DNA of 64,000 nucleotides. It comes from Opisthocomus hoazin (Eukaryota; Chordata; Aves; Opisthocomiformes; Opisthocomidae). The stretch lies in the NCBI RefSeq assembly GCF_030867145.1, contig NC_134419.1:1984001-2048000 (forward strand), read 5' to 3'. This document shows positions 1 to 64,000 of this stretch, one piece after another; position 1 is the first letter of the stretch; the number at the start of each line of letters is the position of its first letter. A model generated the notes under the pieces. The model had not been told where the DNA came from and ran no database searches. It saw only the letters and a program-made list of their open reading frames with translations. The translations under genes and the position numbers were made by a program.

Positions 1-1530
1 CCGCCGAGATCGGTTTGCGTAGCCATGCCTCTTGTTCTAATAAACGCAGGAGATCTACCTAAAGCCGACACTTCCAGCGTTTGCTAACCTGCTTCTTTCC
101 CAAAATCATCGTGGGGGACCGCGTTCCCTCCGTTTCGTGCTCCCGGGCTGCTCTGCCTCGGCCGGGTAGCGGCATCCCGGCCAGGTTCGGGCTGCGTCTG
201 AGTCCGCAGCGAGTCCCCCGCTGCCCTCGCAAGCCGAGCGTCGTGTCCTTGCTGGGGGAGCGTAGCCTGGCGGGGGGGAGGACGGTGCCTGTGCCCTCGC
301 TGGGAGGCTTGCAAGTAGGGGTGATGAAGTTTGGTGGTTGTCCTGCTAATGGTGCTGTTGGTCTTGGAGCGGGGCTTCAGGGGAAGACCCGCGTGGGAGA
401 AACGTGAAGAGCAAGGAGAAAATGCGCTCGAGTGTTCTGTTGGGCATTTGGTGAAGGTCGATATGCAGAAATAGATGGATGATGAAATAATCTGCCTTTT
501 TTTTAAGAAAAAAAAAAAAATACCCTTTGGTAATAAGTATCTAATTTGGTTGTAGGCAGCTGCCTTGAGGTGCTGGTTTGTGATGCCCAGACGGAATCCT
601 CTTGCCAGGCTGGGTGTGGAGAAAACAGAGCTCTGTTATCCTGGATGTCTGCCCCAAGTCCAAGAGGAACGTTTGCCGCTGGGTGACACCAAGCCGGTCT
701 GAAAGATGGGAGATGTCTGCGTGCCGGGCTGGAGAGCAGACCTCGGAACGGGCTGCTAGCCCGCAGCACGACGGGGTGCAGGCTACTGAAGCTGCTCCCA
801 CGTTCTGCCCGGCTCTCGCTACAACAGCGGCCTGGGCTTTGCCGCTGGCAGGGGGTGCGGTGGTGGCCGCAGCCCGCGGCCGGTCGCTTCGCCGCCGGAC
901 TGGAGCGTGCCGGGCCGCAGGGGCGAGCACCTCAGCTGGAGCTGAGGGCGGGCAGCCCGTGGTGGTCCCGTGTTTCCCGACGGATGAGTGGGACGTGCTG
1001 TCACTGCATTCCCTGGAGGAGAGAAAGCAAGTAAGAGCTTACACGTTGGGCTTTGCTTTTTGAGTTTCAGCAGGGAGTACAGCTCCAGAAGTCGGGGTGA
1101 GGACGGGAGGCGTGGCCGTGGCTGGGGTGCTGTGTCTCGGCTCGGTGGCGGCATGGCGGCCGGTGTGCCTTGGCAGGGAGCAGTGGCTCCGGTGGCTTGC
1201 GGGCGTGGGGCCGGAGAGGAGCCGAGCGGGGCCGGCGCTGATGCTCGGCTGCGGATGTTTCGGTGCGGGGAGCTGCCCCGGTTTGCGTTGGGTCGCTGCC
1301 TGCGGGCGTGAGCTTGCCCGGCGCGGCCGAGAAGCGTGCTCGAGCCTTTGGGCCAGTCTGGAGGTGGCAGCGGGGACGCAAACAAGTCCCAGGCTTGAAA
1401 TACTATCCAAAAATACAGCTCAGAATTAAATTCCTGCTGTGTGAGTAGGGCTGTGCTGCGGAGCTGCCGCAGAGCCTCCTTGCACGTGGTTTGATGGCAA
1501 AAAACCCCACCATGGGAGACCCGTATTTAA
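1..1530. other. 3' flank of IL12RB2, no gene recognised
   Basis: Contains a plus-strand AATAAA near 38, an A-rich run near 509-523, and a CpG-rich stretch from about 780 to 1330. Open frames in the CpG-rich part have no recognisable domain. Confidence 0.4.
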
Positions 1531-1924
1531 ACCAGCTGAGGGAGCTGGGGCTGGTCAGCCTGGAGAAGAGAAGGCTGCTGGGTGACCTTAGAGCAGCTGC
1601 CAGTGCCTGGAGGGGCTACAGGAAGGGTGGAGAGGGGCTTTTCACAAGGGGGTGCAGTGATAGGACAAGGGGAACGGCTCCAAACTAACAGAGGGCAGAG
1701 TTAGATGAGATATTAGGAAGAAATTCTTCCCCCTGAGGGTGGTGAGGCCCTGGCCCAGGCTGCCTAGAGAAGCTGTGGCTGCCCCCTCCCTGGCAGTGCT
1801 CAAGGCCAGGTTGGATGGAGCTCTGAGCACCCTGGGCTGGTGGGAGATGTCCCTGCTGATGGCAGGGGGGTTGGAACCAGATGAGCTTTAGGGTCCCTTC
1901 CAACCCAAACCACTCTGTGATTGA
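1531..1924 (+). mobile_element. CR1 LINE 3' fragment
   Basis: Starts in the GAGGGAGCTGGGGCTGGTCA region and ends CCAAACCACTCTGTGATTG. It is more diverged than most copies here and belongs to a subfamily with a different 3' end (GGTCCCTTCCAACCC). Confidence 0.85.
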
Positions 1925-2279
1925 AAGGGCGGGTGGAAGGGGAGGGCGCACGTCGCTGGCGTGGGTGACGAGGTGAGGCGGGCTGGGTGCTGTGCCCGCA
2001 CCTCTCAAGCGAGGGGCTGTCGCAGCCCCTGCCCTGAATGGGCTGAGCTCTTGCCAAGTCACTGGGCAGTGAGGTCAGGGAAGCGTTCTCGTCCTCCAGC
2101 GACTGCCGAGCTCCCTGGCGGGGAGAACAGGCTGTGCCGCAGCCACGGCGCGGGAAGGATCCCTTGGCCGGCCTGGGACAGGTCGTGCGTGTCGGGAGCG
2201 GGGTCTGTGCCACCGAGGAGCCCTCAAGCGTGGTACGCTTGGTGATCTCTGAGCTGCTCCTCTCCTCTGCGGGGATCTT

Positions 2280-2592
2280 CACAGAATGGTCAGGGTGGGC
2301 AGGGCCCTCTGTGGGTCACCCAGTCCAACCCCCTGCCCAAGCAGGGTCACCCAGAGCAGGCTGCATAGCACCGTGGCCAGGCGGGGCTGGAATGTCTCCA
2401 GAGAAGGAGACTCCACAGCCTCCCTGGGCAGCCTGGGCCAGGGCTCCGTCACCCTCAGAGGGAAGAAGTTCTTCCTTGGGTTCAGCTGGAACTTCCCATG
2501 CTCCAGTTTGTGCCCGTTGCCCCTTGTCCTGTCGCTGGGCACCACTGGAAAGAGTCTGGCCCCGTCCTCCTGACACCCACCCTGAAGATGTC
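2280..2592 (-). mobile_element. CR1 LINE 3' fragment
   Basis: Begins with the reverse-complement tail CACAGAATGGTCAGGG and runs through the GGGTCACCCAGAGCAGGCTG region; 5'-truncated. Confidence 0.9.
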
Positions 2593-2794
2593 TCTGAGCA
2601 TCTCTGGGCTGCTCCTCTCGCAGCGTCTCCCCGCAGCCCCTTTCGGCTTTGGGGCAGCAGTTTCCCCGGGCAGAAGCTGTCTGCATCTCCTGGGTTCCTT
2701 ATCCCTGAGAAGCGACCCGGGAGGCCTGCTGCCCGCCGTCACGCCCCGGCTTCGACTGCAGGCTCCAGCTGCAGGCTCCAACCTGTCTCAGCCA

Positions 2795-3225
2795 GGTTGT
2801 TTGGGGGTCTGGGGGGGTATGGGGGGTCTGTGGGTGTGCAGTGGGAGCTGCTGGGGGTGTCTGGGGGTCTGGGTTTGCAGTGGGAGCTGCTGGGGGTGTC
2901 TGGGGGGTCTGTGGGTGTGCGGTGGGAGCTGCTGGGTGTCTCGGGGGGGTTTGTGAGTGTGCAGTGGGAGCTGCTGGGGGTGTCTGGGGGTCTGTGGGTG
3001 TGCGGTGGGAGCTGCTGGGTGAGTCTGGGGGTCTGGGTGTGCGGTGGGAGCTGCTGGGTGTGCCTGGGGCGTTTGTGGGTGTGTGGTGGGAGCTGCTGGG
3101 GGTGTGGTGGGGGTCTGTGGGTGTGTCTGGGGGTCTGTGGGTGTCTTTTGGGAGCTTCTGGGTGTCTCTGGGGGCCTAGATGTGCAGTGGGAGCTACTGG
3201 TGGTGTCTCTGGGGGTCTGAAGCCA
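2795..3225. repeat. Minisatellite, 39-42 bp unit, about 10 copies
   Basis: Repeats of GTGGGAGCTGCTGGG spaced 39-42 bp apart (2841, 2880, 2922, 2964, 3005, 3044, 3086) with G-rich spacers such as TGTCTGGGGGTCTGTGGGTG. Confidence 0.9.
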
Positions 3226-3615
3226 GCTGAGCTCTCCCCGCTGTGGCTTTGCTTCTTGCTCGGAGCGGGAGGGCAGGGGTAGCAGCATCTGCTGCGGGCG
3301 CGTCCGTCACCGCTGCGGAAGGAGAGCGGGGCTGCGAGGGCCGTTCGCTCGCCGCGAGGTGTTTGCTCCGAGGTGGTGGCATCACAGGGGGGTTTTGTCA
3401 CCCGTGAATGCCGCTGCTTGGTGGCTGGCATAGCTGGAGCGGCCGCCTGATGCTGGGTGGGAGGAGGGTGCTCCAGGTGAGTTTGGGTCTGGACTACTCC
3501 AGCGGCACCGCTGTGGCTTTCTTTTTGAAGACGCTTTGTGCTGCGCGTCGCTGCAGCGTGGCGCTTGAGCTTGACCAGAGGAAACCACGGGAAAGAAATT
3601 TCAGGTTTCCAACAT

Positions 3616-3621
3616 TTTATT
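3616..3621 (-). other. Candidate polyadenylation signal for IL12RB2
   Basis: AATAAA on the minus strand, about 2.7 kb past the IL12RB2 stop; I saw no closer AATAAA. If used, the 3' UTR would contain the whole 3.9-5.9 kb minisatellite. Confidence 0.3.
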
Positions 3622-3696
3622 TATATATATATACATCTAGTAAACAAAGTCATTAAATGCATAACACACACTTCAAGCCTGTAATTAGAATACTTC

Positions 3697-3702
3697 AATA
3701 AA
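3697..3702 (+). other. AATAAA on the plus strand, convergent with IL12RB2
   Basis: A plus-strand AATAAA about 80 bp from the minus-strand one. A plus-strand neighbour ending here (SERBP1 by mammalian synteny) is possible but no coding sequence supports it. Confidence 0.2.
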
Positions 3703-3917
3703 TGGTTTAAATTCTTCTCAGCAGTCCATCAGACCGCATGCAGGCGCTGCCTGTCCCTTCTGTTCCCGGTGAGGGTTGGTGTTCCCTGGAGTGAGCTACG
3801 AGGGCAGGCTGGCCGTGGCCGAGCCGCCAGCCCTGCTGCGGCCGTGTCCCGCGTGGGCTCTGGGGACGAGGTGACTTCGTGCCGGGGCTGCGGTGAGGAA
3901 TGCTGCTGGGTGGTAGG

Positions 3918-5868
3918 TGGCATGAGGGTCCCTGAGCACAACCCCAGGTGGCATAGGGGTCCCTGAGCATACCCCTGGGTGGCACAGGGGTCCCCAATCC
4001 CATCTCCAAGTGACATGAGGGTCCCCGAGCACATCCCTGGGTGGCACAGGGGTCCCCAATCCCAGCTCCAGGTGACATGAGGGTCCCTGAGCACAACCCC
4101 AGGTGGCACAGGGGTCCCTGAGCATACCCCTGGGTGGCACAGGGGTCCCCAATCCCATCTCCAAGTGACATGAGGGTCCCCGAGCACATCCCTGGGTGGC
4201 ACAGGGGTCCCCAATCCCATCTCCAGGTGGCACAGGGGTCCCTGAGCACATCCCTGGGTGGCACAGGGGTCCCCAATCCCATCTCCAAGTGACATGAGGG
4301 TCCCCGAACACATCCCTGGGTGGCACAGGGGTCCCCAATCCCATCTCCAGGTGGCACAGGGGTCCCTGAGCACATACCTGGGTGGCAAAGAGGGTCCCCA
4401 ATCCCATCTCCAGGTGACATGAGGGTCCCCAAGCACAACCCCAGGTGGCACAGGGGTCCCTGAGCACATCCCTGGGTGGCACAGGGGTCCCCAATCCCAT
4501 CTCCATCTCCAAGTGACATGAGGGTCCCCGAGCACATCTCCAGGTGGCACAGGGGTCCCCAATCCCATCTCCAGGTGGCACAGGGGTCCCTGAGCACATC
4601 CCTGGGTGGCACAGGGGTCCCCAATCCCATCTCCAGGTGACATGAGGGTCCCCAAGCACATCCCTGGGTTGCACAGGGGTCCCCAATCCCATCTCCAGGT
4701 GGCACAGGGGTCCCTGAGCACATCCCTGGGTGGCACAGGGGTCCCCAATCCCATCTCCAAGTGACATGAGGGTCCCCGAACACATCCCTGGGTGGCACAG
4801 GGGTCCCCAATCCCATCTCCAGGTGGCACAGGGGTCCCTGAGCACATACCTGGGTGGCAAAGAGGGTCCCCAATCCCATCTCCAGGTGACATGAGGGTCC
4901 CCAAGCACAACCCCAGGTGGCACAGGGGTCCCTGAGCACATCCCTGGGTGGCACAGGGGTCCCCAATCCCATCTCCATCTCCAAGTGACATGAGGGTCCC
5001 CGAGCACATCTCCAGGTGGCACAGGGGTCCCCAATCCCATCTCCAGGTGGCACAGGGGTCCCTGAGCACATCCCTGGGTGGCACAGGGGTCCCCAATCCC
5101 ATCTCCAGGTGACATGAGGGTCCCCAAGCACATCCCTGGGTGGCACAGGGGTCCCCAATCCCATCTCCAGGTGGCACAGGGGTCCCTGAGCACATCCCTG
5201 GGTGGCACAGGGGTCCCCAATCCCATCTCCAAGTGACATGAGGGTCCCCGAACACATCCCTGGGTGGCACAGGGGTCCCCAATCCCATCTCCAGGTGGCA
5301 CAGGGGTCCCTGAGCACATACCTGGGTGGCAAAGAGGGTCCCCAATCCCATCTCCAGGTGACATGAGGGTCCCCAAGCACAACCCCAGGTGGCACAGGGG
5401 TCCCTGAGCACATCCCTGGGTGGCACAGGGGTCCCCAATCCCATCTCCATCTCCAAGTGACATGAGGGTCCCCGAGCACATCTCCAGGTGGCACAGGGGT
5501 CCCCAATCCCATCTCCAGGTGGCACAGGGGTCCCTGAGCACATCCCTGGGTGGCACAGGGGTCCCCAATCCCATCTCCAGGTGACATGAGGGTCCCCAAG
5601 CACATCCCTGGGTGGCACAGGGGTCCCCAATCCCATCTCCAGGTGGCACAGGGGTCCCTGAGCACATCCCTGGGTGGCACAGGGGTCCCCAATCCCATCT
5701 CCAGGTGACATGAGGGTCCCCGAGCACATCTCCAGGTGACATGAGGGTCCCTGAGCACAACCCCAGGTGGCACAGGGGTCCCTGAGCACATCCCTGGGTG
5801 GCAAAGAGGGTCCCCAATCCCATCTCCAAGTGACATGAGGGTCCCTGAGCACATCCCCAGGTGACACA
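3918..5868. repeat. Minisatellite, 31-bp half-units in 62-bp dimers, 472-bp higher-order repeat
   Basis: GGCACAGGGGTCCCCAATCC alternates with GTGACATGAGGGTCCCCGAG. Marker variants recur exactly 472 bp apart: TCCCCGAACA at 4301, 4773 and 5245; GGTGGCAAAG at 4381, 4853 and 5325. Lies between the IL12RB2 stop and the candidate poly(A) signal. Long open frames across it are a by-product of the repeat. Confidence 0.95.
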
Positions 5869-6321
5869 GCCGAAGCTGCTGTGTGCAGCTGGAGGGGGCT
5901 GGGGTCCCAGCTGGGGTCCAGCTGGGGCTGGGACGCCCATCTCTGACCCTGGCGTCGCTCCCCGCTCTGTCTGGGCGAGCGAGGTGGTGGTCAGCACGTC
6001 TTGGTGGGCCGAGCCGCTCGTGACGGGGTCTGGGGCAGCCCAGGCTGCTTGAAGGCATCCGGGTCATTAATTAACCAGGTCGTGCAGCTCCAGCGTTCCC
6101 GATCTTCGCTCTTTGATTCTACCCGAGCGTGCTGGGGGGGTGAGGAGCTGCGGTGTCGTGCGGTGAGGTGGGACGTGCAGCGCCGGGAAGGTTGGTGAGC
6201 TGGGTGGTTTTATCACTTACAAGGGGTTACCTGCAAGTGGCTGGACCGGCCGTACTGAAACACGCGGAAATATTTCAGTAAAGTGCAAAAAATCACGCTG
6301 GGCTTACACCGCCGCGACCGC
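5869..6321 (-). other. IL12RB2: Proximal 3' UTR of IL12RB2 (inferred)
   Basis: Unique sequence directly after the stop codon on the transcript strand. No AATAAA is visible here. Confidence 0.4.
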
Positions 6322-6786
6322 CTACCTCGTGAAAGAGCTGCAGTTTATTTTCACCCTGTCCAGAGTAAGATTCCCGTCGTAGGGAAGTGCGGGTGTCAGG
6401 AAAGCTGTTGGGAAGACGGAGAGCAGACCGCACTCGAGTTCCGCGTGCTCTCCGGCGGTAGCCGGGGGTAGGCACGGGGCGGCGGTGTCGGCGGCGGGGC
6501 TGGCGATGTACTCGGAGACCGCCTGCGTCTGCTCCGTCACCTCCACCGCCATCCTCTTGTAGAGGTCGGGGAGCGGCTGCTGGTCGGGCTCGGCGCCGGG
6601 CAGAGCCCCGTACTCGGGCTCGTCGTGCCCCGGGCCGCTCGCCGGCGGCCACTCGCCGTCCGCCCCGCTGCCGAGGAGGACCCGCAGCTCGCCCTTGGCG
6701 AAGGCTTCCTCCACGGCGGTCAGCTCGGGCTCTTCGAAGCTGCTGGTGCTGGGTGGGAAGGGGCTGGAGGGCAAGCTCAGCTCCGC
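6322..6786 (-). CDS. IL12RB2: IL12RB2 coding exon 15: cytoplasmic tail and stop
   Basis: Residues 681-834 and a TAG stop at 6322-6324. Acceptor CCTCCGCAG. It retains LPDLYKRM (human VDLYKVL), LLSVFP and the C-terminal [13 protein letters not shown] (human CGDKLTLDQLKMRC). Tail tyrosines are at about 739, 756, 773 and 816. The human STAT4 motif GYLPSNID is replaced by EYIASPAAD. Confidence 0.93.
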   Translation of the reverse strand, partial: AELSLPSSPFPPSTSSFEEPELTAVEEAFAKGELRVLLGSGADGEWPPASGPGHDEPEYGALPGAEPDQQPLPDLYKRMAVEVTEQTQAVSEYIASPAADTAAPCLPPATAGEHAELECGLLSVFPTAFLTPALPYDGNLTLDRVKINCSSFTR

Positions 6787-9700
6787 CTGCGGAGGGGCAC
6801 GCAGGAATTAATTACGTGGTCGGCATCCTATGACCTCCCACCCCCACGACGCAAGCATCCCTCCACGTGGCAGCAAATTCTGCTGGAAAGGAGAGGTCCC
6901 CGCGTTGCTCTGGTGTTTCGTTCGCCCGATACGGTCAAACACGGGAGGAGAACGGAGCTCTCCGCCGCGTTTGCTGCGCTGAGACGCCTGACTCGCACGG
7001 CTCCGATGGCTTTTTCTGCTGAAGGTGATGGGGGGGGGTTAGAAGGGGGAAAAAAAAATAGAATTTACCTTCATAGAGGTGTAGTTCTTGGCCCACGTGG
7101 CGTTAGCTGGGTCTGGGATGGCTTTGCTCTGCCACTGCGGCACAAGCACGGAGAGGAGCGAGAGAAACCTGCGGATTGAGTAAGCGCGATGAGAAGCGTG
7201 AACGCCGACTCCTGCGGCGCTGACCTGGGCGTGCGGGTGGCCAAGAGCTCGGTGTAACCACGCACCAGTACGGGCTGGGGGGGACCTGCTGGAGAGCAGC
7301 TCTGCGGAGAGGGACTGCGAGTGCTGGGGGACGACAGGGTGACCATGAGCCAGCAGCGTGCCCTGGGTGCCCAGAAGGGCAGTGGGATCCTGGGGTGCAT
7401 CACAAGGAGTGTGGGCAGCAGGGCGAGGGAGGTTCTCCTCCCCCTCTGCTCTGCCCTGGTGAGGCCCCATCTGCAGTGCTGTGTCCAGTGCTGGGCTCCC
7501 CAGTTCAAGAAAGATGAGGAGCTACTGGAGAGAGTCCAGCGGAGGGCTGCGAGGATGAGGAGGGGACTGGAGCATCTCTCCTACGAGGAGAGGCTGAGGG
7601 AGCTGGGCTTGTTCAGCCTGGAGAAGAGAAGGCTGAGAGGGGACCTTAGAAATGCTGATAAATATCTGCAGGGTGGGGGTCAGGAGGACGGGGCCAGACT
7701 CTTTCCAGTGGTGCCCAGCGACAGGACAAGGGGCAACAGGCACAAACTGGAGCATGGGAAGTTCCAGCTGAACCCGAGGAAGAACTTCTTCCCTCTGAGG
7801 GTGATGGAGCCCTGGCCCAGGCTGCCCAGGGAGGCTGTGGAGTCTCCTTCTCTGGAGATATTCCAGCCCCGCCTGGCCGCGGTGCTGTGCCCCCTGCTCT
7901 GGGTGACCCTGCTTGGGCAGGGGGTTGGGCTGGGTGACCCACAGAGGGCCCTGCCAACCCTGACCATGCTGGGATTCTGTAACCGGGGTCCTGCTGAGAC
8001 CCCGGCTGGGTGGGGGGCCTGGCAGGGCGGGCGCTCAGTCCTGGGGAACCTGGCGGGGGAAATGTGTGTGCTGCTCTACAGGAAAATGGTTTTTAGTCTC
8101 GGGGTTTTGCTTCTCGCCCAGGTTAATTGCCAAGGCTCTTACCCCTTCAGTTTTGTTTTGGCGGCAGCAAACCTTAAGCTCTAGGTTAAAAATCCACAAG
8201 ATATGTGAAGTAGGGCTGTATTTTAAGCTCAGTGGGTGTTGTTACCACTTGTGTGCTCTGAAACCTTTGTTGAGAACAATTCCTGCTGTTCCTCAAGGCA
8301 CCCCGAAAGGACGCGGCCGTCCCTTCTGACAGCAGCTCCGTGCTTTGGTGGAACGCAACAGATGGATCCACTCACGCTTTTCTTGCCAGAGGCACAGAGC
8401 AGACACAGGCTGAGAAGATGAAGAAGCTGCAGGTAAGCACAACAGTCGTCCAGTCCCCAGCACCTGAAAAGCAGAACACCCATCATTCATCTGTATTAAA
8501 AAAATAGCAAATTTAAAGAAGCTGGTTCAAGTCAGACAGTGGTTTCTCAGTGAACGCCTCGGCTTTACTGCGCTTGTGCTATCGGCTTAAAATGTAATTT
8601 TTGCAAACCCAGATTTTACACCAGGAAAACTGCTGCCTTGTCTGGATTGCTTTCACAGAATCATTAAGGTTGGAAAAGACCTCTAAGATCATCAAGTCCA
8701 ACTGTCCACCCAACACCCCCACGCCTGCTAAACCATGTCCCCAAGTGCCACATCTACATGGATTTTGAACCCCCCCAGGGATGGGGACTCCCCCACTGCC
8801 CTGGGCAGCCTGGTCTGATGCCCGACCACTCTTTCAATAGAGAAATTTTTCCCATTATCCAACCTGAACCTCCCCTGACGCAGCTTGAGGCCATTGCCTC
8901 TCGTCCTGTCGCTGGTTCCTGGGGAGCAGAGACCAACCCCCCCTCACTCCACCCTCCCTTCAGGTAGTTGTAGAGAGTGAGAAGGTCCCCCCTCAGCCTC
9001 CTCTTCTCCAGACTGAGCAGCCCCAGCTCCCTCAGCCGCTCCTCATCAGACTTGTTCTCCAGACCCCTCCCCACCTCGCTGCCCTGCTCTGGACACGCTC
9101 CAGCCCCTCAATGTCCTTCTTACGGTGAGGGACCCAAAGCTGAACACAGCACTCCAGGTGCCAATGATACAGTGAACGCCTTGGCACAAAACTGGGTGCT
9201 TGGAGGGGAAGAGATGCTGCATTTCCAAACCAGCCAAAGCTAGAGATCGTCAGTAGTTTTGAGAGTCATGGGAAAAGCATTCCCAGTCGGTGGGAAAGAG
9301 GGGGCCGAGGGCTCGGAGCCCTCCTGGCCCGGTGACCCGTACTTTCCAAGCGGAGGAGCTGGCTGTTGCCGCGGGGCCCCTCGCCGGCGGCCGTTGACGC
9401 CGTCATCCACAGGGCGTAGAGCTCACCGGGCTGCAGGTCGGCGACGTACAGTGAGCGCGGCGCCCGCGCGTCCGCAACGGCTGCGGGGAAGGCGGGGAGA
9501 GCAGGTCAACCACCCGGCGCGCGTTTGCCGTGGTGAATGTCAACGAACCCGGCTTCCAGCGCTTGGAGCACGGAGAGGTATCTGCTAATTTAACTCATTT
9601 CCTTTCCTCTGCTCTGTTTATTGCCGCCTGGCTCGGAATGGTGGCACCGAGCCGCTGGCAGGGCTATAGAAGACCTTACGCTAGAAGGTCTTTCTGCATA

Positions 9701-12700
9701 AAGTTAAGATAAACCCCATTTTCGGCGAAGCTACTGAAGGTGAAGGGTTCTGGAGCAGAGGTTCGCGCCGAGGGACCCTTTGTCTGGTGGCAAAACCGCA
9801 GCGGCGAGGCGGCAAAAACGCCGTCTGAACATGAGGAAGAACTTCTTCCCTCTGAGGGTGATGGAGCCCTGGCCCAGGCTGCCCAGGGAGGCTGTGGAGT
9901 CTCCTTCTCTGGAGATATTCAAGACCCGCCTGGACAAGATCCTGTGCAGCCTGCTGTAGGTGACCCTGCTGAGGCAGGAGGGTTGGACTAGATGACCCAC
10001 AGAGGTCCCTTCCAACCCCTACTATTCTGTGATTCTGTGATTTTTGAGGTGGAAACCTGGCAGTTAGGGAGTTGGAGTGAGCAGGGGCTTGGGCGGGCGA
10101 AGGGTACGGGTGTGGGAGCGCGGTGGGTGCTGCGTGTCCCTGCATGCATCCCGTGCGGAGCACGCATCCCCTGGGCAGGGCTTCGGACAGCCCGGTGTTC
10201 TCCCCTGCCGGTAGTTACAAGGGTTTGTGCTGACTGCGACTTCAGAAAATAACTAAAAAAACCCTAATCTGGTAGTTCCACATTCCAAATAACTTAGCAA
10301 GATCCAACCCAAAGTGGGAGACCCTCTGCGTGGGGCTGTTGATGGGCAGCCATAGCCGAGGGAGCTGACTCGGAGCCTTGCTGCCAGCCCCCGGGGCAGC
10401 CCAGCTGCCCGTGGCTCCCTGACCACGCCGAGCTTCCCGAGGGCATCGCTCCCTCCCAGCTTCTCCACTCCACCGTCCCGTCGGTCCACGCCGGCTGCCT
10501 ACCGTAGACACCCGGGGCTTCCCCCCGGTCCTTCTTCTGCAGGTAGACCTGGTAGCCGGTGATGCAGCCCCGCTGCTGCCGGGCAGGGATTGCTGCCCAC
10601 GAAACCACGACGCCGTTTGCCCGCGGCGTGGTGTGCATCTGGGGCCCAGCTGACGGCGCTGCAAAACAGCGGGCTGATGATTACTGCCGAGCTGAAGCTG
10701 GCTTAAAAATAGCTGGAGGAGTGTTACCGTGACTCACCTTGTGCTCTGGAGTGTCCCCGAACGGACGCCGCTTGTCCGGCTCTGTCCCGATAGAGCGCGA
10801 ACACGCTGATCTGGTAGCACACATCATCTTCTATGCGCTCTAAATAGAGAAATTAGAAGTGGGGAGTTAATTGCTAAAGTATTCACAGTCATCCCAGAAT
10901 CACAGAATGTTTGGGGTTGGCAGGGACCTCTGTGGGTCACCCAGCCCAACCCCCTGCCCAAGCAGGGTCACCCAGAGCCGGCTGCACAGCACCGCGTCCA
11001 GGCGGGGCTGGAATATCTCCAGAGAAGGAGACTCCACAGCCTCCCTGGGCAGCCTGGGCCAGGGCTCCGTCACCCTCAGAGGGAAGAAGTTCTTCCTCCT
11101 GTTCAGCTGGAACTTCCCATGCTCCAGTTTGTAATGCATTTACGTTAGCTGCTTAAATTTCAGGTGAATCTTCTGAGTTATGGACACGTCTGTCATCAGG
11201 AAGGAAAGAAATGCTCCTGCGTGAGCTCCCGTCCAGTGTGGCAGAACCTTGCCGTGCATTCAGCAAGCGACGCTGGGCTTGGCAGGGGCTCCTCTCTCCC
11301 CTTCCCAATGCAGAGCACAGCACGATGCCGTGAATACGCTGCTTTTTCCGATGGGGTGGACATGCTGCTGTCCCCAGCTCATCCGTGAGCGGGGATGTAA
11401 ACACTGCCCTAGTGAGGCCCCATGTGCAGTGCTGTGTCCAGTGCTGGGCTCCCCAGGTCAAGAAAGATGAGGAGCAACTGGAGAGAGTCCAGTGGAGGGC
11501 TGTGAGGATGAGGAGGGGACTGGAACATCTCTCCTACGAGGAGAGGCTGAGGGAGCTGGGCTTGTTCAGCCTGGAGAAGAGAAGGCTGAGAGGGGACCTT
11601 AGAAATGCCTCTAAATATCTGCAGGGTGGGTGTCAGGAGGACGGGGCCAGACTCTTTCCAGTGGTGCCCAGTGACAGGACAAGGGGCAACGGGCACAAAC
11701 TGGAGCATGGGAAGTTCCAGCTGAACCCGAGGAAGAACTTCTTCCCTCTGAGGGTGACGGAGCCCTGGCCCAGGCTGCCCAGGGAGGCTGTGGAGTCTCC
11801 TTCTCTGGAGATATTCCAGCCCCGCCTGGACACGGTGCTGTGCAGCCGGCTCTGGGTGACCCTGCTTGGGCAGGGGGTTGGGCTGGGTGACCCACAGAGG
11901 TCCCTGCCAACCCCGACCAGTCTGTGATTCTGTGATTCTGTGATTCTGTGATTCTATGCTGTCGGAGCTTCGCAGCCGCCCGATGTGCACAACGCCGACG
12001 CGTGATATGGGTTGGGGATTAGTAACCAACAATTATTAGAAAGGAAACAGTCTGCTCGTCAGCCTTTGATCTCTGGTACCTCTAGCTGGTTGGTTTCGTT
12101 TCAGAGGGACCGGGTTTTTTCAGAGACATTTTACTTATCGGGTGTAAATCTCAGCTGAGAGCAACTGTGGGACGGAGCCTGGAGCAGCCACAGATTTCAC
12201 CCCTCCTATAGAGAAAGCTTTAAATGCCATCATTTCTTATGCTGAATTAGTAAAAATCAGAATCTGACTTCTTCCTTAATTATCTCTCAGAATAAAAGGG
12301 CACCGCAGGCGCATCCCGCCGGGCAGGGGTAGATAGATACCTGCTAGCACTGCGGACAGGTTGGACGCCGGGAGCTTGACCCAGGCCAGCGGGGACTGCG
12401 GGCGCGAGCTGCTCTCGGCGTCGGCCCACTCCACCACGTACCCGCCGACGGTGGGCCGGGCGGGTGGCTGCCAGGTGACGAGGATGCTGCTGTTCCCCAG
12501 GGCTACGGCGGAGACCTTCTGAGGAGGAGGCAGGTCTGGCAGGGGAGGCAGAGCAGGCAAGAGAGAGAGAGACCGTCAGCACAAACTCAACTTCACCGCA
12601 GGCAAAGCAGCGAGGTGGGGAGGGGGCTGGAGAACAAGTCCTGTGAGGAGCAGCTGAGGGAGCTGAGGCTGGTTAGCCTGGAGAAGAGGAGGCTGAGGGG

Positions 12701-15700
12701 AGACCTTCTCACTCTCTGCAACTACTTGAAGGGAGGTTGTAGTGAGGCGGGGGTTGGTCTCTTCTCCCAAGGAACCAGCGACAGGACGAGAGGCAATGGC
12801 CTCAAGTTGCATCAGGGGAGGTTTAGATTGGATATTGGGAAAAATGTCTTCACTGGAAGCGTAGTCAGGCCTTGGCCCAGGCTGCCCAGGGCAGTGGGGG
12901 AGTCCCCATCCCTGGAGGGGTTCAAAAACTGTGTGGATGTGGCACTTGGGGACATGGTTTAACAGGCATGGTGGGGTTGGGGTGACGGTTGGACTTGGTG
13001 ATCTTAGAAATCTTCTCCAACCTTAATGATTCTGTGATTCGATGACCCTGTGGACTCAGTGAGTTCAATGTACGGCTTTTACTGTGTCTCGTCCCATGTG
13101 GTGCCATGTGAAGCATAGAAATAAACTGCAACTGAAAGAAAAGGTCTTGATCTGAGGGTGATCTCTGTGCTGATAGGAATGGAGCCACGTTCCTGGCTCG
13201 TCTCGTGGTGCAGCCGTGTGAACATCCACCACACCATTTGTTCGCACCGTCCCCAAGCCCGGAGAGGGGCTGTCGGGGCAGGGACTAACACCCTGCTCCC
13301 CTGACAGAGCCACAGACGGCATCTCCACGGGGCCAAAGCTGCTGCTCTCGCAGCCAGGGCCAGGCTACCCCTTCTGTGGGACAAAATGTTGGGAAAGTCA
13401 TCGGGTTTTTTGTTTTTTTTCCTAATCTGCAGTACAAAACCAGCATCCTTTCAGAACTATTTTTTCCAATAAATAAAACTGAGCTGAGCTCACAAAGCAT
13501 TTCTTGTCCTGCTACCTCCAGGTAACCAGATGCCGGTGATACTTGGGCACCGATCCTGTCTCTGCCTGACGAAGGGGCTCACCGAACCGGCGCAGTCTGC
13601 GAGCCGAGGAGCTGCATTTCTGCCCCCGAGGCAGGGCGAGCATCCTTCTGCTGAGAAAAGGCTTTGCAGTGGCTCTGTCGATGTTTTACCGACGTCGCAC
13701 CAGGATGGGAGCAGATGGAGATCTGGCTCTGCGAACGAACCACCTGAGAGCGCGAGGCTCCGTCACGGCCGGTACCGGCACAGGAAATTCGGGGCTGGGT
13801 GAGTTCGGGGAACGCTCGTTGATTTTGCTGCGTGGGTACAACAGAGTGCAGCCTCGCAGGAGGTAAAGCTTGTACGATTTCCCCTCACCGTCACCCTCCC
13901 TTCAGTCCTGCCACCTCTCTCACACAAAAAAAACCCCTTTTTGTATTTGGTGTGGTGAATTTTCTGCTGTGTCAGGTCCCTGGGTGGCTGATGGCGTGGC
14001 GTACGCCTGCGTCGGCGGAAGGGGTTGAGGTGAAATTACAGTGGGGCAATTTAACGAGCCCTGGGACCTCAGCAATAACTGGCTCTGCAGATCAGAATCA
14101 CAGAAAGTTAGGGCTGGCAGGGACCTCTGTGGGTCACCCAGTCCAACCCCCTGCCCAAGCAGGGTCACCTACAGCAGGCTGCACAGCACCGCGTCCAGGT
14201 GGGGCTGGAATATCTCCAGAGAAGGAGACTCCACAGCCTCCCTGGGCAGCCTGGGCCAGGGCTCCGTCACCCTCAGAGGGAAGAAGTTCTTCCTCATCTT
14301 CAGCTGGAACTTCCCATGCTCCAGTTTGTGCCCGTTGCTCCTTGTCCTGTCGCTGGGCACCACTGGAAAGAGTCTGGCCCCGTCCTCCTGACCCCCACCC
14401 TGAAGATATTTAGAGGCATTTCTAAGGTCCCCTCTCAGCCTTCTCTTCTCCAGGCTGAACAAGCCCAGCTCCCTCAGCCTCTCCTCGTAGGAGAGATGCT
14501 CCAGTCCCCTCATCTTCCTCGTAGCCCTCCGCTGGACTCTCTCCAGTAGCTCCTCATCTCTCTTGAACTGGGGAGCCCAGCACTGGACACAGCACTGCAG
14601 ATGGGGCCTCCCCAGGGCAGAGCAGAGGGGGAGGAGAACCTCCCTCGCCCTGCTGCCCACACTCCTCCTCATGCACCCCAGGATCCCATCGGCCTTCTTG
14701 GCACCCAGGGCACACTGCTGGCTCATGGTCAGCTTGTCATCCCTGGCAGCTCATTGAGAGGGAGCTTGGTGAGCACGAGTCACTGGGAGCTGAATGCTTC
14801 CATGGCACGTAGCACGAAGCAGAGCACCCATGTTACTCCCCGTGGTGCAGACCCAGCAGAAGCCCTTACCCTGCGTTCCTGGGTCGGTCACGACGGACGC
14901 CGGTGGGGACGTGCCCCGGGAGTTCTCAGCGGTGATGGTTATCCTGTAGCCCACCCTTGGTGTGACCCTGGCATAGCTGGTCTGGGTGCTGACGAGTGCT
15001 GCTGAAGCCGGGGGGCTGCGCCGGGCCAGGTCTTCGAAGGTCACGGTGTACCCCAGGATTCGGCCCCGCGCCTCCGACGCGCTCAAAGCCTGCGAGGAAA
15101 CAACACTTGTTATTGTCTTCTCCTTCGGATGGGCAAAGCCTGCGAGGAGGGAGGTGGTGTTGGCTGTTTGTGAACCAAACGTTTCACCCGCTTTTACGTG
15201 AACCTACAACCATGAAAGTGGTCTTTGTGTCTCACCTACGAGCCCTCCCGAGGGAGGCTTTATAGAATCACAGAATCATCAGGGTTGGGAAAGACCTCTA
15301 AGATCATCCAGCCCAGCCATCACCCCAACCCCACCATGCCTGCTAAACCATGTCCCCAAGTGACACATCCACACAGTGTTTGAACTATTAGCAAGCCCGG
15401 ATGCTCCCACCAGACTGTGGTCCATCCACCCGCGCCGGACCCCCTCGGAGCAGCAGCCCCGGTGCCGGGCAGCGGTGGGGAGCCTTGTCCTCAGCCCTCC
15501 GCCCCAGACCATCGCCCGGCCCCGGGGGGCTCAAGCTGCCCCTGTCAGTGAGGATCTCCCCTTCAAAGGTGACTTTTTTTCTCCTCCTTCTCTGTTCTAG
15601 CAGCAGAGACGTTGTTCACAGCGCCAGTGGCACTTGCTGGTCTGTACCAGCTCATGTTCTTTGGTAACCAGTTATCAGCTTTTGCTTTCTTCTCTTCTGG

Positions 15701-18700
15701 AAGCTGGAGGAACCAAGCAGTGCTCCGGAGATTGCTCACTCGCTTGTGGAGACTGCTTTCTTCTGTAATACTTTTTATTTACTATTAGCTGAAGATCTGT
15801 TTGCCTGAAGCACAGCTAACACATCTGAAAGGCAGCACAGTTTCCCCATCAGTACCAACCTAAGAATACATGTTCATAAGTGAACTTCTTTATTTATTGC
15901 CAAAATTATGGTTTTTTTCCAAAGAAAGCTACTGTCCTTGCTGCAGAATTTCCCTTTTCCACCAGGATTTTGCACATCTGTGTAAAACCCATACCATGAA
16001 GCAGCCTATTCTGATTTTTCCCTCTGATTTTGCTGCTGGCCAGCCCTGCGACCTGTGCTCTCCGCTCCCAAGCCTCATCCCAGCTCCGTCACCTCTCTGC
16101 TCTTGGGAACCTGTGGCCACGTCAAAGGAGTTAATTCCCCAACGATGGTAAGGCCAAGAGCATGCATTTACCCAAGGGTCTCTCATAAGGTTGCATATAT
16201 TTATTATTTGTTTTCCTGTTTTGTTCCAGTTAGTGAAGCTCTTTTGCTTTAAGCTGCCGATGTTCCAAGCAGCAGCAGAGCTGGGGACGCTGAAACACGC
16301 AGCCCCCTCCTTCCTTGGGTCCGGACTCAAGCCATGCTTCTTCCAAGGGGGAAAACCCAGCATTAACCACACAGCCGGGTTTGTAAAAATGACCAATTTC
16401 TGATTTAGGGGAAAATGCAGGTTTTTTACTTAAAGCCCCTATAAAGAGTTATTCCAATTCACCCAGGCGCCCCGTGCAGCCCCTCTCGTTGGTTTTTCCA
16501 CCGGGGTGTCTGCCGTTGTGCTATCGGTTTCACGCTTTCCCGCAGCTCCCGCGCAGCGCGTTCGCCTTGTTCGGCTGGGTTTTGTTGCAGCAAAACAAAA
16601 AGAGGAAGAGGGGGGAAAAAAACCACTTTCAAAAATAGGAAAATGTTTGCGGTGCTGCGATCGCTCTGGCAGCGGCTCGGAACAAGCGCGGTGCTGAAAC
16701 CGCTCTGCCAGCCCGCCGAAATGAAATCGGTGACCATTTCCTTGGGGTGTGCGTGTGAGAAAAGATGAGTGCGTGCGTCGGTGGCCCCGTTGTACGGAGT
16801 CGGAGCCCTTCGCTCCGTAGCTGCCGTGAAAACCGCACGGGCAGCGCAGGAATGACGCCGCAGGAAGCCGGCGTCGCTGCACGCAGCCGCCCAGCTCGCT
16901 GCCGCAGCTCAAAGCTCGTAAAGTAGAAGGTCTGCAAGTAGAAGGTCTGCAAGTAGAAGGTCTGCAAGTAGAAGGTCTGCAAGTTGAAGGTCTGCAAGCC
17001 GCAGCGGCTGCTGTCACGTAGTCACACCAGAATTTCTGCTTTCTCTCGTAGCGTGGTGCTGTTGGTGTGGGGAGAAGACGCAGCGTTAATCGGTGGGTTA
17101 ACTAGAGGTCGCGAGCTGGAAGTCGAAGTAATTTATGCTTTCAAAAAATTCACCTTGCTGGCTTTGAAGTAAAACCACTGCAGCAAAATGCCCCACAAGT
17201 GGAGAATTCCTCTGGGACCTGGCTTGATGGGTTGGGTCGGTGATGCTGCGGGGACTCAGCACCCGGCGCTGCTGTCGGGGCTTGGTTCCGCCGGGAATGT
17301 CGGTACAGCAGAGCCTGTTCCCCTGAGCCGGGTGGTAATGTGGATTTTTTTCACCCTGCAGCTGGGTTTTAGTCGGAATTCTTTTTGAAATCTCCCTTGC
17401 AGGGTCTCGGCCCCCGGCTCCCAGGAGGCTCCGCTCAGCGGACCCAAGCAACCAACTCTTTTCAACCCGGAGTTTGTCCAGCTTCAGATCTGTGGATTTA
17501 TTATTAGCAAGCCCTTTTGCATGCGGTCTGCCCGTCTTCTGCTTCACACTCAGAGAGAAAACCGATTTCCTCCTGCGCTGCTGCGTGACGAGAGCCCCGG
17601 CCGCCCGCCCGTCCATGTGGAGGACAGCCACGGGGCCCTTCCAGCTGCCCAAAGCACATCCAGCTCTTCGATTTTTTCAGAGTTTGGGCACCTTAAAGGG
17701 CTATTACAATGGCTATTACACCTTAAAAGGCCTCCTCTGCCTCCCCTATTCTTCCTGGCTCTGTTCTTGCCATCACCAAAGCAGAGCAGAAACACCCCTG
17801 AAGGAAGGTCCCATCCCTGGAGACCACAGGGCATGGCGTCCTCCCCGAGCTCCTGCCCTGACCGCGCCTGGCAGCCATCGCAGTCGGCGGCGAGGTGGAG
17901 GTTTTAATTACAAGAGAGCTGAGGAAGTCTAGAAGGTTGGTTCCTGTCCCTTTAGGGAGACCGGCGGGGACACAGGTCACCGGGGGGAAGGGGAGGGGAT
18001 GGGTGTCTGTGAAAGGTGGTAGCCAAGCTCCGATCCCTCCGCTTCACCGAGGCGCAGTGCTGGGAACGCGTGGTGCTGACAGTGCGACAGGAGCTTTGGG
18101 GAACTGTAAATGGGAGAATGTAGGTAGCCAAGAGCTGCTGAAACTCCTGGGAGAGGCAAACTGTGGGTGGCAGAGCTGCTCCATGTCATAGAATCACAGA
18201 ATGGTCGGGGTTGGCAGGGACCTCTGGGGATCCCCCAGCCCAACCCCCTGCCGAAGCAGGGTCACCCAGAGCAGGCTGCACAGCACCGTGTCCAGGAGGG
18301 GCTGGAATATCTCCAGAGAAGGAGACTCCACAGCCTCCCTGGGCAGCCTGGGCCAGGGCTCCATCACCCTCAGAGGGAGGAAGTTCTTCCTCATGTTCAG
18401 ACGGAACTTCCTGTGCCTCAGTTTGTGCCCATTGCCCCTTGTCCTGTCGCTGGGCACCACTAAAAAGAGCTTGGCCCCATCTTTCTGACCCCCACCCTGC
18501 AGATATTTAGAGGCATTTCGAAGGTCCCCTCTCAGCCTTCTCTTCTCCAGGCTGAACAAGCCCAGCTCCCTCAGCCTCTCCTCGTAGGAGAGATGCTCCA
18601 GTCCCCTCATCATCCTCGTAGCCCTCCGCTGGACTCTCTCCAGTAGCTCCTCATCTTTCTTGAACTGGGGAGCCCAGCACTGGACACAGCACTCCAGATG

Positions 18701-21700
18701 GGGCTTGTCCCCATGTCCCTGTCTGTGGGCACGGGTGGAAGCCCCGGACTCTCCTTGGGTTCAGTCCTTTCCCGCAAACACAGAAACAAGCATCCCCCCT
18801 CGAACTTTATACACAAACCAGTGTCCCCCTCGAACCTCGCTGGTTGTCACTGCGTCTGCTCGGCTTGCGAAGAGCTCACCTTCCAAAAGAGAGAGATGTT
18901 CTGCCGCTCAGGGTCCACGTCCTGCTGCCGGTACCAGATGTCCAGGAGCCCGCTCGGCGCTGGTGTGGAAGGAAAATGTGAGCAGCGTTACTGGCTGTAT
19001 TTTGAAGCAATCAAACAAGACATCGAATAGGCGAAGGAGGTAAAAATCCTCAGACAACTAAAATTTAAAGCGTCCCTGGAAGGATGCGGTGTGCGTTAGC
19101 CCGTATTTGCTGCCACAGACGGAGTTCAGTAGCATCATGGTGGCACTCGTGAAGAGAACAAGCCATGAACCCAAGCAGGGGTTTGGCTCTGCTGATGGCT
19201 TTCTCCTGCCCTCTGCAACCAGGCTGGCTGCCAAGGAAGCCTACGCATCGAAGTGACGGCGTTCGCTCTCGTCTTTGCGTAGACGTTGGGGCTGTTCAGG
19301 TCGCTGGGGTAACGGCTACCCCAGCCCCGAGGCAAGGGACAGCTTCGGGTGACAGGGCTGGTAGGGTCTGTAGGGTTTTGCTGCCTGGTTCTAGGCGATG
19401 AACGTCTGTGACAGCCACCTGAGTAGGACCTTGCCAGAGGCAGCCTAAACCCCCTGTTCTTTCCACGATTCTCCTTAGAGTCACAGAGCGACTGGAAACC
19501 CTTGATGGTTTGAACAAACCTTCTAAAATAACACTAAAGCAAACTTCTGGCTGCAGGAACGGGTGAGCAGTGTGCTTCAACAGTTCAGAACCCGAGAAAG
19601 ACACGCAAAGAAAGCCAGTGTGACCGCAGATAACGAAGTTTGGCTCCTCAAGGTCCCTCGCCAAAATAAACTCATCAAATTCAAATAATAATCGCTATTA
19701 ATAGCCTAGGCAGCAAAAAAAGTTGGAAAACTCCATCTAGAATGGGGCTGCCTGCTATCTGCAAAGTTCAAATACAGGAGAAGCCCTCAGTGCCCGCAGT
19801 GCTGGGAGCTATTTGTCCTGAATTAACTACAAATAGAAACAAGAAGCGGGGCTGACGGAAGAGATCAATCCAGAGCACGCTCACTGTGAGCGAGGGAGGA
19901 AGGGGCAAGCTCCAAGCAGGAAAAAATGAAATATGGGATTGCACCTGTTGGACTCCAGCCCAGGTTTTAAAGTTCATTTCACGTGTGAATGACACGAATT
20001 GGCTGGGGAACAAAAACCCACACTCACTTACGAACAGTGCTTGCACAAAGCAAGCTTTGTGGCAGGTCAGAGAAATAAAAACAGAAGGGTGCCCGTGATG
20101 TACCCAGCGCTTCTCCCCTGCAGCCTCCCCTCGCCGTCACCCGCTCCGGGGACATCCAGCCTTACGGCGCGGGCTGGGCAGAGGGGTGACGACCGCAGAC
20201 GCTGCAGCAAGCCAGGGCGCACCGAGAGCTTTGAGAAAACTGTTGAGAGGAAGGTGGGGGAGGGAAGGAGAAGTTCACACCTTGTGCATCAATCAATGCT
20301 TCTTACAGAAACTGATGCTGTCAGTAGTGGTAAGTGGCATGAGTAAGAACGGCAGGAGCCTGCAGAGCTGATAGTAATTCACAAAAAAGAGCAATGAAAG
20401 CCGAGTAGGAGATGAAAGGGGAGGATGCCAAAGCAGCCAACACGTCTTTGTTGAAACCCAAACTTCGGAGAAGATTTGTGCCCTCGTCAGAACCAAAAGC
20501 TCTGCAGCGTGTGAGCGTGTGCAGCCTGGGGCGGAGGCAGGCAGGGAGCCCAAGGCAGCCCATGCTGGAGCGGTTGGGAGCTTGTAGGGCTGCCCTTGGG
20601 TCCATGCTGCGTGTCCCTGGGAGATGCTGTGCCCTGCTCCAGGCCAGAAACCCTCTTTGCTTGCCCAATTCCCGGTGGGATTGCTCTCCCCCACACGCCG
20701 GGCCATGTTCTGCTCTACTGAAGGACTGGGAGGAGTGGTGGATACACCAGCAGGCTGTGCTGCCATCCAGCGAGCCCTGGAGAGCTGGGCAGAGAGGAAC
20801 CTGATGGAGTTTAACAGGGCAAGGGCAGGGTCCTGCACCTGGGGAGGAACAACCCCAGGCACCAGTACAGGCTGGGGCTGACCTGCTGGAGAGCAGCTCT
20901 GCAAAGAGGGACTGGGAGTGCTGGGGGATGACAGGGTGACCATGAGCCAGCAGCGTGCCCTGGGTGCCAAGAAGGCCAATGGGATCCTGGGGTGCATGAG
21001 GAGGAGTGTGGGCAGCAGGGTGAGGGAGGTTCTCCTCCCCCTCTACACTGCCCTGGTGAGGCCCCATCTGCAGTGCTGGGTCCAGTGCTGGGCTCCCCAG
21101 TTCAAGAAAGATGAAGAGCTACTGGAGAGAGTCCAGCGGAGGGCTATGAGGATGGTGAAGGGACTGGAACATCTCTCCTACGAGGAGAGGCTGAGGGAGC
21201 TGGGCTTGTTCAGCCTGGAGAAGAGAAGGCTGAGAGGGGACCTTAGAAATGCCTCTAAATATCTGCAGGGTGGGGGTCAGGAGGATGGGGCCAAGCTCTT
21301 TTCAGTGGTGCCCAGCGACAGGACAAGGGGCAATGGGCACAAACTGAGGCACAGGAAGTTCTGTCTGAACATGAGGAAGAACTTCTTCCCTCTGAGGGTG
21401 ACGGAGCACTGGAACAGGCTGCCCAGGGAGGTTGTGGAGTCTCCTTCTCTGGAGATATTCAAGACCTGCCTGGACAAGGTCCTCTGCAGGCTGCTGTGGG
21501 TGACCCTGCTTGGGCAGGGGGTTGGGCTGGGTGACCCACAGAGGTCCCTGCCAACCCCGACCGTTCTGTGATTCTGTGAAGCTCAAGAGGCTCTGGCGAG
21601 CCCGCGGCACGGTGGGGGGCTCGCCTTGGGGGTCTCAGAGCGAAGCAACCCCTCTGCTTGGGGAAAGGGGGCTTGGCACCATGAAACTGGTCTGCTAAAA

Positions 21701-24700
21701 CCTGCCAGCATCGGCAGAGCTGAGAGTCCAGGCGGTTTCCCAGCAAAGTCCTTCGACTCCTCTGCAGATGGTGGAGCAAGCTCCAGCTGCCCAGCCGCTC
21801 CCAGGCTGTGGTTCCCCAGCCCCGGAGGGTGACACAGCAGCCGTCCTGACCCAAGTTGTGGGATGGCTGCAGCAATTCAGTAGAACACTTTAGATATGAG
21901 CCAAGGAGAAATATTTTCCTTTCCTCAGCTAAGCTGCACGAACTGCCTGCCTTTTCCAGATGTGCCATGATGCAGCACTACAGCTCAGAATCACAGAATC
22001 ACAGAATAGTAGGGGTTGGAAGGGACCTCTGTGGGTCATCTAGTCCAACCCCCCTGCCGAAGCAGGGTCACCTACAGTAGGTTGCAGAGAACCTTGTCCA
22101 GGCAGGTCTTGAATATCTCCAGAGAAGGAGACTCCACAACCTCCCTGGGCAGCCTGTTCCAGTGCTCCGTCACCCTCAGAGGGAAGAAGTTCTTCCTCAT
22201 GTTCAGACAGAACTTCCTGTGCCTCAGTTTGTGCCCATTGCCCCTTGTCCTGTCACTGGGCACCACTGAAAAGAGCTTGGCCCCATCCTCCTGACACCCA
22301 CCCTGCAGATATTTGTAGGCATTTATAAGGTCCCCTCGCAGCCTTCTCTTCTTCAGGCTGAACAAGCCCAGTTCCCTCAACCTCTCCTCGTAGGGGAGAT
22401 GCTTCAGTCCCCTCACCTCCAGGAACATTCCCCCAGCCTTCAGCAACGTCAGATGGAGATACCCTTCAGACCTTCTCGGTGAGCTCTCAAAACTCCTGTT
22501 TTGCGAGAAGCTTGAGCCGCTACTTGTTTTGTTCGTTACAAAAGCAATCGTCTTGCAGAAGTTTCTCCCCTGTTGGCTCTGGGTCTGGGTCTACAGAGGG
22601 TCTGCAGACCAAGCAGCAAGGACCCAGCAGCATGTGGACTTCCCTAGCTGAAGCAGAGGGGCGGGAGATGCCATCGGGGGTTACCTGCCTCCGGGGTCCG
22701 GGTTTGGTACGCGCGCCAGCTGCTCCACAGCCCTCGCTCAGGGTGGATTTTACAGCTGGCCTGAAACTCGTAGGCTGTGTGAGGCTCCAGACCACGAAGA
22801 CTGCAGTTCTCGCTGTTCAAGCTTTCAACCTTTAAGGAAGATAAGGGACGCAGAATGTCAAACTCACGAGGAAACGAAGGTTGAAGGCAGTGACGGGTTG
22901 TATTGCTAACGCCCAAAGGAAGCCCCGCCAGCCAAAACACGTCTTCAAAAAACAGCGGGGAAACCCCTGATCTGAAGCAACTTTATTAGGTCAAAGAATG
23001 ACGTGGTGAATCACCAGGCTTGCAGTTCTTCGTCAGAAAAATCCCTCATGTAATTACGTGATGAAAATAAATTTTCTGTTCACGTGCTTTACCCAACTTT
23101 GAGCAATACATTTCTTTTACCTTCCTTCGGTTTCAGACCAGCGATCGTTTTTGACCGTAAGGCAATAGTTTTTTTCTTAAATATAGTGTTAAAGAGCAGA
23201 GAAAGGCAAATTTGGACCAAGAAATAACGATACCAAAGCAGCCCCCAAGGATCACAACGCCCTGTGTTCGGGAGAGGATTACCGCGCTCCACGTCTGCCT
23301 GGTCAGCGGACGGTATCTCAGCCGGCAGTGCTGCGCCTGCGGTCCGTCGTGCCAGAAAAAGGTGCAGTTGGTCACAGAAGAGTTTTCAAATTCCACCAAA
23401 AAGTTGGGAGGATGTGGTTTCACTGGCAGCAAAAACAGAAAGAAGCAAACAACGCTCAGATGCCCAGCCCAGCTCGGAACGGGGCGTTAGGTGGAAAGTA
23501 GAATTATGGGTTTGGAGTGGATGGAGGCTTTTTTTCGAGAGGTTTAAAGAAGAAAGTGCTCAAAACGTTTCCACGTCTTTCTAACGGGCTGAAAGGCAGC
23601 GAGTAACGCGTTTACCTATGTCTATTAACGTGAACACGAGCGGCTGCGAAGCAGCACTTCCCAGCTCGTTGGAGGCAGCAACCACAACAGTGTAAGTAGA
23701 GTCAAAATTCAACTTGCTCAGAGCCAGCGAGCCGAACTTCTTATTCAGGCTTTCTTCCAAAACACGTAAGACATCCGTCCCGTTTGACAGCCTGGAACAG
23801 AAGGAGGAGGCCTGGTTAATGCCCCCGCGTACGCCCGGGAAGCAGCGGGGCAGGGCTGGCGTCCCCGTGCCGTCGCGCTTCTCCGGGTCCCTGGCGGCTG
23901 CGGCTCCTGCGGCAGCTTCCCTGCGGGCTGGCTCTCGGGGGAGGAAGGCCAGGCCATCTGGCCCTGGGCAGACCTGCTTCATCCACCTAAATGTGGCGGT
24001 TAGAGCGAACACTCCTCTAGCTGAATCGGTAGTAATGTTATACTGCTTTTTGGTTTTAATTGCAGAGAAAGGAAATATTTCGGGATTTCCACTGAGCTGC
24101 ATTCGAGTAGGTTCCTTTTACGAGCGTAAGCGTTACCTGCTACTGGTCACCTCACATTTCTCTATGAACGAGCATAGGTGTTGGCACACGGAATTGGGGA
24201 GAATGGCAGATTTTGTTTCATTTTGCTTTGTTTTTTACGTAAGTTAGTGATTAAAAAAGTAATTTATCTGCAGTCTAACGGTCAGACCACGTGGCTTCAA
24301 ATGCAATGTTTAATTCTCAATTTGTCATTTAACCCGTTGCTGTGGGTAACTCGTTTAGCTTCTCCCTGCATTTCCTTCCGCCCACATCAGAGACAATCGT
24401 ATCGTCTTGCTTCAGGCTGACCTCCTGTATTTTGCAATACGCGTAATAGCTTCCTAGCAAGCGCCGCTCCATCTCTGTCTTACGAGCCTGGCAGGACTCG
24501 TTATCCACACCTCCTTACTCTTCTGCAAATTACCCCTACGTCCTCCTTCTGCTGAAAGAGCAGTGACAGGTTTCTACGAGCTACTGGGAAAGTTGCCGCT
24601 CCCTTGGCCAACAGAACCAGGTGAAGAAGAAGAAGGTGAAGAAGAGCGAGAGCGTCGAAGGGCAAGGAGGTGGTCAACACGCAGCACCTCAGAACCAAGC

Positions 24701-27700
24701 AGGGAGTGGTTCAGCCTACCCAGCAGCTTGCGAAGGGCAAAATGAACTCATTCTACGTAGATGTTTGCTTGAATAGAGGTTTCTAGCAAGGTTCCTCCTA
24801 TGCTCGGTGATTCCCGAGATCCAAAGGTCTCCGAAGGCGTCTCAGAATCACAGAATCACAGAATAGTAGGGGTTGGAAGGGACCTCTGTGGGTCATCTAG
24901 TCCAACCCTCCTGCTGAAGCAGGGTCACCTACAGCAGGCTGCACAGGACCTTGTCCAGGCGGGTCTGGAATATCTCCAGAGAAGGAGACTCCACAACCTC
25001 CCTGGGCAGCCTGTTCCAGTGCTCCGTCACCCTCAGTCTCGAGGGGCTCTAGGCAGCCTCTGCTCCTTCCCCACACTCTGCTGCAGACGTCTGCGCAAGC
25101 TTTTTCAGGGGAGGCTCAGGAAAACCAAAGAGAGCAAAAATATCATTCGGGTCTAAAACGGGAAGCAAAAATAACACGTGTCCAAGCGAAGTCCCTCTCT
25201 GTTTCCTTAGCTAAATGCCAAGACTGGGAGCAGCTCCGATGGGAGGTGTTCTGGAGCAGGCACTGCTAACCACGGAACCACGAAGGGGAGGAGACCCACC
25301 ACAGGAAGGCAGCAGGTTTGGGGTGGGGTTTGCAGACCCCTTCCCCTGCCAACCTGCTGCTGCCAAGAGGCAGCCGTGCCCTGGCGTCCCCTCCTCGCCC
25401 GCTGAACCCAGAAGCAGCCAGACTGCTGCTGATGTGAACAGAGAAGGGGTTTTAACTGCTCCAGCAAGGTTCTATGATCACAGCAGCCTTGGGTTGACTT
25501 CAGAAGCCAACCCTCTCATCTGCTCGGATAAGGGTGAACCTTCAAGAAGCGGTGTAAAAAGAAAAAAATCCCTCCAAGATGCAATTATAGGTGTTAAAGG
25601 AGCTACATCCCCGCGCTACTCACTGTAGGACGTATGTAGTGGTGATGTAGGTGAGCCGTCCCTTGTCCCAGGTGCAGACGGGATGGCCGTCGGTCCCGTG
25701 CTGGATGCACGACACGTTGCTGGGCTCGTCTGGAGGATCTTAAACAGATATTCTTATCAGAGGCTTCCTTAAATAGGTGGACAGGAGACATTTTCAGAAA
25801 TGCTAGGGTTGGCTTTTTGTATGTTTTGAGGTTTTTAAAGAATTCAGAGACAAAATATTCAGGCTGATAATTATCACGTGTGAAAAGAGTCTGGGCTCTT
25901 TGCAGCCTGCTGAGACCACGGACACTGGAGCGAAACCCCAGCGACTTTACAAGGGTGCCAGATGAGTACAAGCGCCGAACAGCTCTCCGGACTGGGCTCC
26001 ACAAGCTTTGCTTGAAGACATCAACAATTATTCTTTTCTTTTTTAATTAAAAAAATGCCACACTGATACAGCAGCCGACCGCTGCAGCAGCCTCAGCTCA
26101 CCAGGCTCAACGAAAATCTAAAATTCCTTTAGACTTTTTCTTGCAAGTCCCCTGGCAAGCCTGGTGGGCGTCGGGGGTGGAACCGGAGGGAGCACGAGAT
26201 TTGCTCGGAGCAGGCACTTTTATTCAGCATCTCTCCGTTTATCGATAACAGAGCTGCACAGTTCCAGCCAGGAGGATTTTATATACAATGAGCCAGTAAA
26301 TCACGGCACCTTCTCTGGGAAAAGGGCACCCACGGCTCGTTTCAAACACGTGTCTCAGCGGTACCCCAGGGAACGTTTAAGAACAAGGAATAATGAAATT
26401 CTTACTTCCAGATTCTATATCGATCCCGCAGATGAGCGTTTTCTTGTATTCACAATCTGTTTTGCACGTAAACGTGTGTTTGCCGTACGCGTGGACCGTG
26501 AACTCGGTGCTTACTGAGCCGCCGAAACTCTTCACGTGCTCGGAGCCGTTAAAGAAGATGGCGATCCTGCACCGCTCCGTGTACCGCCGGCCTCTCAGCT
26601 GGCACGAGAGGGTGATTCCGCTTCCCGGCTGGACGTGAGAAGTGGTGTTGGCAGTCATGGTCCCTTTGTCACATATTTCGGCAGCGCCCCGGGGGAGTTC
26701 GCCCGCGGTCACGTTCCCCTTACCGTGTGCTCCTGCAACAGAAAAGGGAGAACCAGCCTTTGATGGGAACGCGTCACGTGTCTCGCACAGCGCGCCGCGC
26801 TCGAGGCCGAGAGCTCCCGCCTCTGCGTGGCGACTCGCGGGGGATCGGTCTTCACCAAGTTGATGAACCGGGGTCAGAAACCGCCGGCCAGCCGCCAGTC
26901 CTCACAGTATGACCTCAGGCAAAGCCTAGCAGAACTCTTTCTTGGCCGTGGTTGAAGGAGACGGCCGTGTTTCGGTAAGGCAGTGGCAGGCAGGGCTCTG
27001 CTGGAGGCGTAAGCGAGGTTTTCTCCGGCTTGCTGAGACCCCTTGGCGTGTCAGTGCCTTTCCAAGCGGCACAGGGCGCAGGCGATCCCGCGCTCCGCGT
27101 CTGCCCCGGGGCCAACAAGCCGAGCAGCGGCGGAAGGTACGGGAAAACAACAGCGCACCGTTCTCCTCACTTCTGAGTTCAATCTTTGTGGAAACTAACT
27201 GTAGAGACGCTTTCTCACGTAGCCAACAGCCCTACCTTGAACTAAATCAAGAAACCTTCCTGCATAACTTCTTAGCAGCTTCTCGCTGTGCGCGCAAACG
27301 AAGCTGGCTTGCAGCGCTAATTACGCCCACACACATGCCCCGCTGCCAACGCCTGAGCGCAGATGGTTCTCTACCTGTGTCCCCCGAGGCCGGAGCTCTG
27401 CCAGACCGGGCGCTGGAGCACGGCGCGGGGCCACGGAGCGTGGGCAGCGCTCGGCTGGAGCGGCGGATCGAGGAGCTCTTCAGGAAATTACAGTATGCGC
27501 CTAATCAAGCATCAGACTTCGCTCTTGCTAACACCAAAGACGTTTACTCGTACGCCACACAGAAGCTGAAAGAACCCGAACTAATTAGCCTGAGGGCTTC
27601 TTTGAAGTGATAATTGCTATGTAGGAAAAAAAGAGCATCTTACCTGCTGGGAAGTGCACCAACAACCGAACTGCTGCGGGCACGATCCATGCAAACAGCA

Positions 27701-27701
27701 T
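6322..27701 (-). CDS. IL12RB2: IL12RB2, interleukin-12 receptor beta-2 chain (complete, 15 coding exons)
   Basis: Signalling chain of the IL-12 receptor. In known biology it pairs with IL12RB1 at the plasma membrane, binds JAK2 and activates STAT4 in T and NK cells. The coding sequence joins, in transcript order, 27701-27644, 26732-26406, 25738-25624, 23791-23616, 23422-23283, 22829-22685, 18959-18880, 15089-14870, 12535-12341, 10839-10738, 10658-10503, 9480-9343, 8463-8376, 7168-7069 and 6786-6322. All junctions are GT/AG with compatible phases, giving 834 residues (human 862). Order: signal peptide 1-20, Ig-like domain to 128, D1-D2 cytokine-binding module to about 320, D3-D5 FNIII to about 617, membrane helix about 622-641, box 1 near 657, tail. 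Diagnostic matches to human IL12RB2 are VTWQPP, LWMTA, IPDPAN and the LTLD-containing C terminus. WSXWS reads WSSWR at 307-311. The start was chosen for its signal peptide and its correct-phase donor. Confidence 0.95.
7069..7168 (-). CDS. IL12RB2: IL12RB2 coding exon 14: juxtamembrane box 1
   Basis: Residues 647-680, phase 2 to 0. [20 protein letters not shown] is nearly the human [20 protein letters not shown]. It carries the proline-rich box 1 that binds a JAK. Confidence 0.95.
7263..7983 (+). mobile_element. CR1 LINE 3' fragment
   Basis: Covers the end of the reverse-transcriptase ORF (ACCATGAGCCAGCAGCGTGC) to the GGGATTCTGT tail. Lies in the IL12RB2 intron between coding exons 14 and 13, antisense to the gene. 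Confidence 0.95.
8376..8463 (-). CDS. IL12RB2: IL12RB2 coding exon 13: transmembrane helix
   Basis: Residues 618-647, phase 1 to 2. Acceptor GCTTTTCAG, donor [31 protein letters not shown] is a single hydrophobic helix followed by a basic stop-transfer (ARK). Sequence identity to human is low, so the call rests on position, phase and hydrophobicity. Confidence 0.85.
8655..9172 (-). mobile_element. CR1 LINE 3' fragment, second subfamily
   Basis: Starts CACAGAATCATTAAGGTTGG, characteristic of a subfamily also seen at 12.6, 15.3, 34.7 and 48.8 kb. In the intron between coding exons 13 and 12 of IL12RB2. Confidence 0.92.
9343..9480 (-). CDS. IL12RB2: IL12RB2 coding exon 12: second half of FNIII D5
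   Basis: Residues 572-617, phase 1 to 1. [20 protein letters not shown] matches human [20 protein letters not shown]. The donor AAA|GTACGG is weaker than its neighbours but keeps the frame into the membrane exon. Confidence 0.9.
9823..10041 (+). mobile_element. CR1 LINE 3' fragment, strongly truncated
   Basis: From CTGAACATGAGGAAGAACTT to the ATTCTGTGATTCTGTG tail, in the intron between coding exons 12 and 11. Confidence 0.93.
10503..10658 (-). CDS. IL12RB2: IL12RB2 coding exon 11: first half of FNIII D5
   Basis: Residues 520-571, phase 1 to 1. [12 protein letters not shown], then [20 protein letters not shown] match human PLSGPHINAITE and ILISWNSIPVQEQMGCLLHY. Confidence 0.92.
10738..10839 (-). 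CDS. IL12RB2: IL12RB2 coding exon 10: second half of FNIII D4
   Basis: Residues 486-519, phase 1 to 1. It reads [16 protein letters not shown], equivalent to human ICYEIRVYALSGDQGG. Acceptor CTATTTAG, donor CAAG|GTGAGT. Confidence 0.9.
10892..11132 (-). mobile_element. CR1 LINE 3' fragment
   Basis: Reverse-complement tail CAGAATCACAGAATG to CCCATGCTCCAGTTTG. Only 53 bp upstream of IL12RB2 coding exon 10. Confidence 0.93.
11400..11957 (+). mobile_element. CR1 LINE 3' fragment
   Basis: From GTGAGGCCCCATGTGCAGTG to four tail octamers. Head-to-head with the copy at 10892-11132. Confidence 0.94.
12341..12535 (-). CDS. IL12RB2: IL12RB2 coding exon 9: first half of FNIII D4
   Basis: Residues 421-485, phase 1 to 1. 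[20 protein letters not shown] corresponds to human [22 protein letters not shown], followed by a shared LSAV/VSAL segment. The acceptor has a long pyrimidine tract. Confidence 0.93.
12612..13046 (+). mobile_element. CR1 LINE 3' fragment, second subfamily
   Basis: From AGGTGGGGAGGGGGCTGGAG to CTTAATGATTCTGTGATTCG. Begins 77 bp upstream of IL12RB2 coding exon 9. Confidence 0.93.
14094..14752 (-). mobile_element. CR1 LINE 3' fragment
   Basis: Tail at 14094; extends into the end of the reverse-transcriptase ORF (GCACACTGCTGGCTCATGGT). Ends about 118 bp before coding exon 8. Confidence 0.94.
14870..15089 (-). CDS. IL12RB2: IL12RB2 coding exon 8: rest of FNIII D3
   Basis: Residues 348-420, phase 0 to 1. 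It begins [20 protein letters not shown] (human LSVSEARGKILHYQVTLQE) and ends with a TAENSRGTS strand-G region. Confidence 0.92.
15263..15386 (-). mobile_element. CR1 LINE short 3' fragment, second subfamily
   Basis: TAGAATCACAGAATCATCAG then CCATGCCTGCTAAACCATGT. Only the last 120 bp or so are present. Confidence 0.9.
15387..18186. other. IL12RB2 intron 7, unique part
   Basis: No exon is seen. Holds the 15-bp array at 16920-16998 and a short duplicated motif (ACACCTTAAA-type) near 17690-17730. Confidence 0.5.
16920..16998. repeat. 15-bp tandem repeat, about 5 copies
   Basis: GTAGAAGGTCTGCAA repeated, the last copy with GTTGAAG. Almost no divergence, so likely length-polymorphic. In IL12RB2 intron 7. 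Confidence 0.95.
18187..18706 (-). mobile_element. CR1 LINE 3' fragment
   Basis: TAGAATCACAGAATGGTCGG to ACACAGCACTCCAGATGGGG. Ends about 170 bp downstream of coding exon 7. Confidence 0.94.
18880..18959 (-). CDS. IL12RB2: IL12RB2 coding exon 7: start of FNIII D3
   Basis: Residues 321-347, phase 1 to 0. It reads [18 protein letters not shown] then ISLFWK, matching human GMLDVWYMKRHIDYSRQQ and ISLFWK. Confidence 0.92.
18960..20724. other. IL12RB2 intron 6, unique part
   Basis: No exon, RNA gene or clear repeat seen before the CR1 at 20.7 kb. Confidence 0.4.
20725..21579 (+). mobile_element. CR1 LINE 3' fragment, long copy
   Basis: Encodes the C-terminal part of the CR1 reverse transcriptase, followed by the GGGTGACCCACAGAGGTCCC 3' UTR and tail. 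Open reading is retained over about 650 bp, so it is a young insertion, but the 5' part is missing. Confidence 0.94.
21987..22420 (-). mobile_element. CR1 LINE 3' fragment
   Basis: Reverse-complement tail with three octamers, then GGGTCATCTAGTCCAACCCC. Tail-to-tail with the copy at 20725-21579. Confidence 0.94.
22685..22829 (-). CDS. IL12RB2: IL12RB2 coding exon 6: second half of D2, degenerate WSXWS
   Basis: Residues 273-320, phase 0 to 1. It reads [17 protein letters not shown], then [16 protein letters not shown]. The WSXWS box ends in Arg (codon CGC) instead of Ser. Human is WSDWS. Confidence 0.92.
23283..23422 (-). CDS. IL12RB2: IL12RB2 coding exon 5: first half of D2
   Basis: Residues 226-272, phase 1 to 0. 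It reads [12 protein letters not shown] then [15 protein letters not shown], matching human VRPLPPWDIRIKF and RLRYRPSNSRLWN. Confidence 0.92.
23616..23791 (-). CDS. IL12RB2: IL12RB2 coding exon 4: second half of D1
   Basis: Residues 167-225, phase 2 to 1. Acceptor TTCTGTTCCAG, donor ATAG|GTAAAC. Contains [14 protein letters not shown], the F-G strand region equivalent to human FTAKVTAVNSLGSS. Confidence 0.9.
24842..25038 (-). mobile_element. CR1 LINE short 3' fragment
   Basis: CAGAATCACAGAATCACAGA to AGTGCTCCGTCACCCTCAG. Same subfamily as 21987-22420. In IL12RB2 intron 3. Confidence 0.93.
25624..25738 (-). CDS. IL12RB2: IL12RB2 coding exon 3: first half of D1
   Basis: Residues 129-167, phase 1 to 2. 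It reads [17 protein letters not shown] followed by [19 protein letters not shown], carrying the paired cysteines (C-x-W) typical of a class I receptor N-terminal module. Human has QPQNLSCIQKGEQG and ACTWERG at the same place. Confidence 0.92.
26406..26732 (-). CDS. IL12RB2: IL12RB2 coding exon 2: Ig-like domain
   Basis: Residues 20-128. Acceptor TTGCAG, donor GAA|GTAAG, phase 1 to 1. It contains [10 protein letters not shown] and later [16 protein letters not shown], matching the cysteine pattern of the human domain (GSTVNITC, then a late C-x-C-type cluster ending in ICGAE). Several N-glycosylation sequons are present. Confidence 0.9.
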
Positions 27702-27709
27702 TTTGGCCC
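27644..27709 (-). CDS. IL12RB2: IL12RB2 coding exon 1: signal peptide, with a few bases of 5' UTR
   Basis: An acceptor (CTCTGCAG) ends at 27710, so the exon starts at 27709 with eight untranslated bases before ATG at 27701. The peptide begins [17 protein letters not shown], a hydrophobic signal core. It ends in phase 1 at GCAG|GTAAG. Because an acceptor precedes it, an upstream noncoding exon is expected. Confidence 0.85.
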
Positions 27710-29861
27710 CTGCAGAGAAACGAACACCTTTTACCAGTGCCTAAAAAGTGGGAAAATCTTTTTACAGATATTTGTAGTTTACTATTTTACAACTTCAGAG
27801 GATCCAGAATGCTTATTTCTAATTAACTTTCTCGGCTGGTGTCGCTGAGCCGCAGCTCTCGAGACCCCGTCCGAAGCAGCAGCTGATTTTTAGCTGGGTC
27901 TCCCTAGAGAATAGATAGAGGGGAATGGCAGAACTACCGGTACTTCCAAACTCTGGGCTTTAAAACCAGACAGCTCCGGTCGCCCGTTTGCTCCCTTCCT
28001 TCCCCAAGACCCCGTGTGCTCCCCCAGCTGACACTCTTTCCGCAAAGGACCCCCCGCCAGCAGCCCCGATGCCTCCCTCCCCGAGACGCGGTCTGCACGC
28101 CCCGCTCCACGCGCAGCCGGACGGAACAGCTCCGGGATGCTGGAAGCTCCGTGGGATTGCTCCAAAACTCTGTTCAAACACAAACCTGTGCCACGTCTGG
28201 GCTCACCAGGTTAAACGCACGCTGCGGTACTGGCGTTACGGATACAAACATTTTACACAAATTATTTAACGTTAGCCTGAGCTAAGCCCAGTATTTTCCC
28301 ACATGTTTTGCATTTGACAGCTATCACCTTTTCACCCTTCCCCTGCAGAACTACAGAGCAGCGAGAAGACGCTGGATACTTCAGCGGGGCGTACACCAAC
28401 ACGCACCACCTGCAACTCCTGACCTGTCCCGGAGATGCAGCTATTTTTGTAGCTTGATCCCATATTGGAAACAAGCTACTGGCGAGTGAAACTTTGAATC
28501 CTGGCGGCTTTTCAGACCATCTCTAGGATGGAAGGCACAATATAGTCTTTGCTACGTGTGTGTTAATGTAAAACCAAACCAAAAAGTGATTTCAGGTTGT
28601 TTTTATATGGCGAGATAGGATCCATCCCGTGTTTTCAAAATGAACCAATAGCTGATCTGAAAGTGAAATACCTAAAACTTGCCAAAATGCATATAAACAC
28701 CTTGTTTTCTCAAAATCCAGATGTCCTTCGGGCTGAAACGCTAAGCCTCAGCTTTGCACGACTCTTCAGGCGGTGCCTGCTGTAGGTGATTAGTAACTGC
28801 CAGGATGAGCAATCACAGCACCCAGCTTCTTCGAGTAAACGCTCTGCCTTCCAATAAACTGAAATTGCCCGGTGGCTGCGTAAACATCCTTCAGAGAGCT
28901 CGCCTTCTGACGGCAAAACTGTACCCAAAATACTTGAGTCGACCGACAAAAATAGTCTCTCTTCAAATAAATTTAATTGGTGGTTTGCTTAGGTAAGTGC
29001 TAGACGGTTTGTGCGGCACCGCCTGAGTGCGGCAGAGCACACGAACTGTGCTCAGAGTAAATTATGAGAAAAGAGAAATCAGCTTCAGCTTAGAGCAAAG
29101 GTATGTGGGGAAAAAAAGAAAAATTAAAAAGAAAAAAGCCTGCAGACTCCACATCAGCGAGGGACAATGGTATCGCTGCGCGCAGGCTACAGAAAACACG
29201 CAGGGCACCGTCCCGGGGAGCGCCAGGCGGAGGAAGCACCCGCGGCGTTGGCAGAGCACGCGGCCACGTGTGTTGGTGCGTCCTTATCTCGGCGAAATCT
29301 CCGCTGGACACTCGAGCAGACCGTGTGGGTTTGTTTACCTCTGGGCTCGCTGTCGTTACGCCGGCTCCCGTTCTTAAATTAAATCGCTTGTAAAGGACAA
29401 AAACTCCGTAATTCGCTTTTAACCAACTTTTTACGCCCTGGCCCCCACTTCTCCCTAAAAAACCTCGACGCAGAGCGAGCGCCTGACCTAAGGGTCTTCC
29501 ACCGAACCCGACCAGCGCCGGCGGGAGGAGGAACAGTTCTCACCGTTCCATTTCCCCTAGAAAAACCCGCTCTTTGCGCCCAAGCTGCGCGGTGGCTTAC
29601 GCATCGCTAAGAGCTCCAGCTCCATTTTTAGGGAAACTTCCCACCGCCGGCTCCAGCTGCCCCAGGCCCAGCAACCTCCGGCACTGGGAGCTGGGTGACC
29701 ACAGCCCCCCGTGCCCCCCGGCCCGAGTTCTGCAGCCCCCACCAGCGCTGCCGAGCCCCGGTTATTTGGTGAGATCTCACCGTGAGAAGGAAAGGCTCGG
29801 CGTTATGTCCAGCGGACGGCCCTGCAGCGCTGCGCTCCCTTAGGTGGCTGCACCCCGGGGG
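27710..29861. other. IL12RB2 5' region or first intron, no other feature
   Basis: Unique, moderately AT-rich sequence. No exon with convincing splice sites. Confidence 0.4.
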
Positions 29862-30460
29862 GCAGGGAGCACCCCAGGGCAGGGAGCATCCCGGGACAGG
29901 GAGCATCCAGGGGCAGGGAGCATCCCGGGCAGGGAGCATCCCAGGGCAGGGAGCATCCCAGGACAGGGAACATCTAGGGGCAGGGAGCATCCCGGGGCAG
30001 GGTCCTGGGGCAGGGAGCATCCCGGGCAGGGAGAATCCCAGGACAGGGAGCATCCAGGGGCAGGAAGCATCCCGGGGCAGTGTCCTGGGGCAGGGAGCAT
30101 CCCGGGCAGGGAGCATCCCGGGACAGCATCCAGGGGCAGGATCCCAGGGGCATGCAGCATCCTGGGGCAAGCAGCATCCCGGGACAGGCAGCATCCCAAG
30201 GCAGGATCCCAGGGCAGGCAGCACCCCGGGACAGGCAGCACCCCAGAGCAGGCAGCACCCCAGAGCAGGCAGCACCCAGGGACAGGCATCACCCCGGGAT
30301 AGGCAGCACCCCAGAGCAGGCAGCACCCAGGGACAGGCAGCACCCCAGGGCAGGCAGCACCCCAGAGCAGGCAGCACCCAGGGACAGGCAGCACCCCAGA
30401 GCAGGCAGCACCCAGGGACAGGCAGCACCCCAGAGCAGGCAGCACCCCAGAGCAGGCAGC
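29862..30460. repeat. Minisatellite, 15-16 bp unit
   Basis: First half is built on CAGGGAGCATCCCGGG, second half on CAGGCAGCACCCCAGAG, with occasional GGGACAGG inserts. Long proline-, cysteine- or glycine-rich frames across it are repeat artefacts. Confidence 0.93.
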
Positions 30461-31563
30461 CGGCTCCCCACAGAGGAAACCTCACCGGCAGCAAGCCTGG
30501 CTGTGAGAAAAGGACGAGATTAGCAGAAAGAGCGTGTGAACCCCCGAGGGGACCGGCCGCTGCCCCCCAGCCCCCCGGAAGGGGCTCCCCCCAGCACCCC
30601 ACTGCCCCTCCCACCACCTCTGCAACGGGTTTCAGCCTTTCTCACATTTTTTTTTGTTTTTTTCTCAGCGCTCCCACCAGCCCCCGCCATTTTCAGAGGA
30701 GCTTTGAATGAGAAAGCGCCTCGTGGCTGCTGGTCCTTCTCTTTTCTGGGCGTCGACACCACAAACCCCCTGTTCCTGACAGCGTCTCCCTGGCGTCATT
30801 CACTTTTTCCAGCTTGGAAAGCGTGGCCGAGGCGTTTCGGGGCGGACGCTCGCAGGAACGGGCAGAGGAAGCGCTAAGTCTGCAGCCTCCAAGAGCCCGG
30901 AGCTTTGCAGCTGAACCTCCAGCCCGCTTCACCCCTCTCCAAAGCCTGGTGTAACGTTTGAGTTTCTTTCTCAAGAGCTGACAAAGTTCATTAAAGCACC
31001 CCGTGCGAACTGCGCAGGTCGGTATCCTACAAAACCCCAAATATCCACAGTTTCTCTTTGAGCATATGGCTCGTTTCCCCTCCGGCTTCTTTCACTCCCT
31101 GCATTTTCACTCCTCGTGGTGCTGCTCGCCAGCACGGGCTCGGGCTACGCTCTGCCAGCCCAGGACTCCCACCAGTTCAAACCACGACGCCGTTAGGAGC
31201 TTGTATGGAGTCTCACCGCGTGTTTCTAACCGAGGCCTCGCTCATCGCTACCCCTCGCTGCGTCTACCTACCTCTCCGTGGAAAAAACACGGCAGCAGCC
31301 GTTGCGTGATGTGCTCAGCCTGAGCAGTATTTTACCCATCGGGCACACAGTCGAGGGGCGATGCCCGTCGGGCAGTCCAGGTGATCAGTTTTGTGTCCTG
31401 GTGACAGGAAGCTAAACTGAAAACCACCGATCCGCCGCCTTCCCCCAAACGCAGTTGCTTTCTCTTTTCTCTTTGCTTATTCTTTAGCACCGAGGTCGTA
31501 CGATCCTTTCTTTGCTGGCTCGTGCTGAGCACAAAGCTCCGGGAGAAGGCACGCGGTACTTAC
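30461..31563. other. Intergenic or first-intron sequence, unannotated
   Basis: GC-rich with a T run near 30648. No gene seen. Confidence 0.4.
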
Positions 31564-31750
31564 GGGTCGTGAAGCGAGCAGCGTGTCCGCGGTCGGACGT
31601 CTCTCCAGAACCTCGTCCTTGTGCTCGGCTGCAGCAGGAGAGCCGCGGCACCAGGTCCTGCCGCCGGAGCCGAGAGGACGGGGTGCCAGCCAGGCAGGGG
31701 GTGATGTCAAGGAAAGTACGGAGTCATCAGTTCTCTGAGAGGAGGAGGAG
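31564..31750 (-). promoter_or_regulatory. IL12RB2: Possible noncoding first exon and GC-rich promoter zone of IL12RB2
   Basis: On the minus strand a near-perfect donor, CCC|GTAAGTACC, ends a CpG-rich block at 31564. IL12RB2 coding exon 1 is preceded by an acceptor, so a noncoding first exon must lie upstream; this is the best candidate seen. The 5' boundary is arbitrary. No TATA box was recognised. Confidence 0.35.
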
Positions 31751-33726
31751 GTGTCTGCGAGTCTGAAAACGCAGCTCGGGAAAGCACCAGCAGCAGCTGA
31801 CACACGAAGGTGTGATGTTCGGCGGTGACGGCGGCCAGCTCCCGAGGGGCACCGGCACCAAAGAAGGAAGGGGCTGTCAGAAGATGTTGTCCACAGCAGC
31901 AGTGTGAGGGGCTTCACCTCAGATGAAGCTGTGCTGCCCGAGACCCCCGGCAGCAGCCACGCTCTCCCGGTAGCCTGGCTCGCCGGGGTGAAGCCCGTGC
32001 GACCGGTTGGGCACGCGCCAACGCGGAGCCGGGAGTGGAACACCGGCTGCCTCGGGTGGAGCTGGCCGCGGGAGGAGGACTGCAACCCGGCTCCGAGCAG
32101 ACCTTCGCCACCCACAGCAGATGCCGGTGGTCGCGGCGATGGAGGCAGGCAGAGCTTCTCCCACCCGTGGGACATGAGGTGCAGGTGGGTGCCCGCTGTC
32201 ACCTCGCCTCTCGCTTCTGCGCAGCTCCCAGGGACACGGGGCTGGAAGGACTCCCCGCTGGTAGATGCCCCCAGCGTACCGAGGGCAAGGCGCTTCCTGC
32301 TTCAACCCACCCTCGTAACGCGACCAACGCTGGAATATGGAAAAAGAGTGAAAAACAGGGGCTTTCCTTGCAGATAGTGAAAATAAGATGGATGTAAATG
32401 ATGTCACGAAATCTGAATGTACGCTGTCACGGCAATTCACGCTCAGCTTCTGGAAGTGAAAGATGAAATCATTTATCTGGGGTCAAAAATACACCTCAAA
32501 GGAGACTTCTAAAGCAAAGCAAAAAAAAAAAATAAAACCAACCCCAAAGACCAGGAATGGCTTATTTAGTCGTTGTGTCCACTGGCTTCTTGAGGAAAAA
32601 GTCTGCTATCCAAAAATGTGAGGTTTCAAAAGGTGAGAAGCTGCCTCTTGTCCAAGCTCTGTAACGGGAATCAGTGGAGGTTGCAGCCGGCGATGGCAGA
32701 AGGCTGGATCCCGGCTGGGAACAGGCGCGCACCAGCGTTACAGAGATTACTGGAGGAAGCAGCGTTCAAACTCAAAAGCGAAATCAGCACCTGCAGCCCC
32801 GACACTCTCCGGTTTTGTCAGGTCGCGGGTCTGGAAATAACCTCAGCGCAGAACTGCGAAGGAATGGCGGCGAGTCACCAGCGCCGAAGTGGTAAGAGTG
32901 GGGCAGATCACCGGGAGTTACTGGGGGCTTCAAAACCCACGGGAGAGGCTGTGAGCACACCCAAAACCCTGCTGGGCTGGTCACCGGTGGTCAGTCAGGA
33001 AGTAGCAGGGTTTGTTTATTTAACGTATCTCCTCCTTAACACGCTCTTGATTTTACCACCTTGTCTCGTCCGGCTCAGGAAGAGCTGTTGCGATGGTGTT
33101 TGCATCCCCGCGCTTTCAAAGGCGTGCCACGATGTCGTGTCTTCAGTTGGTGTTCAACATCATTCCGATTTCTTGTGCCAGCAGAGACAAACAATTATTA
33201 AAAAAATCCCAGATGTATTTTCTGCCTGCTCGAAGACCTCAGAGGTTCATGGACTGCTTTCAGACTGGCATCTCTTACCCAGTAGAAGGGTCACTACGAC
33301 CAGTTTGCTCTTTTTTTTAATTTCTCTGAATATCTGCTGGTTTCTCGCTCTGGTTTTGGTGATGAGGTTCCAGCAGAGAGTACGGTTTCCAGATCTGATT
33401 GTACCAGGGACCACACAGGCAAAGCCGTGCAGCAATGCTGCACTAGATGAGAGGTCTCTGGCCATGCCACGAACACTGCGTTGAGCTTACTGTCAAAACT
33501 GTGGTCACATTTGGTTGCAATTTCATATTTATTCTGTGGGTTTTTGCGATGCTGCCAACCTTCCATCATCGGCTACTTTCCCTGTGGATGAGAAGGTCTC
33601 CTGTTCTTCAGCGCTGAGCTTTGGCTGCTGATTTCAGTAGCTGATAGCCAGGGCAGCAGGGAAGAGCCTTCTCTGTAGCAGGGGCACCATGGATGGCTGA
33701 GGACAGGGACTTCTGGAGCAGGCAGA
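31751..33726. other. Intergenic, unannotated
   Basis: Contains a plus-strand open frame of 288 codons (32618-33484) with no recognisable domain, and an A run near 32520. I do not call it a gene. Confidence 0.4.
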
Positions 33727-33935
33727 GCCAGGAACACCAACGCACTGAGCACAACCAATGTGCTGAGAAACACCAACACGCTGAGGAACACCAACGTGCT
33801 GAGAAACATCAACGCGCTGAGGAACACCAATGTGCTGAGAAACACCAACACGCTGAGGAACACCAACGTGCTGAGGAACACCAACACGCTGAGGAACACC
33901 AACACACTGAGGAACACCAACAAGCTGCATGGCAG
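33727..33935. repeat. 18-bp tandem repeat, about 11 copies
   Basis: AACACCAACACGCTGAGG with a few substitutions (GTGCTGAG, GCGCTGAG). The unit is a multiple of 3, so all frames without a stop stay open. Confidence 0.95.
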
Positions 33936-34730
33936 CCCTCTGTGGTCACCATCCCAGCACACAGCACCCACACCAAGGCCTGAGAAGCTGAAAGAAGGTG
34001 ACATTAACTCAGTGTTGAATAGAGGAATAAACAAAACCAAATCACGGGTGGTGTTATTTGGTTTTACGGTCAGTTCTTTCATCCAATTTTCTGTGCAGGA
34101 CTGCAACTCACGTCAGTGCCATGGAAGAGGCGGGACCACTAGACGTGGTTGAGGGGTCACAACTGCTCAGGCTGGTAGGAGCAGCTCGGTTGCTGAATGT
34201 CAAACCACGGACCAAGCTGATGCAGCTCCGCTTCCAGGAACTGAGCTCCATCTGCTCATTTCTGCTGCCTTTCTTGCTTCAGCTTCTTTCATGGCTTTCA
34301 GCTGCTCAGATGTCCGGTTCCTTGCAAGCCGGGCAGTGGAGCGTTGGTCCAGGGCACTGCAGCAATATTGCAGTTACCGCTGCAGCGGTGGAACGGGCAA
34401 TAACTGACTGCATGTTTGTCCATCTTCAACACCGCGGGGAGTCTGTCCGCTGGCTCTCTCGTTGTACACTCGCTGCGCATGCCGGCGATGCCCGTTGAAT
34501 TTGCCTTACCCCAGCTGGATGAAACCAGTTGCCGAGTGCTGGAAATGCAATTGCTCCGTCTCCTCCCCAGTGCGTAAGCGAGCCAAGGAAGGCTGAATTC
34601 ACGGGGAAAGCACGGGTCCAGCAGTGCCATTCTAGCAATCACATAGATGGTGTGTGAGACACGGCGTCACTCTGCATCCTGTACAAGGTGAAGAATTGTG
34701 GGCTTTTCTAATATTCTTGTGGCAAGATTA
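33936..34730. other. Intergenic, unannotated
   Basis: Unique sequence; nothing recognised. Confidence 0.4.
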
Positions 34731-35392
34731 GAATCACAGAATCATAGAATCATAGAATCATAGAATCATAGAATATAGAATCATAGAATCACAGAATCAT
34801 TAAGATTGGAAAAGACCTCCAAGATCATGGTGAGGGGACTGGAGCATCTCTCCTACGAGGAGAGGCTGAGGGAGCTGGGCTTGTTCAGCCTGAAGAAGAG
34901 AAGGCTGCGAGGGGACCTTAGAAATGCTTATAAATATCTGCAGGGTGGGGGTCAGGAGGATGGGGCCAGACTCTTTCCAGTGGTGCCCAGCGACAGGACA
35001 AGGGGCAATGGGCACAAACTGGAGCATGGGCAGTTCCAGCTGAAGATGAGGAAGAACTTCTTCCCTCTAAGGGTGACAGAGCCCTGGCCCAGGCTGCCCA
35101 GGGAGGCTGTGGAGTCTCCTTCTCTGGAGATATTCAAGACTCTCCTGGACACAGTCCTGTGCAGCCTGCTCTGGGTGACCCTGCTTCAGCAGGAGGGTTG
35201 GACTGGGTGACCCACAGAGGTCGCTTCCAACCCCTACTATTCTGTGATTCTGTGATTCTGAGATCATCAAGTCCAGCTGTCCACCCAACACCACCATGCC
35301 TGCTAAACCATGTCCTGAAGTGCCACGTCTATACGTTTTTTGAACCCCTCCAGGGGTGGGGACTCCACCACCACCCCAGGCAGCCTGTTCAA
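34731..35392 (-). mobile_element. CR1 LINE (second subfamily), split by a younger CR1
   Basis: The 3' part is 34731-34828 with an expanded tail of about eight 8-bp units (ATCATAGA type). The rest resumes at 35261 with AGATCATCAAGTCCAGCTGT and runs to the GGGGTGGGGACTCC region. Confidence 0.92.
34829..35260 (+). mobile_element. Young CR1 LINE inserted into an older CR1
   Basis: From GGTGAGGGGACTGGAGCATC to the ATTCTGTGATTCTG tail. AGATCAT flanks it on both sides (34822-34828 and 35261-35267), a 7-bp target-site duplication. Confidence 0.93.
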
Positions 35393-36227
35393 TTAATGCA
35401 TCTCTGTTCAGGAAAGACTTGGCTGGTTTGGTAGGTAGCAATCCTGCAATCTCCTTTAACAGAGCACTTCTCTAGTTTGTTTTCTAATCATTGTGCTCAA
35501 TGCTTGCTTAGATCTCTTACCCAGACCCCTCTCCCGCTGTGTTCATGGGATTTGACGTTCAGTGAAGCCGACGTTCAGTGAAGCCAGTCAAGACGCAAAC
35601 CGCAGCCTCACTTCTCACATCCTCTTCTACGAAACGCAGGTTTGGTTTCAGTCTCTGCTGCCGCGCGCAGCCCTGCCACCCCGTGAAGAATGCCTCATCT
35701 TCCCTCTTAAAGTTCATCCTCCTGAAGGCGAAGGGATGCAAGAGGCTCTACCAAAGAGCATAGTTTGTTATGAGTATTCCTACTTTCACCGCGTGGCCGT
35801 GTCATCTGCAGTCATTGCTCCGTTGCCGCGTTTTCAGAAGGCTTTTGCTGATCCAGGCATTTATTTGCAGCTTTGCTTGCAGACGTTGGTCACCACCTGG
35901 GCTTTGATCTTTTGTCTCTGCCGTCAGAAATCCCCCGAGTTCTGCTGCTGTTCTTTAGCTTTGTGAAACATGAAAGCTTTTAATCCGGTTCTAGTCTCTG
36001 CAGCGTATTTATCCGCCACTAAACCTCTTCCATGATTTAGGGACAGCCAAATGCTTACAAACCTTCCAGCACGGAGCAGTCTGGCAAACGCACATGCAGA
36101 GTAGAAATGATGGCTCAGACAACGCTTCTACTATCTTCACGTTCTCGTACTGTTCCTGTTTCCAGACGCTACACGGTGCTTTTGGACTTTAGGCTTTACT
36201 GGAGGTAGTAATCGTTGCTGTTCAGAC
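35393..36227. other. Intergenic, unannotated
   Basis: Unique sequence with a short repeat GACGTTCAGTGAAGCC near 35555-35585. No gene recognised. Confidence 0.4.
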
Positions 36228-36362
36228 TCTGTGGATAAGAAACGGAGGCAAAGCGACTTGGCCAAGGTCACGCAGCCAGCCCGTGACTCAGCTGAGGGTA
36301 AAACTCAGCTCTCCGGCGCTTCAAACACTCAACCAGAACCCGTGCTACGCCCTCCTGCAGAA
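36228..36362 (+). mobile_element. MIR / CORE-SINE relic
   Basis: GACTTGGCCAAGGTCACGCA followed by GCCAGCCCGTGACTCAG and later AACCCGTGCTACGC closely follows the core of mammalian MIR (GACTTGCCCAAGGTCACACA ... CCCGTGCTCT). An ancient tRNA-derived SINE, rare in birds. Confidence 0.6.
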
Positions 36363-36409
36363 AGCACGGCAATGGTAGCAGAGCAGCAGCAGAACTGATT
36401 TTCAATTGT

Positions 36410-36495
36410 AGCTATGGATGCATATTTAATGCGTAATTTATTACGTGTTAAGTTTGTTTATTACGTATTTATTATGTGTTTCATTTAATTAATTT
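36410..36495. repeat. AT-rich tract with TTATTACGT-type repeats
   Basis: Three imperfect copies of TTTATTACGT/TTTATTATGT within 60 bp. Confidence 0.6.
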
Positions 36496-37004
36496 TCAAG
36501 CATCGTTTTTGAAGGGGATAGTAAGTAAAAAGAGCCAAAGGGAGAGTGTCTCTGACCTGTCGGCGTCTCCTCCGGCAGAGCTGAGGGCTGGCGCCCGAGC
36601 GCGATGACGAGCTCACACCCGATACACCCTGCGCTGACGGGACGGAGATAAGAGCAGGCACTGAATGGCTCTGCTGTCCTCTGAGCCTGCTGAAGCTTTG
36701 CAGAGTCTACACCCGATTTCTTACTGCTTTTTAATGTCTTGTCTCCTTCCACTTGTATAAAAAGATCCTTTCACTGAGGTCGTGTTCGAGCTGTGAAAAG
36801 CCATGGGACACGGCGTCATGGAGCATCCCTCTGGGTCAGGAGGTCTTCTGCTTTGCTGTTGGATTCCATTACACTTGGATGTGTGGGCAGCTGCTGGCTC
36901 GCACCAACGCTCCTCTTGCTGAGCTCTTCCCCGGGCTGGTGTGGGACATCTCTGCGGGCCGCCAGCTGCCTCTGAGCAGGGACACCGAGCTCAGGGGACA
37001 CGGG

Positions 37005-37296
37005 GCCTCCACCCCTGTACATCAACAGACGTGGGGCCACCACCCCTGTACATCTACAGACATGGGGCCACCACCCCTGTACAAGGGACACGGGGCCACC
37101 ACCACTGTACATCAAAGGATGTGGGGCCTGTACATCAAGGGACACGGGGCCACCACCACTGTACATCAAAGGACGTGGGGCCACCACCCCTGTACATCAA
37201 CAGACATGGGGTCACCACTTCTGCACCCCAAAAAACCTGCCTTGTACATCAACAGACATGGGGTCACCACTTCTGCACCCCAAAAAACCTGCCTTG
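37005..37296. repeat. Minisatellite, about 33-bp unit, ending in a 52-bp duplication
   Basis: GGGGCCACCACCCCTGTACA repeated about six times, then two near-identical copies of a segment with GGGGTCACCACTTCTGCACC and CAAAAAACCTGCCTTGT. Confidence 0.9.
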
Positions 37297-38016
37297 TGCA
37301 AGCTTCCCCCCTCCAGCTTCCACAGCAGCGGCTTTCTCCGTGTTACTCATTCGGCACTATCACCAAACTTAGAAATAGGTTTAGAAAATACCAATATCAG
37401 CAATCAGAAAGCATGAAATATTTGAGGGAGGGAGCAAACCCTAAGATATGAAAATAAGTGTACCGAGAACGACATCGTGACTGGATTCAAAACACTGGGC
37501 CACCCACATATTCCAGCGTTGCCTGTACGAGGCTCTCGGTGTCGGGCTTGCACGCATATCACTCAATTCCCGTCACTCAGGATGCTGGTTTGCATCCCAA
37601 AGTACCACACTTGGTGGAAAGCAGGCACAGGTGGGACGCAGAGGGCTTTCCGAGGGCAAAGCAGAGCGAAGAGCACATCTGACAAGTAAAGAATCGGAAA
37701 CCAAGGACACAACGTGGCATTGGGATGTTGGACCATTATAAAAATTCCTGCTGTCTTCACGCACCGGTTGATTCACCCGATGAGGAACTCCTTGGCGGGG
37801 GCGAGGGTCGTGGGGATCCACCCCAGAACAAGCCTGTCACCTCTTCTACACTGCTGGTAGACACAAGCACTGTCCGTACGGGTTAGAAGGGACGGAGAGG
37901 GGGAACTGTATTGTACATTAGAACAGAACAGAACCATTCAGTTGAAATATATAGGTATATACGTGCTCTCCTCCTTGCATTTTCCCCAGTAACCCGTCCA
38001 TATCTACCAGGCACAT
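37297..38016. other. Intergenic, unannotated
   Basis: Unique sequence; nothing recognised. Confidence 0.4.
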
Positions 38017-38273
38017 GAAGGGGCAACGGGCACAAACTGGAGCATGGGAAGTTCCAGCTGAACACGAGGAAGAACTTCTTCCCTCTGAGGGTGACGGAGC
38101 CCTGGCCCAGGCTGCCCAGGGAGGCTGTGGAGTCTCCTTCTCTGGAGATATTCCAGCCCCGCCTGGCCGCGGTGCTGTGCAGCCGGCTCTGGGTGACCCT
38201 GCTTGGGCAGGGGGTTGGGCTGGGTGACCCACAGAGGTCCCTGCCAACCTGTGCTACCCTGGGATTCTGTGAT
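38017..38273 (+). mobile_element. CR1 LINE 3' fragment
   Basis: From AAGGGGCAACGGGCACAAAC to GGGATTCTGTGATCC. Confidence 0.93.
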
Positions 38274-38911
38274 CCATGCACCCACGCAAAGGACAAACAC
38301 CTCCTTCGGCGCCCGAGGAGTCCATGGGAGCTTTGCGGTGGATGGAGCACGCGTGCACGGGGAGAGCGGGGCAACGTTTCACTGCTGCATGCGGGGAGCT
38401 GCGGAGCAGGAGAGGAGCTGTGCCCCCTCCAACTGCAGATATATTTGCAGGTATCTGTCCTGGAGCGAGTGAGCAGGGCTGGGAATTCAGCCAGAATGTA
38501 CCTGAAATGTCAGGCCAGGCTTTCCACCTCACCTGCCGACCAGACAAGAGTTTTCCCTCACAGGGTTGGGTACTTCAGGCGGTACGGGCAGCGCGAGTCT
38601 CAGGATGTGGACGTTGAAAAAAAAACCACCTTCCCCAGCTCACGTTTGGGCTGCTGATAGTGTGTGGCTGTTCTTTTACAATTTCCTTCCTGCACAGGCA
38701 GCAATCACTAATTTTAGACTCGCTTACATGCGAAAGTCACATTTCTGGCTTGGAAAGAATTTGCTGCTTCTGAAGAAGAACCCTACCCCGTCTTGGCAGG
38801 TAACTACTGCTCTGTGAACTGAAGGGATGGAGCTTTGGGTTGCTGGAAGGGAACAAGCGCAGTGCACAGCAGTGTCGGTTCGAAGGTATCCGGGAGTAAA
38901 CAACAAAATCA

Positions 38912-39172
38912 CCGGGTCACAGCATGGCAGGGGTTGGCAGAGACCTCTGTGGGCCACCCAGCCCAACCCCCTGCCCAAGCAGGGTCACCCACAGCAGGCT
39001 GCACAGGACCTTGTCCAGGCGGGGCTGGAATATCTCCAGAGAAGGAGACTCCACAGCCTCCCTGGGCAGCCTGGGCCAGGGCTCCGTCACCCTCAGAGGG
39101 AAGAAGTTCTTCCTCGGGTTCAGATGGAACTCCCCATGCTCCAGTTCGTGTCCATTGCCCCTTGTCCTGTCG
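38912..39172 (-). mobile_element. CR1 LINE 3' fragment
   Basis: GGTCACAGCATGGCAGGGGT to CCCTTGTCCTGTCG. Confidence 0.92.
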
Positions 39173-39700
39173 ACCCATTCGTGCCACAGCCGTTAGAGCA
39201 ACGCACACCACGCCCAGCAAAAGTTGAAAGAAAGATTATCATCTCCAGGTTTAGCAGTTCTGCTGCAAAAAGTGATTTCATAATCAGACAGCGGGTAACT
39301 CTCTAGAGGTTATTCTATGTCGGTTGGCGTTTACAGGAGTTTTGTAACTCTCCAGTCTTGCCGAAACTTGCCAAGTCTTTCTCTCACTGTTTCACATCTT
39401 TTGGTTTGGTTACGCAGAGCCAGGAGACCCTTTTGCCTTTCAGCGTGCCGGAGCCACACGGCTTTGCTGGTCCGCAGGGCATGGTGGGAGACCTGGTCCC
39501 AGCTGCCCAAGGCAGCGAGCACAGGGCCCTCCTGCCCTCCCCAGCAGCTCGCGGGGAGCTCCGCAGGGCTCTGACACAGCCGTGGGTGTGCACGGGTGTG
39601 CAGGGGTGTGCATGGGTTCTGTGCGTGGGTGTGCAGAGGTGGCTGCGGCTCTGGCACCAGCAGCTCTCCCCACCCCAACCACACACGGTGTCACCTCTGC

Positions 39701-39986
39701 CAGTGGTGCCCAGCGACAGGACAAGGGGCAACGGGCACAAACTGGAGCAGAGGAAGTTCCGTCTGAACATGAGGAAGAACTTCTTCCCTCTGAGGGTGCC
39801 GGAGCCCTGGCCCAGGCTGCCCAGGGAGGCTGTGGAGTCTCCTTCTCTGGAGATATTCCAGCCCCGCCTGGACAAGGTCCTGTGCAGCCTGCTCTGAGTG
39901 ACCCTGCTTGGGCAGGGGGTTGGGCTGGGTGACCCACAGAGGTCCCTGCCAACCCCAACCATTCTGTGCTTCTGTGATTCTGTGAA
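39701..39986 (+). mobile_element. CR1 LINE 3' fragment
   Basis: From CCAGTGGTGCCCAGCGACAG to the tail near 39986. The region just before it (39590-39640) has GTGTGCA-type short repeats. Confidence 0.93.
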
Positions 39987-40152
39987 ACCCAGCCTCTGCT
40001 GGGACATAAAAGCTGGGAGAGAAGGACGGGCAGAGCAAACCTCACGGAGAGCACGGAGCGCTCAGGCATTTTACGGAGTATCATAAGCTTCTTGCGTGCT
40101 TGTGTTCCTGCAAAGCATTCGGAATGTTTGCTGTGAGTGTGTGAGCAATCGC

Positions 40153-40962
40153 AGACTCACAGGATGGTTTGGGCTGGAAGGGACGTTATAGATCACCTCG
40201 TCCCAACCCCCTGCCACGGCCAGGGACCCCTTCCCCCAGCCCAGGTTGCTCCCAGCCCCGTCCAGCCTGGCCTTGAACCCTGCCAGGGGAGGGCAGCTAC
40301 AGCTTCTCTGGGCAGCCTGGGCCAGGGTTCCACCATCCTCACTGTGGAAAATTTCCTCCTCCTATCTCATCTAAACCTCCCCTGTTTCAGCTTGAAGCCA
40401 TCACCCCTTGTCCTGTCACTCCATGCCCTTGTCCCAGCCCCTCTCCCGCTCTCTCGCAGCCCCTCCAGGCCCTGGCAGCTGCTCTAAGGTCCCCCCGCAG
40501 CCTTCTCCTCCCCAGGCTGAGCAGCCCCAGCTCTCCCAGCCTCTCCTCCCAGCAGAGGGGTTCCAGCCCTCGGATCATTGCTGGGGCCTCCTCCAGTCCC
40601 GCTCCCACAGCTCCAGCTCTGTCCTGTGCTGAGGGCTCCAGAGATGGACGCAGGGCTCCCGGGGGGTCTCAGCAGAGCGGGGCAGAGGGGCAGAATCCCC
40701 TCCCTCACCCTGTGCCCACGCTGCTGGGGATGCAGCCCAGGGCACAGCTGCGGTATGGGCTACCAGCGCACGTGGCTGGCTCATGTTGAGCTCCTGGTCA
40801 ACCAGCACCCCCGAGCCCTTCTCCTGGGGGCTGCTCTCCATCCATTCACAACCCAGCCTGTACTTCTACTTGGGGTTGCCCCGAGCCATGTGCAGGACCT
40901 TGCACTTGCTGAACTCCATGCGGGTCGCAAGGGACCACCCCTCAAGCCTGTCAAGGTCCGGT
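40153..40962 (-). mobile_element. CR1 LINE 3' fragment, third subfamily
   Basis: ACTCACAGGATGGTTTGGGC, a distinct 3' end, then the C-terminal reverse-transcriptase region up to CAAGGTCCGG. More diverged than the other copies. Confidence 0.9.
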
Positions 40963-41872
40963 GAATCCACGATCAGGTTCATCAGTGGATGGATGTGTAA
41001 TCCAACCTCCCACATTTCCAGGGGGTTTCTGGTTGCTTTGGGAACATTTTGTAAGTCCTGGGAAAGCTTGCAAATTATTTCTTGACTGCTCAGCAGTAAG
41101 GAGACTCCTGTATTTCATTTTTTGGACCTCAGAAGATCCAAATTCCCTGTCACGTGCCTGATAAATGCCACTTTGCTGTGCCACGTCGCACTTCACGCAG
41201 CACGGCAAGGCTGAGGCGGTGACAAGCCGCTGTCAGATGATAAATCCCTCACTCAGAATGAAGAATCTGTCCGGTGACCAATTCAGAGAGATTTTAAATC
41301 AGCCTGGCAGACGATGGAGGCTTGTTCTTACCTGACGTAGTTTTTGTGATTGAAGAGGAGGGAAAATGAAATTGGGTTCTTCTGTCAAACAGAAAAGATT
41401 TCGTGTTGTTGGTGTCTGCTGTACGATACACAAACCCTCCTCGGTGTGGTGTCTCTTCATTAGGAGCAATCCCAAGATATTTTACAGACTTCTTTCAGGA
41501 TGTCTAAAGCATCATTGCACCCATTTTAACTGCAATCAGCTCCAGGGATGAAATGCTCCAAATATTGAACAAGGGAATGGTTTTGAATTCTGACTGAAGC
41601 GTATTGCCTTCTGCAAAAATCCCCTCCTCTGGATTTCAGTTCTTGCGGGAATCCAAGTTTTACGGTTTTTGTGCTTCTGACAGTATGAGGTAAGTTTAAA
41701 ATTGTGATTTAACAGCCAAAGCATTTCAGGCAGCCACAAGAATTTGTATTTGATGAAGAGGGCAAATTTCAGATGTGGAGGTGTGCTCCAGTTCTGCCGT
41801 CTGCGATCCCAAAGGCTGGTACGTGGCACGGTCATCGCTTCGGTTTTTTGAATCACAACTACAAATTTTTTT
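40963..41872 (-). other. IL23R: 3' flank / inferred 3' UTR of IL23R
   Basis: Follows the IL23R stop on the transcript strand. No AATAAA was found, so the transcript end is not placed. Confidence 0.4.
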
Positions 41873-42493
41873 TCAAAACAATCCTCCTATGCTTTGCGGA
41901 AAGCAGGTCTTGATCTCCACCGAGTCCCCGTTCGCGGCCCTCAGGCAGGAGACCAGCTCGTCGGGGACCAGCGTCTGCTCCTGCGCGTCACCGGCCATCG
42001 CATGTCCCCACCGGTTCTCCAGGACGGAGCCTTGTCCACCCGGGGCTGAGCTGAACGCCTGGCTTTGCCCGCTCCGGCTGCTGTTTAAGATGAGGTTGAT
42101 CTTCTCCAGCAGACAGAGCTGGTGCCCCCCGCCCTCCCCGTCCCACAGCTGGGGAACGGGGCTCGTGTAGTCTCCAAAGAAGACGTTCATCTCCGGTTCG
42201 GGGAGGGCTGGGGAAGGCTGTGCTTGGTAAGCATTGGCAGCTACGTAGCCCAGCGGGTTCCCGTCAGACACCTGAGGTTTGTAGTCACTGATGGGCTCAG
42301 GGGCCATGATGCGGGCTGGTGCCACACTGCCCAGGCACTTCCCGTCCTCGGGGACGTCTCTGCTGGGCTTCCTTCTGGTGGCCACGTTCTTGTACTCCTC
42401 GTGCGCTGGCACCTCCTTGATTTCTGTAACTGCGGGGTCACTGGTGTCCAAGAACGGCTCATGGAAACTGTTACTTGTGAAATCGCTCTTTTC
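41873..42493 (-). CDS. IL23R: IL23R coding exon 14: cytoplasmic tail and stop
   Basis: Residues 600-805 and a TGA stop at 41873-41875. [10 protein letters not shown] (human DPMITEIKEI), DYKPQVS at 669-675 (human GYKPQIS, the STAT3-type YXXQ site), EKINLILN (human GELSLILN) and [13 protein letters not shown] (human EQTLLPDEFVSCL). A second YXXQ, YQAQ, lies at 688-691. The human C-terminal extension NRISLLEK is missing and the protein ends SIGGLF. Confidence 0.95.
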   Translation of the reverse strand, partial: EKSDFTSNSFHEPFLDTSDPAVTEIKEVPAHEEYKNVATRRKPSRDVPEDGKCLGSVAPARIMAPEPISDYKPQVSDGNPLGYVAANAYQAQPSPALPEPEMNVFFGDYTSPVPQLWDGEGGGHQLCLLEKINLILNSSRSGQSQAFSSAPGGQGSVLENRWGHAMAGDAQEQTLVPDELVSCLRAANGDSVEIKTCFPQSIGGLF

Positions 42494-45400
42494 CTGGAAA
42501 AAAAATTATAAATGTCGTAACAAACTGGCAAATTTTACCAATGGGAGAGCTATCAGCAGAGCAGCCCAAGGAAGAAATGGGGCAATGGCCTGTTGTCTTC
42601 ATCTTGTCTTCCAACTGTCCCATCCACTCCCCGCCCCCCGTGAAAGAGAGCACAGCGAGGTGGACGGGGGAAGACGGGGAGCGGCTGTGCCCCTCTCCAC
42701 GCTTCTGCACACACTCCAAGGGCGGCGTGAGTCAACCGTGGCCACCGAATAAATCATATGTTGAGGCAAGGTTTAAAGACCTCAGCCAAGCTGGGCTCCC
42801 ACGCGCCTTGCAGATGGCTGGGAAATGCTTCCTGATCAGTTCCTGGTCCCTTAGACCTTTATCCTCTTCTCATCCGTGTTTCTCACCACTCTGGAGCAAG
42901 CTTTAATCTGAGGGCAGACAGTGAAGAGAAGCTGGGAGGTGACGGTGCAATTACCTGGAGTGATTTCACCGCGTTGCTGTTTTCCACATGAGGAACGTCT
43001 TCAAACAGCCATTTCGGCAAGAGCGACACAACGGTGGCGTTAATTCTTCATCAAAAAGAAAAAATAATAAACCCTGAGACATTAGTCCATTTTATTATTC
43101 GTCACTTATTTCCACGCAGGATGAAACTGTCCCCTGGCAGAAGGGGCACACGAAGTGCATCCATCCTTCACTGGTGGGTGGGTTTCCCCAGTCAAACTCT
43201 AGCTCTTGGGTTGGGTTAGATGACCTCTAAAGGTCCCTTCCAACCCGAAGCATTCTAGGATTCTACGATCTTTCGATCTTATTCCTCCAGGTTTGATTCT
43301 GGAAGCTGAACCACTCTAGGTAAGTTCCTCATGGCTGTACTGGTCTGTAGGTGAAACTCTTGCTAAACTGGGGGCTGGGGGGAGGACCAAGCTATGTGTA
43401 CGAGCCAGAGGAGGCACACGTGCCCTGACATGGTGGAATCAAATACACAGCAGTAAGGAAAGTTGATTTTCCTACAGCCACAGCTGCTGCAGAAACGAAA
43501 ATCACTTTAAACCCAGAGATTTTCATTTCGCTGAGCTTGGCTGGCCTTCTGGTGCACTGGGAAAAGACACGGTCCCTGTCGCTGCTGAAATGCCCCTGTT
43601 TCACAATTACATCGAGGGCAGAAGAATTAGGTGGGGTTCAGGAACCGCAAGAGGCAGACCCTCGACACCGACTACCCCCAGGTCTCCTCCCCCCTCTCCC
43701 TCTCCCTCTTCTAGCTTTGTCGGGAAGATCTGACCAGTGGCTCTGTGCCACAGAGGTCACCCGTTGCCCCGGATCTGTGCCGGGACAGCAGTCCCTGGAC
43801 TCCTGGGCATCCCAGTCAGGCGGCAAACTGGGACAGCTGAGTGCTGGTTTGCGAGGGTGCCCAGCGAACAGCAGTTGGTACTAAAACCCATGATGAAGAT
43901 CCTCCTGGTTGAGCTTCCCAGCTCCTTTGCTCTCCAGTCTCTGCCTGCCCTAGGGGTCCAGGTGTGAGGGGCTTCAGCATCCCCCCCCCATCAAAACTGG
44001 GAGCAGCCAGTCCTCGGATAAAACTCACTTACAGAGGTTGGGTTTTCCCCTCTTTTTCTACCCCCGCCCGTACATCTCTACAGTACTACTGTGCGTCCCT
44101 CGGGCTGGCCTTTACAGAGGAATGATTTTTTCACTGTTTTTGTTGGTCTCTGCCTTACTGTAGAGCACACAACTGTCTTTTCACACAGCAACCTGGTCAG
44201 TGGGTGAAGCTGCCCACAGTCAGACAAGGCTGCCGTGAAAAGGACTGGTTTCTGCAGTTAATTTTTAAAATATTGTGGAAGAAAGGCACGAGTTGGAAAT
44301 CAGGAATAAAAATGTGGAGGAGAAAGTAATACCTTTTTCTGGCTGACTTTTTACACATCAGAATTACAAAAACAACTGATAATACGACCACGCTGAAGCC
44401 CAGTCCCAGGAAAACTCCAACGTCATCCTCTGAAAAAGGACAGAGAGGAAGGAGGTCGGTGGGGCAGCCCTGCTCCACCGCCCCATCCGCCACACCGCTC
44501 GTCGACGCGAAGGGCAGAGCCTTGCTGGAACAGCCTCCAGCGTTCCCCTCGCCCTTTGGCTCCCAACGCCGCGACGAAAGCCGAACCAGAGCCGCGCTGC
44601 CCTGCGAGCGGAGCGAATGGGCTGGGGGGTTGGCTCGCCCCAGCCGTGCCAAGAAGCGTGGCCATGGTGTCGAACCACCTCCCGCGCAGCCTCGCCTTCC
44701 AGAAACGCCGAAGCGAATTCTGCAGCTGACGGGGCTTTTGCTGTTGGTTTAACTACTGCAACAGATCATAAAGCAAACCTTCACCAGGAGGTGTGCAAGC
44801 CAGCGGCGTAACTGAGGTTAGAAAAGTGGAAGGGAAATGTTTAAATGAGTCTTCGGTTCAAACTACCAGGTCTAAAGAGTCTATCACTACTATGCTATAC
44901 GTTAATGCTACTTTATGTTTTCCTTGGTTTCTTATTGTAACACACATTATTAATTTTATTAATATTAATTATTAATATAATTTATTATTAAATTACATTA
45001 TATTAAAAGTCTCATGAGAAAGCAAAACTTGAGGCATGCGTTACGTGGATGGTTTTCATCCACGAGAGCGCTGCAGCCTTTCCTGCCACACGGCTCCTGT
45101 CCCCCATCCCGTGAAAAGCTGCTTTTCCAACGCAGCCCTTTTGACCTGTCCAAAGAGTAAGGGAGATTTCCCTTCCCCATCACCAGACGCTGCGGGCACC
45201 GCTCAGTCGAAAACATCCACTTCTGGTCAAGGGGAGAACCTGGCTTACCAAGTCGGAGCGACCGTCTGCTTACCGTGGGAGATCTCGCTGTAGGTGCTGC
45301 CCAGGAGCTGGTCCTCCGACGGGACTTCTTGAGCAGAGAGAGGGGAAAAATGTCCATAACTTCATTCGGAGGACAGCGGGTGATGTAGCAGCTATGGCTT

Positions 45401-48400
45401 GTTTTTGTTTTGTTAATGATATTTAGAAAAATAAATCATGGCGCAGCGAGAAAAACAAAGCCCCCTGAAGCAATTAGCAACTCCAGCTCTAGCTGAACTC
45501 TGCATAATCTCCTGTTTCTCAGAGACCCAATTAAGTGTTGATGAACACATAACACCCATTACAAACCACCTTCCTCATGCGTCGCTCCCCCCAGCACCCG
45601 AAACGAGAATTCAGCCTTCCTGAGGAATCGGAGGTCATTTTTCATGAGCACCTACAAATGATTTCCCAAAGCGCCTGAACCGCCTGGGATGGAATTTTCT
45701 GGAAACATCCCTTGGTGTGACGGGCTGTGCAGCGAGGGAAGATACTCAGCTAAAGAGCCTGCCATGGCAAGAAGCGTATTTTTGCTAAAATCAGCACCAA
45801 GTTTTCTCCCCAGCCAACTGCAGTCATTCCCTTGGGATCGCTTCTCCTCAACAAGCACACGGTGCCGTCACCGCTGCGGAAAAGGAGAGGGGAGAGAAGG
45901 AACCGCCGTGCCCCGCAGTCAGACCTCAGCTGCCGTGATCTGCTGGGGTTGGGGCCACCCTGCAAGAAAAAGGGGCTTTGCCGGGACGTGCACGATGTGC
46001 ACCCTCGCCAGCGGGAGAATGTGGTCCGCCGGAGCATCCCGGGGACTGCAGCAGTTAAAGGTCATGAAAGAGGACAACTGCTCTAGCAGCAAGGCTGAGG
46101 AGCACCAGGGTAAGTTGTCTTCTCCTGGAAATGTAAGAGCAGGTTCAGCAAGCGTCTGTGAGGAGTGGAAGTGATACAGCTGATCTTCCCTCGGGAGCAT
46201 CTCTCTTACGAGGAGAGGCTGAGGGAGCTGGGCTTGTTCAGCCTGGAGAAGAGAAGGCTGAGAGGGGACCTTAGAAATTCTTACAAATATCTGCAGGGTG
46301 GGGGTCAGGAGGATGGGGCCAGACTCTTTCCAGTGGTGCCCAGCGACAGGACAAGGGGCAACGGGCACAAACTGGAGCATGGGAAGTTCCAGCTGAATCT
46401 GAGGAAGAACTTCTTCCCTCTGAGGGTGACGGAGCCCTGGCCCAGGCTGCCCAGGGAGGCTGTGGAGTCTCCTTCTCTGGAGATATTCCAGCCCCACCTG
46501 GACACGGTGCTGTGCAGCCGGCTCTGGGTGACCCTGCTTTGGCAGGGGTTGGGCTGGGTGACCCACAGAGGTCCCTGCCAACCCCTACCATGCTGTGATT
46601 CTATGAATTGTGTTGGCCAGTAGAACGCAAACCCAAGGCCAAATGCAATTTCTTCCTCTCCAAAGGGGAAAAAAAAAAAAATTCCCAGAAAAGGTCCTGC
46701 CCCTGATTTTGTGCGTTTGAAGCGTATGCACCTCCTGGTAGAGCTCCTGGAGATGAAGTGTTGCAGTTCCCTAAGCCGAGTGTGTTTGCAGTGCAAGGCC
46801 GCTCGGCTGGAGCACGCTGCAGACACAGCAAAGCATCTCTCAGACCCCTCGGGTTGAGGCAGGCAAGTGATGGAGGATGTCATGCTGCAGCCCGGGAGCT
46901 CAGCAGTTTTGGGGGGCAGGTGGCGCTGGCTCATCGAACTTGCATAAATAAATAAATAAAAAATGATTACAGTAATGGCTTACTGACAATGGACGGGCTC
47001 CACCTGAATAAGGCAGATGAAGAACCAGGTTCGACCTGTGGGGTCAAGCTGTAGATTTTGCTGTGGGTGTCATCTGCGGGTTGTGCTACACTGGACGGCT
47101 GCACTGCCATCCAGCGAGACCTGGACAGGCTGGAGAGCTGGGATAGAGAGGAACCTCAGGGAACTGAACAAGGGCGAGTGCAGGGTCCTGCACCTGGGGA
47201 GGAAAAACCCAGTACAGGCTGGGGCTGACCTGGAGAGCAGCTCCGTGGGGAGGGACCTGCGAGTGCCGGGAGACAACATGTTGACCATGAGCCAGGAGTG
47301 TGCCTTGGCTGCCAAGAAGGCCAGTGGGATCCTGGGATGCATTAGGAGGAGTGTGGAGAGCAGGTCAAGGGAGGTTCTCCTTCCCCTCTATTCTGCCCTA
47401 GTGAGGACCCATCTGGAGCACTGTGTCCAGTTCTGGGCTCCGCAGTTCAAGAAAGATGAGGAGCTACTGGAGAGAGTCCAGCGGAGGGCTACGAGGATGA
47501 GGAGGGGACTGGAACATCTCTCCTACGAGGAGAGGCTGAGCGAGCTGGGCTTGTTCAGCCTGGAGAAGAGAAGGCTGAGAGGGGACCTTAGAAATGCCTC
47601 TAAATATCTGCAGGGTGGGTGTCAGGAGGACGGGGCCAGACTCTTTGCAGTGGTGCCCAGCGACAGGACAAGGGGCAACGGGCACAAACTGGAGCATGGG
47701 AAGTTCCGTCTGAACATGAGGAAGAACTTCTTCCCTCTGAGGGTGACGGAGCCCTGGCCCAGGCTGCCCAGGGAGGTTGTGAAGTCTCCTTTTCTGGAGA
47801 TATTCCAGACCCACCTGGACGCGGTGCTGTGCAGCCGGCTCTGGGTGACCCTGCTTGGGCAGGGGTCTGGGCTGGGGGATCCCCAGAGGTCCCTTCCAAC
47901 CCCTGCCATCCTGTGATTCTGTGATTCTGTGCTGGTGCTTTGTAAGCAAACCTTGTCACAGACGCGACCTTCACTGGTGCCTCACCTTGGTACTTCCCCA
48001 CATGAACCCCCAAGCTTTGTTAGAGGAGCCTACGCAACCACTAAGGATGAAGTCTCTATTTTTAAACATTTAACACTTTTCTAATACATTTGCTACTGCA
48101 AAGGTTAGAGCACCCTCCTTTTGACACCCAGCTCTTCCCCTTTCCACACAGACAGAGAGCTGCCGACAAGGTTTAAGCCCACTTGAGGATCAGAGACCTG
48201 GAAATTCATGTCAACAGAGCTAACCCGGCCTGCCTGAAGCCAAAGGCTGTCAGCATGTCCGTGATGATAACAGCCAGGGCTAACAGCCATGAACAGCCCG
48301 GGATGAACCAGCCAGGAATATTTTTTTCCATTTCTTAGGAGAAAATGGAATAACTGCGCTTCTCAAAGCCATGAGGGGTGCCAAGAAGAAAGACGGAGCG

Positions 48401-51400
48401 GGTTTGTCGTGGGGCAAGTATCTGAGCAACTTTACATAACCCATGTAAAATTGCATCACAGCATGGGGCAGTGAACTGATGATGTCCTCAGGTGTTCTGG
48501 TGGCCTGCAGCCTCAGGCAGCTCTGTCAGGGCACCCACAGCTCTTAATGGCCCTGACCAGCCTCAGCTGGGGCCTCCACCCACACCCCCTGCCCAGGTGC
48601 TCTATTTAAGCTCAGCCCCAGGCACTCAGCTCTTTTTGGGCTATCTCTAGGAGCTGGAGGTCCAAACCTTGACCTGTGGGCTGACTTCATGACCTGACCT
48701 CATCTCTGTGGACCTGCCCAGCCACCACCGGACACTGTGTGCAGCACCCATAGATGCAGAGGTTTTGTTGGTGCTGTGGTGTATGCAGAACAGGTATGAG
48801 TGCACCCTCGGTATGTTTGCAGATGACACCAGGTTGGGTGGGATTGTTGATCTGCTTGAGGGTAGGAAGGCTCTGCAGAGGAATCTGGACAGGCTGGATC
48901 AATGGGCTGAGGTCAATCATATGGGATTCAGCAATGGGGCAAGGTGCTGGGTCCTGCACTTGGGTCACAACAACCCCACACAACGCTCCAGGTTTGCGGA
49001 GGAGTGGCTGGAGAGCTGCCAGTGGAAAAGGACCTGGGGGTGATGGTTGACAGCCAGCTGAACATGAGCCAGCAGTGTGCCCAGGTGGTCAAGAAGGCCA
49101 CCGGAATCCTGGCTTGTGTCAGAAATGGTGTGGGCAGCAGGCCCAGGGCAGGGATTGGGCCCCAGTACTGGGCGCTGGTGAGGCTGCACCTTGAGTGCTC
49201 TGTTCAGCTTTGGGCCCCTCACTCCAAGCAGGACATGGAGGGGCTGGAGCACGGCCAGAGAAGGGCAGTGAGGCTGGGGAGGGGGCTGGAGAACAAATCT
49301 GATGAGGAGCGGCTGAGGGAACTGGGGCTGCTCAGTCTAGGGAAGAGGAGGCTGAGGGGGGACCTTCTCGCTCTCTACAGCTCCCTGACAGGAGGGTGGA
49401 GTGAGGCGGGGGTTGGTTTCTTCTTCCAAGTAACTAGCGATAGGACAAGAGGAAATGGCCTCAAGTTGCATCAGGGAGGTTTAGATTGGATATTAGGAAA
49501 AATATCTTTACTAAAAGACTGGTCAGATATTGGCACAGGCTGCCCAGGGCAGTGGTGGAGTCCCCATTCCTGGAGGAGTTCAAAAACTGTGTGGCTGTGG
49601 CATTTGGGGACATGGTTTAGCAGGCATGGTGGGGTTGGCGTGACAGTTGGACTTGATGATCTTCAAGGTCTTTGCCAACCTTAATGATTCTATGGTTCTG
49701 TGGTGGTGCTGGGAGGTGTCCTCAGATGTTGAGCTGTGTGTGGATGGTCCTGGCTCACCTGGGTGAGGACCAGCAGCAGCATGGATCAGCTCAGTGTGCC
49801 AGCTCTTGAGGACAACCCAAGCCAATGCACGCAGTGCTGGAGATGGTGACAGTCCTTACTCCCCTTTCTTTGTAAATTGGCCCCTGCTCTTCTCTAACAC
49901 AGTTTCCAGAACAGAAGCCTGCCTGCATCCCACTCCAGGTGAGAAAGGGTGGGCTGCAGCTCAGCCAGGTGGTCTCTGTAGAAGTTGTTTCCTATGTTTT
50001 GATTTACCTACAATATTTTGCGAAGCAGCAACCTCATCTTTTCTATCACAAAAAGGGATGATGACTCCACTGGTGTATCTTGTGAGGCAAGACGTGGTTC
50101 TCGCGTGCAGTAGATCTGCACACAGGAGCAAAGCTCAGCTAGAGAAGGCTTCCATACAGGTGCATTGATAAAAATCTCTATTTTCCTGTCCTGCAGCCAA
50201 GAGGTTTCCACCTAGAGCCCTGCTTTCCTCTGCTGAATGGGAGGATTTTACATCTTTTTCTAAAAGTAATTCTACAAAACTGGCAGCTTTTGGGAACATC
50301 AAGAAGGAAACAGCAAGCCGAGCTCTGCAGCTCCATTGCAGCAAGCAGCAACTTCTCCCCCCAAGGGGGCTTACCTTGGCTGGAGCTTGGTTTGCTGACT
50401 CCATCAGGGTAGACGGCGTACACCCACACATTGATGTGACCTCCTGCCGCTGCCTCGTCTAGAAAGAAGGGAGATTTGCCTTTAAAATATCTTTGCAAGC
50501 TGCTGAGAAAGCTCTAGGCTTGCTCAAGGGCTTAGTACTGAGTGGTGGAAGTAGATGGAGGTGGAGGTGCCCAGCTCTGAGCCCGCTGCATGCCCTCCCT
50601 CCCTGGGGAAAGCCACTGCATGAGCCATTCCCAAAAACACATGCGGAAGAGCAAAAGTGTGGTCAGGTAGCTAGGGAGTACCCCAAAACCGGTGAGCACC
50701 AGAATTAATGTGAGAAGCTGGAATGGAGCAGGATGGGTCCCAGGATGTCGGCGCTGCTGGGCTCAGGCTGTGTCGGGGAGGACCTGCAGGCTCGTCTCCC
50801 CAGTCATGGTGGGGAGGAGAGGTGTGAAAGCAACAGCCTTAGTGCTTCGGGGGCTGCGCGGTATCCTAATGGGATCCTGGGGTGCATCACGAGGAGTGTG
50901 GGCAGCAGGTCGAGGGAGGTTCTCCTTCCCCTCTGCTCTGCCCTGGGGAGGCCCCATCTGCAGTGCTGGGTCCAGTGCTGGGCTCCCCAGTTCAAGAAAG
51001 ATGAGGAGCTACTGCAGAGAGTCCAGCGGAGGGCTACGAGGATGATGAGCAGACTGGAGCATCTCTCCTAGGAGGAGAGGCTGAGGGAGCTGGGCTTGTT
51101 CAGCCTGGAGAAGAGAAGGCTGAGAGGGGACCTTAGAAATGCTTCTAAATATCTGCAGGGTGGGGGTCAGGAGGACGGGGCCAGACTCTTTCCAGTGGTG
51201 CCCAGCGACAGGACAAGGGGCACGGGCACAAACTGAAGCAGAGGAAGTTCGGTCTGAACATGAGGAAGAACTTCTTCCCTCTGAGGGTGATGGAGCCCTG
51301 GCCCAGGCTGCCCAGGGAGGTTGTGGAGTCTCCTTCTCTGGAGATATTCAAGACCCACCTGAACAAGGTCCTGTGCAGCCTGCTCTGGGTGACCCTGCTT

Positions 51401-54400
51401 GGGCAGGGGTTTGGGCTGGGGGATCCCCAGAGGTCCCTTCCAACCCCGACCATTCTGTGATTCTGTGATTCTGTAAATGCCCATGGGCATCTCCTGTGCT
51501 GGGGCAGGCCTCTGCAGGTCCAGGGTGGCTTCCCTGCCTGCCAGCTGATGTCACTCCAGCCTCTTCCACTGTCCCTTCTTCCCCTGTGACCTTCACCTGG
51601 GGGACCGAATCCCGCTGGCTGCCCTCACATGTCCCATCGCTTCACTCCTCCCTTCCTGGCCCCACTCTCCAAAAACACGTGGGCAGGGGCTCCATTTCAA
51701 ACCAAACGTTGCCTTCAGAAAATATTTTGGCTTTATAAATCCCGATGAACTGCACCAGATAGCACCAGGGCTCCCAGAACACCTCACCTTGGATGTACGT
51801 GTGCGTCTCCTGGTGTGGGACCCTCTTCCAAGAATACCGCTCCTCCTGGCCATACTGGGCGGTGGAAACCCACTCCACTATGAACCAGAGTGGGGACCTC
51901 CCGCTGCGCCGGGGGGGCTGCCAGGCCACTGAGACCCTGCTCTGGTTCTCGGCCTTGACCTCCACGGCCACCGGCGCCGGGAGCTCTGCGGAGAGAGACG
52001 GCAAGGGGGCTGTCAGCCCATCCTCCTCTTCGGAGGGTGGGGACTCGTGAGGGCCGGGAGAAACATCTCTCCTGAAAGTGTTTCAGGACTGGAGAGGGAA
52101 CACGAAGTGCTAGAATGTGGTGGTGGGTTTATATGTATATAAAAATTATATCTATTTTTAGATACATCTCTCTGCTCACAAACATGAACCACAAAAGCCC
52201 GTCTTCAGCTCTGTCACGTCTCGTAAGAAATATTTTACCTGTCATTTCTTACCAGAAAGGAGCACGGTTCTGATAAGCGTGAGAGATTAGAGAGTTTTTT
52301 CCACCTTATTTCTCTTCGGTTTCTTTTTAGTCATGTATTTGTCCTCAGTTTGAATTTGGGACTTTCCCCTCCCATTGCTCATTCAAAGAGACGTTTTTCA
52401 AAAAATAGGAAAGCGTGGTTGTGGGGAAAACCACAAGCTGGGGCGCAGGGAACCGAAGGTGGCCCAGAAAGGATTTCATTTTTTTGGTTTTTTGTTTTTC
52501 CTTGCTTTCTGTTTGCTGGGGCTGGCTCGCCGGCAGAGCAGCCGGAGGTGGCTTGGGGAGCACCGAGCTCGCGCCGAGCCTGCCACGCGGCGCAGCCCTG
52601 CCAGCCAACGCAGGCATCAGAAATGCATTTTGAAGCTTGTTGCTGCAGCCTTCAAGCTCCAAGGGCTGCTGCGATGCGTGGCCGCAGAGCATCTCCGTCT
52701 CCGGGGGATGCTGCCCGTGCCCGGAGGAGGTTGTGTTCCCTCGGCGGAGCGGGCAGAGCTCTGCCGGGGCTTTTCCCTTGCTTTAGTGCAAGTTGGCGTT
52801 TTTTCCCCTGCAATGCTGATAGAATCCAGTCTCTGCAAGGCTGAAGCTGGGGGGTGGTGACACCCTACCTTCCCTGCTGAGGGGGACCCAGCTGAGGGAG
52901 ACCCTGCCTCCCCAGCCAAAGATGACCCCACCTTCTTGCCCATGGGTGAACCCATGTCCCCAGCCAAAGGTGACCCCACCTTCTTGCCCAAGGGTAACCG
53001 TACTTCCCCAGCCAAGGGGGACACCACTTTCTTGCCCAAGGGTGACCCCATGTCCCCAGCCAAAGGTGACTGTACTTCCCCAGCCAAGGGGGACCCCACC
53101 TTCTTGCCCAAGGGTGACCCCATGTCCCCAGCCAAAGGTGACTGTACTTCCCCAGCCAAGGGGGACTCCATGTCCCCAGCCAAAGGTGACCCCACCTTCT
53201 TGCCCAAGGGTAACCCTACTTCCCCAGCCAAGGGGGACACCACTTTCTTGCCCAAGGGTGACCCCATGTCCCCAGCCAAAGGTGACTGTACTTCCCCAGC
53301 CAAAGGTGACCCCACCTTCTTGCCCAAGGGTAACCCTACTTCCCCAGCCAAGGGAGACCCCACCTTCTTGCCCCCAGGTGACCCCATGTCCCCAACCAAA
53401 GTTGACCCCACCTTCTTGCCCAAGGGTAACCCTACTTCCCCAGCCAAGGGGGACCCCACCTTCTTGCCCACAGGTGACCCCATGTCCCCAGCCAAAGGTG
53501 ACCCCACCTTCTTGCCCAAGGGTAACCCTACTTCCCCAGCCAAGGGGGACCCCACCTTCTTGCCCAAGGGTGACCCCATGTCCCCAGCCAAAGGTGACTG
53601 TACTTCCCCAGCCAAGGGGGACTCCATGTCCCCAGCCAAAGGTGACCCCACCTTCTTGCCCAAGGGTAACCCTACTTCCCCAGCCAAGGGGGACCCCACC
53701 TTCTTGCCCACAGGTGACCCCATGTCCCCAGCCAAAGGTGACCCCACCTTCTTGCCCAAGGGTCACCCTACTTCCCCAGCCAAGGGGGACCCCACCTTCT
53801 TGCCCACAGGTGACCCCATGTCCCCAGCCAAAGGTGACCCCACCTTCTTGCCCAAGGGTGACCCCATGTCCCCAGCCAAAGGTGACTTTACTTCCCCAGC
53901 CAAGGGGGACCCCATGTCCCCAGCCAAAGGTGACCCCACCTTCTTGCCCAAAGGTGACCCTACGTCCCCAGCCAAGGGGGACCCCACCTTCTTGCCCAAG
54001 AGTGACTCCATGTCCCCAGCCAAGGGGGACCCTACTTCCCTGGCCAAGGGGGACCCCACCTTCTTGCCCAAGAGTCACCCTACTTCCTCAGCCAAAGGGG
54101 ACCCCACCTTCTTTCCCAAGGGTCACCCTACTTCCCCAGCCAAGGGGGACCCCACCTTCTTGCCCAAGGGTGACCCCATGTCCCCAGCCAAAGGTGACTG
54201 TACTTCCCCAGCCAAGGGGGACTCCATGTCCCCAGCCAAAGGTGACCCCACCTTCTTGCCCAAGGGTAACCCTACTTCCCCAGCCAAGGGGGACCCCACC
54301 TTCTTGCCCAAGGGTGACTCCATGTCCCCAGCCAAGGGGGACCCCACTTTCTTGCCCAAGGGTGACCCCATGTCCCCAGCCAAAGGTGACTGTACTTCCC

Positions 54401-57400
54401 CAGCCAAGGGGGACCCCATGTCCCCAGCCAAAGTTGACCCCACCTTCTTGCCCAAGGGTAACCCTACTTCCCCAGCCAAGGGGGACCCCACCTTCTTGCC
54501 CACAGGTGACCCCATGTCCCCAGCCAAAGGTGACCCCATCTTCTTGCCCAAGGGTAACCCTACTTCCCCAGCCAAGGGGGACCCCACCTTCTTGCCCAAG
54601 GGTGACCCCATGTCCCCAGCCAAGGGGGACCCCACCTTCTTGCCCAAGGGTGACCCCATGTCCCCAGCCAAGGGGGACACCACTTTCTTGCCCAAGAGTG
54701 ACCCCATGTCCCCAGCCAAAGGGGACCCCACCTCCCTGGCCAAAGGTGATCCTACCTTTCTGCCCAAAGGAGACCCCACCTTCTTGCCCAAGGGTGACCC
54801 CATGTCCCCAGCCAAGGGGGATCCCACCTTCTTGCCCAAGGGGGACCCCACCTCCCCAGCCAAGGGGACCCTACCTTCCAGGCCAAGGGGGATGATGGCG
54901 GGGCTGGAAGCGCCCTTGGCATTGTGCGCAGTGATGTGGAGGGCTCGGGTTCCCGGGGGCACCCGGACGGTGCAGGCTGTGCCGGAGGTGTTGCAGAGGG
55001 GTACCAGGAGGGTGCAGGTTGTGCTGGAAACGTTGCAAGGGGGCTGTGATCCCCTGGGGGTCTTGGCGGCTACAGCATAGCCCAGGATCCTCCCGCGGGC
55101 ATCCCGGGGCTGCAGGGGCTGCGGGTGGCCAGACAGAGTCACAGAATGGTCGGGGTTGGCAGGGATCTTTGTGGGTCACCCAGCCCAACCCCCTGCCCAA
55201 GCAGGGTCACCCAGAGCTGGCTGCACAGCACCGCGTCCAGGGGGGGCTGGAATATCTCCAGAGAAGGAGACTCCACAGCCTCCCTGGGCAGCCTGGGCCA
55301 GGGCTCCATCACCCTCAGAGGGAAGAAGTTCTTCCTCGGGTTCAGCTGGAACTTCCCATGCTCCAGTTTGTGCCTGTTGCCCCTTGTCCTGTCGCTGGGC
55401 ACCACTGGAAAGAGTCTGGCCCCATCCTCCTGACACCCACCCTGCAGATATTTAGAGGCATTTCTAAGGTCCCCTCTCAGCCTTCTCTTCTCCAGGCTGA
55501 ACAAGCCCAGCTCGCTCAGCCTCTCCTCGTAGGAGAGATGTTCCAGTCCCCTCCTCATCCTCGTAGCCCTTTGCAGACAGACAGACAGCCCTGGAGTGGG
55601 ACAGATGTCCCCTAGTCTGGGCGACACATGGGTGGGTTTTGCAAGGATGGGGAGATTTTGCCCCAAAGACTTGTTGGGGTCTCGCCTCCCCCCTCCCCCT
55701 GTGGCCGAAGGGCCCTTGGCAGGGGCTGTGCTTGGGCAGGAGCCAGAATTTCCTCGGGAGCTGCCAAGGAAATTGAAAAAAAAGGGCTTTTTACCTGGAT
55801 GAGGACCGTCACCTCATGGCTGCCATCGGGGGAGACCGGACCCAGGCGCCGCCAGACTGCGGGCGCGACGGCGGGGGCTGCGGGGGGAGTGGGCTGAGCC
55901 CCTGGGGAGACCGGCTGGGATCCCCCCCACCCGCCATCGGGGCACCCAGCAGCCCACCCACGGGGCTTCCACCTGTGCTTGGAGCTCCCACTGCGATCGG
56001 GGCACCCACCCGTGCTCGGGGGTCCCTTCCACCCACCCACAACTGGGGCTCCCACCCACAATTGGAGCTCCCACCTGCAATCAGGGCTCACAGGTACCCT
56101 CTCACCAGGCTCCCACCCATGCTCGGGGCTCCCACCCACAAGCAAGGCTCCCACCCATGCTTGGGATTCCCACTCGTGGGGCTCCCACCCACACTTGGGG
56201 CTCCCACCCACAATCAGGGCTCACAGGCACCCTCTCATGGGGCTCCCACCTGTGAATTGGGCTCCCACCTAGCCACCCACAGGTCTCCCACCCACATTCG
56301 GGCCTCCCATCTGTGCTCAGGGGTCCCACCCGCAATCAGGGCTCCCACTCATGTGGCTCCCACCCACACTCGGGGCTCCCACTCATGGGGCTCCCACCCA
56401 CAAACAGGGCTTCCACGCACCCATCCACAAGGCTCCCACCCATGCTCAGGGCTCCCACCCAGCCATCCACGGGGCTCCCACCTGTGCTCGGGGCTCCCAC
56501 TCATGGGGCTCCCACCCACAAACAGGGCTTCCACGCACCCATCCACAAGGCTCCCACCCGTGCTCAGGGCTCCCACCCAGACATCCACGGGGCTCCCACC
56601 TGCGCTCGGGGCTCCCACTCATGGGGCTCCCACCCCCCGCAGCCCACGCTGCCCCGGGGACCAGGCCAGATGAGACGGGTGGGCGCATCCCCTTCCTCCC
56701 TCCGTTCCACCAGCCATCTGCCCCCCGAAGTCCCCCGCGTTTCTCTCCGGCACCGTGGCCACCTCAGGACCCTGCCCCAAAGCGCTCGCCACGTGCTGGG
56801 GGGGACGCGAGGGGAGCTGCCAGCTCGGGACAGTGCTCAGATGGGGACGGTGCCCCCCGCCCCGCGGCATCGTGCCCAGGCGGGGCGGCCATGTGCACGC
56901 TCCCGCATCGCGTGTGCGCGCGTCGCTGGCTAACTTGAGCTTGGGGTGGGACGTCTCGAGGATTTTGGGGGGGAGATGGCGAGAGCAGCTGAGCGTACCT
57001 GCCTCGGGGGTGGTGTAGAGAAACGGGGGGCTCCAGGTGCTCCAGGGGCTGCTGGCAGGGCTGAGCCGGCAGCGGACCTGGAACGCGTACTGCGTGTCAC
57101 TCTGCAGGTCGTGCCGCGAGCGGGGCCCGCGCTGCGCCGCGCCGTCCCACGCCTGCACCTGCGAGGGATGCGGGGTGCTGAGGGGGGGGAGCGGGAAGCA
57201 GCCGGGACCCCCACACACAGAGCGGTCGCTGCCTTCCTCGTCTGCGGGGATGGCGGTGGGCACCGTCCTCCTCGAGCACGCGGGGCTGGCTGAGCCTCGG
57301 GGTGCTGCCCGCCGAGGGGGGTCCCGCCCGCCGAGGGGGTCCCCAGTGCTGGGGGGTTGGAGGGTGACGATGGTCCACGCGCTGTCCACACTGTTAATGC

Positions 57401-60400
57401 ACCCGGCAAGCTCGGGGGGGGTCCAGTGAGAGCCCCTGGGCCACCACCACGCTGGGCTTCTGGCACTGGGGCCATTCTGGGGGGGCTCTGGTGGATGCTG
57501 GGGTCAAGTTAGAGCCCATGGCCCATCACCATGCTTGGCTTCTGGCACCAGGGACATGTTGAGGGGCTCCAGTGGGTGCTGGCGTCCAGTGGGAGCCCCT
57601 GGGCCACCACCACGCTGGGGTTCTGGCACCGGGGCCATTTTGGGGGGGGCTGTGGTGGGTGCTGCGGTCCAGTTAGAGCCCCTGGCTGACCACCATGCTG
57701 GGCTTCTGGCACTGGGGCCATTTTGGGGGGGGTTCTGATGGGTGCTGGGATCCAGTGAGAGCCCCTGGGCCACCACCACGCTGGGCTTCTGGCACTGGGG
57801 CCATTTTGGGGGGGGCTCTGATGGGTGCTGGGATCCAGTGAGAGCCCCTGGGCCACCACCACGCTGGGCTTCTGGCACTGGGGCCATTCTTGGGGGGCTC
57901 TGGTGGATGCTGGGGTCAAGTTAGAGCCCCTGGCTGACCATCATGCTGGGCTTCTGGCACCGGGACCATTTGGGGGGGCTCCAGTGGGTGCTGGGATCCA
58001 GTGAGAGCCCCTGGCCCATCACCACGCTGGGCTTCTGGTACCAGGGACATGTTGAGGGGCTTCAGTGGGTGCTGGGGTCCAGTGAGACCCCCTGGGCCAC
58101 CACCACGCTGGGGTTCCAGCACCGGGGCCATTTTGGGGGGGGCTGTGGTGGGTGCTGGGGTCCAGTTAGAGCCCCTGGCTGACCACCACGCTGGGCTTCT
58201 GGCACTGGGGCCATTTTGGGGGGGGCTCTGATGGGTGCTGGGATCCAGTGAGAGCCCCTGGGCCACCACCACGCTGGGTTTCTGGCACCGGGGCCATTTT
58301 GGGGGGGGCTCTGATGGGTGCTGGGGTCAAGTTAGAGCCCCTGGCTGACCATCATGCTGGGCTTCTGGCACCGGGACCATTCTGGGGGGGCTCCAGTGGG
58401 TGCTGGGATCCAGTGAGAGCCCTTGGCCCACCACCATGCTGGGCTTCTGGCACCGGGACCATTTTGGGGGGGCTCCAGTGGGTGCTGGGATCCAGTGAGA
58501 GCCCCTGGCCCACCACCACGCTGGGCTTCTGGCACTGGGGCCATTCTTGGGGGGCTCTGGTGGATGCTGGGGTCAAGTTAGAGCCCCTGGCTGACCATCA
58601 TGCTGGGCTTCTGGCACCGGGACCATTCTGGGGGGGCTCCAGTGGGTGCTGGGATCCAGTGAGAGCCCTTGGCCCACCACCATGCTGGGCTTCTGGCACC
58701 GGGACCATTTTGGGGGTGCTCCAGTGGGTGCTGGGATCCAGTGAGAGCCCCTGGCCCACCACCACGCTGGGCTTCTGGCACCGGGGCCATTTTAGGGGGG
58801 CTCTGATGGGTGCCGGGGCCATTTGCCCGTGGGTCTGCACAGGGGCAGGATTTGGGTGGGGGTCCCAGGCCGTCTCACGTGCCACGCCGGAGCACCGGCG
58901 GCTTTGTGTCGCTCCTCGCAGCGCACGTTCTCCAGCTGCGTCTGCCTGCTCCAGCGGATGATGGTGACGGGAGGTGACGTCTCCGTCGTCTCGGCGCCAG
59001 CGACCAGGGGCAGAGCTGGGACCACTGCGGGGCGAGCCGGGAGAGCGTGGGTCGGGGGGCTGGCAGCCCACGTGCGAGCCACGCCGCTCACGCGTGTCCC
59101 CAACGCGACGTCTCGGGGCAGGGCGTACGGCTGGGCGCAGCACGTGGTGGGCTCACGGATGGATGGATGGATGGGTGGACGGATGGACGTACCGAGCTCC
59201 CGCAGGTCGAGGAGCCGGGGGGCCGAGCGGGCGGCACCCAGCGTGTTGCTGGCCTGCACCCACGCCGAGTAGCGGCTCCTGTTGCGCAGCGCGCTCAGCG
59301 GCACCGGCGAGCCCGCGGGGAAGACCTCCTCCTCCTCCTCCTCAGCATCCTCAGCATCCCCCACAGCCGTCCCCACGCTGGGAAGCAGAAGGTCAGAGCC
59401 CTTACGGCAAACCAGAAAGCCACCGCCTCCGGGTCTCGACATTTCCGTGGCGCGTTTTCGCCGCGGGGAGGGAACTTTCTCCGTTCTCTCTGCCTGCGCG
59501 GCTCATATCTCATCTACAAGGGGCAACGGGCACGAACTGGAGCATGGGAAGTTCCAGCTGAACATGAGGAAGAACTTCTTCCCTCTGAGGGTGACGGAGC
59601 CCTGGCCCAGGCTGCCCAGGGAGGCTGTGGAGTCTCCCTCTCTGGAGATATTCCAGCCCCGCCTGGACATGGTGCTGTGCAGCCGGCTCTGGGTGACCCT
59701 GCTTGGGCAGGGGGTTGGGCTGGGTGACCACAGAGCTCCCTGCCAACCCTGACCATTCTGTGATTCTGATCTGAACTCAAGCAGACCCAGGCGGGCGGTT
59801 ACTCGCTCCTCTTTGCAAAGCCGACGTGTGACGGGATTCAACGCGTTCGCTTCATGGAGTCAGACGCGCTGTGACAGCCTGCCGGCCTTGTGCCGTGGGG
59901 ATTCGGCGCCCGGCAGCGCGCGTCACGGGCCGGGGAGGAAGGCTGTGCTGCACCGCGCAGCCCCCAGCACGCCCGCGTCAGCCTCCAGCTCCTGCACCCC
60001 GCCGGGGTTTCGGTTTCGGGGTTTGGGCAGCGTTGGCTGCGCCAGCTTCTTCAAATCACCCCGTTTAGCTGGGAGACCCCATCCCCCCGCAAAAACCGCG
60101 CTGCCGTAGCGCGCGGCGACGCGACGCGGTGTCTGCGGGGCTGCCGGCGGCACCGAGCGCGCATCGCCCATCCCGTGGAGCTCAACCCTCGTTCGTGAGC
60201 AGGAGATGAGGAAGACGCGAGCTTAGGAAGAGTAACTAGGGCAGCAGCCCCGGCGTCGCCGGATTTGCGGTCACCGCGCCCCGACCGCGTGCCCCGCTCC
60301 GTCTCCGCCGGTCACCGCGCCATCCCCCTCCGGCTCCCCGCGTCGCCGCAGCCCCCGTCCCGCCGGCCCTACCTGCGCAGGTGGAGGGTGTAGCGGGTGT

Positions 60401-61580
60401 CCAGGTGGGTCGGCCGCCCCGCGTCCCACGTGCAGACCAGGCGTCCCGAGCGCTCACCGACGGTGCAGCTCAGATTACCGGGGGGGTCCGGGGGGTCTGC
60501 GGAGGCAAGGAAGCGTGCGGACACCCCCAGCCCGGGGTGCCGCGGACCCCCCACCTCCCGGGTGCGGTGCGGTGACCGCCGGCACGCCGGAGCCGCGGCG
60601 GGGTACTCACAGCCGGCCAGGACGCTGGTGCCGCACACCAGCTGGTCGGTCTCGCTGTCGGGGCAGCGGGCGAAGCAGACGACGGAGCCAAGGGGCATCC
60701 GGAAATCGCGCAGCCGGAGCTGGACGGCGCTGCTGTTGAGGGGCCGCGGGAGACCCTCGGTGCGGCTGTAGTTGAGGAGGACGAGGAACTTGGCCCAGGG
60801 GCAGCCGAGGGTGGAGAGGCAGTTGATGGAGATGTCGGAGCCCATCCGCACCACCGGCGCCGGCTCGATCCAGACGCGCCCCGAGCACAAGCCGCTCGCA
60901 AGCCCTGCGCCGACACCCGCCGCGTCAGCTCCGGGATGGAGGACGCGATGCCCGCCGGCTCCATCGCTCCGAGCAGGGTGGGCACCGCGGCAGGACCCCC
61001 CTCGCTCCCCCTTGGGTCGGGGACAACCCCCCCCCTCGCCTCCAGCCACGACCCGGTGACTCATCCCCGCGGATCGGAAACAGCCAGTTTCACCGATTTT
61101 AGGTTAAACGCTTAAATGACTGCGGGGAAATAACCCGTCGCCTCGAGAGCTCTGATCCCCCCCCTGAGATTAGGGCAGCAGCCCCCGCGCGGAGGCACCC
61201 GCCGCCCCGCGCTATCAGATGGGGGATATCAGCTCGCCGCCCGTATCGGGCTCCATCTGCCCTTCCCGGAACGGGCGCAGCGTCGTGCATGCGGAGGCGG
61301 CACGTGCTGCAGCGCGGTGGGATGCTGAGCTGGGAGGAGGGGGTGCCATGGGGCGTCGGAGCCCCCCGCCATGCTACCCGAGCACTCCCGCCCCAAAAAT
61401 CCATATCCGTAGTATCGTAACGTTCCCGCTCCGGTTCCCCGGCAGGGCTGGGGCGTTGGCACCGGTGGTCCGGGAGGGTGAAGCCGTGGTGCTGTGCCGT
61501 GCCGTGCCACGCCGCCGCTTACCTCCACACAGGCAGCAGAGCAGGACGCGGAGCACCAAAGCCTCGCCGGACCCCGCCAT
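41873..61580 (-). CDS. IL23R: IL23R, interleukin-23 receptor (complete, 14 coding exons, two extra FNIII domains)
   Basis: Ligand-specific chain of the IL-23 receptor. In known biology it pairs with IL12RB1, binds JAK2 and drives STAT3 and Th17 responses. The coding sequence joins, in transcript order, 61580-61523, 60904-60611, 60496-60373, 59377-59193, 59024-58879, 57158-56999, 55856-55795, 55118-54875, 51985-51788, 50458-50375, 45327-45274, 44429-44333, 43045-42955 and 42493-41873, giving 805 residues (human 629). Order: signal 1-19, Ig 20-117, D1-D2 to 322 with canonical WSTWS at 308-312, D3 323-424, D4 425-518, short stalk, membrane helix about 540-562, box 1 LLPKWL about 577-582, tail. 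Identity rests on VWIEP in the Ig domain, WVQASNTLG in D1, PKWLFED at box 1, TEIKE and YKPQ in the tail, and EQTLVPDE near the end, all with direct human IL23R counterparts. D3 and D4 are absent from human IL23R and resemble IL12RB2. Confidence 0.94.
42955..43045 (-). CDS. IL23R: IL23R coding exon 13: box 1
   Basis: Residues 569-599, phase 2 to 0. [20 protein letters not shown] matches human LIPKWLYEDIPNMKNSNVVK almost residue for residue. JAK-binding box 1. Confidence 0.95.
43197..43276 (+). mobile_element. CR1 LINE terminal fragment
   Basis: GGGTTAGATGACCTCTAAAG, CCCTTCCAACCCGAAGCATT, then diverged octamers. Only about 80 bp. In IL23R intron 12. Confidence 0.8.
44333..44429 (-). CDS. IL23R: IL23R coding exon 12: transmembrane helix
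   Basis: Residues 537-569, phase 1 to 2. [20 protein letters not shown] and [13 protein letters not shown] form one helix with a basic stop-transfer. Human has GDIGLLLGMIVF at its start. Confidence 0.92.
44938..45007. repeat. AT-rich TTAATATTAAT tract
   Basis: Almost pure A/T with overlapping TTATTAAT units, in the IL23R intron between the stalk and membrane exons. Confidence 0.85.
45274..45327 (-). CDS. IL23R: IL23R coding exon 11: juxtamembrane stalk
   Basis: Eighteen codons, residues 519-536, phase 1 to 1, reading [19 protein letters not shown] across the junction. It sits where IL12RB2 has its two D5 exons, and aligns loosely with the human stalk (TVPQVTSKAF to ASISTG). Good splice sites (CTGCTCAAG and CACG|GTAAGC). 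The call rests on frame and position. Confidence 0.7.
45328..46191. other. IL23R intron 10, 3' part
   Basis: Unique sequence. I looked for remnants of the two D5 exons present in IL12RB2 and saw none. Confidence 0.4.
46192..46606 (+). mobile_element. CR1 LINE 3' fragment
   Basis: From GGGAGCATCTCTCTTACGAG to TGCTGTGATTCTATG. In IL23R intron 10, antisense. Confidence 0.94.
47080..47931 (+). mobile_element. CR1 LINE 3' fragment, long copy
   Basis: Codes for the C-terminal reverse-transcriptase region (ATCCAGCGAGACCTGGACAG onward) and ends with octamers. The 5' limit could lie up to 100 bp earlier. Confidence 0.93.
47932..48799. other. IL23R intron 10, unique part
   Basis: No exon seen. Confidence 0.4.
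48800..49704 (+). mobile_element. CR1 LINE 3' fragment, second subfamily, longest copy
   Basis: From TTTGCAGATGACACCAGGTT (reverse-transcriptase FADD-type region) to CTTAATGATTCTATGG. About 900 bp. Confidence 0.94.
49705..50374. other. IL23R intron 10, start
   Basis: Unique sequence following the D4 donor; nothing recognised. Confidence 0.4.
50375..50458 (-). CDS. IL23R: IL23R coding exon 10: second half of extra FNIII D4
   Basis: Residues 491-518, phase 1 to 1. [18 protein letters not shown] parallels [12 protein letters not shown] of IL12RB2. Acceptor CTTTCTAG, donor CAAG|GTAAGC. Confidence 0.88.
50862..51474 (+). mobile_element. CR1 LINE 3' fragment
   Basis: From CCTAATGGGATCCTGGGGTG to the tail octamers. 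In IL23R intron 9. An in-frame TAG in the former ORF (51069) marks decay. Confidence 0.94.
51788..51985 (-). CDS. IL23R: IL23R coding exon 9: first half of extra FNIII D4
   Basis: Residues 425-490, phase 1 to 1. [20 protein letters not shown] then EW parallels IL12RB2 exon 9 (ILVTWQPP...YVVEW). Clean acceptor with CTCTCTCCGCAG. Confidence 0.9.
51986..52859. other. IL23R intron 8, 3' part
   Basis: Unique sequence with short T runs near 52300 and 52490. No exon seen. Confidence 0.4.
52860..54892. repeat. 24-bp minisatellite including the IL23R exon 8 splice donor, about 85 copies
   Basis: Plus-strand units alternate GACCCCACCTTCTTGCCCAA, GACCCCATGTCCCCAGCCAA and AACCCTACTTCCCCAGCC, each 24 bp. 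Marker GACTCCATG occurs at 53164, 53620 and 54220, spacings that are multiples of 24. The last unit, 54869-54892, matches the CCCTAC...GGCCAAGGGGGA form at 20 of 24 bases; 18 of those bases are coding. Because 24 is a multiple of 3, huge open frames exist on both strands. Confidence 0.95.
54875..55118 (-). CDS. IL23R: IL23R coding exon 8: rest of extra FNIII D3, repeat-bounded
   Basis: Residues 344-424, phase 0 to 1. [16 protein letters not shown] is clearly paralogous to [16 protein letters not shown] of IL12RB2, and it ends [18 protein letters not shown]. Two tandem 42-nt copies (55043-55002 and 55001-54960) encode CNVSSTTC and [11 protein letters not shown]1 tail ends about 12 nt from the 5' edge, and the 3' edge lies inside the first unit of a 24-bp minisatellite. 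Confidence 0.88.
55131..55570 (-). mobile_element. CR1 LINE 3' fragment abutting IL23R exon 8
   Basis: AGAGTCACAGAATGGTCGGG to the CCTCATCCTCGTAGCCCT region. Same orientation as the gene. Its 3' end lies about 12 nt from the exon 8 acceptor junction. Confidence 0.94.
55795..55856 (-). CDS. IL23R: IL23R coding exon 7: start of extra FNIII D3
   Basis: Residues 323-343, phase 1 to 0, acceptor CGCCCGCAG, donor CAG|GTAAAA. It reads [20 protein letters not shown], positionally and in pattern like IL12RB2 exon 7 (DIWYRQQ...ISLFW). Human IL23R has no counterpart. Short, so called on splice sites, phase and paralogy. Confidence 0.8.
55935..56640. repeat. GGGGCTCCCACC-rich repeat with a 119-bp tandem duplication
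   Basis: Irregular units of GGGGCTCCCACCCAC. A longer unit containing CACGCACCCATCCACAAGG repeats 119 bp apart (56413 and 56532). In IL23R intron 6. Confidence 0.92.
56999..57158 (-). CDS. IL23R: IL23R coding exon 6: second half of D2 with canonical WSXWS
   Basis: Residues 270-322, phase 0 to 1. [12 protein letters not shown] (human NIKYVFQVRCQE) is followed by [16 protein letters not shown], a textbook WSXWS where human IL23R has WQPWS. Confidence 0.94.
57428..58815. repeat. 81-83 bp minisatellite, about 17 copies
   Basis: CACGCTGGGCTTCTGGCAC recurs every 81-83 bp (57451, 57533, 57614, 57697 and on), with CCATTTTGGGGGGG and GAGAGCCCCTGGCCCACC between. Fills IL23R intron 5, which splits D2. 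Confidence 0.95.
58879..59024 (-). CDS. IL23R: IL23R coding exon 5: first half of D2
   Basis: Residues 221-269, phase 1 to 0. [20 protein letters not shown] matches human KTIIYWDSQTTIEKVSCEMR. Confidence 0.94.
59156..59190. repeat. GATG microsatellite beside a splice donor
   Basis: GGATGGATGGATGGGTGGAC ends two bases from the IL23R exon 4 donor GT (59192-59191). Confidence 0.9.
59193..59377 (-). CDS. IL23R: IL23R coding exon 4: second half of D1 with poly-Glu run
   Basis: Residues 159-220, phase 2 to 1. [16 protein letters not shown] matches human YLVWVQAANALGMEES. An acidic GAG-rich run (six Glu in a row) lies in the loop where human has TEEEQQ. The donor abuts a GATG-type microsatellite. 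Confidence 0.92.
59518..59769 (+). mobile_element. CR1 LINE 3' fragment
   Basis: AAGGGGCAACGGGCACGAAC to CATTCTGTGATTCTG. In IL23R intron 3, antisense. Confidence 0.93.
59770..60372. other. IL23R intron 3, CpG-rich part
   Basis: Dense CpG sequence from about 59880 to 60370, just downstream of exon 3. No exon seen. Confidence 0.4.
60373..60496 (-). CDS. IL23R: IL23R coding exon 3: first half of D1
   Basis: Residues 118-159, phase 1 to 2. [17 protein letters not shown] then [20 protein letters not shown] match human PPDIPDEVTC, then TCTWNAGKLTYIDTKYVVHV. Confidence 0.94.
60611..60904 (-). CDS. IL23R: IL23R coding exon 2: Ig-like domain
   Basis: Residues 20-117, phase 1 to 1. [20 protein letters not shown] matches human NCSGHIWVEPATIFKMGMNI, and the end reads [10 protein letters not shown] where human has LICGKDISSG. 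Confidence 0.95.
60905..61522. other. IL23R intron between coding exons 1 and 2
   Basis: GC-rich, 618 bp, no other feature recognised. Confidence 0.4.
61523..61580 (-). CDS. IL23R: IL23R coding exon 1: signal peptide
   Basis: ATG at 61580 gives [19 protein letters not shown], a signal peptide. The exon ends in phase 1 at GGAG|GTAAGC. Its coding length of 58 nt equals that of IL12RB2 coding exon 1. A strong acceptor-like site (CCCTCCCCCAG) ends at 61618, so the exon may begin at 61617 with about 37 nt of 5' UTR. Confidence 0.85.
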
Positions 61581-61617
61581 GGCCTGGGCTGCGGGTGCTG
61601 CCCGCGGGTGGCATAGT
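61581..61617 (-). other. IL23R: Probable 5' UTR part of IL23R coding exon 1
   Basis: A strong acceptor (pyrimidine run then CAG) on the minus strand ends at 61618. If used, IL23R has a further noncoding exon upstream, possibly beyond the 51-bp array, and the array is then intronic. If not, the array is the proximal promoter. Confidence 0.4.
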
Positions 61618-61714
61618 CTGGGGGAGGGAAGGTGCGAGTCGGCCCACCAGCCGCACCGCTCACCGGGCACGGCTGGGTCTGCCCTCGCCCCGGGGTGCTC
61701 AGGGACCGCCGCGG

Positions 61715-63520
61715 TGGGGGCGATGGGGACGCATGGTGAGGCTTCTGCTGGGGATTTGGGGCTTTGGAGGGCGATGCGGACGCATGGCGAGGCCCTCGCT
61801 GGGGATTTGGGGGGCGATGGGGATGTGTGGTGAGGCTCTCGCTGGGGATTTGGGGCTTTGGGGGGTTATGGGAATGTGTGGCGAGGGTTTTGCTGGGGAT
61901 TTGGGGTCTTGGGGGGCGATGGGGACGCGTGGCGAGGCTTTCGCTGGGGTTTTGGGGTCTTGGGGGGTGATGGGGACGCGTGGCGAGGCTCTCGCTGGGG
62001 ATTTGGGGCTTTGGGGGGCGATGGGGACGCGTGGCGAGGCTCTCGCTGGGGATTTGGGGTCTTGGGGGGCGATGGGGACACGTGGCGAGGCTTCTGCTGG
62101 GGATTTGGGGTCTTGGGGGGTGATGGGGGTGCGTGGCGAGGCTTTCCCTGGGGATTTGGGGCTTTGGGGGGCGATGGGGACACGTGGCAAGTCTTTCACT
62201 GGGGATTTGGGGTCTTGGGGGGCGATGGGGATGTGTGGCGAGGCTTTCGCTGTGGTTTTGGGGTCTTGGGGGTTGATGGGGACACGTGGCGAGGCTTTCG
62301 CTGGGGCTTTGGGGGGGCGATGGGGATGTGTGGTGAGGCTTTTGCTGGGGATTTGGGGCTTTGGGGGGCGATGGGGACGCATGGTGACACTTTCGCTGGG
62401 GATTTGGGGTCTTGGGGGGCGATGGGGACGCTTGGCGAGGCTTTTGCTGGGGATTTGGGGCTTTGGGGGGCGATGGGGGCGCGTGGCGAGGCTCTCGCTG
62501 GGGATTTGGGGTCTTGGGGGGCGATGGGGACACGTGGCGAGGCTTCTGCTGGGGATTTGGGGTCTTGGGGGGTGATGGGGGTGCGTGGCGAGGCTTTCCC
62601 TGGGGATTTGGGGCTTTGGGGGGCGATGGGGACACGTGGCAAGTCTTTCACTGGGGATTTGGGGTCTTGGGGGGCGATGGGGACGTGTGGCGAGGCTTTC
62701 GCTGTGGTTTTGGGGTCTTGGGGGGTGATGGGGACACGTGGCGAGGCTTTCACTGGGAATTTGGGGTCTTGGAGGGCGATGGGGATGCGTGGCAAGGCTT
62801 CTGCTGGGGATTTGGGGCTTTGGGGGGCGATGGGGATGCGTGGCAAGGCTTTTGCTGGGGATTTGGGGTCTTGGAGGGCGATGGGGATGCGTGGCGAGGC
62901 TTTCACTGGGGCTTTGGGGGGCGATGGGGACGCGTGGCGAGGCTTTCACTGGGGATTTGGGGCTTTGGGGGGCAATGGGGGTGCGTGGCGAGGCTCTCGC
63001 TGGGGATTTGGGGCTTTGGGGGGGCGATGGGGACGCGTGGCGAGGCTTTTGCTGGGGATTTTTGGCTTTGGGGGGCGATGGGGGTGCGTGGCGAGGATTT
63101 CGCTGGGGATTTGTGGCTTTGGGGGGTGATGGGGACGCGTGGCGAGGCTTCTGCTGGGGATTTGAGGGGCGATGGGGGTGCATGGTGAGGCTTTTGCTGG
63201 GGATTTGGGGTCTTGGGGGGGCGATGGGGACACGTGGTGAGGCTTTCGCTGGGGTTTTGGGGTCTTGGGGGGCGATGGGGATGCGTGGCAAGGCTTCTGC
63301 TGGGGATTTGGGGCTTTGGGGGGCGATGGGGATGCGTGGTGAGGCTTTTGCTGGGGATTTGGGGTCTTGGGGGGGCGATGGGGATGTGTGGCAAGGCTTT
63401 TGCTGGAGATTTGGGGTCTTGGGGGGGCGATGGGGACGCTTGGCGAGGCTTTCGCTGGGGTTTTGGGGTCTTGGGGGGTGATGGGGACGCGTGGCGAGGC
63501 TTTCGCTGGGGATTTGGCGT
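61715..63520. repeat. 51-bp G-rich minisatellite 5' of IL23R, about 35 copies
   Basis: Each plus-strand unit carries GGGGATTTGGGG, CTTTGGGGGGCGATGGGG and ACGCGTGGCGAGGCTTTCGC. The unit is 17 codons, so it stays open in several frames. The G-rich strand is the template strand for IL23R. It starts about 100 bp 5' of the IL23R exon. Confidence 0.95.
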
Positions 63521-64000
63521 AGGCAGCAGGAGCGTGGGGAAAGGAGCCCGCAGGCACGCAGCGTTTCGGGTAACAGGCAACCCGTTGGCAGAGCCCGGTG
63601 CCCAGCCCCGTGCCCAGCCCCGGTGCCCAGCCCCGAGGCCGCTTTCCCCAAGTTTCCACACGTGTGGAATTTCTCCAACCCTTCACTCCCATGGCTCGTT
63701 TTTTTTGGTAACCCTGGGCAGGGAGGATGCGGGGGAGCGCAGGCTGGACCACCACCGGGCGGGTGATGGAGCAAACCCTCCCGGAAACCATTTCCCAACG
63801 CATGATGGAGGACAAGGAGGCAACGGGAGAGGTCAGCGTGCCATTGTAAAAGGGAAATCACACCTGAGCACCCCGAGACCTCCCTTGGAGAGGACTGGCG
63901 AGGGGGGTGCAGGGGATGCTGCTTGCTGTCACCCTGCCCCTCTGCTCAGCCCGGCGGAGGCACATCGGCGTCCAAGTCCCCGTGGGCAGGAGGGACTTGG
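63521..64000. other. IL23R far 5' flank
   Basis: Contains a short CCCAGCCCCGTGCCCAGCCC repeat near 63598-63636. An upstream noncoding IL23R exon could lie here but none is evident. Confidence 0.4.

Follow-up and report, generated by a model that had tools for sequence, protein, structure and literature searches.

A 24-bp minisatellite in the stretch of hoatzin DNA analysed here (64,000 nucleotides, hereafter the window) begins where an exon of the IL-23 receptor gene (IL23R) ends, and many of its units resemble the splice donor of that exon. This raises two questions: did the array grow out of the splice junction or did it reach the exon end from within the intron, and what would so many donor look-alikes (referred to as decoys) do to the transcript? 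A first-pass annotation of the sequence suggested that the array had either grown out of the splice site or converted the exon end to the repeat, and that competing decoys could give variable exon ends which always stay in frame, because 24 is a multiple of 3.

IL23R is encoded on the minus strand of the window, where ten exons (61580-50375) with GT-AG borders, the first of them beginning at a presumed ATG, are joined in one frame. In PDB, IL-23 receptor chains match the translation over residues 8-322 (E 3e-59), and an IL-12 receptor beta-2 chain matches it over residues 28-496. The single-frame chain of ten exons and the former match bear out the gene and strand originally assigned. Exons 7-10 (50375-55877) contain fibronectin-type-III sequence past the PDB-matched IL-23 receptor part (query residues up to 322-329), and the receptor is therefore longer than those PDB constructs. 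Open stretches further downstream look like a membrane-spanning segment and a cytoplasmic tail, recognised by eye, which we take to be IL23R-like. A run of glutamate codons (14 residues) is present in exon 4 (59193-59377), and the IL-23 receptor chain is gapped there in the PDB alignment.

Exon 8 (55118-54875, minus strand; 244 nt, phase 0 in and phase 1 out) encodes part of a fibronectin-type-III domain, as placed by the in-phase exon chain and by alignment with the gp130 and IL-12 receptor beta-2 chains. It ends in CCCCCTTGGCCTGGAAG and is followed by a GT donor (54874-54873, minus strand; AAG/GTAGGG, with the slash marking the exon border), which scores 4.70 bits, forms a U1 duplex of -9.7 kcal/mol, and supplies the phase-1 exit needed by exon 9 (51985-51788, minus strand; phase 1 in). 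Exon phase thus suggests that this donor is live. Exon 8 also contains a 42-bp in-frame tandem duplication (55037-54954; 32/42 bases alike) that codes for two 14-residue stretches, while just one such stretch (CNTTHTQCNFSAP) is seen in a paralogous cytokine receptor of this genome. This duplication is a second sign of slippage in exon 8, a coding repeat beside the intronic repeat.

The array itself occupies 54867-52900 on the minus strand, where a row layout at exactly 24 bp gives 82 in-register units. Beyond 52900 the register decays into a degenerate far edge (52899-52861, minus strand), which agrees with the length of about 2 kb first given. The array takes up about 2.0 kb of intron 8, which measures 2.9 kb, and Tandem Repeats Finder reports arrays of period 48, 144, and 192 between 52887 and 54889. 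Sorted by their positions 14-16, the 82 units consist of 30 AAG, 25 GAC, 20 GAA, 3 GAG, and 4 other units; GACAT stands at the motif place in 24 of them, and any in-register GT in 56. From the unit at the exon end to the first array unit the step is 23 bp, while the other 50 of the 51 steps from one CTTGG to the next are multiples of 24. The one-base deficit lies at 54864-54867 (minus strand), where CCCC stands in place of the five bases (CCCCC, CACCC and similar) of the interior units. No copy of the array was found elsewhere in the genome by a search that skipped very common words and scored the best candidates, as 19/19 matches listed fall in the IL23R array, and its origin therefore looks local. 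A spaced-pattern search of the genome gave one match on another contig and zero in the array, the latter because AAG-type units rarely adjoin each other.

One question is whether the exon end is truly part of the repeat. The unit at the exon end, for which an agreement of 20/24 with an array unit had been claimed, agrees with the 82 units at 14-21 of 24 positions (mean 17.7), with one unit at 21 and two at 20. As part of this match is donor consensus, the exonic bases were tested without the final AAG. The exonic 15-mer preceding AAG has a 14/15 match in the array; among 1,417 other exon 15-mers, a single one, from exon 2, does equally well. When the register is fixed, a 12/13 match is obtained for the exonic 13-mer, which is reached by 0/1,437 other exon 13-mers and 0/19,329 sampled 13-mers of the window (both exon control sets omit the end of exon 8 itself). 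An exon-only BLAST of the exon 8 end against intron 8, in the style of a study of chicken introns (PMC12954441), found a best match of 12 nt and 24.3 bits, within the shuffled range (maximum 30.2), and the case for homology therefore rests on the in-register test. On that test we take the homology as real, and the 18 coding bases that end exon 8 (54892-54875, minus strand) belong to the repeat, as the first reading of the sequence had it.

Several features bear on which came first, the junction or the array. The 12-mer GGAAGGTAGGGT has two occurrences in the 64-kb window (shuffles give a mean of 0.03), one at the junction of exon 8 and the other in the far edge of the array (52873-52862, minus strand), and is absent from the 82 interior units. 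It was, however, selected post hoc, and some resemblance to it is to be expected in an edge unit of this array. An identical sister unit is present for 53/66 interior units, compared to 2/8 of the units nearest the exon and 4/8 at the far end, and the mean identity to all units is hardly lower at the edges (17.75 and 17.49) than in the interior (17.93). This pattern fits, though not strongly, a homogenised interior with older sequence kept at both edges. Further, the paralogous cytokine receptor mentioned above (L019; E 3.6e-4), pieces of which match gp130, leptin receptor, and G-CSF receptor chains, is predicted to have a phase-1 donor at the place matching the exon 8 donor, one codon further on. 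The gp130 chain aligns gap-free through the exon 8 end and shows a single gap shortly after it, a few residues inside exon 9, and the IL-12 receptor beta-2 chain has 3 residues more than IL23R at this end, so the length of the exon 8 end is not strictly conserved. These two alignments indicate that the exon 8 end has not been lengthened, and together with the phase-1 donor of the paralogue they suggest that the exon 8 donor should be older than the array.

The converse order, in which the array arose within intron 8 and later spread into an exon end that was overwritten by gene conversion or slippage and tolerated by the protein, would agree with the free variation, length included, of the residues coded by the exon 8 end among homologues, and with the one interior unit that the exon-end unit resembles at 21/24. 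We consider this order unlikely, however, as the exon end has the far-edge 12-mer and not an interior type, is not longer than in gp130, the IL-12 receptor beta-2 chain, or the paralogue, and lies under a coding and donor constraint that should resist overwriting. Growth out of the splice site is thus the better of the two origins suggested in the first-pass annotation, and we favour an array that grew out of the exon 8 junction, with the seeding probably directed from the junction into the intron.

Donor strength was scored with a vertebrate donor weight matrix (cut-off 3.5 bits) and by pairing with the U1 5' end. At least 3.5 bits are reached by 32 sites in the array (31 in units and one at the far edge, GT 52868-52867), compared to 1 site in the other 866 bases of intron 8. 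Of these, 27 are AAG/GTGGGG sites scoring 4.58 bits, two score 3.70, one 4.16, and one 4.28, and the far-edge site scores 4.70, the same as the real donor. Among the controls, 300 first-order Markov resamples of the array contain 5.8 such sites on average and 12 at most, the reversed array has 0, and the other strand of the array has 7; intron 6, which is also repeat-rich, has 6. The U1 pairing energy of the common decoy is -9.3 kcal/mol, and matrix and U1 energy agree in placing it just below the real donor, while the order of some rarer decoys differs between them. The common decoy beats 5 of the 10 mapped donors of the gene on matrix or U1 energy, and the real donor is middling by matrix, with 4 of the 10 IL23R donors scoring higher. 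The dozens of near-copies of the donor noted at first sight thus persist as 32 sites under position-weight scoring, but the two motifs named for them, AAGGTGGGG (27/82) and GAAGTAGGG (12/82), are found in 39/82 units together and not in most units as had been stated.

Besides donor motifs, the array is dense in GGG runs (73.9 per kb, compared to 12.7 in the rest of intron 8 and 64.2 in intron 6). G triplets are bound by hnRNP H/F, and the array might act as an intronic splicing enhancer that aids the authentic donor, in which case it would be mildly useful and not a hazard. The middling matrix score of the real donor would suit such a role, but intron 6 is similarly G-rich without an exon-end array and the same motif doubles as a decoy, and we regard the enhancer function as very doubtful.

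Most of the decoys are close in strength to the real donor. All 32 add 2 modulo 3 bases and shift the frame, owing to the 23-bp first step with its one missing C. Since the 32 decoys share one register, their being out of frame represents one event (with a chance of 2 in 3) and not 32. The 23-bp step and the uniform 2 modulo 3 additions lead us to reject in-frame variable exon ends, and the early expectation that the ends would always be in frame is contradicted by all 32 decoys. The missing C at 54864-54867 could be an assembly error in the C-run, and the decoys would then be in frame. In translations of the decoys spliced to exon 9, the frame from the 12 nearest decoys runs into a stop in exon 9 that lies 90 nt short of the exon 9/10 junction, and that from the other 20 ends inside the extension. 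By the 50-55-nt rule, mRNA decay is predicted from the position of a premature stop. Decoy use would give a premature stop where such decay is predicted, breaking the protein.

The decoys may nevertheless be used, in the manner of the minisatellite donors of human IFI6 (PMC4526556) but in this gene always with a frame shift. The fraction of IL-23 receptor that is decayed or truncated (and possibly soluble) would then depend on the length of the array and the number of decoys. Such use is compatible with either origin of the array. The near-equal strength of the 27 AAG/GTGGGG sites (4.58 bits and -9.3 kcal/mol, compared to 4.70 bits and -9.7 kcal/mol for the real donor), which exceed 5 of the 10 donors of the gene, would permit it, as would the local opening cost, which gives the real donor no general advantage (6.6 kcal/mol, compared to a decoy mean of 6.4). 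However, the two nearest decoys (+23 at 54851 and +47 at 54827) require the most energy to open among the 32 (14.2 and 11.3 kcal/mol, respectively; noticed post hoc), the farther ones would make exon 8 very long, and there is no sign of selection for decoys. We therefore think that such decoy use is quite unlikely, even with the precedent of IFI6. Folding of the junction RNA showed nothing unusual (z 0.09). An extended form of the idea, in which the array acts as a length-variable brake on the IL-23 receptor and decoys derived from the exon's own donor divert part of the transcripts towards forms that are frame-shifted, decayed, or truncated and secreted, appears highly improbable; if it were true, a longer array in an individual would mean less full receptor.

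Taken together, we consider it probable that the exon 8/intron 8 junction seeded the array, that the decoys are out of frame, and that the authentic donor yields nearly all productive mRNA. The seed would have consisted of about 18 exon bases and the first intron bases, copied into the intron by slippage or unequal exchange in a local tandem expansion. The interior would have been homogenised into three main unit types, one that kept the donor-like AAG/GTGGGG, one with GT changed to AT, and one that was weakened, while both edges would have retained older sequence. The authentic donor (54874) was likely retained because coding and splicing hold it, and its in-frame connection to exon 9 presumably makes it the source of the receptor. 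If splicing slipped to a decoy, the outcome would be a premature stop and then mRNA decay or a truncated receptor. The array may thus be a by-product of local slippage that sends a small share of transcripts into decay, and its dense G runs could strengthen the upstream donor. We expect it to be a passenger or a mild hazard rather than to generate in-frame exon ends.

The locus is a readable example of a minisatellite that a coding splice junction probably seeded. It lies in a gene for an immune receptor, on a large contig, and offers a natural test of a splice donor among some thirty near-equal decoys. Like the intron 8 array, further minisatellites are present at IL23R, in introns 5 (57418-58818) and 6 (55961-56635) and upstream of the gene (61716-63517), comparable to ordinary intronic minisatellites of a GC-rich gene. 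Unlike it, these overlap no exon end, and the closest of them starts some 60 bp away from the donor of exon 5. Repeats make up about 1.4 kb of intron 5, which is 1.7 kb long. What we take to be CR1-like retroelement fragments, recognised by eye and with approximate limits, lie in or beside introns at about 55139-55590, 51000-51480, 46180-46610, and 47440-47930. Elsewhere in the window, an 18/36-bp repeat with the unit AGGAACACCAACGCGCTG (33730-33927) is open in several frames on both strands.

The repeat unit of human IFI6 (also known as 6-16 or G1P3) is 12 bp, and its alternative exon ends keep the reading frame. The IFI6 minisatellite contains multiple splice donors (Turri et al. 1995, NAR 23:1854, as cited in PMC4526556), and downstream repeat units serve as donors, giving rise to three mRNA species (PMC4526556). 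In the IL23R array, too, donor sequences are provided by the units of a minisatellite at the end of an exon, with 32 sites of at least 3.5 bits resembling the donor of the adjoining exon. Unlike in IFI6, the IL23R decoys are out of frame (32/32 add 2 modulo 3 nt) and are sites predicted from sequence.

IFI6 is the older precedent; another parallel is the exon stuttering described in chicken introns, where part of a coding exon and its donor or acceptor are copied through the intron (PMC12954441, Genome Biol Evol 2026). According to that paper, it affects 236 introns in 115 genes, with 190 of the introns on dot chromosomes and 36 on macrochromosomes, a preference that is strong but not exclusive. 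In over 90% of cases the source is no more than 1 base away from the exon border, the copying is local, the exon itself is said to be unaltered, the median span is 1,751 bp with 1-44 exon copies, and length varies strongly between individuals. Its screen admitted exon matches of at least 20 nt and 42.1 bits, which is a detection threshold and not the authors' definition. IL23R is not named in the main text of that paper, nor is this array named among the matches listed in our searches of open-licence PMC papers. Measured against the published description, the IL23R array differs in its short exon part (18 nt), its 24-bp unit, and its more than 80 units, and its best exon match of 12 nt and 24.3 bits fails the screen. 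Unlike most of the chicken cases, it is also not on a dot chromosome, as its contig is 80,946,297 bp long and the gene lies about 2 Mb from the end. As to length, the analysis covered one assembly, with the array at one place in it. Because the exon part of the IL23R array is 18 bases, the published screen would miss it, and such cases may therefore be undercounted. Despite these differences, intron 8 is likewise filled by imperfect local tandem repeats (82 units), the repeat block likewise includes an exon edge and its splice site (18 nt plus the GT donor), and the span of about 2 kb is close to the published median. Similar cases have thus already been published, and in its anatomy the IL23R array fits exon stuttering.
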